This document shows, piece after piece, positions 1 through 64,000 of a DNA stretch of 64,000 nt; within the stretch, counting starts at the first letter, position 1; each line of letters begins with the position of its first letter. The position numbers and the translations under genes were made by a program. The stretch covers positions 1 to 64,000 of the forward strand of contig CALEZT010000009.1 of assembly GCA_937927975.1 (NCBI GenBank), read 5' to 3'. Source of the DNA: an uncultured Phycisphaerales bacterium. Lineage in GTDB: Bacteria > Planctomycetota > Phycisphaerae > Sedimentisphaerales > Anaerobacaceae. The notes beneath the pieces are model-generated. The model saw only the letters and a list, made by a program, of their open reading frames with translations, searched no databases and was not told the DNA's origin.

Positions 1-1321
1 CCTGGACCTGCTCGGATGGGTACTTCGTTAACAGCAGCAGGACCTGGATGTACCGCAACGTGCCATCCTGCGGGTAACGGTACTCCAGTTCCTTCCGCAT
101 CCAGGCGAACGACTCGCCCCAGGGCTGGCCCTTGAAGGGACGGGCGTTGTCCAGGCTCCCCGGCTTGCGTTCCAGGAGCTTCAGATAGTGACGCGGGTCC
201 AGGATGAACTGCCCGGCTGTGTAGCAGCGGGGGTGAACCGCCACCTCCTGATGGTCGCACAGGATGCGGACCCGGTCCACGAAGATCTCGATCATACAGG
301 GATGATACGCCCATTCCACCGGCACCGAGTACCGCACGTTGTCGGCACGGACCAGGGCGTGACTATCCACGAACGTACACCGGCGACAACAGGCCGCGAA
401 GCGTTCCGACTGCAGGGCCAGCAGGCAGGGCTTCTCCTCCGCGAACAGCTCTCCCACCGTCTTACCCCCATGAACTTCCGGACCCGGACGGCCCAGGTCA
501 TTCTGGCAGTCGTCGAAGAGCTTGCCGGCCAACTGGGCCAGGCTGTCCACTTCGGGCACGGGCGACAGGTACCTCCGCTCACTGCGTTTGCAGGCGTTTT
601 CCACGTCGCCCTTCTCGTTGCCCTTGGCGACGTTGCAGAACCGCGTCTCAAACAAATACCATGCCCGCAATTCCAGAAACCGCTTCGTGAGACGGCGGTT
701 CTGGCCCTTGCCCACGTAGATCACCGCGCACTTGAGGTTGTCGTAGGCGATCCGTCTCGGCACCCCACCGAAGTACTCGAACGCCCGCACGTGACCATCC
801 AGGAACGACGCCAGATCGGCCTTCTCATACGGATACACAAAGATCGCCTTCGAGTAGCACAGCCGCATGACGAAGAACTGGCACTTCCGCTCGACACCAT
901 TGTCCAAGATCCAGCCCTCATGCCAGTCCACCTGGGCCTCTTCCCCTGGCTCAAACTCCAAGGGCATGAAGACCTCCTTCTGCCGATGGGCCGCCTCTTT
1001 GACATAGCGTTGCACGGTCCCGTAATGTCCCGTGAAACCATACTCGTCCCGCAACCGTTCATAGATCCGCTGCGCCGTCTGACGCTGTTTGACCGGGGCT
1101 TTGGTGTTCTGTTCCAGCCACGCGTCGATGATCCCCTTGACCGGATCGAGCACCGGATGAGCCCGAGGCTCGATCTGCCGATACCCCGGAGGAACCCGAT
1201 ACGCTAACGCCTTCGCGATCGTCTTGCGAGAATGCCCCAGCGCCTTGGCTGTGTCCCGCTGACTGAGGCCCTCGATCAATACCTTACGCCGAATCAATTC
1301 ATAATGCTCCACCGCCAACAT
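1..1321 (-). CDS. istA: IS21-family transposase IstA (C-terminus off window)
   Basis: Reading the minus strand from an ATG at 1321 gives 440 uninterrupted codons that run off the window edge. The protein begins MLAVEHYELIRRKVL and has an N-terminal helix-turn-helix (about residues 15-35, LSQRDTAKALGHSRKTI). An integrase-type catalytic core follows, with its acidic residues visible as VDWHEG, then RIAYDNLK, then GDVENACKR, that is D, D and E in order. After the core comes the basic beta-barrel region usual for IstA. IstA cuts and joins the ends of the IS with help from the ATPase IstB, which should lie beyond base 1. No frameshift is seen, so the enzyme may be intact; usual family length is about 500 residues. 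Confidence 0.9.
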   Translation of the reverse strand, partial: MLAVEHYELIRRKVLIEGLSQRDTAKALGHSRKTIAKALAYRVPPGYRQIEPRAHPVLDPVKGIIDAWLEQNTKAPVKQRQTAQRIYERLRDEYGFTGHYGTVQRYVKEAAHRQKEVFMPLEFEPGEEAQVDWHEGWILDNGVERKCQFFVMRLCYSKAIFVYPYEKADLASFLDGHVRAFEYFGGVPRRIAYDNLKCAVIYVGKGQNRRLTKRFLELRAWYLFETRFCNVAKGNEKGDVENACKRSERRYLSPVPEVDSLAQLAGKLFDDCQNDLGRPGPEVHGGKTVGELFAEEKPCLLALQSERFAACCRRCTFVDSHALVRADNVRYSVPVEWAYHPCMIEIFVDRVRILCDHQEVAVHPRCYTAGQFILDPRHYLKLLERKPGSLDNARPFKGQPWGESFAWMRKELEYRYPQDGTLRYIQVLLLLTKYPSEQVQ

Positions 1322-1440
1322 CCCTTCTGACCCCTGGCATCTGGAACCATCTCCAGACACCACATCTCGGTCAAATGCGGTGGTCCCCTTTTCGGCGCTT
1401 TTCCCCCTCTATAACTCCCCCTCTCCTGGCCCCCTTTCTG
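1..1440 (-). mobile_element. IS21-family insertion sequence, one end (partial)
   Basis: The istA-type transposase gene and the roughly 120 bases upstream of it form one end of an IS21-family element; the rest, including the expected istB, lies beyond the window start. Upstream of the transposase start the strand is unusually rich in G-runs (several GGGG or GGGGG boxes between about 1375 and 1435, read on the minus strand), which may be the multiple terminal binding repeats typical of IS21 ends. The outer boundary is placed near 1440 because the reading frame of the neighbouring helicase resumes conserved sequence there. The exact terminal base and the target duplication cannot be fixed without the other end. 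Confidence 0.75.
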
Positions 1441-2673
1441 ATGCTTTTTTCCATAATCGATGAAGCAAGCCAGTGCGATATAGCTTCTGCCCTCCCATTG
1501 TTATTTAGAGCCCGTCGTGTGGCAGTAATCGGCGACCCGATGCAGCTGCGCCATATCAGCACACTCTCAAAACCACAAGACCAGCAGTTGCTGAGCAAAC
1601 ACGGGCTGGTGGATGAGTGCCCAGGATGGGCGTATTCCCATCGCTCGCTATTCGATCTTGCCAGCAGCCTTTGCCGCAGCGAAGATATCGTGGCTCTACG
1701 CGACCATCACCGCTCGCACGCCGATATTATAGAGTTCACGAATGAAGTATTCTACGACGGCCGTCTTAGGGTGGCGACCAGCTATGACCGCTTGAAACGC
1801 CCCCGCTTAGATGAGCCGGCGGTCCGGTGGGTTCATGTTCAAGGAAGAGCTGTGCGCCCGGGAACAGGCGGAGCCGTCAACGACGAGGAGGCGCGCGGAG
1901 TTGTCAGTGAGATCGAACGTTTAGTTCGCCAAGGCTACCGCGGCAGCATTGGTGTGGTCAGCCCATTTAGAGCCCAGGCGAACCGTATCCGAGATCTGGT
2001 CAATCAGCACGACGGCTTGAGCACGCGAGTGGCCGAGCTGGACTTCCTGTCAGACACTGTCCATAAGTTCCAGGGAGACGAACGCGATCTGATGATTTTC
2101 TCGCCGGTAGTGTCGGCTGGCATAGCGGACAGTGCCCTCGCCTTCCTGAGAAACAACTCGAACTTGTTCAATGTAGCCATCACTCGAGCACGGGCCGCCC
2201 TGGTGGTTGTGGGTGACCGTACGGCGGCGATGAACTGTAGCGTAGACTACTTATCGAGGTTCGCTTCTTACGTTGACCGAGTTGGCCGTAGCCACCAACC
2301 AGTGGAGACAGAGGAACATGCGGATCGCGGCCCGGCGTACCCCGCTGTGGCGCGGCCGGAACTGGTCTCAGAATGGGAGCGGCTCTTCTACAAAGCTGTC
2401 TATGCGGCAGGCATTCGGCCAATCCCGCAGTATCCGGTGGAGAAGTATTTGCTGGACTTCGCAGTTGTGAGTGGCCCCAGGCGATTGAACATCGAGATCG
2501 ACGGCGAGCGATACCACCGCAACTGGAACGGCGAGCTGTGCCGCAGGGATCAGATCAGGAATCAGCGCCTCATGGAACTTGGCTGGGACGTCATGCGGTT
2601 CTGGGTTTACCAGGTGCGAGATGACCTGGATAGTTGTGTGTCGAGAGTCATGGAATGGGTTACGGGGCGATAG
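1441..2673 (+). pseudogene. SF1 (Dna2/UPF1-like) helicase with C-terminal DUF559/Vsr-like nuclease, 5' half missing
   Basis: The frame begins abruptly at helicase motif II (IDEASQ, Walker B) and continues through IGDPMQL, a Q-rich linker, HKFQGDE and the motif VI stretch NVAITRARAALVVVGD. The Walker A half of the helicase is absent. The C-terminal ~95 residues form a PD-(D/E)XK-type nuclease of the DUF559/Vsr group, with LDFAVV and NIEIDGERYH as the likely metal and catalytic residues. COG1112-type helicases with such a tail include DUF4011-helicase-Vsr defence proteins, so an antiviral role for the intact gene is plausible. An open frame extends back to 1375, but those residues come from the IS end. 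The sequence reads as a gene broken by IS insertion, with the 5' part perhaps on the far side of the IS. Confidence 0.8.
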
Positions 2674-2683
2674 GTGCACGGCG

Positions 2684-3142
2684 ATGTATGTAGACGATCT
2701 ATTGCTGGGCGAGAGCCTGCTGAAAAAGACTGCGGCGGGCAACCTGTTCATGGTCTTCGGCGAGCCGGACGTGGCGATTCGCAAGGTCAAGGGCGCCAAG
2801 ATCGTGGTCGAGATCAAGGGCGTGGACGTGTGCGGCCCGACGACCGGTGCGATTCGCTCGTCGAGCACGGAGGACATCGCCTGGTGGTTCATCGACACGA
2901 ACTACCACGCCGAGAGCTTCTTCGTCCACCGCGCCTACTTCACCGGGGCCGAGGAGCCCTACGACAAACTCAAGCGAGCCCTGCGTGCGGAGATCGACGA
3001 AGCCGCCTGGAGCGAACTCTACAGCACCACCAGCCGCCCCTTCGATCCGCCCAAAGGCAAGGAAGGCAAGCCCGGCAAGATCGCGGTGAAGGTCATCAAC
3101 CACTACGGCGACGAAGTGCTGAAAGTATTCAGCGTCAAGTAG
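2684..3142 (+). CDS. Stand-alone protein resembling the C-terminal domain of adenine-specific (type III Mod-like) DNA methyltransferases
   Basis: This 152-residue protein starts 10 bases after the helicase remnant. Stretches such as AAGNLFMVFGEPD, IKGVDV, WFIDT, ESFFVRAYF-like and KVINHYGDEV match, from memory, the extreme C-terminal part of site-specific DNA methyltransferases linked to type III restriction systems. No DPPY or FxGxG methyltransferase motifs are present here. It is therefore either the surviving tail of a deleted mod gene or a domain that now stands alone. An in-frame start at 2579 would overlap the helicase frame, so the ATG at 2684 is preferred. Its position beside the broken helicase-nuclease suggests the wreck of a defence island. 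The family assignment needs a profile search. Confidence 0.5.
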   Translation: MYVDDLLLGESLLKKTAAGNLFMVFGEPDVAIRKVKGAKIVVEIKGVDVCGPTTGAIRSSSTEDIAWWFIDTNYHAESFFVHRAYFTGAEEPYDKLKRALRAEIDEAAWSELYSTTSRPFDPPKGKEGKPGKIAVKVINHYGDEVLKVFSVK

Positions 3143-3203
3143 CCGAGCTAATGGCCTGCGGTCCTTCTTCCGGCGTGTGAGAATCGCTTTGTGGCCGGTG
3201 CGG

Positions 3204-3262
3204 CGGGACGCCGCGTGGAAGCGTGGGTGCGTAGAAGCGTGGAAGCGTTGGAGGAAGCTGAA
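3204..3262 (+). repeat. Degenerate GAAGCGTGG repeat cluster, left of HNH gene
   Basis: Imperfect tandem units built on GCGTGGAAGCGTG and GCGTAGAAGCGTGGAAGCG are packed into about 60 bases. A second cluster with the same core occurs at 4651-4705, on the other side of the HNH gene. Confidence 0.6.
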
Positions 3263-3582
3263 AGAGCCCGGACGCTTCTTCCAGAACGCATCCATGCATC
3301 CACCATCCCTCATCCTCTGTGGGCTCTGTGCCCTCTGTGGCAGAAATCCTGATCCGTGCTCCGAAATTAGCGTTCATCAGCGTTTATCTGCGGTTGCTTG
3401 AAGCCGTGACTTGTGACTCGTGGCCCGTGGCTCGCGAAGATAACGCCTTACGGCGTCACTACGAACCACAACGCGGGGCAGGCGAAGCGAGGAAACTGTG
3501 CGAGTTTCGACGGACGTGCGTTAGTCCCTGCGCCGCAAAGGTTGACGGATAACAAAATCTGACGATGTTATTTGCATTTATC

Positions 3583-3611
3583 TTGACACACTTCTATGAC
3601 TGTTATACCAT
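3583..3611 (+). promoter_or_regulatory. Sigma70-like promoter of the HNH-AP2 gene
   Basis: A perfect TTGACA lies at 3583-3588. The -10 element is either TATACC at 3604-3609 (15-base spacing) or TACCAT at 3606-3611 (17-base spacing). The surrounding 60 bases are markedly AT-richer than the neighbouring genes. Predicted transcription would give a leader of about 100 bases before the ATG at 3717. Confidence 0.55.
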
Positions 3612-3716
3612 AGATACGTAGCCGCATAGCGATGCGGCGGTCCCGGCGATGGGCCGGGACCGAGGATCAGGCCGGGGACGCATCATCATTCGTCCCCCTG
3701 TGGAGAGGAGAACGCC

Positions 3717-4643
3717 ATGAGAGCGAAAAAGAAGCGGGTGGAGGCCAGTCAGAACTCGCGCACGCGAAGGCAGGCCGTTTCAGGCCGGGGCAAAGCGAAA
3801 TGCAGGAAGACCCCTCCGACCGCACTCAAAGCCGCCAGACGCCGCCTCGCCCTGCCGCCGCCGGACAGCGAGATCTGGCCCGAGGAGTATCGCGGCGCGA
3901 ACTGGAAGCCGATCTATGCGCTGCTGTTCGCGGGCAAGTGCCAGGTCTGCGCCCATTCCTGCCCCCTGCCGCGGTCGCGCCGGCTGCGGGACAAATGGAC
4001 CGGGCAGACCCGGCTTGTGCAGTGCACGAACCATCCGAACTACCCCGGCGAGATCGTGGAGGTCTTGCCGACCGACACGTGCCGGAACTTCAAGCTCCGC
4101 TGGTGGCCCCGGCGTAAGGCCCAAGCGGAGAAGGCCCCCCGCCCGCCGTCGGTCAGCAAGCGCGGGCCCCAGGGCCGGGAGATCCGCCTGGCCAACGGCA
4201 TGTTCGCCCTCGTCGATGCCTCCGACTGCGAGAGGCTCAGCCAGCACCGCTGGTACGCGACCCGGCGGGGCCGCAACCTCTACGCGGTCACGTGCGTGCG
4301 GGGGCGGACCGTCTACATGCACCGCATGATCATGAAGCCGCGTCGGGGCTACATCGTGCACCATCACGACCACAACGGCCTGAACAACCAGCGTTACAAC
4401 CTGCGGGTGTGCACGCAACGGCAACACCAGGCCAGCCGCGGGCCCGACGGCGGGGCCTCGCGTTTCGTCGGCGTCTACCGGCACCGCGACAAATGGTTCG
4501 CGAGGATCCGCTGCCACGGGAAGGCGTACTACCTCGGGACCTTCGACGACGAAGTCGCAGCGGCCAAGGCCCGCGACCGCAAGGCCTACGAACTCCACGG
4601 CCCGTTCGCCTACCTCAACTTCCCGGAGGACTACGGGCTCTGA
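3717..4643 (+). CDS. HNH endonuclease with C-terminal AP2 DNA-binding domain
   Basis: The 308-residue protein has a basic N-terminus, then a cysteine-rich patch (residues about 75-122, C75-x2-C78, C103, C122) that may bind zinc. An HNH nuclease core follows at about 200-240 (YMHRMIM ... HHHDHNGLNNQRYNLR) and an AP2/ERF DNA-binding domain at 247-303 (SRFVGVYRHRDKWFARI ... YLGTFDDEVAAAKARD). HNH-AP2 proteins are typical homing or phage-type endonucleases. A purine-rich Shine-Dalgarno stretch (GGAGAGGAGAACGCC) precedes the ATG. The gene is a single-gene insertion between the decayed defence region and the greA operon and is flanked by related short repeats, so recent mobility is plausible. Confidence 0.85.
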   Translation: MRAKKKRVEASQNSRTRRQAVSGRGKAKCRKTPPTALKAARRRLALPPPDSEIWPEEYRGANWKPIYALLFAGKCQVCAHSCPLPRSRRLRDKWTGQTRLVQCTNHPNYPGEIVEVLPTDTCRNFKLRWWPRRKAQAEKAPRPPSVSKRGPQGREIRLANGMFALVDASDCERLSQHRWYATRRGRNLYAVTCVRGRTVYMHRMIMKPRRGYIVHHHDHNGLNNQRYNLRVCTQRQHQASRGPDGGASRFVGVYRHRDKWFARIRCHGKAYYLGTFDDEVAAAKARDRKAYELHGPFAYLNFPEDYGL

Positions 4644-4650
4644 GCGGCCG

Positions 4651-4705
4651 GCGGGAGCGTGGAAGCGTGCCAGCGTAGAAACGTGGAAGCGTAGATGCGT
4701 GAAGC
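4651..4705 (+). repeat. Degenerate GAAGCGTGG repeat cluster, right of HNH gene
   Basis: Units such as GAGCGTGGAAGCGTGCCAGC, GTAGAAACGTGGAAGCGTAG and ATGCGTGAAGC follow the HNH stop codon directly. They share the GTGGAAGCGT core with the cluster at 3204-3262. Confidence 0.6.
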
Positions 4706-4818
4706 CGCATGGTCGGACAGCACCGGCGTGGATAGGCTGCCCGAATGGCTTACGAGAAACACGGAGAGATCAGTTTGGCCGTGCCACCCAGAAGATCAAG
4801 CGTATTCAGCAAGCCGCG

Positions 4819-6849
4819 TCACGGTTCGGCCGCCGGGGGCAGGCATTCACGCACCGCGCCGCCGAGGAGGTGCGGGAGGGTTTCTTCGAGTTCCATGGGC
4901 TCGGTCAGATCGCGGGCGATTTCCGTGAGGAAGCGGCTGGGCTTCATCATGATCAGGCTGCCGCCGCGGTTGCGGTAGACTTGCGGGACGACCAGGTACA
5001 CCTCGTCGCGGGCGCGCGTGACCGCGACGTGGAAGACGCGTCGTTCCTCTTCGAGGTCCTCGGGGTGATTCATGGCCATGTCGGTCGGGAACCGGCCGTC
5101 GGCCAGCCAGGGGATGAAGACGATCGGCCACTCCAGGCCCTTGGCCTGATGGACGGTGCTCAGGATCACGAACTCCTGCTCGACCGGGCCCTCGACGCAG
5201 GTTTCGCCCGAGAACTCGCCCGCCAGGCAGACGTCCGCGAGGAAGGACTCGACGTTCTTGTACTGGCCCGCGAAGTTGGCCAGGGCCTTGATGTCCTCGC
5301 GGCGCATCGCGGCGTTGTCGTAGTGCGAGACCATGTAGTCGTCGTAGAAGCGCTTGTTCGCCAGGTCGATGATCTCCGCGGGCGAATCGATCTCGCGAGA
5401 CTCCTTGAGCAGGTTGACGAACTCCTTGAAGAACGGCTGCGCGCTGGTCGGCAGGAGGCTGGCGGTCTCGATGCCAAGGACCTCGTTGAAGGGGTCCGCG
5501 GCGCTGCTGATGTGCTGCCAGACGCGTCGCGAGATCGCGCTGCCCACGCGGGGCAGCATCTTGAGCAGCCGCAGCCAGGCCAGCTCGTCGTGCGGGTTCT
5601 GCGTGACGCGGAGGTAGCACAGAACGTCCTTCATGTGCGCCTGCTCGAAGAACCGCAGGCCGCCGCGGATGTGGAACGGGATGTTGCGGCGCTGGAATTC
5701 GAGCTGGATCTCCAGCGAGTGCCAGTGGCTGCGGTAGAGGACCGCGATGTCGTTGAGCGTGCGGCCCTGGTCCAGGAGGTGCAGCACGTACTCCGCGATG
5801 AACCGCGACTGCGTGAAGTGGTCCTGGCAGGCGACGATCGCGGGCTTGAGACCCGGGGAGCGGATCGCCTTGAGGTTCTTCGGCAACCGACGGCTGTTCT
5901 GCGCGATGCTGGCGTTGGCCAGCGTCAGGATCTCCGGCACGGACCGGTAGTTCGTCTCGAGCTTGTACTCCCTCGCCTCGGGATAGCGCTGGCGGAACGT
6001 GATGATGTTCTCGAAATTCGCCCCGCGGAAGCTGTAGATCGACTGCGAGTCGTCGCCGACGACGGTGAGATTGCGGTGCTTGGAGGCCAGCAGATCGACG
6101 ATCATGCCCTGGATCGCGTTGGTGTCCTGGTACTCGTCGACGAGGACGTGCAGGAACTGCCCGGCCAGCATTTCGCGGACGTCCGCGTGCTCCATCATCA
6201 GCCGTAGCCACGCGCTGAGCAGATCGTCGAAATCCAGAAGCTGTCTGGCCTGCTTTTTCTCCGTGTACAGCACGAGCACCTTCTCGATCCCCTCCTGCTC
6301 CTTGATGAACATGGGGAATCGCTTGCTGATGACCGCCTGCAGCGGTTCGAGCGTGTTCTGGAGGAAGCTCGAAATCGCGGCCAGGACGTTCTTCTGCGGA
6401 AACCGCCGCTCTTTGGTGTCGACGCCGGCTTCCTCGACGCATGTCGCCAGGAGATCCTTGGCGTCCTCCCGGTCGAGGATCGTGAAGTCGGGCGAAATCC
6501 CCAGACGCTTTCCGTGGATTCGCAGGATGCGGTTGGCGATGTGGTGGAAGGTGCCGCCCCAGATGTCCTTGGTCTTCTGCTTGACCAGCAGTTCGGCGCG
6601 GTTGAGCATCTCGCGGGCCGCCCGGTTCGTGAAGGTGACCAGCATGATCCGGCCGGGATCGACGCCGTGATGGACCAGCCAGGCCAGCCGATAAGTCAGG
6701 GCGCGGGTCTTGCCGCTTCCGGCCCCGGCGACGACGAGCATCGGACCGCCCGGCGCGGTCGCCACCGCCAACTGCTCCGGGTTCAGGTCCGCCCCGAAAT
6801 CGATATCCCCCGCCGCGGTTCGCGACTGGAGCGTGAATTTTCGTGCCAT
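4819..6849 (-). CDS. UvrD/Rep/PcrA-family ATP-dependent DNA helicase
   Basis: A 676-residue superfamily 1A 3'-5' helicase. Visible motifs are the Q-motif region LNPEQLAVA (22-30), Walker A AGAGSGKT (41-48), Ia VTFTNRAAREM, Walker B VDEYQD (237-242), III GDDSQSIYSFRGA (265-277), IV ETNYRS, V STVHQAKGLEW and VI EERRVFHVAVTRARD. It would unwind DNA in repair or replication restart; which paralogue (uvrD, pcrA or rep) cannot be told from sequence alone, so no symbol is given. It starts 11 bases after the greA stop codon, so the two genes are probably cotranscribed. The C-terminal tail is short and lacks the UvrD-type RNAP-binding Tudor domain as far as I can see. Confidence 0.93.
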   Translation of the reverse strand: MARKFTLQSRTAAGDIDFGADLNPEQLAVATAPGGPMLVVAGAGSGKTRALTYRLAWLVHHGVDPGRIMLVTFTNRAAREMLNRAELLVKQKTKDIWGGTFHHIANRILRIHGKRLGISPDFTILDREDAKDLLATCVEEAGVDTKERRFPQKNVLAAISSFLQNTLEPLQAVISKRFPMFIKEQEGIEKVLVLYTEKKQARQLLDFDDLLSAWLRLMMEHADVREMLAGQFLHVLVDEYQDTNAIQGMIVDLLASKHRNLTVVGDDSQSIYSFRGANFENIITFRQRYPEAREYKLETNYRSVPEILTLANASIAQNSRRLPKNLKAIRSPGLKPAIVACQDHFTQSRFIAEYVLHLLDQGRTLNDIAVLYRSHWHSLEIQLEFQRRNIPFHIRGGLRFFEQAHMKDVLCYLRVTQNPHDELAWLRLLKMLPRVGSAISRRVWQHISSAADPFNEVLGIETASLLPTSAQPFFKEFVNLLKESREIDSPAEIIDLANKRFYDDYMVSHYDNAAMRREDIKALANFAGQYKNVESFLADVCLAGEFSGETCVEGPVEQEFVILSTVHQAKGLEWPIVFIPWLADGRFPTDMAMNHPEDLEEERRVFHVAVTRARDEVYLVVPQVYRNRGGSLIMMKPSRFLTEIARDLTEPMELEETLPHLLGGAVRECLPPAAEP

Positions 6850-6860
6850 AGCGCTCAGGC

Positions 6861-7346
6861 TTACGGAACGTCCGTGCCCTTGATCTCGACCACCTCGAAA
6901 TTCCTGTCGCCGCGCGGAATACTCACCGTCACCTTGTCCCCCACCACATGCCCGAGGATGGCGCTGCCGATGGGCGACTGGACGGAGATGCTCCCGTTGT
7001 CGGAGTCCGCTTCATCGGGCCCCAACAACTGGTAGGTCACCTTCTGATTCCTGTCCAGATCCAGCAAGGTCACAATCGTGCCGAACGCGGCGTGGTCGGT
7101 ATCCGCTTTCGTACAATCGACGATGTCCGAGCGGCTCATCATGCCTTTCAGTTCCCGGATGCGACCGACGATGAAGCCCTGCTGCTCCCGGCCGCTGATG
7201 TATTCGCCGTTTTCCTTCAGGTCCCCCATCTCGCGGGCCTCCGCGACCCGCTGCATCACCGCCGGCAGTTCCGTCTTTTCCAGCCGCTCCAGTTCTTCCT
7301 TCAGTCTGCTGTAACCTGTCTGTGAGATCGGTACAGGGTCAATCAT
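6861..7346 (-). CDS. greA: Transcription elongation factor GreA
   Basis: A 161-residue protein of standard GreA length. The N-terminal antiparallel coiled coil (about 1-80) carries the acidic tip in AREMGDLKENGEY, whose D and E residues reach the RNA polymerase active site to stimulate cleavage of backtracked RNA. The C-terminal FKBP-like domain includes SPIGSAILGHVVGDKVTVSIPRG. The start ATG at 7346 is followed by MIDPVPISQTGYSRLKEELERL, typical for the family apart from a short N-terminal extension. The gene is upstream of and very close to the UvrD-like helicase. Pairing of a backtracking-rescue factor with a helicase may reflect transcription-repair coupling, which is inference only. Confidence 0.95.
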   Translation of the reverse strand: MIDPVPISQTGYSRLKEELERLEKTELPAVMQRVAEAREMGDLKENGEYISGREQQGFIVGRIRELKGMMSRSDIVDCTKADTDHAAFGTIVTLLDLDRNQKVTYQLLGPDEADSDNGSISVQSPIGSAILGHVVGDKVTVSIPRGDRNFEVVEIKGTDVP

Positions 7347-7780
7347 CGCGATCTGTCTCCACGTAACCTAATGCCCATTCTTCATCCTATGTCCCATCAT
7401 GCGTGTGCTCGCACCACCCTGTGAGCGGCGTCCAACGGAAGTTCACACGCGGTAGCGTTGATCATGTCGGCAGACCACCATACCACAACCGCCGGGAAAA
7501 GTCATCCCCCATTGAACCACCTATTCCTGAGATCGGACTTTCGACAGCGTGGGCCGCGACCGCATTTCTGCGGGATCTGCACCCAGACTTGGAGCCGGGT
7601 CTGCCCCAGGGACTCGATCTTGCGAACCGAGGACGCCTTCTGTAGAATGCAGGGATGAGCCTGGCCACAATGGAGCATTGCCGCCCGCGAAGGATGAGCC
7701 ATCTTGGCTTCAGGTCGGGAAAGGACTCGGGATAGCGGTGTCGAGTTTCCGCCGCCGGGGAATGACAGGGTCGAGGTCTT
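7347..7780. other. Gene-free divergent intergenic region
   Basis: This 434-base gap separates divergently read greA and the FAD oxidoreductase gene. Frames on both strands are open only because of GC content and show no protein-like composition. The only structured element I can support is the promoter at 7620-7648. Confidence 0.6.
7620..7648 (+). promoter_or_regulatory. Sigma70-like promoter of the FAD oxidoreductase/GT-C operon
   Basis: TTGCGA at 7620-7625 and TAGAAT at 7643-7648 are separated by exactly 17 bases. The predicted leader is about 125 bases long. Confidence 0.5.
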
Positions 7781-9373
7781 ATGGAGCGTGAAGCGATCAT
7801 CATCGGCGCCGGTCCTGCCGGTTTGACCGTGGCCTACGAATTACTTCATCGGACGGATATCAAGCCGATCCTCTTCGAGATGACGAATGACCTGGGCGGA
7901 ATCTCCAGGACGGTCAACTACAAGGGCAATCGGATCGACATCGGAGGGCATCGGTTCTTTTCGAGGAGCGCCAGGGTCATGGACTGGTGGCTCAAGATCC
8001 TCCCCCTGCAGGGTGCCCCGGCCAGGGACGACATCGCGTTGGAACGCGATGTGCCTCTCTCGAAAAGCGAAGACGCCCCGGACCCGGAGAGGACCGACCG
8101 CGTAATGTTGACCCGCACCCGGCTGTCGCGGGTCCTCTTCGAGAGAAAGTTCTACGACTACCCCATCTCGCTGAGTCGAGGCACACTGAACAACCTTGGA
8201 CTCCTGCGAACCGCCCGGATCGGCGTGAGCTATCTGAGGACCAGGGGCGCCCCGATTCGGCGTGAGCAGTCCCTCGAAGATTTTCTCATCAATCGGTTCG
8301 GCCGAGAATTGTACGAGACGTTCTTCAAGGACTACACGGAGAAGGTCTGGGGCGTCCCGTGCACGCGAATCAGCCCGGAATGGGGAGCCCAGAGGATCAA
8401 GGGCCTCTCGGCCCGCAAGGCCGTGATGGACGCGATCCGAAGCACCCTCGCGAAAGACCGCTCAATCGCCCAGAAGAACACCGAGACCACCCTGATCCGG
8501 CGGTTTCTCTATCCCAAACTCGGCCCCGGCCAACTGTGGGAGGAGGTTGCGGGCATTGTCGAAGCCAAGGGAGGACAGATCCATCGCCGCCAACGGGTTG
8601 TGGGCCTTCGCGCCGACGGCGGCCGAATCGTCGAGGTCGCGGTCGAGGACGTCGAGACGGGCCGCCGCGTGAGCCGAGGGGTCGATTTCGTCTTCTCGAC
8701 GATGCCGGTGAAGGAGTTGATCCCGGCGCTGGAGCCGGCGGCGCCGCCGGAGATACGCGAGGTGGCCGAGGGCTTGGTCTATCGCGATTTCGTCACAGTC
8801 GGCCTGCTGGCGACGAAACTCAAGGTCCCGACCAATGGGGACCTGACGCGGCCGGCCGGCCAGCGGATACTGGACAACTGGATCTACATCCAGGAACAAG
8901 ACGTCAAAGTCGGACGATTGCAGATCTTCAACAATTGGAGCCCCTACATGGTCCGAGACGAACGCACGATCTGGCTGGGGCTCGAGTACTTCTGCAATCG
9001 GACCGATCCGATCTGGAATCAGGCGGACGACGAGTTCATACGTCTGGCCGTCGCCGAGATGGAGAGGATCGGCATCCTGGACCGCGGGAACGTCCTCGAC
9101 GCGGTCGTCATCCGGGTGCCCTGCACGTATCCCGCCTACTTCGGGACCTACGATCGATTTGACGAGATCAAGGAGTTTGTCGGCACGTTCGAAAACCTGT
9201 TCCTCGTCGGCAGAAACGGGATGCACCGCTACAACAACCAGGACCACTCCATGCTCACGGCCATGACCGCCGTGGAGAACATTCTGGCCGGACGAACAGA
9301 CAAGACGAACATCTGGGCCGTCAACACCGAGCAGGACTATCATGAAGGCGAGGAATCAACCGGACAAGAATGA
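7781..9373 (+). CDS. FAD-dependent oxidoreductase, protoporphyrinogen-oxidase/UDP-galactopyranose-mutase-like
   Basis: A 530-residue flavoprotein with an N-terminal Rossmann dinucleotide motif [15 protein letters not shown] (7-21) followed by the FAD-contacting ISRT and GGHRFFSRS segments that typify this amine-oxidase-like subgroup. The C-terminal second FAD contact is near [19 protein letters not shown]. Relatives occur in polysaccharide and lipid-linked sugar clusters, where NAD(P)-binding amine-oxidase-like proteins act on nucleotide sugars; the substrate here is unknown. The downstream gene encodes a GT-C-like membrane protein starting 9 bases after this stop, so the two probably act together in envelope glycan synthesis. 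Confidence 0.85.
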
Positions 9374-9382
9374 GGACTGCGC

Positions 9383-11050
9383 ATGAGCATTTCAACGATC
9401 TTCGGCGGCGACAGTCGAGCCGGTGACATCGCGAGCACGTCGGCGACGCATCGCCTCCCTACAGCCGGGATCCTGGCCGTCGCCATTCTGGCCCTGCTTG
9501 CCGCCGCGGGCCTGGCCAACCGAGTCCTGCCCGAACCCGACATTGTGGATTTCCGCGGCCTGACCCGCATCTGCCTGCTCATGGAGAGACGCGGCTGGCA
9601 GCACTGCGTCAATCACAACTGGGGATTCGCGGTGCCGCTCACGACGTATCTGGCCGCGAAACTCACCGGCGATCTGTTGATCGGCCAACGGATCGTCTCG
9701 ACCCTCTTTGCCCTGCTGGCGCTGGTCCTGGCCGAACGCGTGATGACCCGCGTTCTTGGCGTTCGAAATCCTCTTGCGAAAGGCCTCGTACTGGTGTGGA
9801 TGGCTCTGAGCCCCTGGATGCTCGAAGCCCTTGTTTCCGTTCACCTGGACGTCGCGGCTGTCGCGTGCGTCCTGGCGGCGATCCTGCTGCTGAGCAGTTC
9901 GCGTCTGGCCGCTCATGCGCTCGGAGGCCTCTCTGCCGCCATGGCTTTGTGGTTTCGGTTCCACTTCCTGATCCCCGCGCTGCTATACGTTCCGCTCGTG
10001 GCGGTCTATCGCCGGGGAGACCGTGGCCTGGTGCGAGGAGCCGTCGCAGCGGTCGGAGTCTTGTTGGGCCTTCTGGTCCCCGCTCTGCTGGGCCGCATCG
10101 TTATGGGCGCCCCTGGTGTCTCGAACGCCAAGCAGGCCATCATGAGCGACTGCGTCTACGCGATCTCGTACCCCGGCCCGAAACTGGCTGAGTTCCGAGA
10201 CGTGGTCCCTTACTCCGCCGATTTCCACGACAGACTCGGAAGACTCTCGTGGGGTCGCCTTCTTCGAGGCGTTCCATGGCCCGGCGTCGTCCGGCGGATG
10301 ATCCGCAACTGCCTATCCCCTCTATTCCTGCTGTTCTTGACCGCGTTGACCGTGCACACGCTGACCCGCCACCCCCACGCGGCAGGCGAGCAACCCGATG
10401 CCGAAAGCCGTACAGACAGCCAGCTCGCGAGGAGATGGAACTGCCCGATCGTGCAACTGGGCGCGTTCATCCTCGTATCCCTGCTGCCGTTTCTGTTCCT
10501 GCGCGGCCACACGCTGCGTCTGGAGGCCACGTTCCTGCTGCTGGCGTTTCCTCTGTTCGCTGCCCTGCTCTCCGACCGGCAGGACCGGGTATTGCCGGGG
10601 CTGCTGCTGGCCCTGTTCCTGCTCTCGATCAGCGCGAACCGACAGGTCCTGGCCGGATACCGTCAGCGCGCCGAGGAGGTGTCGGGCTATGCGAGGGAGA
10701 TCCAGTCCGTCATTCCCGAGCGCACGCTCCGGGAACATCCCGAGAGGGTGTACAGCGTCGTGGAGTTCTACAATCCGTTCAACCGCTGGCGAACGTGTTC
10801 GCCGCTCCTGCCCGGCGGATTCGGCCTGCTTTCGTCGGCGATGTGTGAAGAGTTCGGCGTCATTGATCCCGGCCGAACGCCTGACACCCGCCTGTACGAA
10901 TCGATCGAGTACGTCATCCTCCCCGGGCAGCCTGGCGGCGGAGGCGGAGGGGCCCGTCTCTATGAAAGGGCCGCCCAGGCCATGCTCACGCCCGACATGG
11001 ACGCTGTGACGACGGCCAATCTGATCATCGTGCACCGAACCCCGAAGTGA
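9383..11050 (+). CDS. Polytopic membrane protein, GT-C glycosyltransferase-like
   Basis: The 555-residue protein is strongly hydrophobic. Its first membrane segment is at about 28-50, followed by a short periplasmic-type loop with acidic residues (PEPDIVDFRGL, 51-60) and then some ten further hydrophobic helices up to about residue 430. A soluble C-terminal part follows. The arrangement of a first helix followed by an acidic motif resembles PMT/ArnT-type GT-C enzymes that move sugars from polyprenyl-phosphate donors. I do not recognise a specific subfamily. The gene is translationally close to the FAD oxidoreductase (9-base gap, GAGG ribosome site inside it). Function is inferred from topology and neighbour only. 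Confidence 0.65.
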   Translation: MSISTIFGGDSRAGDIASTSATHRLPTAGILAVAILALLAAAGLANRVLPEPDIVDFRGLTRICLLMERRGWQHCVNHNWGFAVPLTTYLAAKLTGDLLIGQRIVSTLFALLALVLAERVMTRVLGVRNPLAKGLVLVWMALSPWMLEALVSVHLDVAAVACVLAAILLLSSSRLAAHALGGLSAAMALWFRFHFLIPALLYVPLVAVYRRGDRGLVRGAVAAVGVLLGLLVPALLGRIVMGAPGVSNAKQAIMSDCVYAISYPGPKLAEFRDVVPYSADFHDRLGRLSWGRLLRGVPWPGVVRRMIRNCLSPLFLLFLTALTVHTLTRHPHAAGEQPDAESRTDSQLARRWNCPIVQLGAFILVSLLPFLFLRGHTLRLEATFLLLAFPLFAALLSDRQDRVLPGLLLALFLLSISANRQVLAGYRQRAEEVSGYAREIQSVIPERTLREHPERVYSVVEFYNPFNRWRTCSPLLPGGFGLLSSAMCEEFGVIDPGRTPDTRLYESIEYVILPGQPGGGGGGARLYERAAQAMLTPDMDAVTTANLIIVHRTPK

Positions 11051-11099
11051 TTTCAGTGGGGCCTGACCGCGGCCTCGCGGCGCCGGGTCGGGCGTTCCC

Positions 11100-11127
11100 T
11101 TGCTCCGATGGATCCGGACGGTATAAT
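11100..11127 (+). promoter_or_regulatory. Promoter with start codon at predicted transcription start (leaderless)
   Basis: TTGCTC at 11100-11105 and a perfect TATAAT at 11122-11127 are 16 bases apart. The ATG of the lactonase gene begins at 11134, seven bases after the -10 box, so the transcript would start at or next to the start codon. No Shine-Dalgarno sequence is seen between -10 and ATG. Confidence 0.55.
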
Positions 11128-11133
11128 CACGCC

Positions 11134-12414
11134 ATGACTGACTCGGTTTCCTTCACGACATCCAGACGCTCGTTCTTGGCATCCACTGCCTTCGCAGGCG
11201 GCGCGGCGCTGATGATCCGTTCAATGGACGCCCAGGCAGCCGAAACGGATGCGCCGCTGATGGCCTATGTAGGCACGTTCAGTTCACCTCTTCGCGACGT
11301 GCTGCCGACGCAGGTGGATCTGCCGCCGGGCAACGGACGCGGCATTCACCTGTTCCAGGTGGACCGCACAACCGGGGGCCTGACGCCTCGCGGCGTCTAC
11401 GAGTCAGGGACCAGTCCGAGCTGTCTGGCGTTGAACGCCGATGGGACGCGTCTGTACTCCGCCAACGAGACCGACCGCGTGGGAGAAAGCAAGGAAGGCA
11501 CGGTCAGCGCGTTCGCGATCGACCGGAGCGACGGACGGTTGAGGCTGCTCAACACCGTCCCTTCCGGCGGCGCAGGGCCGACCTACGTGAGCGTACACCC
11601 GTCCGGGCGGTTCCTCCTGGTGGCCAACTATTTCGGAGGCTCGGTCGCTGTGCTTCCCATCCTGGCCGACGGCGGCCTCGGCGCCGCCACGGACGTCAAG
11701 GTCGATGAAGGGACAATCGGCCCGAGGAAGGCAACGAACGCCCCGCCGGGAAGTTTTGCCTTCAGCGGACACGATCGGACGCACGCCCACATGATCGAGG
11801 CCGATCCGTCGGGTCGGTTCGTCCTGCACGTCGATCTGGGTCTCGATCGGATCTTCGTCTGGAAGTTCGACGACCGGAAGGGAACACTCACGCCGAACGA
11901 CCCGTCCGGGGTCTCGCTGCCGCCGGGCGATGGGCCGCGACATTTCTTTTTCCACCCGAACGGACGCTGGCTCTACTCCATCCAGGAGGAAGCCTCGACC
12001 ATCGTCCTGTTCGACTATGACGCCAGGACGGGTCTTCTGGCCGCCAGGCAAACCCTCTCCACCCTGCCGCCGGGGTTCGCAGGCAGCAACTTCTGCTCGG
12101 AGATCCTCGTCTCCCCCGACGGCCGTTTCCTCTACGCCGGCAACCGCCTGCACGACAGCATCGCGATCTTCTCCATCGCCAACGATGGCCACCTGACCTA
12201 CGTGGGCGAGGAATGGACCCGCGGCAACTACCCCCGCAGCTTCAACTTCGACCCTTCCGGCCGATTCCTGTATTGCTGCAACCAGCGAGCCGACAACGTG
12301 ACGGTCTTCCGCGTCGATCGCGACAAGGGCGCTCTAACCTTCACCAACCACTACACCCCCGTCGGCAACCCGTCGATCATCGTTTTCCTCGACTTGGCGA
12401 AAACGGGGGATTGA
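11134..12414 (+). CDS. Exported lactonase-family beta-propeller protein (6-phosphogluconolactonase-like)
   Basis: A 426-residue protein with an N-terminal Tat signal (TTSRRSFLASTAFAGGAALM, residues 8-27). A seven-bladed propeller of the YkgB/Pgl lactonase family follows. Characteristic repeats are visible: YVGTF, GTSPSCLALNADGTRLY, GGAGPTYVSVHPSGRFLLVANY, HAHMIEADPSGRFVLHVDLG, GPRHFFFHPNGRWLY and YPRSFNFDPSGRFLYCCNQ. The usual enzyme hydrolyses 6-phosphogluconolactone in the cytosol. An exported form more likely acts on sugar lactones released by periplasmic sugar oxidation, which fits the neighbouring exported Gfo/Idh/MocA dehydrogenase. An upstream in-frame ATG at 11047 exists, but the ATG at 11134 directly precedes the Tat motif and is preferred. 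Confidence 0.9.
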   Translation: MTDSVSFTTSRRSFLASTAFAGGAALMIRSMDAQAAETDAPLMAYVGTFSSPLRDVLPTQVDLPPGNGRGIHLFQVDRTTGGLTPRGVYESGTSPSCLALNADGTRLYSANETDRVGESKEGTVSAFAIDRSDGRLRLLNTVPSGGAGPTYVSVHPSGRFLLVANYFGGSVAVLPILADGGLGAATDVKVDEGTIGPRKATNAPPGSFAFSGHDRTHAHMIEADPSGRFVLHVDLGLDRIFVWKFDDRKGTLTPNDPSGVSLPPGDGPRHFFFHPNGRWLYSIQEEASTIVLFDYDARTGLLAARQTLSTLPPGFAGSNFCSEILVSPDGRFLYAGNRLHDSIAIFSIANDGHLTYVGEEWTRGNYPRSFNFDPSGRFLYCCNQRADNVTVFRVDRDKGALTFTNHYTPVGNPSIIVFLDLAKTGD

Positions 12415-12424
12415 CTGGGCACAG

Positions 12425-12456
12425 AGAATCCGATGTTGCGGTCCGTCGCGGATTCT
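12425..12456 (+). terminator. Hairpin after the lactonase gene
   Basis: AGAATCCG (12425-12432) and CGGATTCT (12449-12456) form a perfect eight-pair stem with a 16-base loop, ten bases after the lactonase stop. No U-tract follows, so it may be a transcript-end stabiliser rather than an intrinsic terminator. Confidence 0.35.
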
Positions 12457-12596
12457 GCGGCCCCTGTTGCGGGCACCCCTTCATTTGGGCTTCAAGCGGT
12501 TTGGGGGCTCTCTCGGCGGCTTGTGTTTTCTGCGGCTCAGGAGTGTTCTTCCTGATTCCACCCCAGAGACAGATGGACTCAGGGGCACGATTTCCC

Positions 12597-12625
12597 TTGG
12601 CCCTCGCGTTCGGTCCCTCTATGAT
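12597..12625 (+). promoter_or_regulatory. Sigma70-like promoter of the Gfo/Idh/MocA-VOC operon
   Basis: TTGGCC at 12597-12602 and TATGAT at 12620-12625 with a 17-base spacer. Transcription should begin near 12632, about 72 bases before the start codon. Confidence 0.5.
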
Positions 12626-12638
12626 AGCAGCGTCGGGA

Positions 12639-12658
12639 ATCGGTGGTCCGGGACCGAT
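12639..12658. promoter_or_regulatory. Inverted repeat just downstream of the predicted start of transcription
   Basis: ATCGGT (12639-12644) and ACCGAT (12653-12658) flank eight bases, from about +7 to +26 of the predicted transcript. The position would suit an operator, but no regulator is identified. Confidence 0.3.
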
Positions 12659-12703
12659 CGGTGTGCGTGTGGGAGTTCAATCGAACACGGAAAGGGGCAG
12701 GCA

Positions 12704-13999
12704 ATGGGACGAATCAATCGACGGGACTTCATCAAAACGACCGCGGGGACTCTGGCGATGGGCAGCGTTCTGCATCGGGCATCCGGGTCCGAAACAGCCA
12801 AGTCGACGATCAAGCTGGGTCTGATCGGATGCGGATGGTACGGCATGGTGGACGTCAAGGCCGCTTTCAAGGCCGGCGGCGTCGAGGTCGCAGCCGTCTG
12901 CGACGTGGACAGCCCGCAACTGGCCGACAGCGCAACGCAGATCGAGAAACTGCAAGGATTTCGACCCAAGACCTTCAAGCTGTATAATGAGTTGCTGGAC
13001 ACCCCGGGCATCAACGCCGTCATCATCGCAACGCCTCCCCAGTGGCACGCACTGCCCTTCCTCGCGGCAGTCGCGAAGGACCTGGACATCTACTGCGAGA
13101 AACCGCTCGCCTACGACATCCGCGAAGGGCAGGCCATGGTCGAGGCGGCCCGGAAAAAAAACCTCGTCATCCAGATCGGTTTCCAGCGTCGCCAGAGCCC
13201 GGCCATTCAAAGAGTCCGCGAACACATCCAGCAGGGCAATCTCGGTCGGATCGTACAGGTGGACGCCCAGATCGATTACACCGCAGGCATGCGGGACGCC
13301 AAGCCGCAAGATCCCCCTGCCTCGCTGGACTGGGATCTCTGGTGCGGCCCGGCCCCCAAGATCCCCTACTCGCCGCAGGTGGGCCACTTCGCCTGGCGGC
13401 TCGAGAAAACCACGGGTCATGGACACCTCGTGGACTGGGGGATTCACCTCATCGACGCGACGCGGTACATCCTCGGGGAAACGACGCCCCGCTCGGTGCA
13501 GGCCGCCGGCGGGATCTACTACTTCAAGGACCAGATCACCACGCCGGACATCCTGACGGTGCATTTCGATTTCGCAAAGTGCCCGGTCTTCTGGCGACAT
13601 CGCCTCTGGGGCGCGCGGGAGTACACGCCCGAAACCGCCAACGGCATCTTCTTCTACGGCGAGAACGGAACGATCTTCGTCACCGACAACCGCTGGGTGA
13701 TCATCCCCAAAGAGAGGAATAAGGAGCGCATCGAGCACAAGGTCGAAGCCGACATGGGCACGGCCCACATGGCGGAGTTCCTCGAAGCGGTCCGCACTCG
13801 CCGGCCCGCCGGCTGCACGATCGAGGAGGGCCATCGATCGACAGCGACGGTCAAGCTCGCGATGATCGCATACGAGGTCGGGGCCAAGATCGCCTGGGAT
13901 GAGTCCACCGAACAGATCGTCGGCAATCCGACAGCGGCGGCCCTGCTCAAGCGAGCGTATCGCGCTCCGTGGAAGCACCCGCATGTGGACAAGATGTGA
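12704..13999 (+). CDS. Tat-exported Gfo/Idh/MocA-family oxidoreductase
   Basis: A 431-residue protein starting MGRINRRDFIKTTAG, a twin-arginine signal of the type found on many planctomycete oxidoreductases. The nucleotide-binding fold begins with IKLGLIGCGWYGM (GxGxxG). The family lysine is in YCEKPLAYD and the substrate-side segment in LDWDLWCGPAPKIPYSP. The GHLVDWGIHLIDATRYILG segment supplies the conserved histidine region. Such enzymes oxidise or reduce sugars or inositols with NAD(P); exported versions are thought to keep their cofactor bound. The ATG at 12704 is chosen because it sits just ahead of the Tat motif with a GGAAAGGGGCAG ribosome site. It lies 24 bases upstream of the VOC gene, probably in one operon. 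Confidence 0.92.
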   Translation: MGRINRRDFIKTTAGTLAMGSVLHRASGSETAKSTIKLGLIGCGWYGMVDVKAAFKAGGVEVAAVCDVDSPQLADSATQIEKLQGFRPKTFKLYNELLDTPGINAVIIATPPQWHALPFLAAVAKDLDIYCEKPLAYDIREGQAMVEAARKKNLVIQIGFQRRQSPAIQRVREHIQQGNLGRIVQVDAQIDYTAGMRDAKPQDPPASLDWDLWCGPAPKIPYSPQVGHFAWRLEKTTGHGHLVDWGIHLIDATRYILGETTPRSVQAAGGIYYFKDQITTPDILTVHFDFAKCPVFWRHRLWGAREYTPETANGIFFYGENGTIFVTDNRWVIIPKERNKERIEHKVEADMGTAHMAEFLEAVRTRRPAGCTIEEGHRSTATVKLAMIAYEVGAKIAWDESTEQIVGNPTAAALLKRAYRAPWKHPHVDKM

Positions 14000-14023
14000 G
14001 GCAACAGAAGGAAGGAGGTTGTC

Positions 14024-14533
14024 ATGGCGTTGGGACACAAGGCTGCGATTCTTCTGCTGACCGGCCTGCTATGCCTGGCAGCGATCGCGACGGCATCAAG
14101 AAACGGACAAAGCATGGACACAGCGAAGGGAAATCGCATTCGGCTGGAGCACGTTGCCTTGAACGTCAAGGACCCGGTCAAAATGGCCCAGTGGTACGTT
14201 GACCATCTGGGAATGAAGATCCTGCGCGAGGGCCCGGCCCCGATCAACGCCCGCTTCCTGGCCGACAGCGACGGCAACATGATGCTGGAGTTGTACCACA
14301 ACCCGCCCGAGGCGGTGCCGGACTATGCCTCGATGGACCCATTGATCCTGCATGTGGCGTTTCTGGTCGACGACGTCGAAGGAATCCGCCAGAAGCTCCT
14401 CGCCGCCGGCGCGACAGCCACGGACGAGGTCACCGTCACGCCGGCCGGCGACAAACTCACCATGCTCCGCGATCCGTGGGGCCTGGCCATCCAATTCATC
14501 CGCCGGGCCAAGCCCATGCTGCACCACAAGTAG
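14024..14533 (+). CDS. Exported VOC-superfamily (glyoxalase/dioxygenase-like) protein
   Basis: A 169-residue protein with an N-terminal hydrophobic signal (about residues 6-24, AAILLLTGLLCLAAIATAS). One VOC domain follows: IRLEHVALNVKDPVKMAQWYVDHLGMKI, then a second half beginning DPLILHVAFLVDDVEGIRQKL and ending LTMLRDPWGLAIQFIRR. Likely metal ligands are the H of EHVALNV, the E of MMLELY and the H of LHVAFLV. VOC proteins are normally cytoplasmic; export is less usual. A perfect AAGGAGGT Shine-Dalgarno sits eight bases before the ATG. The gene follows the oxidoreductase by 24 bases, so it may act on its product, for example as an isomerase or epimerase; this is inference. Confidence 0.85.
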   Translation: MALGHKAAILLLTGLLCLAAIATASRNGQSMDTAKGNRIRLEHVALNVKDPVKMAQWYVDHLGMKILREGPAPINARFLADSDGNMMLELYHNPPEAVPDYASMDPLILHVAFLVDDVEGIRQKLLAAGATATDEVTVTPAGDKLTMLRDPWGLAIQFIRRAKPMLHHK

Positions 14534-14716
14534 AGAGGTCGAAATGTACTGAGCCGCGTCCGTCTCTACCGCACCTGGCGGGGACGATACCTCGACGCCC
14601 ATACGCTCGCCTGCCGCGACGGCAGACTCTCCGTGACGATTCCCGAGCTGACCGCGAACCAGGGCCACGCGTCCCACATCGGCAACGACGTCGCGTTCAA
14701 GATCGTTCCGAAATGG
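14534..14716 (+). pseudogene. Possible C-terminal remnant of a lost protein
   Basis: Directly after the VOC stop codon and in the same frame, about 55 codons read as well-formed protein sequence (SRVRLYRTWRGRYLDAH, then DGRLSVTIPELTANQ and GNDVAFKIVP). They have the look of the closing beta-strands of a carbohydrate-active or lectin-like protein. There is no proper start, and the frame then runs into antisense of the OmpV gene. I read it as the tail of a deleted gene. The alternative, that the VOC stop codon is a recent nonsense change, seems unlikely because the VOC domain is complete before it. Confidence 0.3.
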
Positions 14717-14719
14717 TTC

Positions 14720-15502
14720 TCACCATGCGTACATGACGCCCAGCAGAAAGGAGGTCTCGTAACCGTCGTCGACGATTGGGCTGTCCTTGATCTCGCTGTC
14801 GAACCATTCGTACTGGACGGCCCCGAGCAGACTCCATCGGCCTGCCAGCTTGCGTCGAACCACCATGCGAAGGTAGGGATCGATCGCGTCGTCGCCTTCG
14901 TAAGAGCCGCGAGAAATCGTCTCATCGAAACGGACCTCGTCGTCCTCGACTCCATAATAGTAGTCGATGAGGTTCTTGCTCTTCCACCGAAGACCGACCG
15001 ACGGAACCAGATCGAACCCGGCCCATTTGAACAAGATGGTGTAGCTGAGATCCAGTTCCTGGCCCTTGTGACGGCCAAGGAGGTCCGTGACGAACGTGAC
15101 GCCGAAAAGGCCGACATCCGTCAGCCAGGCAAGACCCAGTCCCCCATCGATGGACCAGTCCCTGTCGTCCATTCCTTCGAGTTCGTGGCTGTCGTCTTCC
15201 TCGTAACCTTCGAACCGCGGCCGCAGCACGGGGCCGACGGAGAAACCATCCACGTTGTACAGCCAGTAGCCGCCCATGATGCCGCGGAAGTACAATCGTT
15301 TCCCTTCATAGGCGAACATCGGTATCGGATACACCCGCGCGTCGGTTCCAACGTACGGCTGCGAGCTGATGATCGCCCCACCTCCGACATAGATCGAAGC
15401 CTTGTCCTCCGGTCCGGCCTCCGTCTGCACTTCGCCGCACCAGCCGGTCACGACCCAGAATCCCACCATCACAAAGGCGCCAACCATCCCACGCATCGTC
15501 AT
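14720..15502 (-). CDS. MipA/OmpV-family outer-membrane protein
   Basis: A 260-residue protein with a signal peptide (about 1-22, GAFVMVGFWVVTGWCG). Amphipathic beta-strands rich in aromatic residues follow, ending in GVMYAW, an aromatic C-terminus typical of beta-barrels. Diagnostic stretches of the MipA/OmpV family are VGGGAIISSQPYVGTDARVYPIPMF near residues 38-62 and YFRGIMGGYWLY shortly after. The family forms small outer-membrane barrels, sometimes scaffolding murein enzymes (MipA). The neighbouring genes give no clue to its partner. It is transcribed opposite the VOC gene. Confidence 0.85.
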   Translation of the reverse strand: MTMRGMVGAFVMVGFWVVTGWCGEVQTEAGPEDKASIYVGGGAIISSQPYVGTDARVYPIPMFAYEGKRLYFRGIMGGYWLYNVDGFSVGPVLRPRFEGYEEDDSHELEGMDDRDWSIDGGLGLAWLTDVGLFGVTFVTDLLGRHKGQELDLSYTILFKWAGFDLVPSVGLRWKSKNLIDYYYGVEDDEVRFDETISRGSYEGDDAIDPYLRMVVRRKLAGRWSLLGAVQYEWFDSEIKDSPIVDDGYETSFLLGVMYAW

Positions 15503-15650
15503 ACCCCAATTTGCCTGCCCATTCTTGTTGCATGACGGCAGTTCCCAATCCCATCGACATTTCTACATGGCCTGCCAACCCATCATCATGCGAACGGAAT
15601 GATAGCGGCTAATGTGCGAGAACGCCAGAGGGATTCACAGGCCGCGTGGT

Positions 15651-16058
15651 TCAGCGGAAACCCTTGTAGCTGCCGATGAAAATGGGCAAAGCCTCCCGCG
15701 CGAACCACTGCGGGTCCCACTCGCAGTCGTGGATCATGTGCCTGTAGCAGTCCTTCAGGACATAGGCGTCGGCGTGATGCTCTTCACGGTCGTCAACGAC
15801 GACAACGTGCGTCTGGCGGTCGTAAGGTTCGGCCTCGAAGATATCCAGACGTTTCAGATCGTCCGGACCGATGTCGAAATACACAACGCCATCGACCCAG
15901 TCTCCCTCGTGGGATTGGACGATAACGGGATAGACGTCGCCTTGGACCCGTCGGCGAGTGAAACCACGCAGCCGCGCAGACCGCTTGAGATAGTCGCCGC
16001 GTACCAGTTGCGACCAGACCTCGTCGAACATCAAAGACCCATAGGTGAACAGGTTCAT
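15651..16058 (-). CDS. Gamma-glutamylcyclotransferase-like (GGCT/AIG2) protein
   Basis: The 135-residue protein starts MNLFTYGSLMFDEVW, with the family's YGSL nucleotide/substrate loop at 6-9. The expected catalytic glutamate lies in LDIFEAEPYDRQ. The fold is the small six-strand GGCT/AIG2 barrel, whose members release 5-oxoproline from gamma-glutamyl peptides or, in the AIG2-like branch, act on related gamma-glutamyl amines. An open frame continues upstream to 16124, but the residues there are unlike the family; ATG at 16058 (or at 16067, adding MIG) fits the family start. It has no evident operon partner. Confidence 0.82.
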   Translation of the reverse strand: MNLFTYGSLMFDEVWSQLVRGDYLKRSARLRGFTRRRVQGDVYPVIVQSHEGDWVDGVVYFDIGPDDLKRLDIFEAEPYDRQTHVVVVDDREEHHADAYVLKDCYRHMIHDCEWDPQWFAREALPIFIGSYKGFR

Positions 16059-16295
16059 GCCGATCATCCCGGGACGCGCGTGCAAAGCTGCACGGCACCA
16101 GCATCGGATCAATGCAAGACGCATGCCATCTTCGTCCCCGGTCGCAGATACTTCATAACTGCATCAATAACCGAGACTTGCGAGATGGACCCGCACGGAT
16201 GGTTTCGTGTGGTTTTCTACAAATTCGTGGATTCCACGGAGCAAAAACCACGCAATCGTCATCGCTCCGCTACGTCTTGCGGCAGCGTTTGAGGA

Positions 16296-17693
16296 TCACG
16301 ACCACCGCTGGGAAGGGATTCGGGCCGAAGCCAGGATCGTCGCGATCCGCGCGACCACTTCAGGGTACCGGCTCGCGACATTATTCCGCTCGCCGGGGTC
16401 CTCCGCGAGATTGTACAATTCGATGGGGCCCTGAGGGTCCTTCGCGACGTTCAGCCGGACGCCCTTCCAGTGGCCCATGCGCACCGCCCGTTTCTTTCCC
16501 TGCTCGTGAAACTCCCAATAGAGATAGGGGTGTTGTCGCTGTCTTTGAGGTTGTCCCAGAAGCGTCGGCAGGAATGAGATCCCGTCGGTCTCCTTGGGAG
16601 TCGGGACGCCCGCCAACTCGCAACAAGTCGGCAGAAGATCCCAGAACGCGCTGACATGGTCGGAACCGGAACCCGCAGCGATCCGTCCGGGCCAGCGGGC
16701 GATCAACGGAACGCGTATTCCCCCCTCGTAGAGATCACGCTTAATTCCGCGCAGACCTCCGCTGCTGTCGAAGAACGCGGGATCGGCTCCGCCCTCCTTG
16801 TGCGGCCCGTTGTCGCTGGAGAACAGCACCAACGTCTTTTCGTCGAGGCCAAGCGCCTTGAGCCGGTCGAACAGCCGCCCGATGTCGCGATCCATCCGTG
16901 TGATCATCGCGGCGTGCCCTTTCTGCGGATTGGGCCAGTCCCGATTCGCATAAGGACCGTAGGAGGGGACCTCCATCCCATCGGGCTTCGATTCGTTGTT
17001 GGCATGCGGGATCGTGAGGGCCAGATACAGGAAGAAAGGGCGTCTGCGGTTGCGGTCCAGGAACGCCAGTGCCTCGGACGCGAACAGATCGTGCGAGTAC
17101 TGGACGCGCTTCGTGGCGACGCCGCCCGCGGCGCCGACCGGCTCGACCTCGTTCGCCAGCGGGACCTTCTCCTCGTTTCGCCAGAGGTAATCGGGGTAGT
17201 AGTTGTGAGCGTGCTGCTGGTTGAGGTATCCGAACCAAGAGTCAAAGCCCTTGCGATTCGGTATGCCTGTCGTATCGGGCTCGCCCAGGCCCCACTTGCC
17301 GATGAGCCCGGTGGCGTAGCCGGCCTGCTTCATCAGTTCCGCCACGGTGACATCCTGGGGACGCAGGGGAATCCGATCGTTGCCGCGGATGTAGGCGTGC
17401 CCTGTGTGCAAACCGGTCATCAGGCAGCACCGCGACGGGGCGCAGACCGTGCTTCCGGCGTAATGATTCGTGAAGATCATTCCCTCTTTGGCCATGCGGT
17501 CCAGGTTGGGCGTCTGGATGATCTGCTGTCCATAGCAGCCCAGATCGCCGTATCCCAGATCGTCGGCCAGAATGAAGATGACGTTGGGCCGCTCGGCAAC
17601 GGTCTCCCGGCGTCGCAGGCTTTGGCAACCCGCAACCAGCGAGAACGCAGCAAGACCCGTCTGCTTCAGAAACCGCCTTCTGGTGTGCATCAT
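16296..17693 (-). CDS. Lipoprotein/Tat-type sulfatase (arylsulfatase family)
   Basis: A 465-residue type I sulfatase. The N-terminus MMHTRRRFLKQTGLAAFSLVAGCQS combines a twin-arginine stretch with a lipobox (LVAGC), so the enzyme is probably exported folded and lipid-anchored. The formylglycine motif CAPSR is at about 84-88. Metal ligands appear in ILADDLGYGDLGCYG near the N-terminus and FSSDNGPHKEG further on. A GKWGLGE stretch corresponds to the usual GKWHLG, with the histidine replaced by glycine, which is odd and could affect activity or substrate. The enzyme removes sulfate esters from glycans. It lies 62 bases downstream of the two M16 genes on the same strand. ATG at 17693 follows a GGAG site. 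Confidence 0.92.
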   Translation of the reverse strand: MMHTRRRFLKQTGLAAFSLVAGCQSLRRRETVAERPNVIFILADDLGYGDLGCYGQQIIQTPNLDRMAKEGMIFTNHYAGSTVCAPSRCCLMTGLHTGHAYIRGNDRIPLRPQDVTVAELMKQAGYATGLIGKWGLGEPDTTGIPNRKGFDSWFGYLNQQHAHNYYPDYLWRNEEKVPLANEVEPVGAAGGVATKRVQYSHDLFASEALAFLDRNRRRPFFLYLALTIPHANNESKPDGMEVPSYGPYANRDWPNPQKGHAAMITRMDRDIGRLFDRLKALGLDEKTLVLFSSDNGPHKEGGADPAFFDSSGGLRGIKRDLYEGGIRVPLIARWPGRIAAGSGSDHVSAFWDLLPTCCELAGVPTPKETDGISFLPTLLGQPQRQRQHPYLYWEFHEQGKKRAVRMGHWKGVRLNVAKDPQGPIELYNLAEDPGERNNVASRYPEVVARIATILASARIPSQRWS

Positions 17694-17755
17694 AAGCCCG
17701 ACTCCGATCCAACAATGAGCATGAGATTTTCTCCGCTGTGGCACACTGCCCCAGC

Positions 17756-19225
17756 TCAGCCTTGATCGCCGCTAACCGGCATCTGCGACGCCGGGATCGT
17801 GACGTCCAGGGTCTCGACGTCGCCCAATGTGGACAAGGGCTTGTCGAACCCCTCGGGATTGCCTACCACCAGAATACGGACGTCAGCCGGACGCAGGTGT
17901 TTCCGGGCCACCCGCAACACATCCGCCTTGGTCACTTCTTCGACACGGTCGCGAATCTGGAGAAGGAAATCCGCGGGATAATCGTAGTACTCGTAGGTCA
18001 ACAGACGCGTGACGATCTTGCCCTCAGAGTCGAAGTTGAAGACGAAGGAATTGAGGAAGCTCTCCTTGGCCAGTTTCAATTCCTCGTCGGTGACCTCAGC
18101 CTGGCGCATCTTCTCGACCTCGGACAGGATCGACTGGATGGCTTGGACCGTGCTCTCCGATTTCGTCTGGCATCCCAGGCTGAACATCCCGGGGTGGGCG
18201 TAATCGGCGCCGTAAGCGCCGAAGACGGAGTAAGCCAGGCCTTGGCGTGAACGGACGTTCTTGAAGAGCCGACCGGTGAAGCCACCGCCGAGGATCTGGT
18301 TCATCACGACGAGAGAGAAGTAATCCGGATCGTTCCGCAATCCGCCGATGTGGCCCAGGAAGATATTCGACTGGTTCAAGTCCGCTCGCGGAACCACGCG
18401 GACGGTTTGCGCATACTCATAATCCACCTTGGGCATGGGCGGAACCGTCGCGTCGATCTTCGCCCATCCGCCGAAGGCCTTCTCGATCTTCCGGATCATT
18501 TCCCGTGTTTCGAAGTCGCCCCAGATCGCCGCCATCATCGCATTGGGTCCGAAGAACCGCTTGTGGAAGGCCACGAGGTCATCGCGTGAGATCGCGTCGA
18601 TCGTCGCGTACTCCGTATGGCGGGCGTAGACGCTGTCGGGCCCATAGATGAGCTTGGCGAACTCCCGGGAGGCGATTCCGTCGGGTTCGTCGTTGCGGCG
18701 GGCGATCGCGCTTCGGTGCTGGATCTTGGCCAGCTCGATCTTGTCCTGCGGGAAGGCCGGGTTCATCAGGATGTCCGCCAGGATGCCCAGCGTCTTGTCG
18801 ATGTCCTCCTTCAGAACCGAGAGCGACGCTACGCCGTAGTCCAGGCCGATGCCGATCTCCACGGAGGCAGCCATCGCTTCCAGGGCCTCGTCGATCTCGT
18901 CGCCGGTCATGGTGGACGTGCCGCCGGTACGCATGACGTCGCCGGTGATGTCGGCCAGGCCGACCTTCTCCGCAGGTTCATAGATCGACCCGGTTCGGAT
19001 GCGGGCCGACAGATGAATCAAAGGCAACTCGCGATCCTCCAGGAGCAGCAGCCTCATGCCGTTGGGCAGCGTCACCCGCGTCACCTCGGGGACCTTGACC
19101 TCCCGCAAAGGAGGATACTTGAGCTTTCTATGATCGGGCGCCTGCTTCGTCGCCGCAGCGGCCGCGCCAGCCGCCAGTGCCAGGACCGCCGCTGCGATCG
19201 TCAGGGATGATCGTGTCGTTCTCAT
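17756..19225 (-). CDS. Exported M16-family protein without zinc motif (non-catalytic partner)
   Basis: A 489-residue M16 (insulinase/processing peptidase) protein with a signal peptide (SLTIAAAVLALAAGAAAAA, residues 7-25). Where catalytic members have HxxEH, this one reads ADITGD (about 91-96), so it cannot bind zinc in the usual way. The second-half segment GGGFTGRLFKNVRSRQGLAYSVFG carries the R/Y pair that inactive M16B subunits use for substrate binding. It follows the HxxEH-bearing gene by about 15 bases, so the two probably form the classical active/inactive heterodimer in the periplasm. A GTG at 19234 is possible, but ATG at 19225 with GGGAGTGGAG ahead of it is preferred. Confidence 0.9.
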   Translation of the reverse strand: MRTTRSSLTIAAAVLALAAGAAAAATKQAPDHRKLKYPPLREVKVPEVTRVTLPNGMRLLLLEDRELPLIHLSARIRTGSIYEPAEKVGLADITGDVMRTGGTSTMTGDEIDEALEAMAASVEIGIGLDYGVASLSVLKEDIDKTLGILADILMNPAFPQDKIELAKIQHRSAIARRNDEPDGIASREFAKLIYGPDSVYARHTEYATIDAISRDDLVAFHKRFFGPNAMMAAIWGDFETREMIRKIEKAFGGWAKIDATVPPMPKVDYEYAQTVRVVPRADLNQSNIFLGHIGGLRNDPDYFSLVVMNQILGGGFTGRLFKNVRSRQGLAYSVFGAYGADYAHPGMFSLGCQTKSESTVQAIQSILSEVEKMRQAEVTDEELKLAKESFLNSFVFNFDSEGKIVTRLLTYEYYDYPADFLLQIRDRVEEVTKADVLRVARKHLRPADVRILVVGNPEGFDKPLSTLGDVETLDVTIPASQMPVSGDQG

Positions 19226-19240
19226 CTTCTCCACTCCCGT

Positions 19241-20761
19241 TCAGGATTCATTCTCGGCGGCGGTCGTCTGGATCAGGCCAACCGTGCGGTTCTTGGTCGT
19301 GAAATACGTCTGGGCCACACGCTGGATGTCCTCCGCGGTGACCACGTCGATACGTTCGAGCTGCTTGAAGAGATTCCGCCAGTCGCCGGTCACCACCTCG
19401 TAGAACGCCAGTTGCTGCGCGAGCCCTTCGTTGGAATCGAGTTGGCGAATCAGGCCGGCCCGAGCACGGGTCTTGGCCTTGTCCAGTTCCTCCCGACTGA
19501 CGGGCTCGTTCTTGAGCCGGTCGATCTGAGCGTAGATCGCTTCCAGATTCTCCTGATTGGCGTGGCCTTGCGCCGGCACCGCATAGAACAGGAACAAGCC
19601 GGGGTATTTCACGCCTGGCATCCCCTGGAATCCCGAGGCCGCCACCGCAATTCGCTTCTCCTTGACCAGGGTCGCGTAGAGACGGGACGTACGACCCATC
19701 CCCATGATGTCGGTGATCGCGTCGAACACTGCGTCGTCGGGGTGATTGATCCCCGGCTTGTGATAGCCGACCACAACGAATGGCTGCGAGGGATCTTCGA
19801 TAATCACCCTTCGCTCGCCGCCCTGCGGCGGCTCCACGGTCACCACCGGCCTGGGGTCCGGATGACGGGGAATCCGACCGAAGTACTTTCTCGCCAGTTC
19901 CTTCACTCGCTCGGGCGACACGTCGCCCACGATGGCGATGGTCATGTTCGCAGGAACGTAGTACTCCTTGAAGAACGCATCCGCCTGCGTGCGGGAGATG
20001 GCCTCCAGATCGCTCATGTGGCCGATGACCGGCTCGCCGTACGGATGCGCCTTGTAGGCGGTGGCGAGAAAGTCCTCGATCAGTCGGCCGATGGGCTGCG
20101 TCTCGGTGCGAAGCCGGCGTTCCTCCATGACCACGTCCTTCTCCATGTAGAACTCGCGCAGGACCGGGTCGCGGAACCGCTCGGACTCCATGAGCATCCA
20201 CAGTTCCAGCTTGTTCGAGGGCAGATTCACGAAGTAGACGGTGTAGTCCGCGCTGGTGCCGGCGTTGAGGTTGGTGCCGCCTTCGCGGTTGAGCGTCTCC
20301 TCGAATTCATCGTGAACGAGGAACCTCTGGCCCTGCTGCTGGATCTCCTCGAATTGCCGCCGCAGTTTGGCGACGCGGTCCGCGTCGGCGCCGTCGCCCT
20401 TGAACAACTCGTTTCGAAGGGCCTGGAATGCCTCGTCGACGCGGGCCAGGACCTTCGCCTCGGCTTTGTAGTCCTTCGTGCCGATGGTCGTCGTGCCCTT
20501 GAACGCCATGTGCTCGAAGATGTGGGCCAGACCGGTGATGCCCTTGACCTCGTCCGCAGAACCGACATTCACGTGGGTGAAACACGTGACCACCGGGGCG
20601 TCGCGCCGCTCGAGCACGAGGAACTTCAACCCGTTGTCGAGCGTGAACTCCGTGAGTCTCTTCTCGAACTGGGCCAGATCCTGTGCAGTCCCCGCCGGGG
20701 CCAGCAGAACCAAGAACAGAACTGCCGCCAGTCCCGCCCGTCGAACCATCCGATCAGCCAT
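19241..20761 (-). CDS. Exported M16-family zinc metallopeptidase (catalytic partner)
   Basis: A 506-residue protein with a signal peptide (about 1-26). The inverted zinc motif HIFEH is at 80-84 in GITGLAHIFEHMAFKGTTT, and the downstream third zinc ligand is likely in EKDVVMEERRLR. Between the two lies an insertion of roughly 60 charged residues rich in E, R and Q, longer than in compact M16B enzymes. It degrades peptides or clips proteins outside the cytoplasm. The partner gene downstream has lost the zinc motif, the standard arrangement of bacterial M16B pairs. A possible third member of the transcript is the sulfatase further downstream. Confidence 0.93.
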   Translation of the reverse strand: MADRMVRRAGLAAVLFLVLLAPAGTAQDLAQFEKRLTEFTLDNGLKFLVLERRDAPVVTCFTHVNVGSADEVKGITGLAHIFEHMAFKGTTTIGTKDYKAEAKVLARVDEAFQALRNELFKGDGADADRVAKLRRQFEEIQQQGQRFLVHDEFEETLNREGGTNLNAGTSADYTVYFVNLPSNKLELWMLMESERFRDPVLREFYMEKDVVMEERRLRTETQPIGRLIEDFLATAYKAHPYGEPVIGHMSDLEAISRTQADAFFKEYYVPANMTIAIVGDVSPERVKELARKYFGRIPRHPDPRPVVTVEPPQGGERRVIIEDPSQPFVVVGYHKPGINHPDDAVFDAITDIMGMGRTSRLYATLVKEKRIAVAASGFQGMPGVKYPGLFLFYAVPAQGHANQENLEAIYAQIDRLKNEPVSREELDKAKTRARAGLIRQLDSNEGLAQQLAFYEVVTGDWRNLFKQLERIDVVTAEDIQRVAQTYFTTKNRTVGLIQTTAAENES

Positions 20762-20801
20762 ATCGTTGCTCCTCGTCTATCAAGCTCCGAACCGTTGTCC
20801 T

Positions 20802-23450
20802 TCAGTTGTACATGAACTGCACCGTCGTGCTGCAATCGATGTCTACCCGCACGCGAACCCAATGTGCGGAAAAGGCGTCGGGAAATTCATGGTGGAGATA
20901 TTGGCCGCGATCGACGTCGAAGGACCCGTACCGAACCCAACTCCCATCGCCAAGAAAGTCTACCTCGATATCGAACCGCGCGGGTCTTTCCGCGTCGTGC
21001 GTGATGTGGACGACCTTCTTGTCGAACCCCGTCATCAGGAAGGGGTCCGACGTCTCGCCCGCCTTGATCGGGGTGTCCCGCCAGGGGCCGCCCCAACCGG
21101 TGGGCTTGCCCATCCGCCAGAGGGCGTCGATATTGCCGAACCACAGACCCGATTGCGGCTGGCCCTGGTCGTGGTCGATCTGGTCGGAAGCCATGACGAA
21201 CAGACCCCGCCAATGACAGAAATCGGGCACCACCCGCAGGTGGGTGCAGATCGGACGGATGCCCCAGATCCTGCCGCCATAGGCGAACGCGGGCAGTTCA
21301 TAGAACATGCCGTGCGCGTCCATCAGCAGACGCTCGGTCACCGCGTGGCGAATCCGCGTCCACTCGGTGTTCCAGGCGTGGTTCCAGGTGTGGCTGGCCA
21401 TCGGCAAACGGTACCGCTGCCACTGGCCCTGCACCAGGGCGCGGAGGATGACGCTCGAACGGTCCCAGCCGATCGCATAGAGCGTGTTGCCGCCGTAGGA
21501 GCGATCCGCGCCGGCGGCGTGAACCTCGACGAACGGGTTCCGCTCGATGATCGTCCAGGTCTGCCCATCCCATTCTGCCAGACGTCCCGCGTCGCGCTTG
21601 CCCAGAAACTCCTTTTCGTCGTAGGTGTTGTTGGCGACGACCACGCGGCCCTGCGCCGTGAACGCGCTTTTGAAATGCTCCTTGGCGCTGACGATCTGGA
21701 GTTCCTTGACCAGATCGAACAGCAACGTCGCCTTGAGCGTGTGGACATCCACCTCCCAGAACCGCCCTTCCATACCGAGGAAGTAGACCTTGTTGGCGGG
21801 ATCAGTCAAGTGCTCGCAGGTCGCGGCCAGGCGGACCCGCTTGAGGTCTTCGATCGTGCGGACGTTGCCGTCGGCGTCGATGGCGTAGGGTCCGATGAAC
21901 GCTTGCCCGCTCGGCCAGTGCGGCAGGCGGTTGGCGAAGGTCCCGGTGACCGAAGCGGGATGCCGCCGCATAACCATGTCCTCGCCGATCTCGTAGAGAC
22001 CGAGGCCCTGGCCGTTGATGTGGGCGACGTAGCCGACCGCCCAGAGCTTCTGGGCCCAGGGGATCAGGGCGCCGATCCCCGCCTCGGAGTTGCTGCCAAG
22101 CCCTTTGGCCATGACGGTCATCTGCGGAAAGACGCCGTCGATCTGGATGGGAGGGGTCGCCTGTGGCTCGACTTCGGCGTCGATCCGCTCAAGATAGCCT
22201 CGAAGGGCCCTGGCCAGGCTGCCCCCGAATGCTCGGGCTCCGTCGGGAGTCACAGGTCGGCCGCCGGCGTTGGCATAGGGCACTTCAAACGTAGCGACCA
22301 AGCGGATGCCTTCCAGGTCGCTCGCCCACCGACTACAGCTCTTGTTGGCGCCGACGTTGCTGTCAGTGTTCCATGCTTTTCCGAACGGCAGGTTGTCGGA
22401 AGCCCGATAGACCAGCGGCCCGCTCTGAACCGTCTCCAGCAACCGTCCGAATTCCCGCTGCTGACGCCACATGGTTTCGTCGGAGCTGCCCACGATGTAG
22501 ATCGACTCATTGTGAGGACCGCTCATGTAGGGGCAGTGGAGGTCGAACGCCGCAACGAGCCGACCATTGGACCAGTTCGGCACGAACGTCCGCAGAGCGG
22601 CCACCGATGCGTGGACGCTTTGGCCGATGTAGTCGCGGTTGTGGTCTCGCGGGATGCGGTTCTTGCCCTGATCGCCCTGTTCGACGCCGTCTTTGTCCAT
22701 GAAGGGGATCGCCAGGACCTCGACGTTCCGACGAAACCAGGTGCCGTCCTCGTTGTCGGCCAGGACCGTCGCCAGGATTCCTTCCATCACGTAGCTGGCC
22801 ATCGTCTCGCAGGCATGATGCCTCGCGGTCAAGAGGACTCTGTGCGGGGCGCGGCCGTCCAGGCGGCCGACGTGCAGACGCTCCACGCTTCGTCCTTGCG
22901 AGGTCTTGCAGAGTTCCTGCACCGAAAGCTCTGAACGGTCCCTGTGCGTAGCGAGGAACTCTCTGAGGTTCTGCTCCTGGTAGGGAAATGCGAAGCAGAA
23001 TCGCACCTCCTGCGTCTCGGCGGGAAAGTCGTATCGGAAGGAACCGTCCTTCACCGCCTCGGCCCCGAGCCAGGACCAGGTGTCGCCGCCGTCGACGCTC
23101 ACCGCCGGTCCACGGACGCCGATCGGACTCCTGCCGCTGAAGCTGAAGGTCACAGAGCGGTCCTGGGCCCCTCGGACGCGGAAGTTCCAGTAGAACCACC
23201 AGCCTTCCGTATCGCGAAGATCGGGACGAATGCGTACCGTGTCGCCCTCGATTCCCTCGACGATGATGTTACCGCCGGGGTAGTTGGCGTCCACGGTGAA
23301 TGAAGGAATCGCCGGAGCGTTCGGCTCAGACGCGGCCGGAGTTCCCCAGGCTCCCCACACCAACACAGCTACCAGTCCCAACCTCAGCCAGGGAGAATCA
23401 AGATCGAACGTGGCTTTCTGCGTCGCAGAAGAGAGACGGGAATGGTCCAT
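20802..23450 (-). CDS. Exported M14 carboxypeptidase (CCP-like) fused to a large C-terminal beta-propeller-like domain
   Basis: An 882-residue protein with a signal peptide at about 20-40. A beta-sandwich (WFYWNFRVRGAQDRSVTF) like the N-domain of cytosolic carboxypeptidase-type M14 enzymes comes next. The zinc carboxypeptidase domain follows: HHACE gives H212 and E215 as ligands, FDLHCPY gives H305, and ATFEVPYAN gives the likely catalytic E389. From about 430 to the end comes a different region with repeated W/Y-G motifs (IGALIPWAQKLWAVGYVAH, FYELPAFAYGGRIWGIRP, SGLWFGNIDALWRMGKPTG) that looks like a propeller and a terminal sandwich. The usual M14 enzyme ends where this begins. ATG at 23450 has GGAAGGA ahead of it. 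Function of the fusion is unknown. Confidence 0.85.
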   Translation of the reverse strand: MDHSRLSSATQKATFDLDSPWLRLGLVAVLVWGAWGTPAASEPNAPAIPSFTVDANYPGGNIIVEGIEGDTVRIRPDLRDTEGWWFYWNFRVRGAQDRSVTFSFSGRSPIGVRGPAVSVDGGDTWSWLGAEAVKDGSFRYDFPAETQEVRFCFAFPYQEQNLREFLATHRDRSELSVQELCKTSQGRSVERLHVGRLDGRAPHRVLLTARHHACETMASYVMEGILATVLADNEDGTWFRRNVEVLAIPFMDKDGVEQGDQGKNRIPRDHNRDYIGQSVHASVAALRTFVPNWSNGRLVAAFDLHCPYMSGPHNESIYIVGSSDETMWRQQREFGRLLETVQSGPLVYRASDNLPFGKAWNTDSNVGANKSCSRWASDLEGIRLVATFEVPYANAGGRPVTPDGARAFGGSLARALRGYLERIDAEVEPQATPPIQIDGVFPQMTVMAKGLGSNSEAGIGALIPWAQKLWAVGYVAHINGQGLGLYEIGEDMVMRRHPASVTGTFANRLPHWPSGQAFIGPYAIDADGNVRTIEDLKRVRLAATCEHLTDPANKVYFLGMEGRFWEVDVHTLKATLLFDLVKELQIVSAKEHFKSAFTAQGRVVVANNTYDEKEFLGKRDAGRLAEWDGQTWTIIERNPFVEVHAAGADRSYGGNTLYAIGWDRSSVILRALVQGQWQRYRLPMASHTWNHAWNTEWTRIRHAVTERLLMDAHGMFYELPAFAYGGRIWGIRPICTHLRVVPDFCHWRGLFVMASDQIDHDQGQPQSGLWFGNIDALWRMGKPTGWGGPWRDTPIKAGETSDPFLMTGFDKKVVHITHDAERPARFDIEVDFLGDGSWVRYGSFDVDRGQYLHHEFPDAFSAHWVRVRVDIDCSTTVQFMYN

Positions 23451-23518
23451 TTCGTATCCTTCCAACGGGCGATCGAGTCGACAATCCATTTCTTGCACCT
23501 GTGCATCGCGCCGTGGGC

Positions 23519-23547
23519 ACTATATTCCCCAGGCTTGAGACTGTCAA
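23519..23547 (-). promoter_or_regulatory. Consensus sigma70 promoter of the M14-propeller gene
   Basis: On the minus strand TTGACA (23547-23542) and TATAGT (23524-23519) are separated by 17 bases, the best promoter match in the window. The leader would be about 60 bases. Confidence 0.65.
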
Positions 23548-23696
23548 TCTCGCTGTGGCTAGGCCGCGCTCGGTGAGGGAGGCTGGTGAAATGACGACTG
23601 CAATGGGGGATTTGGACGCAAAGGAGGACTCGGCTGATTCCATGGGGAATCAGCCCAGCGATACAGAGAGGTCAGGCGAGGCCTTCGCCCTGGCGG

Positions 23697-24410
23697 CTAT
23701 TCGCCGTCGTCGTCCGGGGCGCCGACGGTCACCTTCTGGAGCATTCGCTGGCAGCTTTCGCAACGGCACACGCCAACCAGGCGAAGATGGGAAGTCCCGG
23801 CAAGCCTGCGAGTCTCGATCAGCTTGGCGCCTTTGGCCTCCATCTTGCGGAAGGCCATCTTGGCCTCGCGGTTGTCGTGGTATCCAACCGCGTCGATCAC
23901 GACGCTGACCTTCTTGTCCCGCTGGAGCAGTCCGAGGGCAGTGGCCTTGACCGCCCCTTCGGCGGTCGCCCCGATCAGGATGAACTCGGTCGCGGCGACC
24001 TCGCTCAGCACGCGGTCGATCCGAGGCTCGTCGAACGGATCCACGCATCGCTTGTGGAAGATGACTTGTTGATACCGACGAAGCATGTCGCGCGGCAAGT
24101 CAGTGCTGCCGTCGGCCGCGAAACAAATCCGGCTGTTCAGGAGCGTGTAAGGAATCTTCAACTGGCCGTCGGTGCCGTCGAGACAATACCGAGGGTCGCC
24201 GTTGTGGCTGTTGTGATTGGCATAAACCTCGCAGGTGGAAACGACGGGGATGTCCCGAGTCCTCGCCCATGCCATGAGCCGCCGGACGTGCGACAGGACC
24301 CTCCGATGATTGCGGATGCAAACGACCCCGTCCGCCAGGAAAAAGTCCCTCTGCGTGTTGATGTCGACCAGCACCTGTCTCCGCTTCGCCCTGACCATTT
24401 GCAGCATCAT
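23697..24410 (-). CDS. Isochorismatase-fold protein lacking the catalytic cysteine
   Basis: A 237-residue protein with the cysteine-hydrolase (isochorismatase/nicotinamidase) fold. The Asp of the triad is present (LVDINTQRDFF, D16) and so is the Lys (IFHKRCVDPF, K120). The nucleophile position, normally C in a G-x-x-x-x-x-C-V pattern, reads GATAEGAVKA, that is A153. The tail adds CRCESC (about 215-220), which could bind a metal. Without the cysteine the usual amide or vinyl-ether hydrolysis is not expected, so it may be a binding or scaffolding protein or use another mechanism. The gene has no evident operon partners and diverges from trmB. Confidence 0.82.
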   Translation of the reverse strand: MMLQMVRAKRRQVLVDINTQRDFFLADGVVCIRNHRRVLSHVRRLMAWARTRDIPVVSTCEVYANHNSHNGDPRYCLDGTDGQLKIPYTLLNSRICFAADGSTDLPRDMLRRYQQVIFHKRCVDPFDEPRIDRVLSEVAATEFILIGATAEGAVKATALGLLQRDKKVSVVIDAVGYHDNREAKMAFRKMEAKGAKLIETRRLAGTSHLRLVGVCRCESCQRMLQKVTVGAPDDDGE

Positions 24411-24568
24411 CCTAACGAAGTCCTTTCCGGGCTCAGCGACCCCACTCAGTGTGGAATACGCCTATCCCACAAAAAGTGTTCGGGTCCTCGGCCCTCTTCA
24501 GCGAGGCCTGGAGCCCTTCACATCCTCACTCATCGTGTGCCGCATCGCCGCACTTTAGTAACGGTCTT

Positions 24569-24598
24569 TTGGAAAATTGGCGGTGGATGATGTATGAT
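24569..24598 (+). promoter_or_regulatory. Sigma70-like promoter of trmB
   Basis: TTGGAA at 24569-24574 and TATGAT at 24593-24598 with an 18-base spacer, in a locally AT-rich stretch about 70 bases before the trmB start. Confidence 0.45.
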
Positions 24599-24675
24599 AA
24601 ACGCACGTCGATTGCTGATTCGCTCAACCAACAACGACAAGCTGAAAATCGAGATTCCAGGATGGTTCGGAGACG

Positions 24676-25302
24676 ATGAGAAAAGAGTTGAACGACTATA
24701 CGAATGTCGCATTGCACCTGGAAAACTTACAGGGCACGCTGGACTTCGCCCAGGTTTTCGGACGTTGCGGTCCCGTCCACATCGAGGTCGGATCGGGCAA
24801 AGGCGCCTTCCTCGTGACGGAAGCCCAGGCCCGGCCGGACGTGCACCTCCTCGGAATCGAATGGGCCAGCAAGTACTATCGATATGTCGTGGATCGAATC
24901 GGACGCCGGGGATTGACGAACGTCCGCATGCTTCGGGCCGACGCCCCCGTCTTTCTGCGAGACCACGTGGCGCCCGAATCGGTGGACTGCTTCCACGTCT
25001 ACTTCCCCGATCCCTGGCCCAAGAAGCGGCATCACAAGCGACGGTTTCTACAGGCTTCGAATCTGGAGATCCTCATCGACCGCCTCAAGCCCGGCGGTCA
25101 GCTCCGCATCGCCACGGACCACGCGGACTACTTCCAGCAAATCCAGGAGATAACGAACGCGTCTCTGGACCGGCTCGAACCGATCGAGTTTGAGCGGCCT
25201 TCGGGCGCCGAAGAGGGCGAGCTCACCGGCACCAACTACGAACGGAAGTACATCAAGGAGAGCCGGTCAATCCGCACCGTCGCATTCCGCAGGAGAGGAT
25301 GA
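24676..25302 (+). CDS. trmB: tRNA (guanine-N7-)-methyltransferase TrmB
   Basis: A 208-residue SAM-dependent enzyme that methylates G46 of tRNAs. The SAM loop is HIEVGSGKGAFL, and the family signature HVYFPDPWPKKRHHKRRF is complete. The C-terminal TNYERKYIKES motif, which contacts tRNA, is also present. Length is normal for bacterial TrmB. The ATG at 24676 is preceded by GGAGACG. The stop lies only three bases from that of the convergent sulfatase gene, leaving no room for a dedicated terminator. It stands alone among accessory genes. Confidence 0.96.
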   Translation: MRKELNDYTNVALHLENLQGTLDFAQVFGRCGPVHIEVGSGKGAFLVTEAQARPDVHLLGIEWASKYYRYVVDRIGRRGLTNVRMLRADAPVFLRDHVAPESVDCFHVYFPDPWPKKRHHKRRFLQASNLEILIDRLKPGGQLRIATDHADYFQQIQEITNASLDRLEPIEFERPSGAEEGELTGTNYERKYIKESRSIRTVAFRRRG

Positions 25303-25305
25303 CCC

Positions 25306-27510
25306 TCACCGCTGCAGGCGGTTCAGCGCCGTCTGAGCCACGCGGGTGACGTAGTTGTCCGAATCCTGCGTGGCCGCCTGGATCTGAGACAGGACCGGCC
25401 GGGCCTTCTCACCAATCTTGTCCAGGGCCACCATCGCGAACATCCGTGTCTTGTCCGAAGGGCTCTTGAGAGCTTCCACCAGAACCGGCAGCGAAGCCCG
25501 CTCCTCGCCCCAGTCGCACATCGCATGGGCCGCCGCGACGCGTACAACCACGGACGGATCCTCGAGCATGGTCGTCACCGCAGGCTTGGCCATCGCCAGA
25601 TCGACCGGGTACTTCGTCCAGGCATGCAACCCAACGACCGCCCAGTACCGAACGGATGGCTTGGGGTCTTTCAGATAGGCCAGGAACGCGGTCGTCGCAT
25701 TGGGACCCGTGAAGTCCGCTTCCTTGATCTTCATCAGCCGCTGCCGTAAACCGGCAAGATCAGGCTTGTCTTCCCAGTGTTCCGTCTGGGTCGGCACAGG
25801 CTTGTTGACGAGCGGATCGCCTGCCTTGAACGCGACGACGCTGCTGTCGTGGAATCCGAGCCGGCAGGCCTTCGCGTAGAGAATCTCCCCCGGCTTGACC
25901 GCAACGGACTTGACGTAGAGGTTCCAGCCGACGCTGTCCTTGGGGTTTCCGCCGAGCCGCCAGGCGATGGACGCGCCCTGCGTCGCACAGACGATCGTAA
26001 CCGCCCCGCCGTCCTCCCGCACGCTCGACAGCCTGGTGAAGACCGGATCGGCCGTCTTCTCGAACGTACCGCCGGGCCGCTTCATCTCATCGAAAATCGG
26101 CTCGGGGATCAGGCCGACGTCCTTGCTCTGGCGGCACCAATCCAGGTGGGCTTGTCGCATCCGCTCCAGCACGTCCTTGTACTTCGGGTCGCCTGCGAGA
26201 TTGGTCACCTCGTGCGGGTCGGCGCTCGTATCATAGAGTTCTTCGACGGGCTTCGTCGGCTCGAAGTACTGCGTCGGCGGCCCTTGGAGCTTCCCTTCGG
26301 CGGCGAGCCGGCGCATCTCCTGCATGGTCGGCATCTGATCCATGTAGTTGATGGTCTGCGACCGCGACAGATGCGACATGTAGTTGCGGATGTACCGAAA
26401 GCGCTTGTCGCGAACGGTCCGGATCAGATCGTAGGCCTCGTCCATCCGGTCCCTTGCACCGTACACATACTCCCGCGGCTTGGCCTTCTCGTGGCCGAGG
26501 AAGGCCTGCCCCTGCAAGTGCTTGGGGATCTCGACGCCCGCCAGGGAGAGCATCGTCGGAGCGAAATCGACAAACGCCGCCAACTCGTCGTTGACGCTAC
26601 CCGGCTTGAGAGCGTCAGGATTGTCCGGTCTGGCGAGCCTGCGCCATTTCTCCGGGACGCGGACGATCAGCGGGACCCGACTGCCCGAATCGTAGATCCA
26701 TCGCTTGGCGCGGGGCAACCCCCGTCCGTGGTCGCCCCAGAACCAAACGATCGTATCCTGGGCCAGTCCGTCGGCTTCGAGCTGGTCCAGGACCTCCTTG
26801 ACCTGCCTGTCCATCAGCGTGATCAGGTCGTAGTACCGGGCCCAATCCGCCCGAACCTTGGGGGTATCCGGATAATAGGGCGGGAGTTCCGCCTTGGCTG
26901 GATCGTGCCGCTCGGCAGGCCCCAGGCCTTCCAAACGCTTCAGCAGCGCCGGGCTGCGGTCGCGGATCTGGCTCTCGTGCGTCGTGGTGAAATTGACCAC
27001 CGCAAAGAACGGGCTTCCCTTGGGACGGTTTCGCCAGTGGGCCTTTCCGCTGCACTCGTCCCATGCGGTCACAGGCGGGGCAAACTGGTAGTCGGTCTTG
27101 ACGTTGTTCGTGCAGTAATACCCTGCGGCCCTCAGGTATTCCGGGAAGCACTTGACGTAGTGCGGCGGAACGCCCTGGCACCGCATGTGCTGGGTGCCGA
27201 TCGTCGTGGGATACATGCCGGTGATGATGCCCGACCGCGTCGGGGCGCAGACTCCCGAATGCGAGAACACACGATCGTATCGAACGCCCTGCGCCGCCAG
27301 CGCGTCGATGTGCGGCGTCACCGCATACTTGTCGCCATAACATCCCAGGTCGGGACTGATGTCCTCAGTGCTGATCCAGAGGAAGTTCGGACGCGGCCCG
27401 TCCTTTTCCTGCCCGAACGCCTCGGCCCCCTGCAACAAGACCCCTGCCACGGAACCGGATGCCGCCAACAAGAACTGACGCCGATCCAACGCACATGTCG
27501 CTTCTTCCAT
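25306..27510 (-). CDS. Tat-exported sulfatase with C-terminal HEAT repeats
   Basis: A 734-residue protein starting with a Tat signal (LDRRQFLLAASGSVAGVLLQG, 8-28). The sulfatase domain has the formylglycine site as CAPTR (88-92), the variant with threonine in place of the more usual serine. Metal-binding segments include ISTEDISPDLGCYG and WFWGDHGRGLPRAK. After the catalytic domain (to about 500) a chitobiase-like FN3 segment follows (AWRLGGNPKDSVGWNLYVK), then HEAT repeats to the end (PSVRYWAVVGLHAW, PSVVVRVAAAHAM, DKTRMFAMVALDKIG, NYVTRVAQTALNRL). The substrate is a sulfated glycan or small sulfate ester. ATG at 27510 has an AAGGGG site; the open frame upstream to 28431 is antisense to GH78. 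It is divergent from the GH78 gene. Confidence 0.92.
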   Translation of the reverse strand: MEEATCALDRRQFLLAASGSVAGVLLQGAEAFGQEKDGPRPNFLWISTEDISPDLGCYGDKYAVTPHIDALAAQGVRYDRVFSHSGVCAPTRSGIITGMYPTTIGTQHMRCQGVPPHYVKCFPEYLRAAGYYCTNNVKTDYQFAPPVTAWDECSGKAHWRNRPKGSPFFAVVNFTTTHESQIRDRSPALLKRLEGLGPAERHDPAKAELPPYYPDTPKVRADWARYYDLITLMDRQVKEVLDQLEADGLAQDTIVWFWGDHGRGLPRAKRWIYDSGSRVPLIVRVPEKWRRLARPDNPDALKPGSVNDELAAFVDFAPTMLSLAGVEIPKHLQGQAFLGHEKAKPREYVYGARDRMDEAYDLIRTVRDKRFRYIRNYMSHLSRSQTINYMDQMPTMQEMRRLAAEGKLQGPPTQYFEPTKPVEELYDTSADPHEVTNLAGDPKYKDVLERMRQAHLDWCRQSKDVGLIPEPIFDEMKRPGGTFEKTADPVFTRLSSVREDGGAVTIVCATQGASIAWRLGGNPKDSVGWNLYVKSVAVKPGEILYAKACRLGFHDSSVVAFKAGDPLVNKPVPTQTEHWEDKPDLAGLRQRLMKIKEADFTGPNATTAFLAYLKDPKPSVRYWAVVGLHAWTKYPVDLAMAKPAVTTMLEDPSVVVRVAAAHAMCDWGEERASLPVLVEALKSPSDKTRMFAMVALDKIGEKARPVLSQIQAATQDSDNYVTRVAQTALNRLQR

Positions 27511-27610
27511 CTGTTTGCCCCTTGTCCTTGATCGCCGCACCACAACAGCCCGTTGCCAGTCATTCTGTCGCGTAAACACGCTTGATCGAAATGATCTCCG
27601 ACAGGAGAAC

Positions 27611-27638
27611 AGTATAGCCTTTCCCGGCCTCCGCTCAA
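27611..27638 (-). promoter_or_regulatory. Sigma70-like promoter of the sulfatase-HEAT gene
   Basis: On the minus strand TTGAGC (27638-27633) and TATACT (27616-27611) with a 16-base spacer. It lies back-to-back with the GH78 promoter 33 bases away. Confidence 0.5.
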
Positions 27639-27670
27639 GGGCGATTGTGCCCCTCGTAGCAGACTGCCGG

Positions 27671-27699
27671 TTGCAGGACCGACAAGCAGGTGATACGAT
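27671..27699 (+). promoter_or_regulatory. Sigma70-like promoter of the GH78 gene
   Basis: TTGCAG at 27671-27676 and TACGAT at 27694-27699 with a 17-base spacer, about 70 bases ahead of the start codon. Confidence 0.5.
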
Positions 27700-27774
27700 C
27701 CCGAGCGGGCTGGATCGCCTCGGTAGAGGAGCGTTTGCCCGCGAGCCGGAATCGTGAAATGGGATGGAGCAACT

Positions 27775-29997
27775 ATGAAATGCACGCGTATCGCCACGAT
27801 GACAACGCCCCTGAACGCCATTCTGGCAGGTCTGATGCTCAGCGGGTGCGCCCTCGCCCAAACCCCGGCCGCACCCTGGGGTTTGATGTGCGAGTTGATC
27901 GCCCAGCCCGAATTGTCTCCGATTGGCGATTCGAAGCCCGAATTCAGTTGGATCGTGGGCTCGATGGGCAGGCAGACCGCATACCAGATCCTCGTCGCGT
28001 CGGACCGGACGAACCTCGACAAGAACCAAGGCGACCTTTGGGACAGCGGCAGAGTCGTTTCTTCGCGGTCCACCGCCCTCGAATACGCCGGACGCCCTCT
28101 CCCGAGCGAAGCGGTATGCTTCTGGAAGGTGAGAACCTGGCAGGACAGTGTCGAAGCGGGGCCTTTCTCGACCGTGCAGTCGTTTCGCACCGGCAAGCTC
28201 GACGGACCCTATGAAACGACGCGATACGCCCTCCTCGAAGCGAAGATCCAGCCCGCCAGAATGGTCCAGAAGGCCGAGGGACACTACTTCGTCGACTTCG
28301 CCAAAGCCGCGTTCGGCGCCGTGGAACTGACTCTGACCAGTCCCGAGGCCGGCCGCAAGGTCGAAGTGCATCTGGGGGAGGTTCCCGCGGGCGATGCCAT
28401 CGACCGCAATCCCGGCGGCTCGCGCCGTCACCGGATGATGACGCTGACGCTGGATCAGGGCACACGGACGTACCGCGTGGCTGTCACGCCGGACAAGCGG
28501 AACACGGGTCCCCTAGCCATCAAGATGCCTGCGTCCGTGGGCGAGGTGATGCCCTTTCGGTATTGCGAGATCGTCAACAGTCCCTCTGAGATCGACTCGT
28601 CCTCGATCCGCCAGATCGCGGTCCATTATCCGTTCGAGGACGACGCCTCTCGCTTCGTCTGCTCGGACCCGGTGCTCAACGACGTGTGGGAATTGTGCAA
28701 GTACAGCATCAAGGCCACCAGCTTCTGCGGCGTGTACGTCGACGGCGACCGCGAGCGAATCCCCTACGAGGGCGACGCCTACATCAATCAACTCTGCCAC
28801 TACAGCGTGGACCGCGAGTACACAATGGCCCGTTACAGTCACGAATATCTCATCACGCACGCGACCTGGCCGACGGAGTGGATTCTCCATTCGGTGCTCA
28901 TGGCCTGGGCCGATTACCTGTACACAGGGGACACCGACTCCCTCTCGCATTTCTACGACGACCTCAAGGCCAAGACCCTGCTGGCCCTGGCCCGCGAGGA
29001 CGGCCTGATCAGCACCCAGACCGGGCTGGTCACCAAGGACGTGCTCGCGTCGATCCATCTCAACGGCAACCTGCGGGACCTCGTGGACTGGCCTCACGGC
29101 AACATCCTCGGTCTTCAGGGCGGCTACGGCGAGACCGACGACTTCGAGTTCAAGCCCATCAACACGGTGGTCAACACGTTTCATTACCGGGCGCTCGTCC
29201 TGATGAGCCGGATGGCCGACGCGATTGAAAAACAAGACGACGCGGCCCGTTTCGCCCAGGCCGCCGAGAAGGTCCGCCGGTCGTTCAACGACAAGCTGTT
29301 CGACAAAACCAAGGGCGTCTACGTCGACGGCGAAGGCAGCACACACAGCGCGCTGCACGCGAACATGTTCCCCCTGGCGTTCGGACTGGTGCCGCCGGAG
29401 CGTGTTCGCTCGGTGGCGGAGTTCATCAAGAGCCGGGGGATGGTGTGCAGCGTCTACGGATCGCAATACCTGCTCGAAGCCCTCTACGAAGCCGGCGAAG
29501 GCGACTTCGCACTCAAGCTCATGACGGATCGCTCCAGCGACCGGAGTTGGCCGCACATGATCTACAACGTCGGCACGACGATCACACTGGAGGCCTGGGA
29601 CAACAAGTACAAGCCGAATCAGGACTGGAATCACGCCTGGGGCGCCGCGCCCGCCAACATCATTCCCCGCTGCCTCATGGGCGTCCAACCGATCGCGCCG
29701 GGCTTTGCGAAGGTCCGAATCCAACCGCAGTTGGGAGGCCTCAAGGCAGGCAGCCTCGACCTGCCCACCGTCCGCGGCGCGATCCACGTCGACTTCGCGT
29801 CAGAGCCCGGAGAGTCGTTCACGTTGAACGTTGAACTGCCGGGCAACACCGAGGCGGTCGTGTGCCTGCCTCTCTGGCCAGGCGACAGACCCCTAGCGTA
29901 CCACAATGGCAAAGCCATCGCAGCCCGCCAGGAGGGCAACTTCCTGGTGGTCCCGGACGTCCCCGCCGGACGGCATCGGTTCGAATTGCGGCCCTAG
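27775..29997 (+). CDS. Lipoprotein alpha-L-rhamnosidase (GH78)
   Basis: A 740-residue protein with a lipoprotein signal ending LMLSGCALAQ. It opens with the Fn3-like domain typical of GH78 (AYQILVASDRTNL, LPSEAVCFWKVRTWQ). A second beta domain and the (alpha/alpha)6 catalytic barrel follow from about residue 300. The catalytic-site signature VDGDRERIPYEGDAYI is present, with the general acid expected among its acidic residues; SWPHMIYNVGTTITLEAWD and the NHAWGAAPANII segment near 620 are also family hallmarks. It removes terminal alpha-L-rhamnose from polysaccharides or glycosides. ATG at 27775 is preceded by GGGATGGAGC. The divergent sulfatase suggests a rhamnose-containing sulfated glycan as joint substrate. 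Confidence 0.93.
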   Translation: MKCTRIATMTTPLNAILAGLMLSGCALAQTPAAPWGLMCELIAQPELSPIGDSKPEFSWIVGSMGRQTAYQILVASDRTNLDKNQGDLWDSGRVVSSRSTALEYAGRPLPSEAVCFWKVRTWQDSVEAGPFSTVQSFRTGKLDGPYETTRYALLEAKIQPARMVQKAEGHYFVDFAKAAFGAVELTLTSPEAGRKVEVHLGEVPAGDAIDRNPGGSRRHRMMTLTLDQGTRTYRVAVTPDKRNTGPLAIKMPASVGEVMPFRYCEIVNSPSEIDSSSIRQIAVHYPFEDDASRFVCSDPVLNDVWELCKYSIKATSFCGVYVDGDRERIPYEGDAYINQLCHYSVDREYTMARYSHEYLITHATWPTEWILHSVLMAWADYLYTGDTDSLSHFYDDLKAKTLLALAREDGLISTQTGLVTKDVLASIHLNGNLRDLVDWPHGNILGLQGGYGETDDFEFKPINTVVNTFHYRALVLMSRMADAIEKQDDAARFAQAAEKVRRSFNDKLFDKTKGVYVDGEGSTHSALHANMFPLAFGLVPPERVRSVAEFIKSRGMVCSVYGSQYLLEALYEAGEGDFALKLMTDRSSDRSWPHMIYNVGTTITLEAWDNKYKPNQDWNHAWGAAPANIIPRCLMGVQPIAPGFAKVRIQPQLGGLKAGSLDLPTVRGAIHVDFASEPGESFTLNVELPGNTEAVVCLPLWPGDRPLAYHNGKAIAARQEGNFLVVPDVPAGRHRFELRP

Positions 29998-30021
29998 AAC
30001 ACCGAAACACAGCGTGCTCAA

Positions 30022-30041
30022 CCGGAGATTCGCTCTCCCGG
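30022..30041. terminator. Weak hairpin between convergent GH78 and GH4 genes
   Basis: CCGGAGA (30022-30028) pairs with TCTCCCGG (30034-30041) across a TTCGC loop with one bulged C. There is no clear U-tract, so termination here is uncertain. Confidence 0.3.
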
Positions 30042-30049
30042 CGTATCGA

Positions 30050-31477
30050 TCACTTCGCCAGTTCCTGGAACCGGTTGGCGATGGCCAGAGCGGGATCGAG
30101 AGGAACATCGACCGGCGAAACGCTCTTGCCGATCTTCACGACCGGCTTGGCCGTCAGGTCCTTGCCTGCGAACTGCGGCAGCCACTGGCTCTGAGCCCGG
30201 AGCATCTCGCGGGTCATGTCGCGGGCTTCGCGCAGCGTGCAGACGGTGGAGGTCAGCGGGTCCATCGCGATTGCCTGCATCGCGTGCTCGGGATTGCCCG
30301 TCAGGGCCGCCTCGACCGCCAACTGCTGGACGGTGACATTGCTCTGGTTGAGCGCGGCACACTGGATGGGCAGATCGCCGATCCGCACCGGGTGAAGGCC
30401 CCTGGAATCGACGAAGATCGGCACCTCGACGCAGCAGCCCTGCGGCAGGTTTGTGATGTACCCGTCGTTGCGGACGTTGCCGTTGAGTCGGAACACATTG
30501 CCCGTCTCCGCGGCCTCCAGGATGTACGAACAGTACTCCACGCTGCGATGCTCGATCTTCCGCGATTCGGTCGCCAGGTAGTCCACGCTCTTGTACTTCT
30601 CGGCCAGCATGTTGCAGTAGTTGAAGTAGGCGCCCGACGCGCCGCCGAATCCAGGCTGGTCGCAGTACAGATCCAGGGCCCGCTTGCTGCTGCGGAACCA
30701 CGGCACGTATTCGGACAGGTGCCCCGTGCTCTCGGTCATGAAGTACCCGAAGTGCCGCATGACCTCGCAGCGGACCTTCTCGTTCACGTAGTACTCGGGC
30801 TTCTCGCACCGCTGGCGGAGGATCGGGTACAGGTCCCGCCCGTCGCGTTTGTCCCGCAAGGCCAGGAACCACGCCATGTGATTGATCCCGGCGCAGACCT
30901 GATCGATCTGGTCCTTCGGCACTTCCACATACCGGCTGATCAGGTCCAGCGTCGTCTGCACGCCATGACAGAGCCCGATGAACTGCACCTTCGCCACCCG
31001 GCCCAGCGCCGAGCAATTGGCCCCCATCGGGTTGGCGTAATTCAGCAGGATCGCGTCGGGGCACAACTCGTTCATGTCACGCGACATCTCGGCCAGGGCC
31101 GGGATCGTCCGCAGGGCGCGGAACACCCCGCCGGGGCCGAGCGAGTCGGCAATGCACTGGTCGACGCCGTATTTCAGCGGGATCTCGTAATCCATGCGGA
31201 AGGCGTCCACGCCACCGATCTGGATCATGTTGATGACGTACTTGGCTCCGTCCAGGGCCTTGCGACGGTCGAGTGTCGCGGTGACCTTGGCCGGCAGCTT
31301 GTTCGCCTTGATCACCTCCTTGACGAAGGCCTCCATCTTGTCGAGCTTGGGCTTCGTTCGATTCATCAGGCAGATCTCGACGTCCTGCAAGGCCGGGGTC
31401 GCCAGAATGTCCATCGTCAGCGTCTTGCAGAAGATCAGGCTTCCCGCCCCGATCATCGCGATTTTCGGTTTCGCCAT
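30050..31477 (-). CDS. GH4-family glycosidase (alpha-galactosidase/alpha-galacturonidase type)
   Basis: A 475-residue NAD- and metal-dependent glycosidase. The N-terminal nucleotide fold reads PKIAMIGAGSLIF. Metal and active-site motifs are NYANPMG, then GLCHGVQ (the C-x-H metal site) and AGINHMAWFL. GH4 enzymes oxidise the sugar at C3 and eliminate the aglycone, and they work in the cytoplasm; no signal peptide is present here. The CHGV version of the metal motif points to alpha-galactosides or uronides rather than phosphorylated beta-glucosides, but the exact substrate is open. ATG at 31477 is chosen for the GGGAGG site. It lies 28 bases downstream of the HEAT-FG-GAP gene, probably in one operon with it. 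Confidence 0.9.
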   Translation of the reverse strand: MAKPKIAMIGAGSLIFCKTLTMDILATPALQDVEICLMNRTKPKLDKMEAFVKEVIKANKLPAKVTATLDRRKALDGAKYVINMIQIGGVDAFRMDYEIPLKYGVDQCIADSLGPGGVFRALRTIPALAEMSRDMNELCPDAILLNYANPMGANCSALGRVAKVQFIGLCHGVQTTLDLISRYVEVPKDQIDQVCAGINHMAWFLALRDKRDGRDLYPILRQRCEKPEYYVNEKVRCEVMRHFGYFMTESTGHLSEYVPWFRSSKRALDLYCDQPGFGGASGAYFNYCNMLAEKYKSVDYLATESRKIEHRSVEYCSYILEAAETGNVFRLNGNVRNDGYITNLPQGCCVEVPIFVDSRGLHPVRIGDLPIQCAALNQSNVTVQQLAVEAALTGNPEHAMQAIAMDPLTSTVCTLREARDMTREMLRAQSQWLPQFAGKDLTAKPVVKIGKSVSPVDVPLDPALAIANRFQELAK

Positions 31478-31505
31478 TTGTGAGCCTCCCATAGTCAATC
31501 ATCAA

Positions 31506-34500
31506 TCACTTCAACAGGTTTTCCAGGAGATAAAGCCCGCTCTTGCCGGGGGCGACCACGTCGATGTCGCCGTCGGCGTCGATGTCCACCGCCATGGTGT
31601 TGATGCCGAAGCCGACGGTCCCGCCTTCGTGCAGCACGTGCCGCGTCCCTTTCTTCGCCGCGACATCGAAATCGTAATAGTATACGCAGCGGGGATCGTT
31701 CCCGCCGGGGTCGTTGCCGTTGTGGGCGTAGTAGCGTTTGCCTGTGACGAGTTCGTCCTGGCCATCGTTGTCCAGATCGGCCATCAGCTTGAAGTGCGGC
31801 TGCGACCAGGTATCATCGATCAGGTGCTTTTCCCAAGTGCGCTTGCCATTGACGCTCTTCTGCTCCAGCCAGTACAGGCCGTAGTTGTGGCCCAGACCCC
31901 AGATGAGGTCCGAGTCGCCGTCGCCGTCCACGTCGTGCACGAGGATGGGGATGCCAGCGTAGCCCAGTTCGAACTCCGGCCGCCACAGCCATCCGCCGTC
32001 GGCGGTCTGCTCCAACCAGCCCTTGGGCGTCACCACGTCGCAGCGACCGTCCTTGTTCACATCGCCTGCGCCCAGGCCGTGCCCGGCCGCCTCCTTCGGA
32101 AGCGGATGCTTCTGCCACTTCACGCCCTGCGGAGCCGAAGCGTCCCGCGTGAACCCATACCAGGCGGCCTCGCTCATGATGTTGGGCAGGATGTCGAGTT
32201 GGCCGTCGCCGTCGATGTCGTACGCCATTGCGGTCTCCATATTGCCCGGCGTATCGATCTCGAACACCTGCCAGGGTTCGCCCGTCTTGCCGGGGTTGCG
32301 AACCCAGTACACCATCTTGTTGTGCCAGGCCGCGCCGGCGGTGTCCACCCACCCGTCGCCGTCCACGTCCATCGGCAGATTGGCGAAATCGTAGAAGTAG
32401 TTCCCTTCCTCCTTGATCTCGCGGACGAAATGCTTCTTCCAGTCGGGGGCCTCGTACCAGAACCCGCCCGACAGGATATCGAGCTTGCCGTCGCGGTTGA
32501 CGTCGAGCACGCCTGCGGCCTCGAATCGCGAGTCTGCGTTGATCACATGGAGCCGCCAGCCATCGCCGACCTTGGGCTCTGCGGTCTTGGCCTCCTTCAC
32601 GCGGACGATCGCGCCCCAGGGCAGGTTGTTCTGCGTGATCTTGAGCATCAGCGTGTTGACGCCCTGATTGAGCGTCGCGGTGACGCGGTCGGGCTCGGCC
32701 AGGATCGGCCGGGCGGTGTTGTTCGAGTGGATAACCTTGCCGTTGAGCCAGGCCTTCACGCCGTCGTCGCTGAAGATCTCCAGCATCACGGGTTTGTTGG
32801 CGGCCGATTCGATCCGCGTCCGCAAGTACGCGACCTTCTGCTCGCCGCCGTCGAGTTCCTTGAGCAGATCGGCGTACGCCGGATGCTGCTCGTACCTGGA
32901 AACCGGCATCTTTCGCCACGCGACCTGGGCGCTGGGTTTCTCCGGATCGAACGCGATGTCGAACAGTTGCGAGTGGTTCTTGTCCCTCTCCTCGTACGGT
33001 CCGGCCACCTCCCAATTCGTCACGTAGCTGCTGACCGCCTTGATCTCGTCGAGCGTCCTTCTCACCCGCTCCTTGGTGGCGTTGGCGACGTTGGCCGCGA
33101 GGATGCCTTCGAGGATCGGTTCGACCGCCCTGGCGTTGCCTCCGTAGACCGCCTCGGCGACGGTCACCGTCGAAAGCGCAGCCTCATCGCGAACGTCCTC
33201 GTCCCTGACGTGCGACGCCGCCAGTTGCATCGATTCGAGCGTCTTGACATTGGCCAGGGCGCCCAAGACCCGCTTCTTTCCCGCCGCGTTCGGCGAGAGA
33301 TCCATGGCGGTCTTGTAGTACCGGACCTTCTCATCCGCCGGCATCGAGGCTACCGAGCCCACGAGGTCGATATACGCACCCAACGCGCGGATCTGGCAGT
33401 TGGCGTTGCTCTTGTCCGCCGCGATCCGCAGCAGGTCGGGCAGCGGCTCGGCACTTGGCCACCGCCCCAGCCCGCCGATTGCAGCGTATCGAACCTCCAT
33501 GTCCACGTCTGCCAGCGCCCTGCGCAGGGTGGGCAGGGCCGACGCATCGCCAAGCTGTCCAAGAAGACCGATCATCGTCCCCTTCACCGACACGTCTTGG
33601 ACCAAATCGAGCTTGGCCAGGACGGCCTTTGAAGCTTCAACTCCTGCGTTCGCCCGTCGAGCAACGCCCAGGATCGTATTCTCCAACGGCTTCTGCTCGC
33701 CGCCTTTGGCGTCGATCAGCAGCGCAACCAGAGCCTCAACGTCACCGGCTCCCGCCAAGTCCCGCAGGGCCCGATAGGAAGCCGACCGCACAGACGCATG
33801 CTCGCTCCGAGCCGTCAGCAACAAGGCGGCTGTCGCCTCCGTCGCCCGGCGATCAGCCAGCGTCTGGATCAGCTCGATTCGGACCGCAGGATCGGCCTTC
33901 TTCACCAGAGCGATCATCTCGGCGTGGACGTTCCTGCCGCGAAGCGATCGGAGAGCGTCTCTGGCCGCCGCCTGCTCGTCGCCCGAAGCCTGGGCCGATC
34001 GGTCCGCCAACAGCGCCACATTTGCCCCGTCGTCGAGAACGCCGACGGCTTTGATGGCGGCGATCCGAACCGCTGTCTCCGAGGACACGCACGCGGTCAA
34101 CACGTCGGGCAAAGAGGCCTTGTCGCCTCGGTCCGCCAGCACGTTGACGACGAGCACCTGAGCATCCGCATTCAGCGATTTCCACTGCTTCAGGCAGGCG
34201 TTCACCAGTTCGTCGTCTCTCGTCTCCCGTACGAGTTGGGCGGCCATCATTCGAAGCGACTTGTCCTGGCCGGTCAACGCCGCAACGACGAGTTTCGCCC
34301 GTTGACCGTCGTCTGACAGAACCCTGCCCCTCCAGGCCGCGATGTGGACGGCCGAAAGTGGTTCGGATTCCAACACTTTGCGGTAGATCCCCGCCGCGGC
34401 CGATTTGTCCCCCTGAGCCAGACGCGTCTCTCCGCATCGCAGGAGCGCATCCAGCACGGCCTTGCGTACGTCCGGATTGGGATTATCGCACGCTGCGGTC

Positions 34501-34961
34501 AACGCCGCAGCAGCGACGTTGTCGCCGATACAGCCCAGAGCCGAAGCCGTCGTTGCAGCGATCGACTTGTCCGCGTCCGAGAGCAGAGGAATCAGCAGCG
34601 ACGTCGCGGCGGTGTCGCGTCGTCGGCCGATCGAATCGATCAAGCCCGCTTTGACCGTTCCCGAAGTCCTGCCAAGTGCGCCGTGCAGAGCCGGGCCCAC
34701 TTCCGGGTACGGCATACCCTCCAACGCGTAGCGAGCAGCATGGCTCAGCCGTTCGTCGCCCAGCACCGAGGCAAGGGCTGCGACCGACTGAACGGTGCCG
34801 CAGATCCTCAACTGCTGGCACGCGGCGCACTTCTCGACCGCGCCGGCATTGGACTTGAGAATTGCGATGAATTCCTGCTCCTGGGCGGCCCCGCACGCGC
34901 AAGCCGCAAGCGAACATAGGAGTACAACACATAGCATTCGATTGATCACGTTGCTCTTCAT
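31506..34961 (-). CDS. Exported lipoprotein with HEAT repeats, lectin-like domain and FG-GAP/VCBS propeller
   Basis: A 1151-residue protein with a lipoprotein-type signal (CVVLLCSLAACACG, 11-24). HEAT-like helical repeats fill about residues 60-620 (PEVGPALHGALG, SIAATTASALGCIG, EVRYAAIGGLGRWP and similar). A PA14-like or discoidin-like sandwich follows at about 650-790 (SSYVTNWEVAGPYEE, SDDGVKAWLNGKVIHSNN). The final 350 residues carry FG-GAP/VCBS repeats with calcium-type D-x-D-x-D-G loops (DVNRDGKLDILSGG, DVDGDGWVDTAG, DIDGDGQLDILPN, DVNKDGRCDVV, DVDGDGDSDLIWG, DIDADGDIDVVAPG). It is probably a surface adhesin or glycan-binding scaffold. It sits between an exported oxidoreductase and GH4 on one strand. 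Confidence 0.85.
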   Translation of the reverse strand: MKSNVINRMLCVVLLCSLAACACGAAQEQEFIAILKSNAGAVEKCAACQQLRICGTVQSVAALASVLGDERLSHAARYALEGMPYPEVGPALHGALGRTSGTVKAGLIDSIGRRRDTAATSLLIPLLSDADKSIAATTASALGCIGDNVAAAALTAACDNPNPDVRKAVLDALLRCGETRLAQGDKSAAAGIYRKVLESEPLSAVHIAAWRGRVLSDDGQRAKLVVAALTGQDKSLRMMAAQLVRETRDDELVNACLKQWKSLNADAQVLVVNVLADRGDKASLPDVLTACVSSETAVRIAAIKAVGVLDDGANVALLADRSAQASGDEQAAARDALRSLRGRNVHAEMIALVKKADPAVRIELIQTLADRRATEATAALLLTARSEHASVRSASYRALRDLAGAGDVEALVALLIDAKGGEQKPLENTILGVARRANAGVEASKAVLAKLDLVQDVSVKGTMIGLLGQLGDASALPTLRRALADVDMEVRYAAIGGLGRWPSAEPLPDLLRIAADKSNANCQIRALGAYIDLVGSVASMPADEKVRYYKTAMDLSPNAAGKKRVLGALANVKTLESMQLAASHVRDEDVRDEAALSTVTVAEAVYGGNARAVEPILEGILAANVANATKERVRRTLDEIKAVSSYVTNWEVAGPYEERDKNHSQLFDIAFDPEKPSAQVAWRKMPVSRYEQHPAYADLLKELDGGEQKVAYLRTRIESAANKPVMLEIFSDDGVKAWLNGKVIHSNNTARPILAEPDRVTATLNQGVNTLMLKITQNNLPWGAIVRVKEAKTAEPKVGDGWRLHVINADSRFEAAGVLDVNRDGKLDILSGGFWYEAPDWKKHFVREIKEEGNYFYDFANLPMDVDGDGWVDTAGAAWHNKMVYWVRNPGKTGEPWQVFEIDTPGNMETAMAYDIDGDGQLDILPNIMSEAAWYGFTRDASAPQGVKWQKHPLPKEAAGHGLGAGDVNKDGRCDVVTPKGWLEQTADGGWLWRPEFELGYAGIPILVHDVDGDGDSDLIWGLGHNYGLYWLEQKSVNGKRTWEKHLIDDTWSQPHFKLMADLDNDGQDELVTGKRYYAHNGNDPGGNDPRCVYYYDFDVAAKKGTRHVLHEGGTVGFGINTMAVDIDADGDIDVVAPGKSGLYLLENLLK

Positions 34962-35012
34962 GAACCACCTTCTCTTACAGTGGATAATCGATTTTCTCGG
35001 CGAGATGTCCTG

Positions 35013-36320
35013 TCACAGAACCCACGGCGGGCGCGGCGAGTAGGACAGCAGCCGGTTGGCCGTGTCGTCCCCGATGAACTGCAGCCTGGCCGGGTCCCAG
35101 CGAAGATCGCGTTTGAGGGCCAGGGAGATGCCGCCGATGAAGATGGCGTTGATCGTGTACGCCGCGGCTTCCGGATTGCAGATCGTAGCCTTGCGCGACC
35201 GGACGCAGTCCAGGAAGTTCCCCGAGTGGCTGGTCGCGTAGTAGACCCGCTCGTCATTGGGCAACAAAGGCGCTCGCAGAATGTTGGTCGGGTAGGACGC
35301 GATGTTGCTGCGGTCCACCGCGATGCGGCCGTCCGTGCCGACGAAGCAGGCCCCGCCGTCCGGGCCGATCGGCTCGCCGGGATAGGGATCGGAATGAACC
35401 ACCACGCCATTGCTGTAATGATAATCGATCTTGCCGTTGCGGTACTTCACGTCGATCGGCGCCTTGACGTCGGGGTTCACCGTCCATTGAATGATGTCGT
35501 AATGATGCGGGCTCCAGTTCACGTCGCCGACGAACAGGTTGTTGAGCGTGTGTCCCGCTTCCCCGCCGAACGGTCGCCAGGGCAGCGGTCCCAGCCACAG
35601 ATCCCAATCGAAGCCCTCCGGCACGGGAACCGACTGATTCGAGGTCCAAGCGGTGGGCACGAAGGCACCCGGCTCACGGTACGCGTAGACTTCTTTGAGC
35701 TTGCCGATCCGGCCGTTGCGGATCAGTTCGCAGGCCAGACGGAACTTGCCGTCGTATTCCGATCGCTGCTGGGTCCCGGCCTGATAGACCCGACCATACC
35801 GGCGGGCGGTCTCGACCACCATCTGCGACTGCTCGACCGTGATGGCGACGGGTTTCTCGCAATAGACGTCCTTTCCCGCTCGCATGGCCAGGATCGACAT
35901 CGGCGCCGCCCAATGATAGGGCAAAGCCAACAGCACGGCGTCGATATCGGGACGAGCGAGGACCTCGCGGAAGTCGTTGTACGCCTTCACACCATCGTAG
36001 CCCGGCTTCTTGAACCGCTCGGCGTAGATTTGATTGCATCGCTCCCGCGCGGGCTCGCGCCGTTCGCGGCGTACGTCGCAGACCGCCATCACCTGCACGT
36101 CGTCGCGAGCGACGTATCCTCCCGGCACATAAGTCCAAGCCCCACCCATGAGGTGGCCGCTGCCCTGGCCGCCCAGGCCGATGAATCCCATGTTCACCCG
36201 CTCGCTGGGCGGAACGCCGCCCCCGGCCCCGAGGGCCGAGCCGCCAATGACATACGGCAAAGCCAATGTGGAGGCCGCCGCCTTGAGGAACTCCCTTCGC
36301 GTCGCTCTCTGATCGACCAT
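35013..36320 (-). CDS. Tat-exported Gfo/Idh/MocA-family oxidoreductase
   Basis: A 435-residue protein with a Tat signal (ATRREFLKAAASTLALPYVIG). The cofactor motif is VNMGFIGLGGQGSGHL and the family lysine lies in YCEKPVAI. The tail segment RDLRWDPARLQFIGDDTANRLLSYSPRPPW is the C-terminal signature of a large planctomycete subfamily of this superfamily. The enzyme probably oxidises or reduces a sugar released by the neighbouring hydrolases, using tightly bound NAD(P). It begins 156 bases after the LamG gene and ends 51 bases before the HEAT-FG-GAP gene, which with GH4 makes a likely three-gene operon. Confidence 0.92.
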   Translation of the reverse strand: MVDQRATRREFLKAAASTLALPYVIGGSALGAGGGVPPSERVNMGFIGLGGQGSGHLMGGAWTYVPGGYVARDDVQVMAVCDVRRERREPARERCNQIYAERFKKPGYDGVKAYNDFREVLARPDIDAVLLALPYHWAAPMSILAMRAGKDVYCEKPVAITVEQSQMVVETARRYGRVYQAGTQQRSEYDGKFRLACELIRNGRIGKLKEVYAYREPGAFVPTAWTSNQSVPVPEGFDWDLWLGPLPWRPFGGEAGHTLNNLFVGDVNWSPHHYDIIQWTVNPDVKAPIDVKYRNGKIDYHYSNGVVVHSDPYPGEPIGPDGGACFVGTDGRIAVDRSNIASYPTNILRAPLLPNDERVYYATSHSGNFLDCVRSRKATICNPEAAAYTINAIFIGGISLALKRDLRWDPARLQFIGDDTANRLLSYSPRPPWVL

Positions 36321-36408
36321 ACTTCACTCCATCATACTGAATGTGACTGTCCCCCAAGGGGGCATCAACTGCGGTATTCTAGCCTCGGACGGTTCCGAGA
36401 TAAAGACA

Positions 36409-36451
36409 CTATCCGCGGAACAGGGGCGACGCATGCGCCGCCCCTACCGCG
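36409..36451. repeat. Palindromic intergenic repeat, core GGGGCGACGCATGCG
   Basis: AGGGGCG (36422-36428) pairs with CGCCCCT (36439-36445), and outer CCGCGG arms on both sides extend the stem. The same core recurs, with a decayed right arm, at 40434-40449. Located between the LamG and oxidoreductase genes, it may also serve as a transcript-end structure. Confidence 0.6.
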
Positions 36452-36476
36452 GGTCAAAACCAAGGTGTTTGCTGCA

Positions 36477-39374
36477 CTACTGTCCAAGCGGCCGGCCCAG
36501 AGCGATGTCGTCGACATAGACCGTGCCCGTCCCGCCGGGGGTCGGTGCCTTACGATTGCCCACGCCGATGCAGATCGTCTTGACCCGCTTGAGGTTCACG
36601 CCAGTCAGATCGCCATACGGAATGACCCAGCGGCGCCAGGTCGGGCGAAGCGTGACAGCTTCATCCGGGTTCACCACGGTCGCGTTGCCGCCGGCGCTGT
36701 CTTGGATTCTCACATACATCGGCTCGACCGAGTTGCCCTTGGGCTGCTCCACACCAATCGCAGCGATTTGCCAGGAACCCGTCACAGCACCCGTCGTCGA
36801 AAGGTTCGAGAACTCCGCGGCGGTTGCAGCCGAGGCGTTGTGGCTGGTCACCGCCAGGCCGATCAGCACGTCGTTTGCCATGGTGATGTTCACCGGCGTC
36901 GTGAACGCGATGTTCGTCCACGTGACACCGTCGGCCGAGTGCTGGGCGGTGAAGGCGTTGCCTGTGCGGGTCAGCTTCAGCCAGACCGAGGCGACCACGA
37001 CGTTCGTCGATACCTGGCTCATCACGTTTCCGGTCTCGGGACGCTGCTGAAAGGAGACACCATAGTCCGGCGTCAGACACACGAACGCGTGCTTGGAGCC
37101 GGGGTGGACGCTTTCGCGGATCATGACGCCTGCTTTGGCCCAGCCGTCCGTGCGAACGAGCGTGTCCACGCGGGCCACGATGGTGCCGTTTCCGCTGAGG
37201 TTCTTGTAGACGTAGCGGAACTTGTCTGCGGTGTCCCAGATGTCCGCGCCGATGGCGTTCATGATGATCTGGCCGTCGGCGGTCTGGTGGAAGCCCGCGG
37301 CATCGCCGCGAAGGTGAAGGATCAAAGCGTCGGCTCCGTTGGCCGTCCAATCCTGCGGCGTCGCAAACTCCCGTTCGGCCTCCGCGTGGAACGGCGAAGC
37401 GGAGTTGTCGTACTGCAAAGGCATCGACTGGCTGCCGCTGTGGACGATGGTTCGTTCGCCGAACGTCCCCTGGGCGGCTTCCGTGTAGCCGACCGTCGAG
37501 CCGGTACCGTTGACCCAGCCGTCGAGCCACGTATCATATATCCGGTTGTCGCTGTCATTGTAGCTTTCGAAACCCTCGAAAACCGCATACTCCTGGGTCG
37601 TGAAGCTCCACAGGTCGCCTTCGTAGGTTGCCCCTGCGCCGACCTCGTCCACCTTCCAGTAGTAGGTCGTCCCATACTCCAATGAAGCGGGCCCATAAAC
37701 TCGCAAGGCTTGAATGACAGGCGGGATCGTCCCCGCTGCGACGGCATCGGCGTCAACTCCCAAATAGACCGCGTGCGACTGCGCCTCGCGGCCGGGCCGC
37801 CAGATCAGATCGGTCGCCACGCTGACGTTCTTCGCCCCGTCGGCAGGCTGGGGTTCACGGGCCTGCACCGGCACATGGAAGAACCTGACCTCGCTCAGAC
37901 TGGCTGCCATGGGACTGCCCCAGGTGGCGGTGACGGTCAGTTTGACATGCTTGGCCGAAACGCCCCCGAAATCGACCACGGTCCCGGCTGTGTAAGTCGT
38001 CAGTCCCGTCCCCTGGGCAAACGAAGGCACATCGGGCAACTGCGTCCAGGTCTGGCCGTCCGTGGAGTACTCGACCATGACGTTCCTGGCCCCGAAACCC
38101 ATATAAGTTTCCAGCTGCGAGTTTGCGTTCCACACCCAGAGCGCATCCACCCTGTATTCTCGATCGAACGTGTATTGGATCCACGCGGGCAGACCGACGC
38201 TCATCCACATCTGCTTCATGTCGTCGGAGTGCTGGTCGGCCTCGTTGAGTCCGGAGTGGTCAATCGTCTTGCTCGCCGGCGAGGCCGTCTGCTGACTGGA
38301 TGCCTTAGCAGTCACGCTCGTGATGGGATAGGAGAACGGTTCCACCGTGAAGCTCCAGATGTCGCCCTTGAAGATCGTACCTTCAGGCGTCGCATTCACT
38401 TCATCGATCCGCCAGGAATACGTCTGTCCGTATTCGAGACCAACCGGTTCGAACGTGGTCGCCGTCTGTGCCAAGCCGACGAGGACACCCCCCGGGTTGG
38501 CCCGGCTCGCGTCGTTCACATCGCCGTAAGTCGCCCCGAAGTACACGTCGCGCGTCGCGGCCGTGTCCACGGGGTCCCAGGCCAGGACCACATCTCGCGG
38601 CACATCGGTCGCGCCGTCCTTCGGGCGGGGGTTGCCCGCCTTGTCGCCGCCGAGGCCGGCCATCACTAGACCGATTTCCTCCTGCGACAGAGCCCGATTG
38701 TAGATGCAGACTTCGTCCAAATCCCCGAGGAAGACCTCGGTATTGCCGCTAAAGCCCGCGCCGCCGCCGGTGACGCAGCCGATGCCCATGCTGGACGCCG
38801 CGCCGGCGGCATTGAAGGAGAACGCGCCGGACGCCACTTGCGCGCCGTTCAGATAGAGCCTGGCGGTGGTCCCGTCGAAGGTGGCTGCTACGTGCGCCCA
38901 GATCTGGGCCAGCGGATTGAGCGTGTTGTTCGGTGAAACGATGGCTGCCGTTCCCGTTTCGATTCGGAAGGTGCCGCCGTTTTCAGGCCGGACCTGGAAC
39001 TGGAACATCGTCGTGTCGGGCCAGGTATTTCTCTTGCCGATCAGACCCTGGTAGGTGCCGCCCCCGCCGGCCCACTTGATCCACATCGCCAGAGACAGTT
39101 GGCCCGTCCCCTCGGCCGGGTTCCAGGTCCCCAGCTCGATCCGTGTGTTTGCGGTTCCGTCACAGTGGACTCCGCGGCCCTGGTATCCCGGCGAGATCCA
39201 CGTGATGCCGTTGTGAAGGGTCCCGTCGTGCCCTTTGCCCGACAGATCGTGAGCGACGGCGCCCGCTCCTTCATCGAGCGGATAGAAACCCACCAGGCCG
39301 CCCTTGATATCGGCGTTCGCCACACCCGCGGCTAGGCTGACCCCCAACGCAAGCAATACAGCGGTCGTTCTCAT
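36477..39374 (-). CDS. Exported multidomain carbohydrate-binding protein: LamG, discoidin, DUF1349 and FEGFESY module
   Basis: A 965-residue secreted protein (signal about 1-21). Domains in order: LamG/concanavalin-like (25-240, GLVGFYPLDEGAGAVAHDLSG); Fn3-like (250-345); F5/8 type C discoidin (355-500); second Fn3-like (505-595); module half A beginning FEGFESYNDSDN (599) to about 695; a DUF1349-like concanavalin domain (702-875, KFRYVYKNLSGNGTIVARV ... AEFSNLSTTG); and module half B (882-965, EPMYVRIQDSAGG ... VYVDDIALGRP). Halves A and B together match one continuous module in the protein at 53560-54927, so DUF1349 appears inserted in it. No catalytic domain is seen; it probably binds polysaccharide at the cell surface. 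The prepilin-like gene lies 82 bases upstream. Confidence 0.85.
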   Translation of the reverse strand: MRTTAVLLALGVSLAAGVANADIKGGLVGFYPLDEGAGAVAHDLSGKGHDGTLHNGITWISPGYQGRGVHCDGTANTRIELGTWNPAEGTGQLSLAMWIKWAGGGGTYQGLIGKRNTWPDTTMFQFQVRPENGGTFRIETGTAAIVSPNNTLNPLAQIWAHVAATFDGTTARLYLNGAQVASGAFSFNAAGAASSMGIGCVTGGGAGFSGNTEVFLGDLDEVCIYNRALSQEEIGLVMAGLGGDKAGNPRPKDGATDVPRDVVLAWDPVDTAATRDVYFGATYGDVNDASRANPGGVLVGLAQTATTFEPVGLEYGQTYSWRIDEVNATPEGTIFKGDIWSFTVEPFSYPITSVTAKASSQQTASPASKTIDHSGLNEADQHSDDMKQMWMSVGLPAWIQYTFDREYRVDALWVWNANSQLETYMGFGARNVMVEYSTDGQTWTQLPDVPSFAQGTGLTTYTAGTVVDFGGVSAKHVKLTVTATWGSPMAASLSEVRFFHVPVQAREPQPADGAKNVSVATDLIWRPGREAQSHAVYLGVDADAVAAGTIPPVIQALRVYGPASLEYGTTYYWKVDEVGAGATYEGDLWSFTTQEYAVFEGFESYNDSDNRIYDTWLDGWVNGTGSTVGYTEAAQGTFGERTIVHSGSQSMPLQYDNSASPFHAEAEREFATPQDWTANGADALILHLRGDAAGFHQTADGQIIMNAIGADIWDTADKFRYVYKNLSGNGTIVARVDTLVRTDGWAKAGVMIRESVHPGSKHAFVCLTPDYGVSFQQRPETGNVMSQVSTNVVVASVWLKLTRTGNAFTAQHSADGVTWTNIAFTTPVNITMANDVLIGLAVTSHNASAATAAEFSNLSTTGAVTGSWQIAAIGVEQPKGNSVEPMYVRIQDSAGGNATVVNPDEAVTLRPTWRRWVIPYGDLTGVNLKRVKTICIGVGNRKAPTPGGTGTVYVDDIALGRPLGQ

Positions 39375-39456
39375 TGTGGTTCCTCCTCAAAGGATTCGAA
39401 TCGGTACCTCCAACGTTCTTGCGCAGCGCCACACTCGTCGTTGCTGCGATGCGTTC

Positions 39457-40269
39457 TCATCTGCCCAGCACCGGTTCATACCCCAGTTTGCCCCAGTAGG
39501 CCTGCTGCACTCGATGCAGGTCGGGGTTTCCCGGCTGGACCGGGTCGGCGCCGGGCACCATCTTGCCGTAATCGATCGTCCGCTGATCCTGCCATTTCCA
39601 GTACTCGCTGTGTCCGTCGGCGAAGGAGAACGAGGTCCCCCCGCCGTGCCGGACGGGAGGTGGGTCCTTGTGTCGATTGTCTCCAGCCAGGATGCCGGCC
39701 TGGGCGACCGTGGAACCCCACCACGATTCCCGGTCATACGGTACGCTCCAACTTGCCAGCGTCGCCCAACCTTCGTCGACGAAGACGAGTCTCTCTCCCG
39801 GGCGGACAATCTTCATTCGCTTCTTGACGATGAGTTCCGGCTTGGTGGGCCAGCCGTTCATGGCATCGACGATCGCGTAGGTGCGCATCTCGCCCCGCAG
39901 CCCGCTGGGGCACTGGTAGAGCTTGGCTGTCTTGCAGAACGGGAACAGGGCCCCTTCCTGGATCGCCTGGATCTGATCCGCCTCAGGGGTTGCGTCCGAA
40001 TAGCCGGCCCAGTGTACCCAGCCGTCTTCGTTCGCAGGCACGTTGTTCTGCCCGCCTTTGCCCGTGGAGCCGTGAACGATCTTGTCGTCGTTCTCGTCGG
40101 CGTAGAGAATCCACGCCACGGTCAGTTGCTTGAGATTGCTCAGACAGGCGGCTCGCTGCCCCTGTTCGCGGGCCCGATGCAGAGCGGGCATCAGGATGGC
40201 CATGAGAACCGCGATGACGGCGATGACAACCAGCAGCTCGATCAGCGTAAAACCTCTATCCCGCGTCAT
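39457..40269 (-). CDS. Prepilin-type N-terminal cleavage/methylation protein, H-X9-DG family
   Basis: A 270-residue protein with a class III signal [18 protein letters not shown] right after the start (cleavage after the G of RGF). The single membrane/assembly helix ends at [23 protein letters not shown], the DUF1559/H-X9-DG type linker of Planctomycetes and relatives. The closing signature is [18 protein letters not shown]. Such pseudopilins are exported and assembled by type II secretion/type IV pilus-like machinery, and planctomycetes carry dozens of them whose roles are largely unknown. ATG at 40269 has GAGGTGAG just before it; the open frame upstream to 40395 is not protein-like. The LamG gene follows 82 bases downstream. 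Confidence 0.9.
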
Positions 40270-40389
40270 GATCTCACCTCTTGGCCTCGATTCGAGACAT
40301 CCGCGTACATCTCCGTCGACACAGAACGTGTCCGGAAGCACTCCCAGTTCGTCATGGCCATTACGATAGCCGAAATCGCGGGGCCGGCA

Positions 40390-40419
40390 TTGCACAAGTC
40401 CACCTTCTTTGTGTATAAT
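40390..40419 (+). promoter_or_regulatory. Sigma70-like promoter of the PAS-AraC regulator
   Basis: TTGCAC at 40390-40395 and a perfect TATAAT at 40414-40419, 18 bases apart, about 78 bases before the start codon. Confidence 0.55.
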
Positions 40420-40433
40420 TTCACCATCGCTCC

Positions 40434-40449
40434 TAGGGGCGACGCATGC
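40434..40449. repeat. Degenerate copy of the GGGGCGACGCATGCG palindromic repeat
   Basis: Sixteen bases (AGGGGCGACGCATGCG) are identical to those at 36422-36437. The right arm then diverges (TCGTGCTCG), so the long hairpin is lost, but ACGCATGCGT remains self-complementary. It lies in the leader of the regulator gene. Confidence 0.5.
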
Positions 40450-40496
40450 GTCGTGCTCGCCATTCGACTGGATTGCCTGAATAATCGGGATCGCCG

Positions 40497-41231
40497 ATGT
40501 CCGATTCGAACTTCAAAATCCGACTGCTGCAGCGACTGAAAGCCAACTCGAACCTGTTCCGCCTGTTCGATTCGCTCACGGACGTATGCTTCTTCGCAAA
40601 GGACCGCAGGGGCCGGTTCATTATGGGCAACCGCGCCTTCCTGGAAAAACTGGGCCTCAACCGCGAGGAAGACTTGATCGGCAAGGACGACTCCGCCTTC
40701 TTCCCCGAGCGCCTTATCGAGATCTTCCTGCGCGACGACCAGCGGGTCATGCGGACGGGCGAACCCCTGATCGACCGCGTGGAACTGGTCTCCAACAGCG
40801 AGGGCAGCATCGACTGGCACATCACGACGAAGGTGCCGCTGGTGTCCCGGAACAACCACGCGATCGGCATCGCCGGCATTACGCGGGACTTTCGCAGGTC
40901 GGGCGAGCGATGGCGGCCGCACCAACAGTTTGCCGCGGTCATCGAGCACATCGATAAGAACTTCAACCAGGCGATCCAGGTCGAGGAGTTGGCCTCGCTG
41001 ATGTACCTGTCGGTCAACCAGTTCGAACGGAAGTTCAAGCAGGTGTTCCAGGTCTCGCCGGTGAAGTTCCTTACCGGCTATCGCGTGCACCGCGCCTGCT
41101 ACGACCTGCTCCACACGGACCAAACGATCACCCAGATCGCCATTCGGAACGGTTTTTACGACCATAGTCACTTCATCCGCCATTTCCGCGACGCAATGGG
41201 GATGACGCCGAACCAGTACAGGAGAGGGTGA
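40497..41231 (+). CDS. AraC-family transcription regulator with N-terminal PAS domain
   Basis: A 244-residue regulator. Residues about 20-130 form a PAS domain ([23 protein letters not shown] ... [24 protein letters not shown]), and residues about 145-244 form the double helix-turn-helix of AraC/XylS proteins ([21 protein letters not shown] and [30 protein letters not shown]). PAS-AraC proteins in Planctomycetes and Verrucomicrobia often sit beside sugar-utilisation genes; the ligand of this PAS is unknown. It is divergent from the prepilin/LamG genes and co-oriented with the ceramidase-like gene 90 bases downstream, so either could be its target. Confidence 0.9.
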
Positions 41232-41234
41232 GAA

Positions 41235-41310
41235 GGTGCGAAACGCGAAGTGGGAAGTTTGAAGTGTGAAGTGCGGCGGCGCCGCTGGAAGCTCGAGACT
41301 CGTGGCAAGA
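41235..41310 (+). repeat. Text-like degenerate repeat stretch
   Basis: The gap after the regulator gene carries AAGTGGGAAGTTTGAAGTGTG and GAGACTCGTGGCAAGAG, made of shuffled GAAGT and GACTCGTGGC words. The same kind of words occur at 3408-3440. No gene is evident in it. Confidence 0.4.
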
Positions 41311-41321
41311 GAGGAGAAACC

Positions 41322-42830
41322 ATGAACGCAAGACGGAATCGCGTGAGAAGATGGGCCGAGAATCCGACCTGTCCGGACGGCAACGGCCTGGTTGGCAGCG
41401 ACAAGCGGAGTCTTCGGAGCTTGCCGATGGCTCGTCCCGAGTCGCGAGAAAGACCATCGACACACTGCGTTTGTCGATGCCACCCCCAAGCGAATTCGGA
41501 CTGTTCATCGAAGACCCCGGGTTCGAGGGAATCGGCCGGTTCCACGTTCATCTCATACGCTCGAAGAGCGTTGGCGTGCACGCTGTTGTTGTGTCTTTTG
41601 ATCGGCGGGTCTGCGACTGCCGCCTTTCGGGCGGGCTTTGCCCTGCGGGACGTGACTCCCGATCCGCTGCTGCCCGTCTCCGGCGGCGTCGGCCCATCTC
41701 ACCCGGTAACGCGAACGATCGGGCGATTGACTGCCCGCGCAATGGTCCTGGAAAACGACGGCACACGAGTGGCGATCTGCAGCGTGGACTTTCTCGGTTT
41801 CCCCGGCGTCCTGTGCGATAAGGTCCGTGCCCAGGTCCCGAGCATTCCCGGGACGAACATCCTGATCGGCGCCACGCACACGCACAGCGCGCCCGACTGT
41901 TACGGTTTCCCAGATCAGACGGGCAGGACCTCCGCCAACCTGGCGTATCTCGACAGCGTCTGCGCCAAGCTGGCGGACGCGATCAATGAAGCCGTGGAGC
42001 GTTTGGAGCCGGCTGGCGTGAAGATCGCAACCGGCCAGGCCCGAGGCAAGATCGCGTACAACTACTATGCCGAGCAGCTCTACGACCCGCGATGCCACGT
42101 CGTCCAGCTCGTCACCGCCGCGGGCAAGCCACTCGCGACCCTCGTCAACTACGCCTGTCACCCCGAGGTGATCGGGTCCGACCAGGGCATCCTGTGCACT
42201 GATTTCGTCGGGCCTCTGTACGACCGGATCGAGCAGCAAGGCGCCGGGCAAGGGATCTTCCTGAACAGCGCCCAGGGCGGCATGGTCACCGCCGATTGCC
42301 GCGGCCCGTACGGCAAGGACATCCAGACCTGGGACGAATGTGTCCGAATCGGCAACCTCCTGGCCGACGAAGCCCTTCGCATCGTTAACAGCGCCGCGGT
42401 CCAGGAGAACCCCACGCTCTTCTGCGGTGCGACCGCCATTGAGTTCCCCGTCGAGAACGAGATGCTGCTAACCGTGGTGAAGATGTCGCCCCTGGGATTC
42501 CAGTTGAGCGACAAAGGGACCGTGGCGACGCAGGTCAACGTCGTCAACCTGGGCAACGCCCAGATGCTCACCATCCCCGGCGAAGCCCAGCCCAACATCG
42601 GCTTCTACCTCAAGCGAAAGATGCAGGGCGAGCACAATCTGCTCCTTGGCCTGACCAACGACGCCTTCGGCTACATGCTCGCCAAGGTCGATTGGAGCAG
42701 CTTCGAACGATACAACTACATCACGCGAACCTGCCTGGGTGAAATGACAGGCGAGATCTTCATGGAAAAGGCTTTGGAGTTCGTCGACGCCTGCCCCCGG
42801 CCCGCCCGACGGGCGACAGAACAGAGATGA
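41322..42830 (+). CDS. Exported neutral/alkaline ceramidase-like protein
   Basis: The core from about 41637 onward reads FRAGFALRDVTPDPLLPVSG, then ATHTHSAPD (histidines expected to bind zinc), VNYACHPEVIG and LTNDAFGYMLAKVDW, as in the neutral ceramidase superfamily. Planctomycete members are numerous and probably hydrolyse other amides or esters; ceramide itself is not assumed. A signal-like stretch (ALACTLLLCLLIGGSATAA) lies immediately before the core but some 85 residues into the frame. The ATG at 41322 has a strong GAGAGGAG site, which would give 502 residues with an odd, Arg-rich leader. A TTG at 41571 directly before the signal peptide is the alternative start. The neighbour upstream is the PAS-AraC regulator. 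Confidence 0.8.
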   Translation: MNARRNRVRRWAENPTCPDGNGLVGSDKRSLRSLPMARPESRERPSTHCVCRCHPQANSDCSSKTPGSRESAGSTFISYARRALACTLLLCLLIGGSATAAFRAGFALRDVTPDPLLPVSGGVGPSHPVTRTIGRLTARAMVLENDGTRVAICSVDFLGFPGVLCDKVRAQVPSIPGTNILIGATHTHSAPDCYGFPDQTGRTSANLAYLDSVCAKLADAINEAVERLEPAGVKIATGQARGKIAYNYYAEQLYDPRCHVVQLVTAAGKPLATLVNYACHPEVIGSDQGILCTDFVGPLYDRIEQQGAGQGIFLNSAQGGMVTADCRGPYGKDIQTWDECVRIGNLLADEALRIVNSAAVQENPTLFCGATAIEFPVENEMLLTVVKMSPLGFQLSDKGTVATQVNVVNLGNAQMLTIPGEAQPNIGFYLKRKMQGEHNLLLGLTNDAFGYMLAKVDWSSFERYNYITRTCLGEMTGEIFMEKALEFVDACPRPARRATEQR

Positions 42831-42865
42831 CCGTGATGCGCACCCTGTTGAACGACACGGTGGAA

Positions 42866-44368
42866 TTACCAGAGTTGTTGCTGGTCCACCTCGTCTCGCG
42901 ACGGTTTCCGTTTGCGCGAAGACTTCATGACCTCTGTGATGTGGAAGGCGCCCTGGGGACAAGCGCCCTTCGGGCACTGACCCGTCCAACAGTAGAGACA
43001 GAGCTTGTGCCTGGGCAGGCCAATTGCACCGACCATGTCATCCACGGTCTGGTAACGAAGCGTCGTGACGCCCAGGTCTTTGGCGATCCAGTCGACCATT
43101 TGGTCGTATTTCTCTGACGCGGGATCGATGTACTGCGATACGTCCGCCAGGTCGTGGCCTTCGAGACTCCGAATCGCCTTGTGCGCCGCCAGTTCGTGGA
43201 TCGAGCGGGTGGACAGATTGAACATGCAGGGGAACAACAGGGGCGGACACGCCGGCCGGACGTGAATCTCCTTGGCCCCGCAGCTCCAGAGCTTGGCGAT
43301 CGCGAAGTTCTTCAACTGCGTCCCGCGGACGATGGAGTCCTCGCAGACCACGATGCGGTTGCCGTCGATCACTTCCTTGATCGGGATGAGCTTCATCCTG
43401 GCGATCAGGTCGCGTGTCTGCTGCGAGGGCGGTGTGTAGCTCCGGCCGTATCCGGGCGTGTACTTGACCAAGGGCCTGCGGAACGGGATTCCGGACTCCA
43501 TCGCATAGCCCAGGCCGTGGGAGAGCCCGGAATCAGGAACGCCTGCCACGAGATCGGCCTGGATGTCGCGGTCGCGTCGGGCCAGACAGCGTCCGCACCG
43601 TTCGCGGACGATCTCCGCGTTGATGCCTTCATAGCTTGAAGCGGGAAAGCCCGTGTAGATCCAGAGGAAGGTGCAGATCTGTTGCGTTCGGCCCCGGCCG
43701 GGCCTTCGCTGCATGATCCCGTCTTCGTTCAGAAGGACGATTTCGCCGGGCTCCATGTACTTGGCTATCTCGAAACCCAGATTGGCAAAGGCGCAGGTCT
43801 CTGTGGTGACGGCCCAGCCGCGAGGCCCCTTGCCCGCGATCAGGGGCATGTACCCGAAGCGGTCTCGCGCCGCATAGATCCCGGCCCGATGCAACAGCAG
43901 AAGGGAACAAGATCCCTCGATCAGGTCGAAGACCCTTTCGATGCCGTCGACCAGATCCGTCCCCTGCGTGATGAGCTTCGCGATCAGCTCCGTGGTGTTG
44001 ACGCCGCGGGGGCTGACCTCGCTGAAGGACATCCCCTTCTTGAGCATCTCGTCCGCGAGTGTCTCGGCGTTCTCGACGACGCCGCTGGTGGCCAGGCAGA
44101 ACGGTCCGAACCGCGAGTTCAGATAGATGGGCTGCTCGTCGAGGGCGCTGACGACGCCGATGCCCTTGTTGCCCTGCATGCGGTGGAGGTCCTGGAAGAA
44201 CTTCGACTTGAACTGACTCTGGCGGAGGTCGTGAATCTGGCGGGCAAACCCCTCCCCCAGAACCGCCATGCCTCCATATTCGGTGCCGAGGTGGGAGTGG
44301 TAATCCGTTCCGTAGAACAGGAGTTCCGCGCAATTGTCTCTCGATACGACGCCGAAGATGCCGCTCAT
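42866..44368 (-). CDS. PurF-like protein with degenerate glutaminase domain (amidophosphoribosyltransferase paralogue)
   Basis: A 500-residue protein with PurF architecture: N-terminal Ntn glutamine amidotransferase domain, then a phosphoribosyltransferase domain with the PRPP loop VCEDSIVRGT (341-350). The glutaminase site is gone. The nucleophile Cys after Met is Ser (MSGIFGVV); the H-V-R-Y-x-T motif reads GVVSALD (71-77); the oxyanion N-G reads TSG (94-96); and the T-S-D-S-E region reads NTTELIA. The tail holds C457, C460, C465 and C470 (CLYCWTGQCPKGAC), possibly a zinc or iron-sulfur site. It could use free ammonia or another amine, or bind nucleotide only. It is the last gene of an operon with a DapA-like aldolase and an epimerase. 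True purF may lie elsewhere. Confidence 0.8.
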   Translation of the reverse strand: MSGIFGVVSRDNCAELLFYGTDYHSHLGTEYGGMAVLGEGFARQIHDLRQSQFKSKFFQDLHRMQGNKGIGVVSALDEQPIYLNSRFGPFCLATSGVVENAETLADEMLKKGMSFSEVSPRGVNTTELIAKLITQGTDLVDGIERVFDLIEGSCSLLLLHRAGIYAARDRFGYMPLIAGKGPRGWAVTTETCAFANLGFEIAKYMEPGEIVLLNEDGIMQRRPGRGRTQQICTFLWIYTGFPASSYEGINAEIVRERCGRCLARRDRDIQADLVAGVPDSGLSHGLGYAMESGIPFRRPLVKYTPGYGRSYTPPSQQTRDLIARMKLIPIKEVIDGNRIVVCEDSIVRGTQLKNFAIAKLWSCGAKEIHVRPACPPLLFPCMFNLSTRSIHELAAHKAIRSLEGHDLADVSQYIDPASEKYDQMVDWIAKDLGVTTLRYQTVDDMVGAIGLPRHKLCLYCWTGQCPKGACPQGAFHITEVMKSSRKRKPSRDEVDQQQLW

Positions 44369-44479
44369 GCTCAGACCCCTTACGCTGTGTCTGTGGTCAT
44401 ACGAGCGCCGGGCCGTCACGCCCTGACGCACCAGGACGACTCCTATCCAGGATACCCCGGTCGAGCCGGGAATTCAAAC

Positions 44480-45547
44480 CTATGCCCCCAGCCATTCGTC
44501 GAGGTTGGCTGCGACGAAGTCGTCGTCCGTCAGATGTGGGTACAGGCGGACGATCGCGTCGATTTGCTCGATCTGGCCGGGACTGAGTCGCTCGGTCGGG
44601 TCGAGGACGCCGCTGTGCTGAAGCAGACCCTGGCGTTTCAGGACGTGAGAGATGCCGGGGATGCAACCCGCGAAGGCGTTGTCGGCGTCGAAGATCGCCT
44701 TGTTGGCGAGGGTCATCTGCGAGGCCAGGGTCAGAAGATCCATCGGGACCGGGCCGCGCGTTCGGCGGATGTCCTTGATCGCAGCCAAATGCTCGACCGC
44801 GCGCTTCGTCCAGCAGGCCCACTGGCCCAGCAAGCCGCCGACGGTGTGCAGCGGAACCTCGCCCTCGCGAGTGCGGAAGGTGAACCGCGTCAGCAGATCG
44901 ACTAGGATGTTGTCGTCGTTGCCGGTGTAGAGGGCGATGCGATCCGCCCGGCCGGACTGGGCCACCGCCTCCAGAACGTCGAGCGTCTGGTAGCGGTTGA
45001 ATGGCGCGATCTTGATCCCGCGGACGTTCGGAATCTCCACGAACCGGGACCAGAACTCCTTGGGCAGGGTCATTCCGCTGATCGTGCTCTGCAGATAGAA
45101 ACCCATGATCGGAATCACTTCGGCGACCTGCCTGGCGTGCTCGATCAGGTCATCGACCGATTTGTTACGCAGGGCGGTCAGCGAGAGCAGACCCAGATGG
45201 TAGCCCAGATCGGCCGCGAGCTTTGCCTCGCGGACAGCCTGGGCGGTATTGCCCACGATTCCTGCGATCAGAATCGGCGGCTCGATCTTACGCGAGGTCA
45301 CGGCCTCCTCGGCGGTCGAGACCGCCAGTTCGAGCACAGGCTGGTACAGGTTCACCTTCGCCTCGTGAATCGCGAACTGCGTCGTGTGAACGCCGACGGC
45401 CAGCCCCCCTGCCCCCGCAGCCAGATAGTAGCGAGTGAGGGCCTTCTGACGCCGCTCGTCCAGCTTGTTCTCGCCCGTCAATGCCAGCGGGTGGGCAGGG
45501 ATCACGCAACCTTCCCATAGCTTCTCGAAAATGCTCGGCCCGATCAT
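44480..45547 (-). CDS. Dihydrodipicolinate synthase/N-acetylneuraminate lyase-family aldolase
   Basis: A 355-residue TIM-barrel protein of the DapA superfamily. The N-terminus is FEKLWEGCVIPAHPLALT, with GAGGLAVGVHTTQF corresponding to the G-x-x-G-L substrate loop. The likely Schiff-base lysine is in NVRGIKIAPF, and the tyrosine of the proton relay in MGFYLQSTISG. It is about 60 residues longer than DapA at the C-terminus and departs from the usual substrate loops, so it probably acts on another 2-keto acid such as a keto-deoxy sugar acid. ATG at 45547 has GAGAGGA ahead. It is 11 bases after the epimerase stop and 111 bases before the PurF-like start, so the three are likely one operon. Confidence 0.87.
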   Translation of the reverse strand: MIGPSIFEKLWEGCVIPAHPLALTGENKLDERRQKALTRYYLAAGAGGLAVGVHTTQFAIHEAKVNLYQPVLELAVSTAEEAVTSRKIEPPILIAGIVGNTAQAVREAKLAADLGYHLGLLSLTALRNKSVDDLIEHARQVAEVIPIMGFYLQSTISGMTLPKEFWSRFVEIPNVRGIKIAPFNRYQTLDVLEAVAQSGRADRIALYTGNDDNILVDLLTRFTFRTREGEVPLHTVGGLLGQWACWTKRAVEHLAAIKDIRRTRGPVPMDLLTLASQMTLANKAIFDADNAFAGCIPGISHVLKRQGLLQHSGVLDPTERLSPGQIEQIDAIVRLYPHLTDDDFVAANLDEWLGA

Positions 45548-45558
45548 CGCGAATCCTC

Positions 45559-46581
45559 TCAAAAGCGGCCGTCACGGACGTTGTACTTCGTGGGCTTGTT
45601 CAGCACGGGCTTGCCGGCGGCCACCCATACCACGACGGCCTGAACCATCTCGTCGAGCTTCATCGCAGGCGGGCCGAATTGTGCGACGCATTTCGAGGCG
45701 TTCGAGAGCAGAGCGGTCGGCGCTTCCTGCGAAGTGAAGCACGGCTCCTTGCCCAGCAACCGGCCGATCCGCTGCGCCAGGTCGCGGACGCTGAGCGTCT
45801 CGGGGCCGGTGACATTCAGGATCGCCGCCGGCGTTTCGGCCAGGCCCAAGGCTCGAACGATGCAGTTGTTCGCATCGCCCTGCCAGATCAGATTGACCGA
45901 CCCCATGGTCACATCGATCGGTTCGCAGTGGAGTATCTTGATCGTTAGATCGACGAGGATGCCGTATCGGGGCTCGTTGGCGTAATTGAGGCGGATCAGC
46001 GTCATGGGCGTTCCGAAACGGCCGGAGAAGTACTGAAAGATCCGCTCGCGGGCCAGGCACGATTGGGCGTATTCCCCGACTGGCGTTGGAACGTCCGACT
46101 CGGTCGCCCCGCCGCTTGCCGGATCGACGAACGGGTACACGTTGCCGGTCGAGAGGGCCACGACACGCGAGCGGCAGTACCGCTTGGAGACGAGCGAGGG
46201 CACGTAGGCGTTCATTGCCCAGGTCAGCGGCTGATTGCCCGATGCGCCAAACTTCATCCCGGCCAGGAACAGGACATTCTGCGTTTCCGGCAGGCCTGCG
46301 TAGACAGACTCGTCGAGCAGGTCGGCCTCGACAATCTCGATACCTTGCTCCGCGATCCGCTCGCGAAGGGCCCTGTCCCCAAAGCGAGAGACCGCATAGA
46401 CGGCTTTCTGCGGGGCCGCCTTCTTGACCATCATTGCCAGGGTGGGGCCCATCTTGCCGCCGGCCCCGAGAACCGCGACGTCCCCCGGCGTCTCGGCGAG
46501 CAGTTGGCGTGTGGCGGGGACCGGCTCGCTGAGCCAGTCCTCCAATCCGCGTTCGTCGAGTTGCGATGCGTCGATCATCAT
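45559..46581 (-). CDS. NAD(P)-dependent epimerase/dehydratase-like (extended SDR) protein, catalytic Lys replaced
   Basis: A 340-residue extended SDR-type protein. The cofactor motif is VAVLGAGGKMGPTL, and the Ser/Thr of the active site is in ALSTGNVYPF. The Y-x-x-x-K motif reads YAQSC (in GEYAQSCLARERIF), so the usual lysine is a cysteine. The NYANEPRYGILVDLTIKI segment is typical of NAD-sugar epimerases. Without the lysine, hydride chemistry would be weak or depend on other residues; the family relatives that share YAQSC-like sequences are not, to my knowledge, characterised. It is the first gene of the operon with the DapA-like aldolase and PurF-like protein. The start is the ATG at 46581, with GGGAGA before it. 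Confidence 0.85.
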   Translation of the reverse strand: MMIDASQLDERGLEDWLSEPVPATRQLLAETPGDVAVLGAGGKMGPTLAMMVKKAAPQKAVYAVSRFGDRALRERIAEQGIEIVEADLLDESVYAGLPETQNVLFLAGMKFGASGNQPLTWAMNAYVPSLVSKRYCRSRVVALSTGNVYPFVDPASGGATESDVPTPVGEYAQSCLARERIFQYFSGRFGTPMTLIRLNYANEPRYGILVDLTIKILHCEPIDVTMGSVNLIWQGDANNCIVRALGLAETPAAILNVTGPETLSVRDLAQRIGRLLGKEPCFTSQEAPTALLSNASKCVAQFGPPAMKLDEMVQAVVVWVAAGKPVLNKPTKYNVRDGRF

Positions 46582-46731
46582 CAGTCTCCCAAACAACGTC
46601 CACCGCTTCGTCTACTCCAAGCCGGGGCAAATGTCAAGCGACGAGGCGACATTGACAAAGTCGGCCGACCCTCGCATAATCTTCGCATTGTCGCAGAAAC
46701 GACCGACAAACGACCCTTCAGGAGGTCCGCA

Positions 46732-48045
46732 ATGGCGCTCACGACCGTCCCGCCGATCCCGGCCATCATCCTACTGCTCGCGTCTGCCTCGTGGTCTGCG
46801 GTCGCGACGCCGGACTTCTCGCCCAAACCTCAGGAACGCCAGTTGTCCAAAGCGATGCGATCCGAGATGACCGAACTGCCCTGCGTCACCGTGGGCAGGA
46901 GCAACGCCGACTTCACCGGCCAGGACAATCGCATCCTCCAGGCGGCAGTGGACTACGTCGCCCATCTCGGCGGCGGCATCGTTGAAGTCGGCGAAGGCGA
47001 GTACCTCATGCGCGACTCCCTGCACCTTCGTTCGAATGTGACCGTACGCGGGGTCAAAGGCAGGACCATCCTGCGAAAAGCCGACAGTTCCCTTTCGGCC
47101 CTGGCCCTCGACGGCGACTTCGGCGAGGAACAGATCACCGTGGTCGATCCGAATGGATTTGCAGTCGGTTGCGGCGTGGCGATCTGGGACAAAGGGGCCG
47201 GCGGCTTCCACACGACGGTCGCCCGCATCATCGGCCGAAACGGCAACACCTTCGCCATCGACAAGCCCCTGATGGCCGACTGCATGGTGCACAACGAGGG
47301 CCAAGCCGCCACGGTCTTCCCGGTCGTCAGTGGCTATGACATCGAAGGCGTGCGGATCGAGAACCTCGTCATCGACGGCAGCAAGGAGGCGAACATCCCG
47401 CTCAACGGCTGTCGCGGCGGCGGCATCTTCCTCTATCGGGCTTTCGGCACAATCATCACGGGCTGTCTCGTGCGGAACTACAACGGCGACGGCATCAGCT
47501 TCCAGCAGTCCAACGACGTCACCGTTGAAGACTGCGTGTCGGAGGACAACGCGGCCCTGGGCCTTCATCCGGGCAGCGGCTCCCAGCGACCGACGATTCG
47601 TCGCTGCGTCGCCCGCCGCAACGGCACGGACGGACTGTTCCTCTGCTGGCGGGTCCGCCACGGCCTCTTCGAGGATAATCTCCTGGAGGAGAATGGGCAG
47701 TTCGGCATCTCCATCGGCCACAAGGACTCCGACAACCTGTTCCGCCGCAACACGTCCCGTCAGAACAAGCAGAGCGGCCTGTTCTTCCGGAACGAAACCC
47801 TGGGCATGGCCCCCCACCGTAACCGCTTCGAGAGGAACATCATCGAGGACAATGGCGGCCCCGAGATCCGCGTCCGTGGCGAGGTCAACGATCTGACGTT
47901 CGTCAGGAATACGATCCGGGACGCGAGGGAAGAATCGTCCGTCGGAATTCTGATCGAGGAGCGAGTCGGACCTGTGCACTTGGAAAATAACACGATCCAG
48001 ACGAAGCAGCAAATTGACGACAAGCGGACATCGGGCCGCAATTGA
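46732..48045 (+). CDS. Exported right-handed parallel beta-helix protein
   Basis: A 437-residue secreted protein (signal about 1-25, PAIILLLASASWSAVA). It has a polysaccharide-lyase/hydrolase-type beta-helix opening (NRILQAAVDYVAHLGGGIVEVGEGEYLM). Repeating helix turns follow, such as VRIENLVIDGS, TIITGCLVRNYNGDGISFQ, VTVEDCVSEDNAALGLHPG, RHGLFEDNLLEENGQFGISIG and NLFRRNTSRQNKQSGLFFRN. Pectate-lyase-3-like proteins and glycan epimerases share this fold; no catalytic signature can be named with confidence. A GGAGGT site lies seven bases before the ATG. The next gene, an exported oxidoreductase, follows by 10 bases, so they are cotranscribed. Confidence 0.85.
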   Translation: MALTTVPPIPAIILLLASASWSAVATPDFSPKPQERQLSKAMRSEMTELPCVTVGRSNADFTGQDNRILQAAVDYVAHLGGGIVEVGEGEYLMRDSLHLRSNVTVRGVKGRTILRKADSSLSALALDGDFGEEQITVVDPNGFAVGCGVAIWDKGAGGFHTTVARIIGRNGNTFAIDKPLMADCMVHNEGQAATVFPVVSGYDIEGVRIENLVIDGSKEANIPLNGCRGGGIFLYRAFGTIITGCLVRNYNGDGISFQQSNDVTVEDCVSEDNAALGLHPGSGSQRPTIRRCVARRNGTDGLFLCWRVRHGLFEDNLLEENGQFGISIGHKDSDNLFRRNTSRQNKQSGLFFRNETLGMAPHRNRFERNIIEDNGGPEIRVRGEVNDLTFVRNTIRDAREESSVGILIEERVGPVHLENNTIQTKQQIDDKRTSGRN

Positions 48046-48055
48046 GGAGAAGAAC

Positions 48056-49384
48056 ATGGGATCGGTCAATCGCAGAACGTTCTTGAAGGGATCGTTGGGC
48101 ACGGCGGCTATGGTCGCGGCGCTGCCGCCCAGGCAGAGCCGGGCCGCCGGGGAGAAGGTCATCATCGGCCTGATGGGCGCCGGCGGTCGCGGCAGGCAGG
48201 TGGCCCAGATGTTCGCCGCTCGCCCCGACGTCGAAATCGCCTGGATTTGCGACCCCGACACCAGGCGTCTGGGGCCTGCGAAGCAGGCTGTCGAAAAGGC
48301 CCAGGGCAAAGCCCCACAAACGGCGCAGGACTTTCGCCGGATTATCGACGACAAGAGCGTCGACGCCATGATCAATGCGACGCCTGACCACTGGCACGCG
48401 CTAGGCACGATTCTCGCCTGCCAGGCGGGCAAGGACGTCTACGTCGAAAAGCCGCTGGCCCACAACGTCTGGGAGGGCCGCAAGATGATCGAGGCCGCCC
48501 GCAAGTACAAGCGGGTCGTCCAGGTCGGCATGCAGACGCGAAGCGCGCCCTATGCCCGCGAGGCGGTCGAGCAGATCCAAAGCGGCAAGCTGGGCGATGT
48601 CCACATGATCCGAGTCTTCAACATGATGGAGCACACGCCGCGAAAGCCGGGGACGGTGCAGCCGGTGCCGGAGGGATTCGACTACGATCTCTGGTGCGGA
48701 CCGGCGCCCAAGCTACCGTACAACCCGAGCCAATGGTGGCTCAATCAGTGGGAGTTCAGTTGCGGCCCAATCGCGGGCGATGCGATCCACCAACTGGACT
48801 TCGCGCGCATGCTCTTCGGCGACAAGTCCTATCCCGACGCGATCTCCCACACCGGCGGCGTCAAGGCCCTTCGCGACGGGCGCACGATCCCGGACACGCA
48901 GATCGCCCTCTACGAGTATGGCGACTTCACGCTGGTTTTCGAGGCCGCCCTTTGGACCCCCTACATGAAAAAGATCGCCACGAACATCCGCGATGGCGAC
49001 CTGTTCCCCGATTGGCCATTCTGCGCCACACGGATCGAAGTGCTCGGGACCAGAGGCTTCATGTACCTGGGCCGTCACGGCGGCGGCTGGCAGATCTTCG
49101 ACGCCGACGGCAAGGCAATCGAGTCCCGCTACGGCCGCCAGGGCGACAGGTGGCACCAGGACAACTTCATCGAGTGCATCCGCACGCGAGCCAAACCCAA
49201 CGCCGACGTGGAACAAGGCCACTATTCCGCCCTGCTGTGCCACATGGCCAACATCTCAGGCCTCGTCGGCAATCAGAAGCTCCGTCTCGATCCGAAGACC
49301 GAGACCTTCGTTGATGCTCCGGACGCCACCAAACGCCTGAAACGGACCTATCGTGAGCCTTGGGTGATCCCCGACGAAATTTAG
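48056..49384 (+). CDS. Tat-exported Gfo/Idh/MocA-family oxidoreductase
   Basis: A 442-residue protein beginning MGSVNRRTFLKGSLGTAAMV (Tat signal). The cofactor motif is IIGLMGAGGRGRQV, the family lysine lies in YVEKPLAHN, and the substrate-side segment is FDYDLWCGPAPKLPYNPSQWW. The C-terminus ends KRLKRTYREPWVIPDEI, again the planctomycete subfamily pattern. Together with the beta-helix gene 10 bases upstream it probably handles products of a secreted lyase or hydrolase. The GAGGAGAAGAAC stretch upstream of the ATG at 48056 supports the start. It converges on the next oxidoreductase gene. Confidence 0.92.
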   Translation: MGSVNRRTFLKGSLGTAAMVAALPPRQSRAAGEKVIIGLMGAGGRGRQVAQMFAARPDVEIAWICDPDTRRLGPAKQAVEKAQGKAPQTAQDFRRIIDDKSVDAMINATPDHWHALGTILACQAGKDVYVEKPLAHNVWEGRKMIEAARKYKRVVQVGMQTRSAPYAREAVEQIQSGKLGDVHMIRVFNMMEHTPRKPGTVQPVPEGFDYDLWCGPAPKLPYNPSQWWLNQWEFSCGPIAGDAIHQLDFARMLFGDKSYPDAISHTGGVKALRDGRTIPDTQIALYEYGDFTLVFEAALWTPYMKKIATNIRDGDLFPDWPFCATRIEVLGTRGFMYLGRHGGGWQIFDADGKAIESRYGRQGDRWHQDNFIECIRTRAKPNADVEQGHYSALLCHMANISGLVGNQKLRLDPKTETFVDAPDATKRLKRTYREPWVIPDEI

Positions 49385-49390
49385 GCACAC

Positions 49391-49407
49391 AATCCGAAAT
49401 TCGGATT
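49391..49407. terminator. Perfect dyad between convergent genes
   Basis: AATCCGAA and TTCGGATT (49391-49398 and 49400-49407) flank one A, between two stop codons at 49384 and 49416. The tight loop makes a hairpin poor; it may instead be a repeat word or a protein site. Confidence 0.3.
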
Positions 49408-49415
49408 TCCGCATT

Positions 49416-50414
49416 TCAGTTTCTCGCTTCGTTCTGTTTCCTGGCCTCTTCCAGGACCGCTGCCAGTTCGACTTTGGCTCCGTTCTGCGTCTTGGACACA
49501 TCCGCCGCGCTCATGAACGCGAAGATTTCAAGCGTTTCTTCGGCCGAGATCGGGGCTTTGCCCGTCTTGAAGAACTTCAGGATCTCATCGACGAGGTGGC
49601 CGTAGCCTTCGTATCCCCCGCTGCGGGCGATTCCCTTGGTGCCGTAGACGAACGCGCCGTAGTCGGCTTTGCCGGCCTTGATGCCGCGGAAGGTGCCGAT
49701 CCGCCCGTCCTTCCAGACGCCGATGACGACTTCATGCTTGTCGGTCTGAGCACGCTGGACCGTCTGGCAGCCCGGGCCCATGATCGTGAAGAGGATCTCC
49801 ACGCCGTGAACGCCGTACCAGTAGAGGTCCGGATGGTGCTCCTCCAGACTGCACGGGCTGAATGCGTCGCAGCCCATCACCTCGCCGACGGCTTCGTTAT
49901 TCCTCATTCCCGCGATCCCCGGCCCGAACCGCAGCGACGAACTCGACCAGCACGGCACATTGGCTTCCTTCGCCAAGCGGAAGATCTCGATCGCGTCGGG
50001 CAGATTGCCTGCGACCGGTTTGTCGATGAAGACGGGTTTCCTGGCGGCGATCACTGGCCGGACCTGTGCCAGGTGCGGCCGACCGTCCACGCTCTCCAGC
50101 AGGATGCCATCGACCTTCTGCACCAGCTCTTCGATGCTGCCGACGATCTCGACGCCGAACTTCTCCCGCAGTTCCTTGGTGTATCCCTCGACCCGGCCGG
50201 CCGAGGACTTGATGTCCGGCGATCCGCCGGGGAAACCGGCGACGACTTTGAAACCGGTGTTCTTCACGGGGTCGTTGATCAGGCTGGTGAAGGCCGGGAC
50301 GTGGGATGTATCCATTCCGATGATGCCGATCCGAAAGACAGGGCTCTCCCCCGCCCACAGCGGCGCACCGATCAGACAAACGATTGCGGCGATCAATAGA
50401 CTCGTGCGGAACAT
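49416..50414 (-). CDS. Sec-exported Gfo/Idh/MocA-like protein with degenerate cofactor motif
   Basis: A 332-residue protein with an ordinary Sec signal (SLLIAAIVCLIGAPLWAGE) instead of Tat. The Rossmann start reads FRIGIIGMDTSHVPAFT, which lacks the GxGxxG pattern; the family lysine survives in VFIDKPVAGN. The protein is shorter than the other four in the window. This GMDTSHV branch is recognisable in planctomycete genomes, but I know of no characterised member. Loss of the glycine motif and a Sec route, where cofactors are not carried through folded, both suggest altered or no NAD(P) binding. ATG at 50414 has GGAGGTGA five bases upstream. Confidence 0.85.
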   Translation of the reverse strand: MFRTSLLIAAIVCLIGAPLWAGESPVFRIGIIGMDTSHVPAFTSLINDPVKNTGFKVVAGFPGGSPDIKSSAGRVEGYTKELREKFGVEIVGSIEELVQKVDGILLESVDGRPHLAQVRPVIAARKPVFIDKPVAGNLPDAIEIFRLAKEANVPCWSSSSLRFGPGIAGMRNNEAVGEVMGCDAFSPCSLEEHHPDLYWYGVHGVEILFTIMGPGCQTVQRAQTDKHEVVIGVWKDGRIGTFRGIKAGKADYGAFVYGTKGIARSGGYEGYGHLVDEILKFFKTGKAPISAEETLEIFAFMSAADVSKTQNGAKVELAAVLEEARKQNEARN

Positions 50415-50559
50415 CGTATCACCTCCATTCGATTCGACAGAACAGGCCAACGCCCGCGATGGACGCGGCCACCGAACGATGGTAGTATACCCGAGGTTGG
50501 CCGCAGGCCGCCAGCGTGTATTGTGCGCCATCTTGCCTATGGAGAAGACGGAGATTCAT

Positions 50560-51774
50560 ATGACTGCATCGAGAGGCCTTCAGCGTGGTTCGATCCTCCT
50601 GGCTCTGCTCGCGGGCAGCATCGCTCTCTCCGAACAACCACCTGGCGTCGTCATCAACCATATCCCGGCTCAGTCGCAGGTGTACGTCGGGTCGCCGGGG
50701 ATTGCCGTCCTGCCCAACGGCGACTACCTCGCCAAGCACGACGAATTCGGACCCAAGTCCACCGAGCACGGCGACGCGATCAGTCCCGTCTTTCGTTCCA
50801 GCGACCGCGGGCAGTCATGGCGTCGCGTTGCGACCGTCCATGGGATGTACTGGGCCAGCATCTTCGTTCATCAAGGCGACGCCTACCTGATGGGGACCAG
50901 CCGGAATCACGGCGTAACGGTGATCCGCCGTTCGCGAGATGGCGGCATCACCTGGACCGAGGCCAAGGACAAACGCACGGGCATTCTGCTCGACGACGCG
51001 AAGTACCACTGCGCCCCGGTTCCCATCGTCGTTCACAACGGTCGAATCTGGCGAGCCATGGAAGACGTCATGGGTCCCGGCGGCTGGGGCACGCACTTTC
51101 GTTCCTTCATGATGTCCACGTCGGTCGACTCGGATCTGCTCGATGCGAGCAATTGGATCTCGAGTAATCGACTGGGACGCGATCCGGCCTGGCTGGGCGG
51201 CCAGTTCCGCGGCTGGCTCGAAGGCAACGCGGTCGTGACGCCCGAGGGCCGCGTCGTCAACATCCTCCGCGTGGACTACCGCCCCGAAGGCGGCAAAGCG
51301 GCGATCATCGAAATCAGCGACGACGGCAAGACCGCGACATTCGACCCCAACACCGGCTTCGTCGATTTCCCCGGCGGGGCCAAGAAGTTCACGATCCGCT
51401 TCGACCCGATGTCGCGGATGTACTGGACGCTGTCCAATCCCGTCTTGCCTCAGCACAAGGACCCCGACCCAAGTCGGGTCCGCAACGCCCTGGCGCTCAT
51501 GCGGTCGCCCGATCTGCGGCGTTGGGAGATCCGCTGCATTCTCCTGTACCATCCCGACGTGGACAAGCACGGGTTTCAGTACGTGGACTGGCTATTCGAG
51601 AATCATGACATCATCGCTGCCTCGCGGACCGCGTACGGCCAAGGCGAGAACGCCGCCCACCGCCAGCACGACGCCAATTACCTCACATTTCACCGCTTTG
51701 CGAACTTCCGGGAGCTAACCATGGACGACTCCGCGCCGGGGGCTATGATGGGCGTTCAGGTGATCGGACGGTGA
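50560..51774 (+). CDS. Exported sialidase-like (BNR-repeat) propeller protein
   Basis: A 404-residue protein with a signal peptide (SILLALLAGSIAL). BNR/Asp-box-like propeller repeats are visible: SSDRGQSWRRVATVHG, RSRDGGITWTEAKDK and MSRMYWTLSNPV, plus the substrate-facing VYVGSPGIAVLPNGDYLAKHD. The ends match the sialidase-family proteins common in Planctomycetes (QYVDWLFENHDIIAASRTAY, NYLTFHRFANFRELT). It probably removes an acidic sugar or related residue from glycans; sialic acid itself is not established. ATG at 50560 (GGAG six bases upstream) is preferred over ATG at 50539. It precedes the GH51 gene on the same strand by 76 bases. Confidence 0.8.
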   Translation: MTASRGLQRGSILLALLAGSIALSEQPPGVVINHIPAQSQVYVGSPGIAVLPNGDYLAKHDEFGPKSTEHGDAISPVFRSSDRGQSWRRVATVHGMYWASIFVHQGDAYLMGTSRNHGVTVIRRSRDGGITWTEAKDKRTGILLDDAKYHCAPVPIVVHNGRIWRAMEDVMGPGGWGTHFRSFMMSTSVDSDLLDASNWISSNRLGRDPAWLGGQFRGWLEGNAVVTPEGRVVNILRVDYRPEGGKAAIIEISDDGKTATFDPNTGFVDFPGGAKKFTIRFDPMSRMYWTLSNPVLPQHKDPDPSRVRNALALMRSPDLRRWEIRCILLYHPDVDKHGFQYVDWLFENHDIIAASRTAYGQGENAAHRQHDANYLTFHRFANFRELTMDDSAPGAMMGVQVIGR

Positions 51775-51850
51775 CGTTGGGTCCGCCTGACTTTGCCGCT
51801 GTAGATCGATCTCCGAACGCCAGTAGTCACCCATGTTTTAGGAGAACCGT

Positions 51851-53425
51851 ATGGCGACAGTCAGAAGGACCCTCATCATTGCCCTCTTGGCCACGGCGGC
51901 CGTCTCGGTCCCGCTGATGGCGGCGGAAGGGAGAACCGCACAACTCACGATCAAGGCCGATCAGCCGGGGGCGACCATCAACCGCAACATCTATGGGCAC
52001 TTCGCCGAACACCTGGGCCACTGCATCTACGGCGGCCTCTGGGTCGGCGAGGACAGCGACATCCCCAACACGCGGGGCATCCGCAACGACGTCGTGCAGG
52101 CCCTCAAGCAGATCAAGGTCCCCAACGTCCGCTGGCCCGGCGGCTGCTTCGCCGACGAGTACCACTGGAAGGACGGCATCGGACCCCGCGAGCAGCGCCC
52201 GACCATGGTCAACACGCACTGGGGCGGCGTCACCGAGAACAACCACTTCGGCACGCACGAGTTCTTCGAGCTCTGCGAGCAGTTGGAGTGTGAACCCTAC
52301 GTCTGCGGCAACCTCGGCAGCGGCACCGTCGAGGAGATGGCCGACTGGGTCGAGTACATGACCTTCGACGGCAAGAGCCCCATGGCCGATCTGCGTCGCA
52401 AGAATGGACGCGACAAGCCCTGGAAGCTGACCTATTTCGCGGTCGGCAACGAGAACTGGGGTTGCGGCGGCAGCATGAAGCCCGAGTACTATGCCGACCA
52501 GTACCGGCGCTACCAGACCTACGTGAAGAACTTCAGCGGCAACCGCATCTTCAAAGTCGCCTGCGGCCCCAGCGGCGCCGACTACAACTGGACCGAGGTC
52601 CTGATGAAGGAACTCGCCGGCGGACGGAGGCCGATGATGCAGGGCCTTGCGCCGCACTACTACTGCGGCACCGGTCGCGCCAGCCGCTCGGCCACCCAGT
52701 TCACCGAGATCGACTGGTTCTGGAATCTCCGCGGGGCGCTGCGGATCGAAGAGATTCTCCTCGGTCACATGAAAATCATGGACAAGTACGATCCGCAGAA
52801 GCGCGTCGCGGTCATGTTCGACGAGTGGGGCGCCTGGCACGCGGTCGAGCCGGGGACCAATCCGGGCTTCCTCTATCAGCAGAACTCTCTGCGGGACGCG
52901 ATGGTCGCAGGCCTGACGCTGAACATCTTCAACAACCACTGCGACCGCGTCAAGATGGCCAACATCGCTCAGATGGTCAACGTCTTGCAGGCGATGATCC
53001 TGACCGACGGGGCCAAGATGGTCCTGACGCCGACGTACTTCGTGTACTTTCTGTACACGGTGCACCACGACGCGACGCTGCTGCCCACCGAGCTGACCAC
53101 GCCGCAATACGCATTCGAAGGCCAGGAAGACAAGCTGCCAGCGATGAATGTCTCGGCCTCGCGCGACAAGGCCGGCAAGATCCACGTGTCGCTGGTGAAC
53201 ATCGATCCGCACAACGCGGTCGAAGTCACGGCCCAGCTCTCCGGCGTCAAGGCCAAGAAGATCTGCGGCAAGGTCTTGACGGCGCCCGAGATCAACTCGC
53301 ACAACACCTTCGACAAACCGACCGTCGTCGAGCCCGCGAGCTTCACCGACGCCAAGGCCACGGACTCCGGGTTCTCCGTCAAGCTGCCGGCCAAATCAAT
53401 CGTCGTTCTGGAGATCGAAGGGTAG
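51851..53425 (+). CDS. Exported alpha-L-arabinofuranosidase (GH51)
   Basis: A 524-residue enzyme with a signal peptide (about 6-25, [20 protein letters not shown]). The GH51 barrel starts with [21 protein letters not shown] and [20 protein letters not shown]. The general acid/base is E201 in [11 protein letters not shown] and the nucleophile E325 in MFDEWGAWH. The C-terminal beta domain closes the protein with SIVVLEIEG. It hydrolyses terminal alpha-L-arabinofuranosyl links in arabinoxylan, arabinan or related polymers; most GH51 enzymes are cytoplasmic, so the signal peptide is notable. The ATG at 51851 follows a TTTTAGGAGAACCGT leader with a clear AGGAG. A hairpin 64 bases past the stop ends the transcript. 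Confidence 0.95.
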
Positions 53426-53489
53426 AACTTCTTCCCGATATGCAGGCGGGGAAGCAGGCCCGCGTCATGCAGACGGTATGAAAGGCAAT

Positions 53490-53524
53490 AGCCGGGAGGA
53501 CACAGATGACGCGTCCTCCCGGCT
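53490..53524. terminator. Strong hairpin between convergent GH51 and FEGY-module genes
   Basis: AGCCGGGAGGAC (53490-53501) is fully complementary to GTCCTCCCGGCT (53513-53524), a 12-pair GC-rich stem with an 11-base loop. CTTCGTTT follows on the plus strand, a weak U-tract. It lies between the two convergent stop codons (53425 and 53560) and could serve both transcripts. Confidence 0.7.
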
Positions 53525-53559
53525 CTTCGTTTACGCAGATCTGGGGCTCATTCGTGAAG

Positions 53560-54927
53560 TCAGTTCGGAAGGAAGCCCAGACGAACGTTATCGATGAAGA
53601 TCACGTCGATGTCGTCGCCCTGCTGGCCCGACTTCGTTCCGGTGCCCAGTCCAACGGTCAACGACTTGACTTTCGTGACGTCCACGCCGGCTGCAGCGAC
53701 ATCCGCCAGCGGAATGTCCCAGGAACGCCAGGAACTCGTTTGAATGACGTAGCCCGGAAGGGTGAAGGTCGCCTCCTGGTCGGCTTCGTCCACCACCTTC
53801 ACGTACAGGGGCTGCTCCGTATTGCAGCCGTAGTTGTCGGTCGCTTCTTTTTCAGGATCGACATAGTACCCACGGAACATGAGTGACAGCAGGTCGGTTC
53901 CCGGAGCCGTCCAGTCCTGCACCGTCGCGAACGTGTACGTGGTGTCCGTCATGTAGGGCTCGAACTGGTTCTGGGCCTCCAAACGCAGGGCTTTGTAGCC
54001 CTGTCCGACCGTGGCAGGCTCGAGGAAGGTGTAATCGAAGCCGCCGATGTTGTCGACCCAGGCGGCGGAAATCCCGGCGTTGTCGGCATAGCCCTCGAAA
54101 TCGTCGATGACGAAGCTCGGCTCTCTGACGAAATCCGAGACCGCGGACACATCGTCCCAGGTGCACTTGAAACCGTCCGGCTCCCCGTCACCTTGCTCGT
54201 TCTGGGCAAAGATGCCGCAGAGGCCTTCGGTGAAGACCTTCTCCGCCTTGTTCGCATCTTCCCACGGGTCCTTGGCATCGGTATCGACGAATGAGACCTG
54301 AGCCAGCAACGCACCGCCCTTGGACTCATAGAGGCGTCCCGTCACGGTCACCGGACCTGCTCCGACCACCTCCAACTGTGCGTAGAAGCTCCTGGCGCCC
54401 AGCACGCTGGGGAGGGCCGCTGCGACGGTCTTATCCATCACGTTCTGGTTCATCTTGACCTTCTCGATGTCAATCACCACATTCGCCGGTCCGTTGCTGT
54501 AATCGACGTGCAGGATGTAGCAGTCCGCCACGAAGCCGGGGGCTACGCCGGTGAGTTTGCCGTCCTTGTCGATGAAATAGCTCGCGCGGGCCATCAAGCC
54601 ATAGTGACAGTACCGGGTGTCGCCCGCCAGGTTCACCGTGGCGCCCACCTGGACGTCCTTGAACTTCTCGCTGCTGCCAAAACCCGCGGAGAAGGCCGAA
54701 CCGCCCTTGGACACCGCAGTGGTTTCCGTGAACGTGAGGTAGTGGTTGCCCCCTTCTCCGGCCTCGATAGTCTGTTTGAAGGTGCCCGCCACCTGGGGGA
54801 AGGACACAAACGTCCACTCCAGACCGAACTGGCCGCCGTCGAAGGAATCCGCCCAGTTGCCGTAGCCGACCGAAGCCAGCGCCGCCACGATCGCCAACAC
54901 CCGCGTCGCTTTCACTCGTGCGTTCAT
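53560..54927 (-). CDS. Exported protein with C-terminal DFEGY carbohydrate-binding-like module
   Basis: A 455-residue secreted protein (signal about 6-23, KATRVLAIVAALASVGYG). Residues 25-265 are a jelly-roll-like domain of low recognisability (WADSFDGGQFGLEWTFVSFP, a pattern like DUF1080/DUF1349 glycan-related sandwiches). Residues 273-455 form the module that begins VIDDFEGYADN and ends IDVIFIDNVRLGF. The same module occurs, split by an insert, in the LamG protein of this window (QDWTAPGTDLLSLMFRG here against QDWTANGADALILHLRG there). It probably binds polysaccharide outside the cell. ATG at 54927 is preceded by GAGAGGAG; upstream residues to 54975 are not signal-like. No catalytic residues can be named. 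Confidence 0.82.
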   Translation of the reverse strand: MNARVKATRVLAIVAALASVGYGNWADSFDGGQFGLEWTFVSFPQVAGTFKQTIEAGEGGNHYLTFTETTAVSKGGSAFSAGFGSSEKFKDVQVGATVNLAGDTRYCHYGLMARASYFIDKDGKLTGVAPGFVADCYILHVDYSNGPANVVIDIEKVKMNQNVMDKTVAAALPSVLGARSFYAQLEVVGAGPVTVTGRLYESKGGALLAQVSFVDTDAKDPWEDANKAEKVFTEGLCGIFAQNEQGDGEPDGFKCTWDDVSAVSDFVREPSFVIDDFEGYADNAGISAAWVDNIGGFDYTFLEPATVGQGYKALRLEAQNQFEPYMTDTTYTFATVQDWTAPGTDLLSLMFRGYYVDPEKEATDNYGCNTEQPLYVKVVDEADQEATFTLPGYVIQTSSWRSWDIPLADVAAAGVDVTKVKSLTVGLGTGTKSGQQGDDIDVIFIDNVRLGFLPN

Positions 54928-55040
54928 GGAATCTCCTCTCAAAAAATGACTTGGTTGAACACCCTGCGGGGACACCCCTCCTGCCCCGTTGCTGCGATCC
55001 TGAATCGAAAGACTTGCACAGGCCGTCCTCCTGTCTTTGA

Positions 55041-55086
55041 CCGATACACCGCTTCTATTGTATCGGCGAAACAGGCATCAAGGCAA
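55041..55086 (-). promoter_or_regulatory. Promoter with overlapping inverted repeat upstream of the FEGY-module gene
   Basis: On the minus strand TTGCCT (55086-55081) and TACAAT (55062-55057) are 18 bases apart. A perfect inverted repeat, CCGATACA (55041-55048) and TGTATCGG (55059-55066), has one arm across the -10 box and the other at about +3 to +10. That is where a repressor site would be expected. Confidence 0.45.
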
Positions 55087-55198
55087 CACATTCGGACGTT
55101 ATTTTTCGATTAAGAACCACCTGTATCCGGCAGCAGGCGCGTTCAGAGCGAAGCGAACCCGCGTGAAACAGAGAATCCCCGGCTTGGCAGTGCGGGAA

Positions 55199-55217
55199 TT
55201 GGCGGACCATCCGCCAA
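55199..55217 (-). terminator. Hairpin after polA
   Basis: TTGGCGGA and TCCGCCAA form an eight-pair stem with a three-base loop, 26 bases past the polA stop. There is no proper U-run after it on the minus strand, so termination efficiency is uncertain. Confidence 0.5.
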
Positions 55218-55242
55218 AAGACGGCAACGAGGCATGTTCCCA

Positions 55243-58023
55243 CTACTTGCCCGAGAGCCAGGACGGGCCGAACTTCGTGTCCACTCGCAGCGGGACATCG
55301 AAATGAATCGCGTCGACCATCTCTTCGGCGACCCATTTGGCATGCTGCTCGACCTGTGCTGCGGGCGTCTCGAACACGAGTTCGTCGTGGACCTGGAGCA
55401 ACATGCGGAGGGCGAGATTCCCCGTCTCTATCCGACGGTGGACCCGGAGCATGGCGACCTTGATCAGATCGGCCGCGGAACCCTGGATCACCGTGTTGAC
55501 GGCCAGCCGCTCGGCCTGGGCCCGACGGCCCTGATTGCTGCTTCGGATATCCGAGATCGTCCGCCGCCGGCCGAGAATCGTCTCGGCGTAGCCCGTGCGT
55601 CTGGCCTTGGCGATGCACTCGTCGATGAAGGCCCGGATCGAGCCATAGCGGGCGAAATACTGGTCGATGAACTGCTTCGCCTCCACGGTGCTCATCCCGA
55701 TGTTGCGGGCCAGGCCGAGGGCCCCCTGCCCGTAGATGATGCCGAAATTCACCGTCTTACAGCGGGACCGCTGCTCGCTGGTCACTTGGTCCAGCGGGAC
55801 GCCGTAAATCTGCGACGCGACGAATCGGTGGATGTCCTGATCGGCCGCGAACGCGTCGCGCAGGGCCTGGTCTTTCGAAAAATGTGCGAGCAGACGCAAC
55901 TCAATCTGGCTGTAATCGGCGCTGAGGATCACGTCGCCGGGGTTCTGGGGCACGAACGCTCCGCGGATCTTGCGGCCGAGTTCCGTGCGAACCGGGATGT
56001 TCTGGAGGTTGGGATTGCTTGAGGACAACCGGCCGGTGGCGGTCACCGTCTGGTTGAAGGAGGTATGAACCCGGCGGGTCCTGGGATGCACGAGGGCGCC
56101 GAGGGCGTCCACGTACGTGTTCTTCAGCTTGCCCAGGCTGCGGTACTCCAGCACCATGCCGGGCAGCAGGCTCTGGTCCGAGAGCTGTTCGAGAACCTCC
56201 GCATCGGTGCTGCGGGCCGCCTTGCCCAGACGGGGCGCTTGCAGCTTGAGCTTGTCGAACAGGACCTCCGCGAGTTGTTTGGGCGAATCGACGTTGAAGA
56301 CCATGCCGGCCTCGCGATAGATCTGCTCGGCCACGTGGCTGAGAGCTTGATCCAGCTCGCCCGACATCTGCCGCAAAAGGGCCGTGTTGACTGTGATCCC
56401 GGCGTACTCCATGTCCGCCAGCACCTCCACCAGCGGCATCTCGACCTCATGGAAGAGCTTGTTGAGAACGGGTTCGCGCTCCAGGCGGTCCTTGAGGCGC
56501 AGGTAGAGCTGATAAGTGATGTCGGCGTCCTCCGCGGAGTACTCCGCCGCGGCGGGCAAGTCCACCAGGTCGAATGTGAGTTGGTTCTTGCCTTTGCCCA
56601 GGAGCGAGACGATCGGGATGCACTCGTAATTCAGCAGGTCGAGCGCCAGGTTGTCCATCGAGTGGGACAGACGTTCCGGATCGAGGACATACGAAGCGAC
56701 CATCGTGTCGAAGTACACGCCATGGACCGGCATCCTGGCGTTTCGCAGAACGAGCATGTCGTACTTGAGATTCTGGCCGATCTTGCGGACGGATTCGTCG
56801 GCCAGGACGGGACCCAGTTCCCGCCGGACCATCGCGATATCCAGATGCGGCGACCCCAGCGGCCCTCGGACGGCCAAATAGAACGCCCTGCCAGGTTGCC
56901 AGGAGAAACTCAGACCGACCAGTTCCGCCCGCATCGCGTTGACCGACGTGGTCTCGGTGTCCACGGAGATGAGCTTCTGCTCTCGCAACTCGGCGACGAA
57001 GGCAGCGAACTTCTCCGCTGTGTCGACGAGCGTGTATTCATGTGCCAACGTGGCGGCCGACGCACGGACGGAGTAGTCCCTCGCTGGCAGTGACGACGAG
57101 AACGGAATGGCCGTCGGCGCCACCCGAGTCGGGACATCCGCGACCGTTACAGCCTTGGCCGGCTCGCTGGCTGCGTTCAACTGGTCCAGCAGACGGTTGA
57201 ACCCCAGCTCGACGTAGACCTTCGCCAGCCGCTCCTTGTCAGGCGTCTTGACCACTAGGTTCGTGTAGTCGAATGCGATGGGCACCTCGCAGTCCAGCGT
57301 GATCAGGCGGCGACTGAGGTACGCCTGCTCTTTGGAGCTTCGGAGGTTCTCGCCCCGCTTGCCCTTGATCTCGTCGGCGTGGGCGTAGAGGTTGTCGAGG
57401 TCGCCGTATTGGCGAATCAGCTCGCGGGCGGTCTTCTCCCCAATCAGCGGCACGCCGGGAACATTGTCGATCGCGTCGCCCTCCAGAGCCAGGCAATCCA
57501 TAATCTGGCGAGGCTCGATCCCCATCTCCAGCTTCATCGTCTCGCTGTCGGTGACCTTGCCCGACTTGAGATCGAACGCACGGATGGGCCCGCCCAGCAA
57601 TTGCAGAATGTCCTTGTCCTTCGAGCAGATCATCACATCGAAGCCGTCGGCCGCAGCCTTGGTGGCCAGGGTGCCGATGATGTCGTCGGCCTCGTAGCCG
57701 TCCAGTCGCAGGACCGGGATTCGCATCGCCTCCAGGACTTCCTTGATGCGGTCCACCTGGACCGGCAGATCTTCCGGCATGGGCGGGCGGTTGGCCTTGT
57801 ACTGAGGATAGACCGCGACCCGAAACGTCGGGGCCTTGCTGTCCATCGCGACCGCGACCATATCGGGCTTGTGCTTCTCGATCAGGCCCAGGAGAGCGGT
57901 CGTGAAAATGAACGTCGCCTTGGTCGGCTCGCCGGACGGACTGCTGAGCTGCTGACGCATCGGGGCATAGTACGCCGCATAAATATGGGCGTGGCCATCA
58001 ATGATATACAGGGTCTTCGGCAT
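55243..58023 (-). CDS. polA: DNA polymerase I
   Basis: A 926-residue polymerase of full length. The N-terminal 5'-3' exonuclease domain (about 1-290) has LYIIDGHAHIYAAYYA, VRLDGYEADDIIG-like and ICSKDKDILQLL. The proofreading domain keeps its acidic residues: SVDTETTSVNAM, GQNLKYDMLVLRN and YSAEDADITYQLY. The polymerase domain shows ILSADYSQIELRLLAH, the O-helix KTVNFGIIYGQGALGLARN and LLQVHDELVFE. It fills gaps in repair and replaces RNA primers. The ATG at 58023 starts MPKTLYIIDG as in other PolA proteins; an open frame upstream to 58263 is not PolA-like. Its promoter lies so close that the transcript may have almost no leader. Confidence 0.97.
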   Translation of the reverse strand: MPKTLYIIDGHAHIYAAYYAPMRQQLSSPSGEPTKATFIFTTALLGLIEKHKPDMVAVAMDSKAPTFRVAVYPQYKANRPPMPEDLPVQVDRIKEVLEAMRIPVLRLDGYEADDIIGTLATKAAADGFDVMICSKDKDILQLLGGPIRAFDLKSGKVTDSETMKLEMGIEPRQIMDCLALEGDAIDNVPGVPLIGEKTARELIRQYGDLDNLYAHADEIKGKRGENLRSSKEQAYLSRRLITLDCEVPIAFDYTNLVVKTPDKERLAKVYVELGFNRLLDQLNAASEPAKAVTVADVPTRVAPTAIPFSSSLPARDYSVRASAATLAHEYTLVDTAEKFAAFVAELREQKLISVDTETTSVNAMRAELVGLSFSWQPGRAFYLAVRGPLGSPHLDIAMVRRELGPVLADESVRKIGQNLKYDMLVLRNARMPVHGVYFDTMVASYVLDPERLSHSMDNLALDLLNYECIPIVSLLGKGKNQLTFDLVDLPAAAEYSAEDADITYQLYLRLKDRLEREPVLNKLFHEVEMPLVEVLADMEYAGITVNTALLRQMSGELDQALSHVAEQIYREAGMVFNVDSPKQLAEVLFDKLKLQAPRLGKAARSTDAEVLEQLSDQSLLPGMVLEYRSLGKLKNTYVDALGALVHPRTRRVHTSFNQTVTATGRLSSSNPNLQNIPVRTELGRKIRGAFVPQNPGDVILSADYSQIELRLLAHFSKDQALRDAFAADQDIHRFVASQIYGVPLDQVTSEQRSRCKTVNFGIIYGQGALGLARNIGMSTVEAKQFIDQYFARYGSIRAFIDECIAKARRTGYAETILGRRRTISDIRSSNQGRRAQAERLAVNTVIQGSAADLIKVAMLRVHRRIETGNLALRMLLQVHDELVFETPAAQVEQHAKWVAEEMVDAIHFDVPLRVDTKFGPSWLSGK

Positions 58024-58030
58024 ATTCCTC

Positions 58031-58059
58031 ACTGTAGGGGCCGTCGCTGCGACTGTCAA
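58031..58059 (-). promoter_or_regulatory. Consensus promoter immediately ahead of polA
   Basis: On the minus strand TTGACA (58059-58054) and TACAGT (58036-58031) have a 17-base spacer. The polA ATG begins at 58023, seven bases past the -10 box, with GAGGAAT between. Transcription would start at or one base before the ATG, so the Shine-Dalgarno-like GAGG may not be in the mRNA. Confidence 0.55.
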
Positions 58060-58286
58060 GGAAACGTCCAACCTGCCCGAGTGGCCATCTGTTCTCCAAC
58101 TGCTGTCTCGCCAAGGCACCAGGAACACGCAAGAGAAGGCTGCGCAACAGCGAGGCCCGCGCCGTACATGACGCGGGCCTCGGGGCGGTCTTGTTTCTTG
58201 ATCCGGCGTGCAGCGGCGACGCAGGCAAGCACGCTGCCGCCGCGGAGGCGGAAGAACGCGCACCTGGCGGATTCGGACAAAGCCCC

Positions 58287-59627
58287 TCAGATCCAGTTCA
58301 TATCATCACGCGGGGCCAGTCGCCGCATGAAGAGGCTCTTGTCGGCCTCTTCGTCGTTGGTGATCTTCATCTTCTCGGCGTTCCAGAGCAGCGTCCGACC
58401 CGGGTGCACCAGCGCGATGTCGCCGAGCACGATGATCTCTGACAGCGGCCCGGCGTAATCGAACGACGACATCGCTGTGTCCTCGCCTTTGATCGCCCAG
58501 GTCCAGTTGTCGAAGTGGTTGCCTGCCTTGCATCGCAGCGCCACCTCCGGCGGCCGCGGCGTCTCCTTCATCGCGGTCTCGGGAATGATCCGGCCGCCCT
58601 GGCTGTGGCTGCCCGCCATGATCGAGGCGTGCTCGCCCACCATGACCGAGCCGCTGTCGATCCCGCGACGCTCGGGTTCGAGGTGCTTGGGACGCGGGAA
58701 CTCGATGTCGTCGCCCAGGTAGTATTTCAACGTCACCGGCGGCATCTTGCCCCGCGCGCCGAACTCGTACGTGATCACGCCCGACCGGGGCAGCGATCCA
58801 GGGAAGGCCGGCGTCTTGACGTCCGCCCGAACGCTCAGAGGCACCCGCAGGTCCAAAGCGTAATAGGCGGGGTCGAAGATGTGCGCCGCCATGTCGCCCA
58901 CCGCACCGCTGAAATGCGTGTACCGTATCCACTCGCGATTCATGTAGCTCTCGCTGAAGGGGATCATCTCGGCGCGGTTGAGATACAGGTCCCAGTCCAG
59001 CGTCTTGGGCACGACGGAACCCTGGATCACCGGCTTGTTGACCCAGTAATTCTTGGTCGAATAGCAGATGACCTCCTTGATGGGCCCCACCGACTGGGCC
59101 TGTCCCCAGTCTCTCAGCATGGCCGAGCTGCGGCCAGAATGCCCCTGGTTGCCCATCTGCGTGACGACCTTGGGCTGCTTCCTGGCCTCCTCCACCAGCA
59201 TGCGGACCTCATCGACGGTATGGCACAGCGGCTTTTGGCAGTAAACGTGCTTGCCCCTGCGGATGAAGTACGTAGCGATCGTGTAGTGGTTGTGCTCCGG
59301 CGTCGCGATCAGCACCGCGTCGATGTCCTTGCCGATCTTGTCGAACATGACCCGGTAGTCGGTCCAGAGCTTGATCCCGTGCAGCGTGGGCTTGTTGGCG
59401 ATCTGCTTCTTGTGCCAGGCCTCATCGACGTCGCACAGGGCGATCACGTTGTCCGTGCGGGCCAGGTACTCGGTGTTGCCCGAGCCCTGCATGCCGACGC
59501 CGATACAGGCGATATTGAGCTTGCTGTTGGGCGAAGCCCCGGCCTTGAGAATGTTGAAGGGCGCCGCCCCCACGGCTGAAGCCGCCAGAGCGCTCTTGAG
59601 GAAGTCGCGACGATTCAAAGACGCCAT
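58287..59627 (-). CDS. Tat-exported Gfo/Idh/MocA-family oxidoreductase (QKP variant)
   Basis: A 446-residue protein with the Tat signal LNRRDFLKSALAASAVGAAP (4-23). The cofactor motif is LNIACIGVGMQGSGN. The usual E-K-P lysine motif reads YCQKPLCHT, as in a large planctomycete branch. The substrate-side segment is LDWDLYLNRAEMIPFS. The C-terminal region has SFDYAGPLSEIIVLGDIALVHPG and LLWNAEKMKITNDEEADK, typical of that branch. It probably works on a sugar or sugar acid in the periplasm. ATG at 59627 has GGAGGTG nine bases upstream; the frame continuing to 59864 runs across the tRNA gene end and is not coding. Confidence 0.92.
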   Translation of the reverse strand: MASLNRRDFLKSALAASAVGAAPFNILKAGASPNSKLNIACIGVGMQGSGNTEYLARTDNVIALCDVDEAWHKKQIANKPTLHGIKLWTDYRVMFDKIGKDIDAVLIATPEHNHYTIATYFIRRGKHVYCQKPLCHTVDEVRMLVEEARKQPKVVTQMGNQGHSGRSSAMLRDWGQAQSVGPIKEVICYSTKNYWVNKPVIQGSVVPKTLDWDLYLNRAEMIPFSESYMNREWIRYTHFSGAVGDMAAHIFDPAYYALDLRVPLSVRADVKTPAFPGSLPRSGVITYEFGARGKMPPVTLKYYLGDDIEFPRPKHLEPERRGIDSGSVMVGEHASIMAGSHSQGGRIIPETAMKETPRPPEVALRCKAGNHFDNWTWAIKGEDTAMSSFDYAGPLSEIIVLGDIALVHPGRTLLWNAEKMKITNDEEADKSLFMRRLAPRDDMNWI

Positions 59628-59840
59628 GATATGCACCTCCACGCAAATGGGGTTCCGAGGCTGCGGGTCGGCCCCGCGGACATTACCTAGCCTAGAGGAT
59701 ACCACAGCGGCAGGCCCGCTGCAACCCTGCCTTCCACAGGATCTCTCATTGGGTCTGGTCAAGACAACGGACGCCGCATCTCGATTCACACGGGATAAAC
59801 AACTCCCGATGCCAGAACGGAAGTCGCAGAAGGAGGGAAA

Positions 59841-59915
59841 TCGGGGCGAGTGGATTTGAACCACCGACCTCTTGGTCCCGAACCAAGCGCTCTAGCCAAA
59901 CTGAGCCACGCCCCG
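59841..59915 (-). tRNA. tRNA-Pro (anticodon CGG)
   Basis: The minus strand folds as a 75-base cloverleaf. The acceptor stem pairs CGGGGCG with CGCCCCG; the D arm is GCTC/GAGC; the anticodon stem CTTGG/CCAAG encloses the loop TTCGGGA; and the T arm GGTGG/CCACT encloses TTCAAAT. The anticodon is CGG with G at position 37, so it reads the proline codon CCG. CCA is not encoded. It lies 47 bases downstream of priA on the same strand. Confidence 0.95.
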
Positions 59916-59962
59916 GTTGCCAAAACCGTCAGTATACCGTCGGCTTCGGACGACTGCAAGAG

Positions 59963-62419
59963 TTATAACAGGTTCACTGGGTCAATATCAACACTAATTT
60001 TCACAGAAGGTCGAATTGGCCGGTCGGACCGGAGGGTGGCGAAGAGCTTTCGCATCCCGGCGGCGTCGGGCGTCTGGACGATGATCTGAATCCGGTGGAA
60101 CCGCTCGATCCGACTGATCACCGCCGGCATCGGGCCGCGAATCTTGGCCTCGATGCGATTCCGCTGGACCGCGTCGCCGATCCGCAGTCGCATCGCATTG
60201 GCCGCGGCCTCCGCCTTCTCATGCTTCTCATCGCGCAGCATCACAATCGCCAGTCGCCAGAACGGCGGTAGATCGCACGCCTGCCTGTGCTTGATCTCCT
60301 CCCGCACGAACCCCTCGAAGTCCTGCGCCATCGCGAACTTCACCGCCGGCTGTTCCGGGAAGTACGTCTGCACGTATACGACACCGCTTTTCTCGGACCT
60401 CCCTGCCCGCCCCGCCACCTGCGAAATCAACTGAAGCGTCCGCTCGTTCGCCCGAAAATCCGGGATGTACAGGCACGTGTCCGCGCTGACCACGCCCACC
60501 AGCGTCACGTTGGGAAAGTGAAGCCCCTTGGCCAGGATCTGCGTGCCCGCCAGAATGTTGATTCGCCCCTGTCCGAATTCCTCCAGCAATCGATAGTAGT
60601 CCTGGCTCCCCATCGAGTCGCTGTCCACCCTCGCCACCTTCGCCTCGGGAAACCGCCTGCCCAGTTCCTCCTCCAACCGCTGCGACCCCACCCCGATCAT
60701 CGTCATCTTCTTCCCGCACAACGGGCAATCCTGAGGCACCAGCGTCTGCGCCAGGCAATAGTGACAAATCGCATACCCATGGCTCATGTGGCTGCCGCTG
60801 GCGGTCGTCACGCTCGGCAGCGGCTTCTTGAGCTTGTGGAACGTCAGCGACGTGTCGCAGTTCCTGCATTGCAGCGTGTGCCGACACGACGAGCAGAACA
60901 CGAAATTGCTGTACCCCCGCCGGTTCAGGAGCAAGATCGCCTGCTCCTTCCTTTTGAGCACCTCCGCCAGCCGCTCGGCCAGCGGATTGCTCAGCAGCGC
61001 CAAGTGATTCTCCTTCACGCTGCTGTCCCGCATGTCCACCAGCTTCATCTCTGGCATCGGCAGATCCATCACCCGCTTGGGCAGCTTCACTAGCGTGAAG
61101 CTCTCCCGCAGCCGGCAGTTCTGCAGCGACTCCAGCGAAGGCGTCGCGCTGCCCAGGATGCAATGGGCGCCCGCCAACTGCGCCCGCTTGATCGCCACGT
61201 CCCGCCCATGGTAGCGAGGCGCGGTGTCCTGCTTGTAGCTGGGCTCGTGCTCCTCGTCGACCACCACCAGACCCAGGTTCCCCACGGGCGAGAAGATCGC
61301 CGACCGCGCCCCGATCACGACGTCCGTCAGACCCGCCTTGACCTTCTGCCACTGCTGGTTCCGCTGCCCTGCGGTCAGCCCCGAGTGCAGCACCGCCACC
61401 CGCTCGAAACGGGCCGCGAACCGCTGCACCGTCTGGGCCGTCAACGCAATCTCCGGCAGCAGCACGATCGCCGCCTTGCCCCCCCGAACCACCTCCTCAA
61501 TCGCACGGATGTAGACCTCGGTCTTGCCGCTGTCGGTTACGCCGTGCAGGAGCGTCACGCCGAACCGCCCGCTCGCGATCTGCCTGGAAATGTGCTCCAA
61601 CGCAGCTCTCTGATCGTCGTTGAGCACGATCGTCGCCCGCCCGTTGGCGTTCTGCCCCGCCAGCATCTCGGGCATCACAGGCAGTTCAGCAAACACCTTC
61701 TTTCGAACGATCCGCACCACCTGCTCGTCCGCCAGCTTCTTGAGCACCGCAGCCCCGCACGAGGCCGCCTCCAGCAGGTTCCCTGCGTCGAGGGCCAAAT
61801 CCGCCCCCACGGCCCCTCGCTCGCGCAGAATCTCGACGATCTTCTTCTGTTTGGCCCCCTTGAGCGAGGCCAGTCTCTCCTGCCACCCCTCGCCCAGGTA
61901 GACGCACCGCCTCTTCTTGATCCCCGCCCCCCGCTTGACCGCCCCCGGCACCATCGCCGCCAGCACCTGTCCCAGGGGGCAGACATAGTACTCGCTGATC
62001 CAGAACGCCAGCTCCATCAGTTGCGGCCCGAGCAGAGGCTCCTCATCCACCTTGCGAACGATGCTCTTGAGCTTGCCGCCCTCCTTGCCGCCGACGAACG
62101 ATTTCTCGCGCGGCACGTCCGCCAGCACGCAGAAACCCGTCTCGATCTTGTTCCGTCTGCCGAACGGCACCTCGACCCGGTGCCCAACGACGATGGGCCA
62201 GAGTTCCTCGGGCACGAGATAATCGAACTCCGTGTCTGCTGCGGACTCCATGGCGATGCGGATGATGTGGCCATTCCCTGTGGACCCGTGCGACCCCCGG
62301 CCTGCGGCTCCCGGCGTGGCGAGGACATCCTGCCCGCGTTTCGAAAGCATCGAGGTCTCCGGCCTGCCGCCCAGAACCTCCTCCCCGAACAGACTCTTCA
62401 TTACCTCTTTGCCACTCAT
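59963..62419 (-). CDS. priA: Primosomal protein N' (replication restart helicase PriA)
   Basis: An 818-residue SF2 helicase that restarts stalled forks. The 3'-DNA-binding domain begins at about 52 (HIIRIAMESAADTEFDYLVPEEL). Helicase motifs are LLHGVTDSGKTEVYIRA (Walker A), LLPEIALTAQ, VVVDEEHEPSYKQ (DEEH box) and GSATPSLESL. The zinc-binding insert follows (CSSCRHTLQCRNCDTS, CHYC, CPLCG), eight cysteines in all. Closing motifs are GTQILAKGLHFPNVTLV and SQVAGRAGRSEKSGVVYVQT. The first ~50 residues are Gly/Ser-rich and have no counterpart I recognise in PriA, so a start further in, such as the Met before ESAADTEFDY, is possible. A ~20-residue insert splits the zinc region after LTFHK. Confidence 0.95.
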   Translation of the reverse strand: MSGKEVMKSLFGEEVLGGRPETSMLSKRGQDVLATPGAAGRGSHGSTGNGHIIRIAMESAADTEFDYLVPEELWPIVVGHRVEVPFGRRNKIETGFCVLADVPREKSFVGGKEGGKLKSIVRKVDEEPLLGPQLMELAFWISEYYVCPLGQVLAAMVPGAVKRGAGIKKRRCVYLGEGWQERLASLKGAKQKKIVEILRERGAVGADLALDAGNLLEAASCGAAVLKKLADEQVVRIVRKKVFAELPVMPEMLAGQNANGRATIVLNDDQRAALEHISRQIASGRFGVTLLHGVTDSGKTEVYIRAIEEVVRGGKAAIVLLPEIALTAQTVQRFAARFERVAVLHSGLTAGQRNQQWQKVKAGLTDVVIGARSAIFSPVGNLGLVVVDEEHEPSYKQDTAPRYHGRDVAIKRAQLAGAHCILGSATPSLESLQNCRLRESFTLVKLPKRVMDLPMPEMKLVDMRDSSVKENHLALLSNPLAERLAEVLKRKEQAILLLNRRGYSNFVFCSSCRHTLQCRNCDTSLTFHKLKKPLPSVTTASGSHMSHGYAICHYCLAQTLVPQDCPLCGKKMTMIGVGSQRLEEELGRRFPEAKVARVDSDSMGSQDYYRLLEEFGQGRINILAGTQILAKGLHFPNVTLVGVVSADTCLYIPDFRANERTLQLISQVAGRAGRSEKSGVVYVQTYFPEQPAVKFAMAQDFEGFVREEIKHRQACDLPPFWRLAIVMLRDEKHEKAEAAANAMRLRIGDAVQRNRIEAKIRGPMPAVISRIERFHRIQIIVQTPDAAGMRKLFATLRSDRPIRPSVKISVDIDPVNLL

Positions 62420-62616
62420 GGCTTACCATCCCTTGGCCACCCCTCACAGCGCCTTACGATAGCCGCCCTCGCCGGCATCGTCAAGCCCGACCACCCGCGG
62501 CAGCAACAAGAACGCTGGAAGAAGAGAACGCCAGAACCGAACAATGACGCGTATCCCGGGTATCCACCGTCGATGGTCAGGTCACGCGTCACACTGCTGC
62601 AGCAAGGAAATGATGG

Positions 62617-63516
62617 TCACCGATCGACCCCGATATCCTCGAAAGACAGCGGATCTTCGATCGGCTCCAGGTGCGTGATCACGTTGGAACCGGGGAGTGC
62701 CAGGCGGATCTCGCTTTCGATATCCTCGACCATGTGGTGCCCCTTGTGCGTGGTCCATTTGCCGGGGACCAAGACGTGGACGGAGACGAACCGCACGCCG
62801 GCCGCCTGGCGCGTCCGCAACGCGTGGAATTCGATGCCCTGCTGCTTGTACTTGTCCAGAACGTTCTGCACCTTGTCGCGATCCTCGGGGGACAGCGCCG
62901 CGTCCATCAGGCCCGCGACCGAACGCTGCATCAGAAGAACGCCCGTCCGGACGATGTTGACCGCCACGACGATCGCGACGATCGGGTCCAGAATCTGCCA
63001 TCCGGTCAGCGAAACGAGCCCCACGCCGACGATGACGCCTACGGAAGTCCAGACGTCCGTCATCAGGTGGCGGGCGTCGGCCTCGAGCGTGATCGAGTTG
63101 TGAGTCCTGCCGACCTTCAACAGAATCCTCGCGACGACCAGGTTGATCGCCGAGGCGATAGCTGCGACGATCAGACCGATCCCGGTCTGATCGATCGGCC
63201 GCGGATATAGGATGCGTCGAACAGCGGCATACCCGATGGCCAGAGCCGCGATCAGGATCAGCCCACCCTCGACGATGCTGGCGAAGTACTCGGCCTTGCT
63301 GTGCCCGTATTGATGTTCATCGTCGGCCGGACGGGCCGCGACGATCAGCATGGCCAGAGCCATCGACGCGCCAACCAGATTGACCAGCGACTCCGCCGCG
63401 TCCGAAAGCAGACCGACGGAACCCGTCAAGAGGTAAGCGAGACTCTTGAGCCCGATTGTGGCCAGCGCGGCGGCGATCGACAGCCACGCATATCGTGTTA
63501 ACGACGAACGTTCCAT
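62617..63516 (-). CDS. Cation diffusion facilitator (CDF) family metal transporter
   Basis: A 299-residue CDF protein with six membrane segments in the first 200 residues. The metal-site motifs are [12 protein letters not shown] in helix 2 and [16 protein letters not shown] (H and D of the second site) in helix 5. [18 protein letters not shown] lies between helices 2 and 3. The cytoplasmic C-domain (about 205-299) contains [25 protein letters not shown] with histidines for dimer-site metal. It exports divalent cations such as Zn or Fe by proton exchange. ATG at 63516 is chosen because the family starts just before the first helix; no strong Shine-Dalgarno is seen. It is a single-gene unit. 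Confidence 0.92.
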
Positions 63517-63551
63517 GGTGTGAGCCGGTTTCCCAAACGATCCGATGGTGG

Positions 63552-63580
63552 AAGATAGCACGCCCGACACGCTGGGGCAA
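63552..63580 (-). promoter_or_regulatory. Sigma70-like promoter of the CDF gene
   Basis: On the minus strand TTGCCC (63580-63575) and TATCTT (63557-63552) with a 17-base spacer, about 35 bases upstream of the start codon. Confidence 0.4.
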
Positions 63581-63744
63581 GAGGTCTTTCCCCGGCGGCC
63601 CAAGGCGAATCGACACGGGACTTTGCCCAGGTGCAACTAGCCATTTGCTGGGCACGCTCCTGTTTCTTATGCTTTTCGTAACGGGGAAACTCAAACGTTC
63701 TTCATTCCCACCTGAACAATCGACATCTACGCGCAGGAGAGAAT

Positions 63745-64000
63745 ATGGACGGGATCGGAAGCGTTGGAAGCGGAAATTTCAACTATCACACGACGAATGA
63801 GACGACCGATTCGAAGGAGGAATCGACGAACCTGCCCTGGAAACGGGTCGGAATGGAGGACGCGTTGATCTTGTCGAGCCGGCACCTCACCAAAGCCCTG
63901 ACCGAGGCTGGCTTCGTCGATCTTCACGCCAATGCCCCTGAGAGGATTGAGGCGTTCCTCAGACGGCAGATCTCGCAGGAAGAATCGCCCCAGGCCCGCA
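63745..64000 (+). CDS. Unknown protein, N-terminal part only
   Basis: The first 85 codons are in the window and the gene runs off its end. The ATG at 63745 has AGGAGAG six bases upstream. The first 30 residues are Gly, Ser, Asn and Thr rich with no signal peptide (GIGSVGSGNFNYHTTNETT), which looks disordered. A helical part then begins (MEDALILSSRHLTKALTEAGF ... ERIEAFLRRQISQEE). I do not recognise the family. A Gly/Ser-rich start of this kind is seen in flagellar and motility accessory proteins, but nothing here proves such a role. Confidence 0.6.
   Translation, partial: MDGIGSVGSGNFNYHTTNETTDSKEESTNLPWKRVGMEDALILSSRHLTKALTEAGFVDLHANAPERIEAFLRRQISQEESPQAR

Follow-up and report, generated by a model that had tools for sequence, protein, structure and literature searches.

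The 64,000-nucleotide stretch of DNA analysed here (the window) encodes a PurF-like protein that, judged by alignment and phylogeny, is a member of a distinct family derived from PurF. Alignment, predicted fold and tree show a putative glutaminase half without the known catalytic residues, joined to a predicted PRPP-transferase half that keeps its core residues; genome searches and gene neighbourhoods link the family to the synthesis of purine and pyrimidine precursors and show that most genomes with a member also have a canonical PurF. Our preferred explanation, a tentative one to which we give somewhat less than an even chance, is that the protein would be a PRPP transferase serving nucleotide synthesis without glutamine, with ammonia as the possible source of nitrogen for phosphoribosylamine.

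Structure of the locus and the putative glutaminase half

Three genes follow one another on one strand, separated by 11 and 111 bases, just as the sequence-only reading of this DNA had described them: an extended-SDR/epimerase-like gene (45559-46578), a DapA/KdgD-type aldolase gene (44480-45547) and the PurF-like gene (42866-44368). All gene and residue coordinates given here are on the minus strand. The product of the last gene is a Cys-less PurF paralogue of 500 amino acids (MSGIFGVVSRDN...; Pfam GATase_7), and no purine gene was seen beside it in the window. Scans of the same DNA returned no PADLOC match, one tRNA (Rfam), three terminators where 3.0 were expected, and a single promoter-like site, which lies on the plus strand.

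The protein begins MSGIFG and, when it is aligned to E. coli PurF, its Ser2 (44363..44365) stands where PurF has its nucleophile, Cys1. The 96 distinct family members have Gly (53), Ser (40), Asp (1) or Val (1) at this position, with one unplaced, and Cys occurs in none of the 95 that could be placed; all 240 homologues among the matches listed carry Ser or Gly. In the window protein R26 is replaced by L27 and N101 by S95, and D127 is aligned with P120. R26 is replaced in all 96 members, N101 is retained in just 15, and the D127 column contains Asp in 10, the window protein not among them. The glutamine loop (E. coli PurF R73, Y74 and T76) is deleted between residues 73 and 74 (44147..44152) and is a gap in 96/96 members, compared with canonical PurFs in which the three residues are kept in 27/27, 27/27 and 26/27 sequences. 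Because the loop deletion and the R26 change are found throughout the 96 members, they are not an assembly slip, a worry that had been attached to the original observation.

Where canonical PurF reads L-Q-H-R-G-Q, the family has the motif T21-D-Y-H-S-H-L-G-T29 (44282..44308), in which D22 and Y23 occur in all 96 members and T21, H24, S25, L27 and T29 in 92 each; H26 and G28 are also present in canonical PurF. The N-terminal half contains 20 family-specific, near-invariant positions in the 96-member alignment. A decaying pseudogene was considered and rejected, given near-invariant columns across phyla and a ratio of N-domain to PRT-domain identity (0.869) near that of canonical PurF (0.898).

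The predicted PRPP half and overall fold

The PRPP loop, C-E-D-S-I-V-R-G-T-Q (residues 342-351; 43316..43345), is intact; in the family alignment the equivalents of D367, S368 and R371 are conserved in 94/96 members and those of G372 and T373 in 93/96, the remainder being gaps, and the T374 equivalent has become Gln. Alignment places the flexible loop at residues 302-326 (43391..43465; K302, R309 and K326), where the equivalents of R332 and K349 are kept in 95/96 members (the rest gaps) and Thr (58) or Gly (37) stands where E. coli PurF has Y329. The combination first noticed, loss of the Cys nucleophile, the Arg of HVRY, the Asn of the oxyanion motif and the D-S-E region with the PRPP loop preserved, therefore stands when the protein is aligned to E. 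coli PurF. Four cysteines align with canonical PurF cysteines that we take to be Fe-S ligands: Cys232 (43673..43675; 80/81 family rows), Cys381 (43226..43228; 78/81, two gaps) and the pair in C457-L-Y-C460 (42989..43000; 78/81 and 77/81 respectively, three gaps each). Three rows of this 81-row alignment (L031, L035 and L042) have no scored start.

An AlphaFold2 model (pLDDT 88.8, pTM 0.87) was built from an input alignment of 63 of 80 loci, four listed proteins and 12 canonical PurF sequences; pLDDT is lower (66 and 71) at residues 301-320, and a first model with close relatives alone as input reached 48.5. The best fold matches of the model are PurF structures (1gph/1ao0/6lbp), and it has the predicted two-domain Ntn plus PRTase fold of PurF.

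Family distribution and coexistence with canonical PurF

Members occur in Planctomycetota, Omnitrophota, Lokiarchaeia, Bacteroidetes and many other groups. The homologue searches scored 7999 and 8000 candidates, making family size a lower bound; at least 240 homologues are among the matches listed, most of them without a name, and those named are called amidophosphoribosyltransferase. A single branch with support of 100 parts the family from 27 canonical PurFs. For the tree and its alignment 106 family rows were reduced to 96 by removing near-identical sequences and the canonical rows from 30 to 27; L035 was omitted and L031 entered without its start. Gly and Ser interchange seven times on the best tree, and at least three times by well-supported branches, so that the 'Ser-type' PurF branch that had been supposed dissolves, and Ser is therefore not a replacement nucleophile.

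A check for a separate canonical purF, proposed at the outset, was run in relatives. Twenty of 120 sampled genomes carry the PurF-like gene, and 19 of these also have a canonical-type PurF match, judged by identity and counted by eye; the notion that the PurF-like protein is as a rule the sole PurF of its genome was thus rejected. Carriers show no excess of PurF-less genomes in this sample (1/20, G027, versus 6/100 other genomes; Fisher p = 1). A match above the TIGR01134 cut-off was found in 13/16 genomes and in 7/12 of a second set, which included G027 and G002 since no canonical PurF had been seen there earlier; with G002 in both sets, this amounts to 20 of 27 distinct genomes. The PurF match of G011 (315.6 bits) and the long-form PurFs of G001 and G139 are under the cut-off, G138 has only an 85-bit piece, and no canonical PurF was seen in G002, G027 or G137, where purM is above its own cut-off in G027 and G137 and weaker in G002. 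The original suspicion of a glutaminase-less paralogue with an intact PRPP loop, accompanied in most cases by canonical PurF, is supported.

Gene neighbourhood

We compared 95 PurF-like loci, comprising 80 loci and 15 of the 20 carriers (four were already in the 80, and G035, in two fragments, was omitted). A purine or carbamoyl-phosphate gene lies within 3 kb of the PurF-like gene at 32/95 loci, while 17 control genes were found within that distance at 0/95; purF (13) or carB (12) accounts for 25. DUF1846 is within 3 kb at six loci, and of the nine genomes with DUF1846 among the 120 sampled, eight also have the PurF-like gene. DUF1846/UPF0371 (PF08903; 3bh1, 7f00) is thus a genetic partner, yet a different protein of unsettled function; PMC12548448 lists it as essential in C. 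difficile.

The epimerase-like and aldolase genes are a separate conserved two-gene cassette, unrelated to the PurF-like gene. It had been suggested that all three products act jointly, bringing PRPP or a nucleotide together with a keto-sugar acid, and their close spacing on one strand in the window favours this, but the idea is largely refuted and we regard it as very improbable. The two genes adjoin in 23 of the 26 genomes that have the aldolase, and a check of trio synteny found that flanks vary across the 95 PurF-like loci, and that neither cassette gene has a match there at E <= 1e-15. Among 12 genomes with the aldolase that were examined, three (G203, G033 and G127) have a PurF-like protein, always on another contig, and this includes the genome with the closest aldolase in the sample (G203). 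The aldolase itself (PF00701) was correctly recognised as DapA-type and as lying between the other two genes, but belongs with the cassette; conservation of Schiff-base Lys179 (21/21) and Tyr151 (20/21) points to a DapA/NAL-type enzyme. The epimerase-like protein (PF01370), whose nearest solved relatives are TerB and MoeE5, does have YAQSC (Y170-A-Q-S-C174) in place of the classical extended-SDR YxxxK. This is neither an assembly slip nor, as had been thought, a key residue lost in this one epimerase: the 21 relatives sampled, the window protein included, all read Y-x-x-S-C or Y-x-x-S-V (Tyr 21/21, Ser 21/21, Cys 19/21, Val 2/21).

Discussion

Canonical PurF (EC 2.4.2.14; B. subtilis 1gph/1ao0, E. 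coli 1ecf/1ecb) has a Cys nucleophile, whereas this family lacks it together with the glutamine loop and R26, has mostly lost N101 and D127, and has gained TDYHSHLGT; it forms a separate branch, and the window protein scores 205.3 bits (relatives about 162-206), below the 350-bit cut-off of TIGR01134. Purine regulators with a PRTase fold, B. subtilis PurR for example, presumably offer another parallel, a PRPP-binding fold tied to purine genes. Regulators of the PurR type are not known to be catalytic, and the PurF-like family differs from them in keeping the flexible-loop Arg and Lys. According to Brown et al. 2011 (PMC3261824), Crenarchaeota have a Cys-less second PurF (PurF') near purF and purine genes, for which ammonia use was already proposed. 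The present family may be comparable: it too is Cys-less, coexists with PurF in most genomes searched and has purine or carbamoyl-phosphate neighbours at 32/95 loci, but the window itself shows no purine neighbour. Compared by description, it differs in its taxa and at the nucleophile position, often Ala or Val there and Gly or Ser here. The earlier remark that such sequences had no described function was nearly right, although Cys-less PurF' proteins are discussed in that paper.

Under the ammonia explanation, the protein would most likely aminate PRPP, using ammonia that it takes up itself or receives from a partner, and the 5-phosphoribosylamine so formed would be supplied independently of glutamine. 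Ammonia-only use might predict decay of the glutaminase half; its near-canonical conservation and 20 family-specific positions suggest an added binding or regulatory role, and the remodelled half may be an ammonia gate or effector-binding domain. Against the ammonia explanation are the changes at Y329 and T374 on the PRPP side, the 63/95 loci without a purine or carbamoyl-phosphate neighbour within 3 kb, and the carB and DUF1846 links, which phosphoribosylamine synthesis leaves unexplained.

Some of these points would suit a non-catalytic PRPP-binding regulator, sensing PRPP and a second, N-terminal ligand and tuning PurF or carbamoyl-phosphate synthetase: nearby purF or carB, the conserved N-terminal half with its new motif, the loss of Y329 and the partnership with DUF1846 are all consistent with it. 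We think it possible but unlikely, as the PRPP loop and the Arg and Lys of the flexible loop are as conserved as in the enzyme, perhaps more than binding alone would require, and the protein coexists with two very different PurF forms. Less probable still is a phosphoribosyltransferase that would use some acceptor in place of ammonia and hold it in a rebuilt site of the N-terminal half, with D22, H24, E117, N124 and N196 as candidate residues; the near-invariant N-terminal positions favour it, as do the carB and purine contexts, both of which would fit a nucleotide-linked product, but the neighbours are ordinary purine and carbamoyl-phosphate genes and DUF1846, with no new biosynthetic cluster recognised at the 95 loci. 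Methionine aminopeptidase would expose the Ser or Gly of a Met-Ser or Met-Gly start, and Ser or a backbone amine might then serve as a working N-terminal nucleophile in a true glutamine amidotransferase. This we rejected as exceedingly improbable on the Gly/Ser interchange and the loss of the loop and N101; moreover, E. coli PurF with Cys1 changed to Ser loses glutamine use, as cited by Brown et al. (PMC3261824).

Extending the ammonia explanation, the family could, though we consider this doubtful, constitute a second glutamine-independent entry to nucleotide synthesis in many bacterial phyla and Asgard archaea. Its glutaminase half would then have been rebuilt to gate or sense another nitrogen source or ligand, and the protein, together with DUF1846 and carbamoyl-phosphate synthetase, would balance the flux to purines and pyrimidines by PRPP and ammonia. 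The database name amidophosphoribosyltransferase is probably wrong for this family, and since named homologues bear it, metabolic reconstructions may count a glutamine-using enzyme where the known mechanism of glutamine use would not be open to the protein. Should the family prove to be an ammonia-driven or regulatory first step, a textbook pathway would gain a control point and DUF1846 a functional setting.

A PurF-like gene beside a probably unrelated cassette

Three minus-strand genes lie in the window as the sequence-only reading had them, separated by gaps of 11 and 111 bases: an extended-SDR/epimerase-like protein (45559-46578) and a DapA-type aldolase (44480-45547), both from gene calls and family searches, and a PurF-like protein (42866-44368), identified through TIGR01134 and Pfam GATase_7. 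The last matches GATase_7 but scores 205.3 bits against TIGR01134, below the 350-bit cut-off, and its nearest solved structures, by sequence, are PurF of B. subtilis and other PurFs. No purine or carbamoyl-phosphate gene was recognised beside it in the window; a plus-strand ORF oriented toward it (41250-42830) presumably resembles neutral ceramidase-type hydrolases.

The proposal that epimerase, aldolase and PurF-like protein form one pathway is not supported by a synteny survey. Among 198 genomes of the class, 26 have aldolase relatives and 36 SDR relatives (E <= 1e-40), and in 23 of the 26, counted by eye, the SDR match is directly upstream of the aldolase, on the same strand and within 200 bases (G061, G109 and G125 are the exceptions). 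The Y-x-x-S-C motif is present in 19 of 21 SDR relatives; together with the DapA-type aldolase, this SDR makes up a cassette of two genes in the sampled class. Of 12 aldolase genomes searched, 3 have a PurF-like protein, every time on a different contig; one of these three is G203, the genome with the closest aldolase and SDR of the sample. Neither cassette gene has a match in 95 PurF-like loci at E <= 1e-15. Since the cassette is self-standing and missing from these loci, the trio is most likely a chance neighbourhood of the cassette and a separate PurF-like gene; co-transcription in this particular genome is possible. With its catalytic Lys and Tyr retained, the aldolase looks active from its sequence. 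A parallel beta-helix-like gene facing the cassette (46732-48045, plus strand) and the Gfo/Idh-like oxidoreductase after it (48014-49384), both read from the sequence, suggest that the surroundings may serve carbohydrate use.

Extent and phylogeny of the family

A protein search with the PurF-like protein returned at least 7999 candidates, all with E <= 0.001; the 120 matches listed have 74-89% identity, and all begin Met-Ser. With a Bacteroidales member as query, another 120 matches listed have Ser (113) or Gly (7) after Met. The best 80 of 589 loci from a scan of reference genomes come, judged by genome titles, some of which may be misbinned, from Planctomycetota, Omnitrophota, Elusimicrobia, Lokiarchaeia, Aminicenantes, Acidobacteria, Spirochaetes, Lentisphaerae, Bacteroidetes, Desulfobacterales, Chloroflexi and others. 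One member, P0154 (592 aa), has part of the PRPP half twice in tandem; this may be a genuine duplication or an error of assembly.

For 96 distinct members and 27 canonical PurFs a maximum-likelihood tree was built by a quick search, with SH-aLRT as the sole measure of support; 43 of its 120 inner branches are weak. All canonical sequences fall on one side of a single branch with support of 100. A separate 'Ser-type' branch, as had been suggested, is not recovered: Gly and Ser interchange seven times within the family, at least three of these changes being forced by well-supported branches, and a nucleophile would not swap so freely with glycine.

Residues lost and retained

The same sequences were aligned and numbered by E. 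coli PurF, with roles on the glutamine and PRPP sides that we take as given. The earlier observation that glutaminase residues are gone while the PRPP loop is intact holds across the family. At Cys1 there is Gly (53), Ser (40), Asp (1) or Val (1), one N-terminus not being placed; R26 is Leu or Met and R73, Y74 and T76 are deleted in all 96; N101 is Val in 59 and Asn in 15, the remainder having other residues; and the D127 column is mixed, with Asp in ten. In the PRPP half, Y258 is conserved in 96 members, R332 and K349 in 95, D367, S368 and R371 in 94 and T373 in 93, the rest being gaps; the exceptions are Y329 (Thr or Gly) and T374 (Gln). These residues show that known glutamine chemistry is unavailable to the family, whose core residues for PRPP binding and transfer are retained. 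Four cysteines aligned with canonical ones, which we take to be the Fe-S ligands of B. subtilis PurF, are conserved in 80, 78, 78 and 77 of 81 rows, gaps counting as misses.

Decay alone does not describe the N-terminal half. Twenty near-invariant positions there, including most of the run T21-D-Y-H-S-H-L-G-T29, are without counterpart in canonical PurF, and conservation relative to the PRPP half is close to canonical (ratio 0.869 vs 0.898).

Coexistence and neighbourhood

The family gene occurs in 20 of 120 genomes sampled from the class to which a Sedimentisphaerales relative belongs; in 19 of the 20 a canonical-type PurF (by identity, counted by eye) accompanies it. The two lie on one contig about 500 bases or less apart in four genomes (G069, G075, G081, G111) and about 3 kb apart in G132. 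In two further sets, picked by hand and partly overlapping the class sample, 13 of 16 and 7 of 12 genomes have a canonical PurF above the TIGR01134 cut-off, or 20 of 27 distinct ones (G002 being in both). Canonical PurF was not detected in the carriers G027, G137 and G002, of unstated completeness; purM is present in the first two, with a weaker match in G002.

One or more purine or carbamoyl-phosphate genes stand within 3 kb of the family gene at 32 of 95 loci, with at least one of them on the same strand at 26; the other 63 have none. The neighbours are purF (13), carB (12), purM (7), purQ (4), purL (4), guaA (3), purD (2), purB (1) and purE (1), in orders such as purL-purQ-purF-family-purM (L013), purF-purM-family (L003) and carA-carB-family (L008). 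A set of 17 E. coli control genes gives no match within 3 kb at these loci and one within 6 kb; because the controls are unmatched in detectability and purine genes cluster with one another, the contrast is indicative rather than exact.

DUF1846 (PF08903) is within 3 kb in six of the 95 loci (L012, L019, L020, L021, L040, L057), four of them reading carB-DUF1846-family (L012, L019, L020, L057); L017 has a copy seemingly cut off at the contig end. In the same 120-genome draw, judged by handles, DUF1846 occurs in nine genomes, eight of them carriers (8/20 vs 1/100; Fisher p = 1.2e-6, uncorrected for kinship). Among 23 further carriers, mostly of other phyla by locus titles, 13 have it and 10 lack it, so the link is not obligatory.

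A possible role for the family

A Cys-less PurF beside purF is already a published phenomenon. Brown et al. 2011 (PMC3261824) describe Cys-less PurF' proteins near purF and purine genes in Crenarchaeota, suggest as one option that these are ammonia-dependent PRPP aminotransferases, and refer to Cys1 mutants of E. coli PurF that retain ammonia activity. The pattern here is similar, in a family that is large and spans many phyla; new against that description are the missing glutamine loop and the partners carB and DUF1846. Searches of open-licence literature found no publication on this particular family.

A sensor role is a serious rival because the new N-terminal surface is conserved. Our proposal is instead that the family protein would move ammonia, free or supplied by a partner, onto PRPP. 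At L017 carB and the PurF-like gene have upstream of them a putative hybrid-cluster protein (5017-6645); an ammonia-producing enzyme there would fit such a transfer of ammonia.
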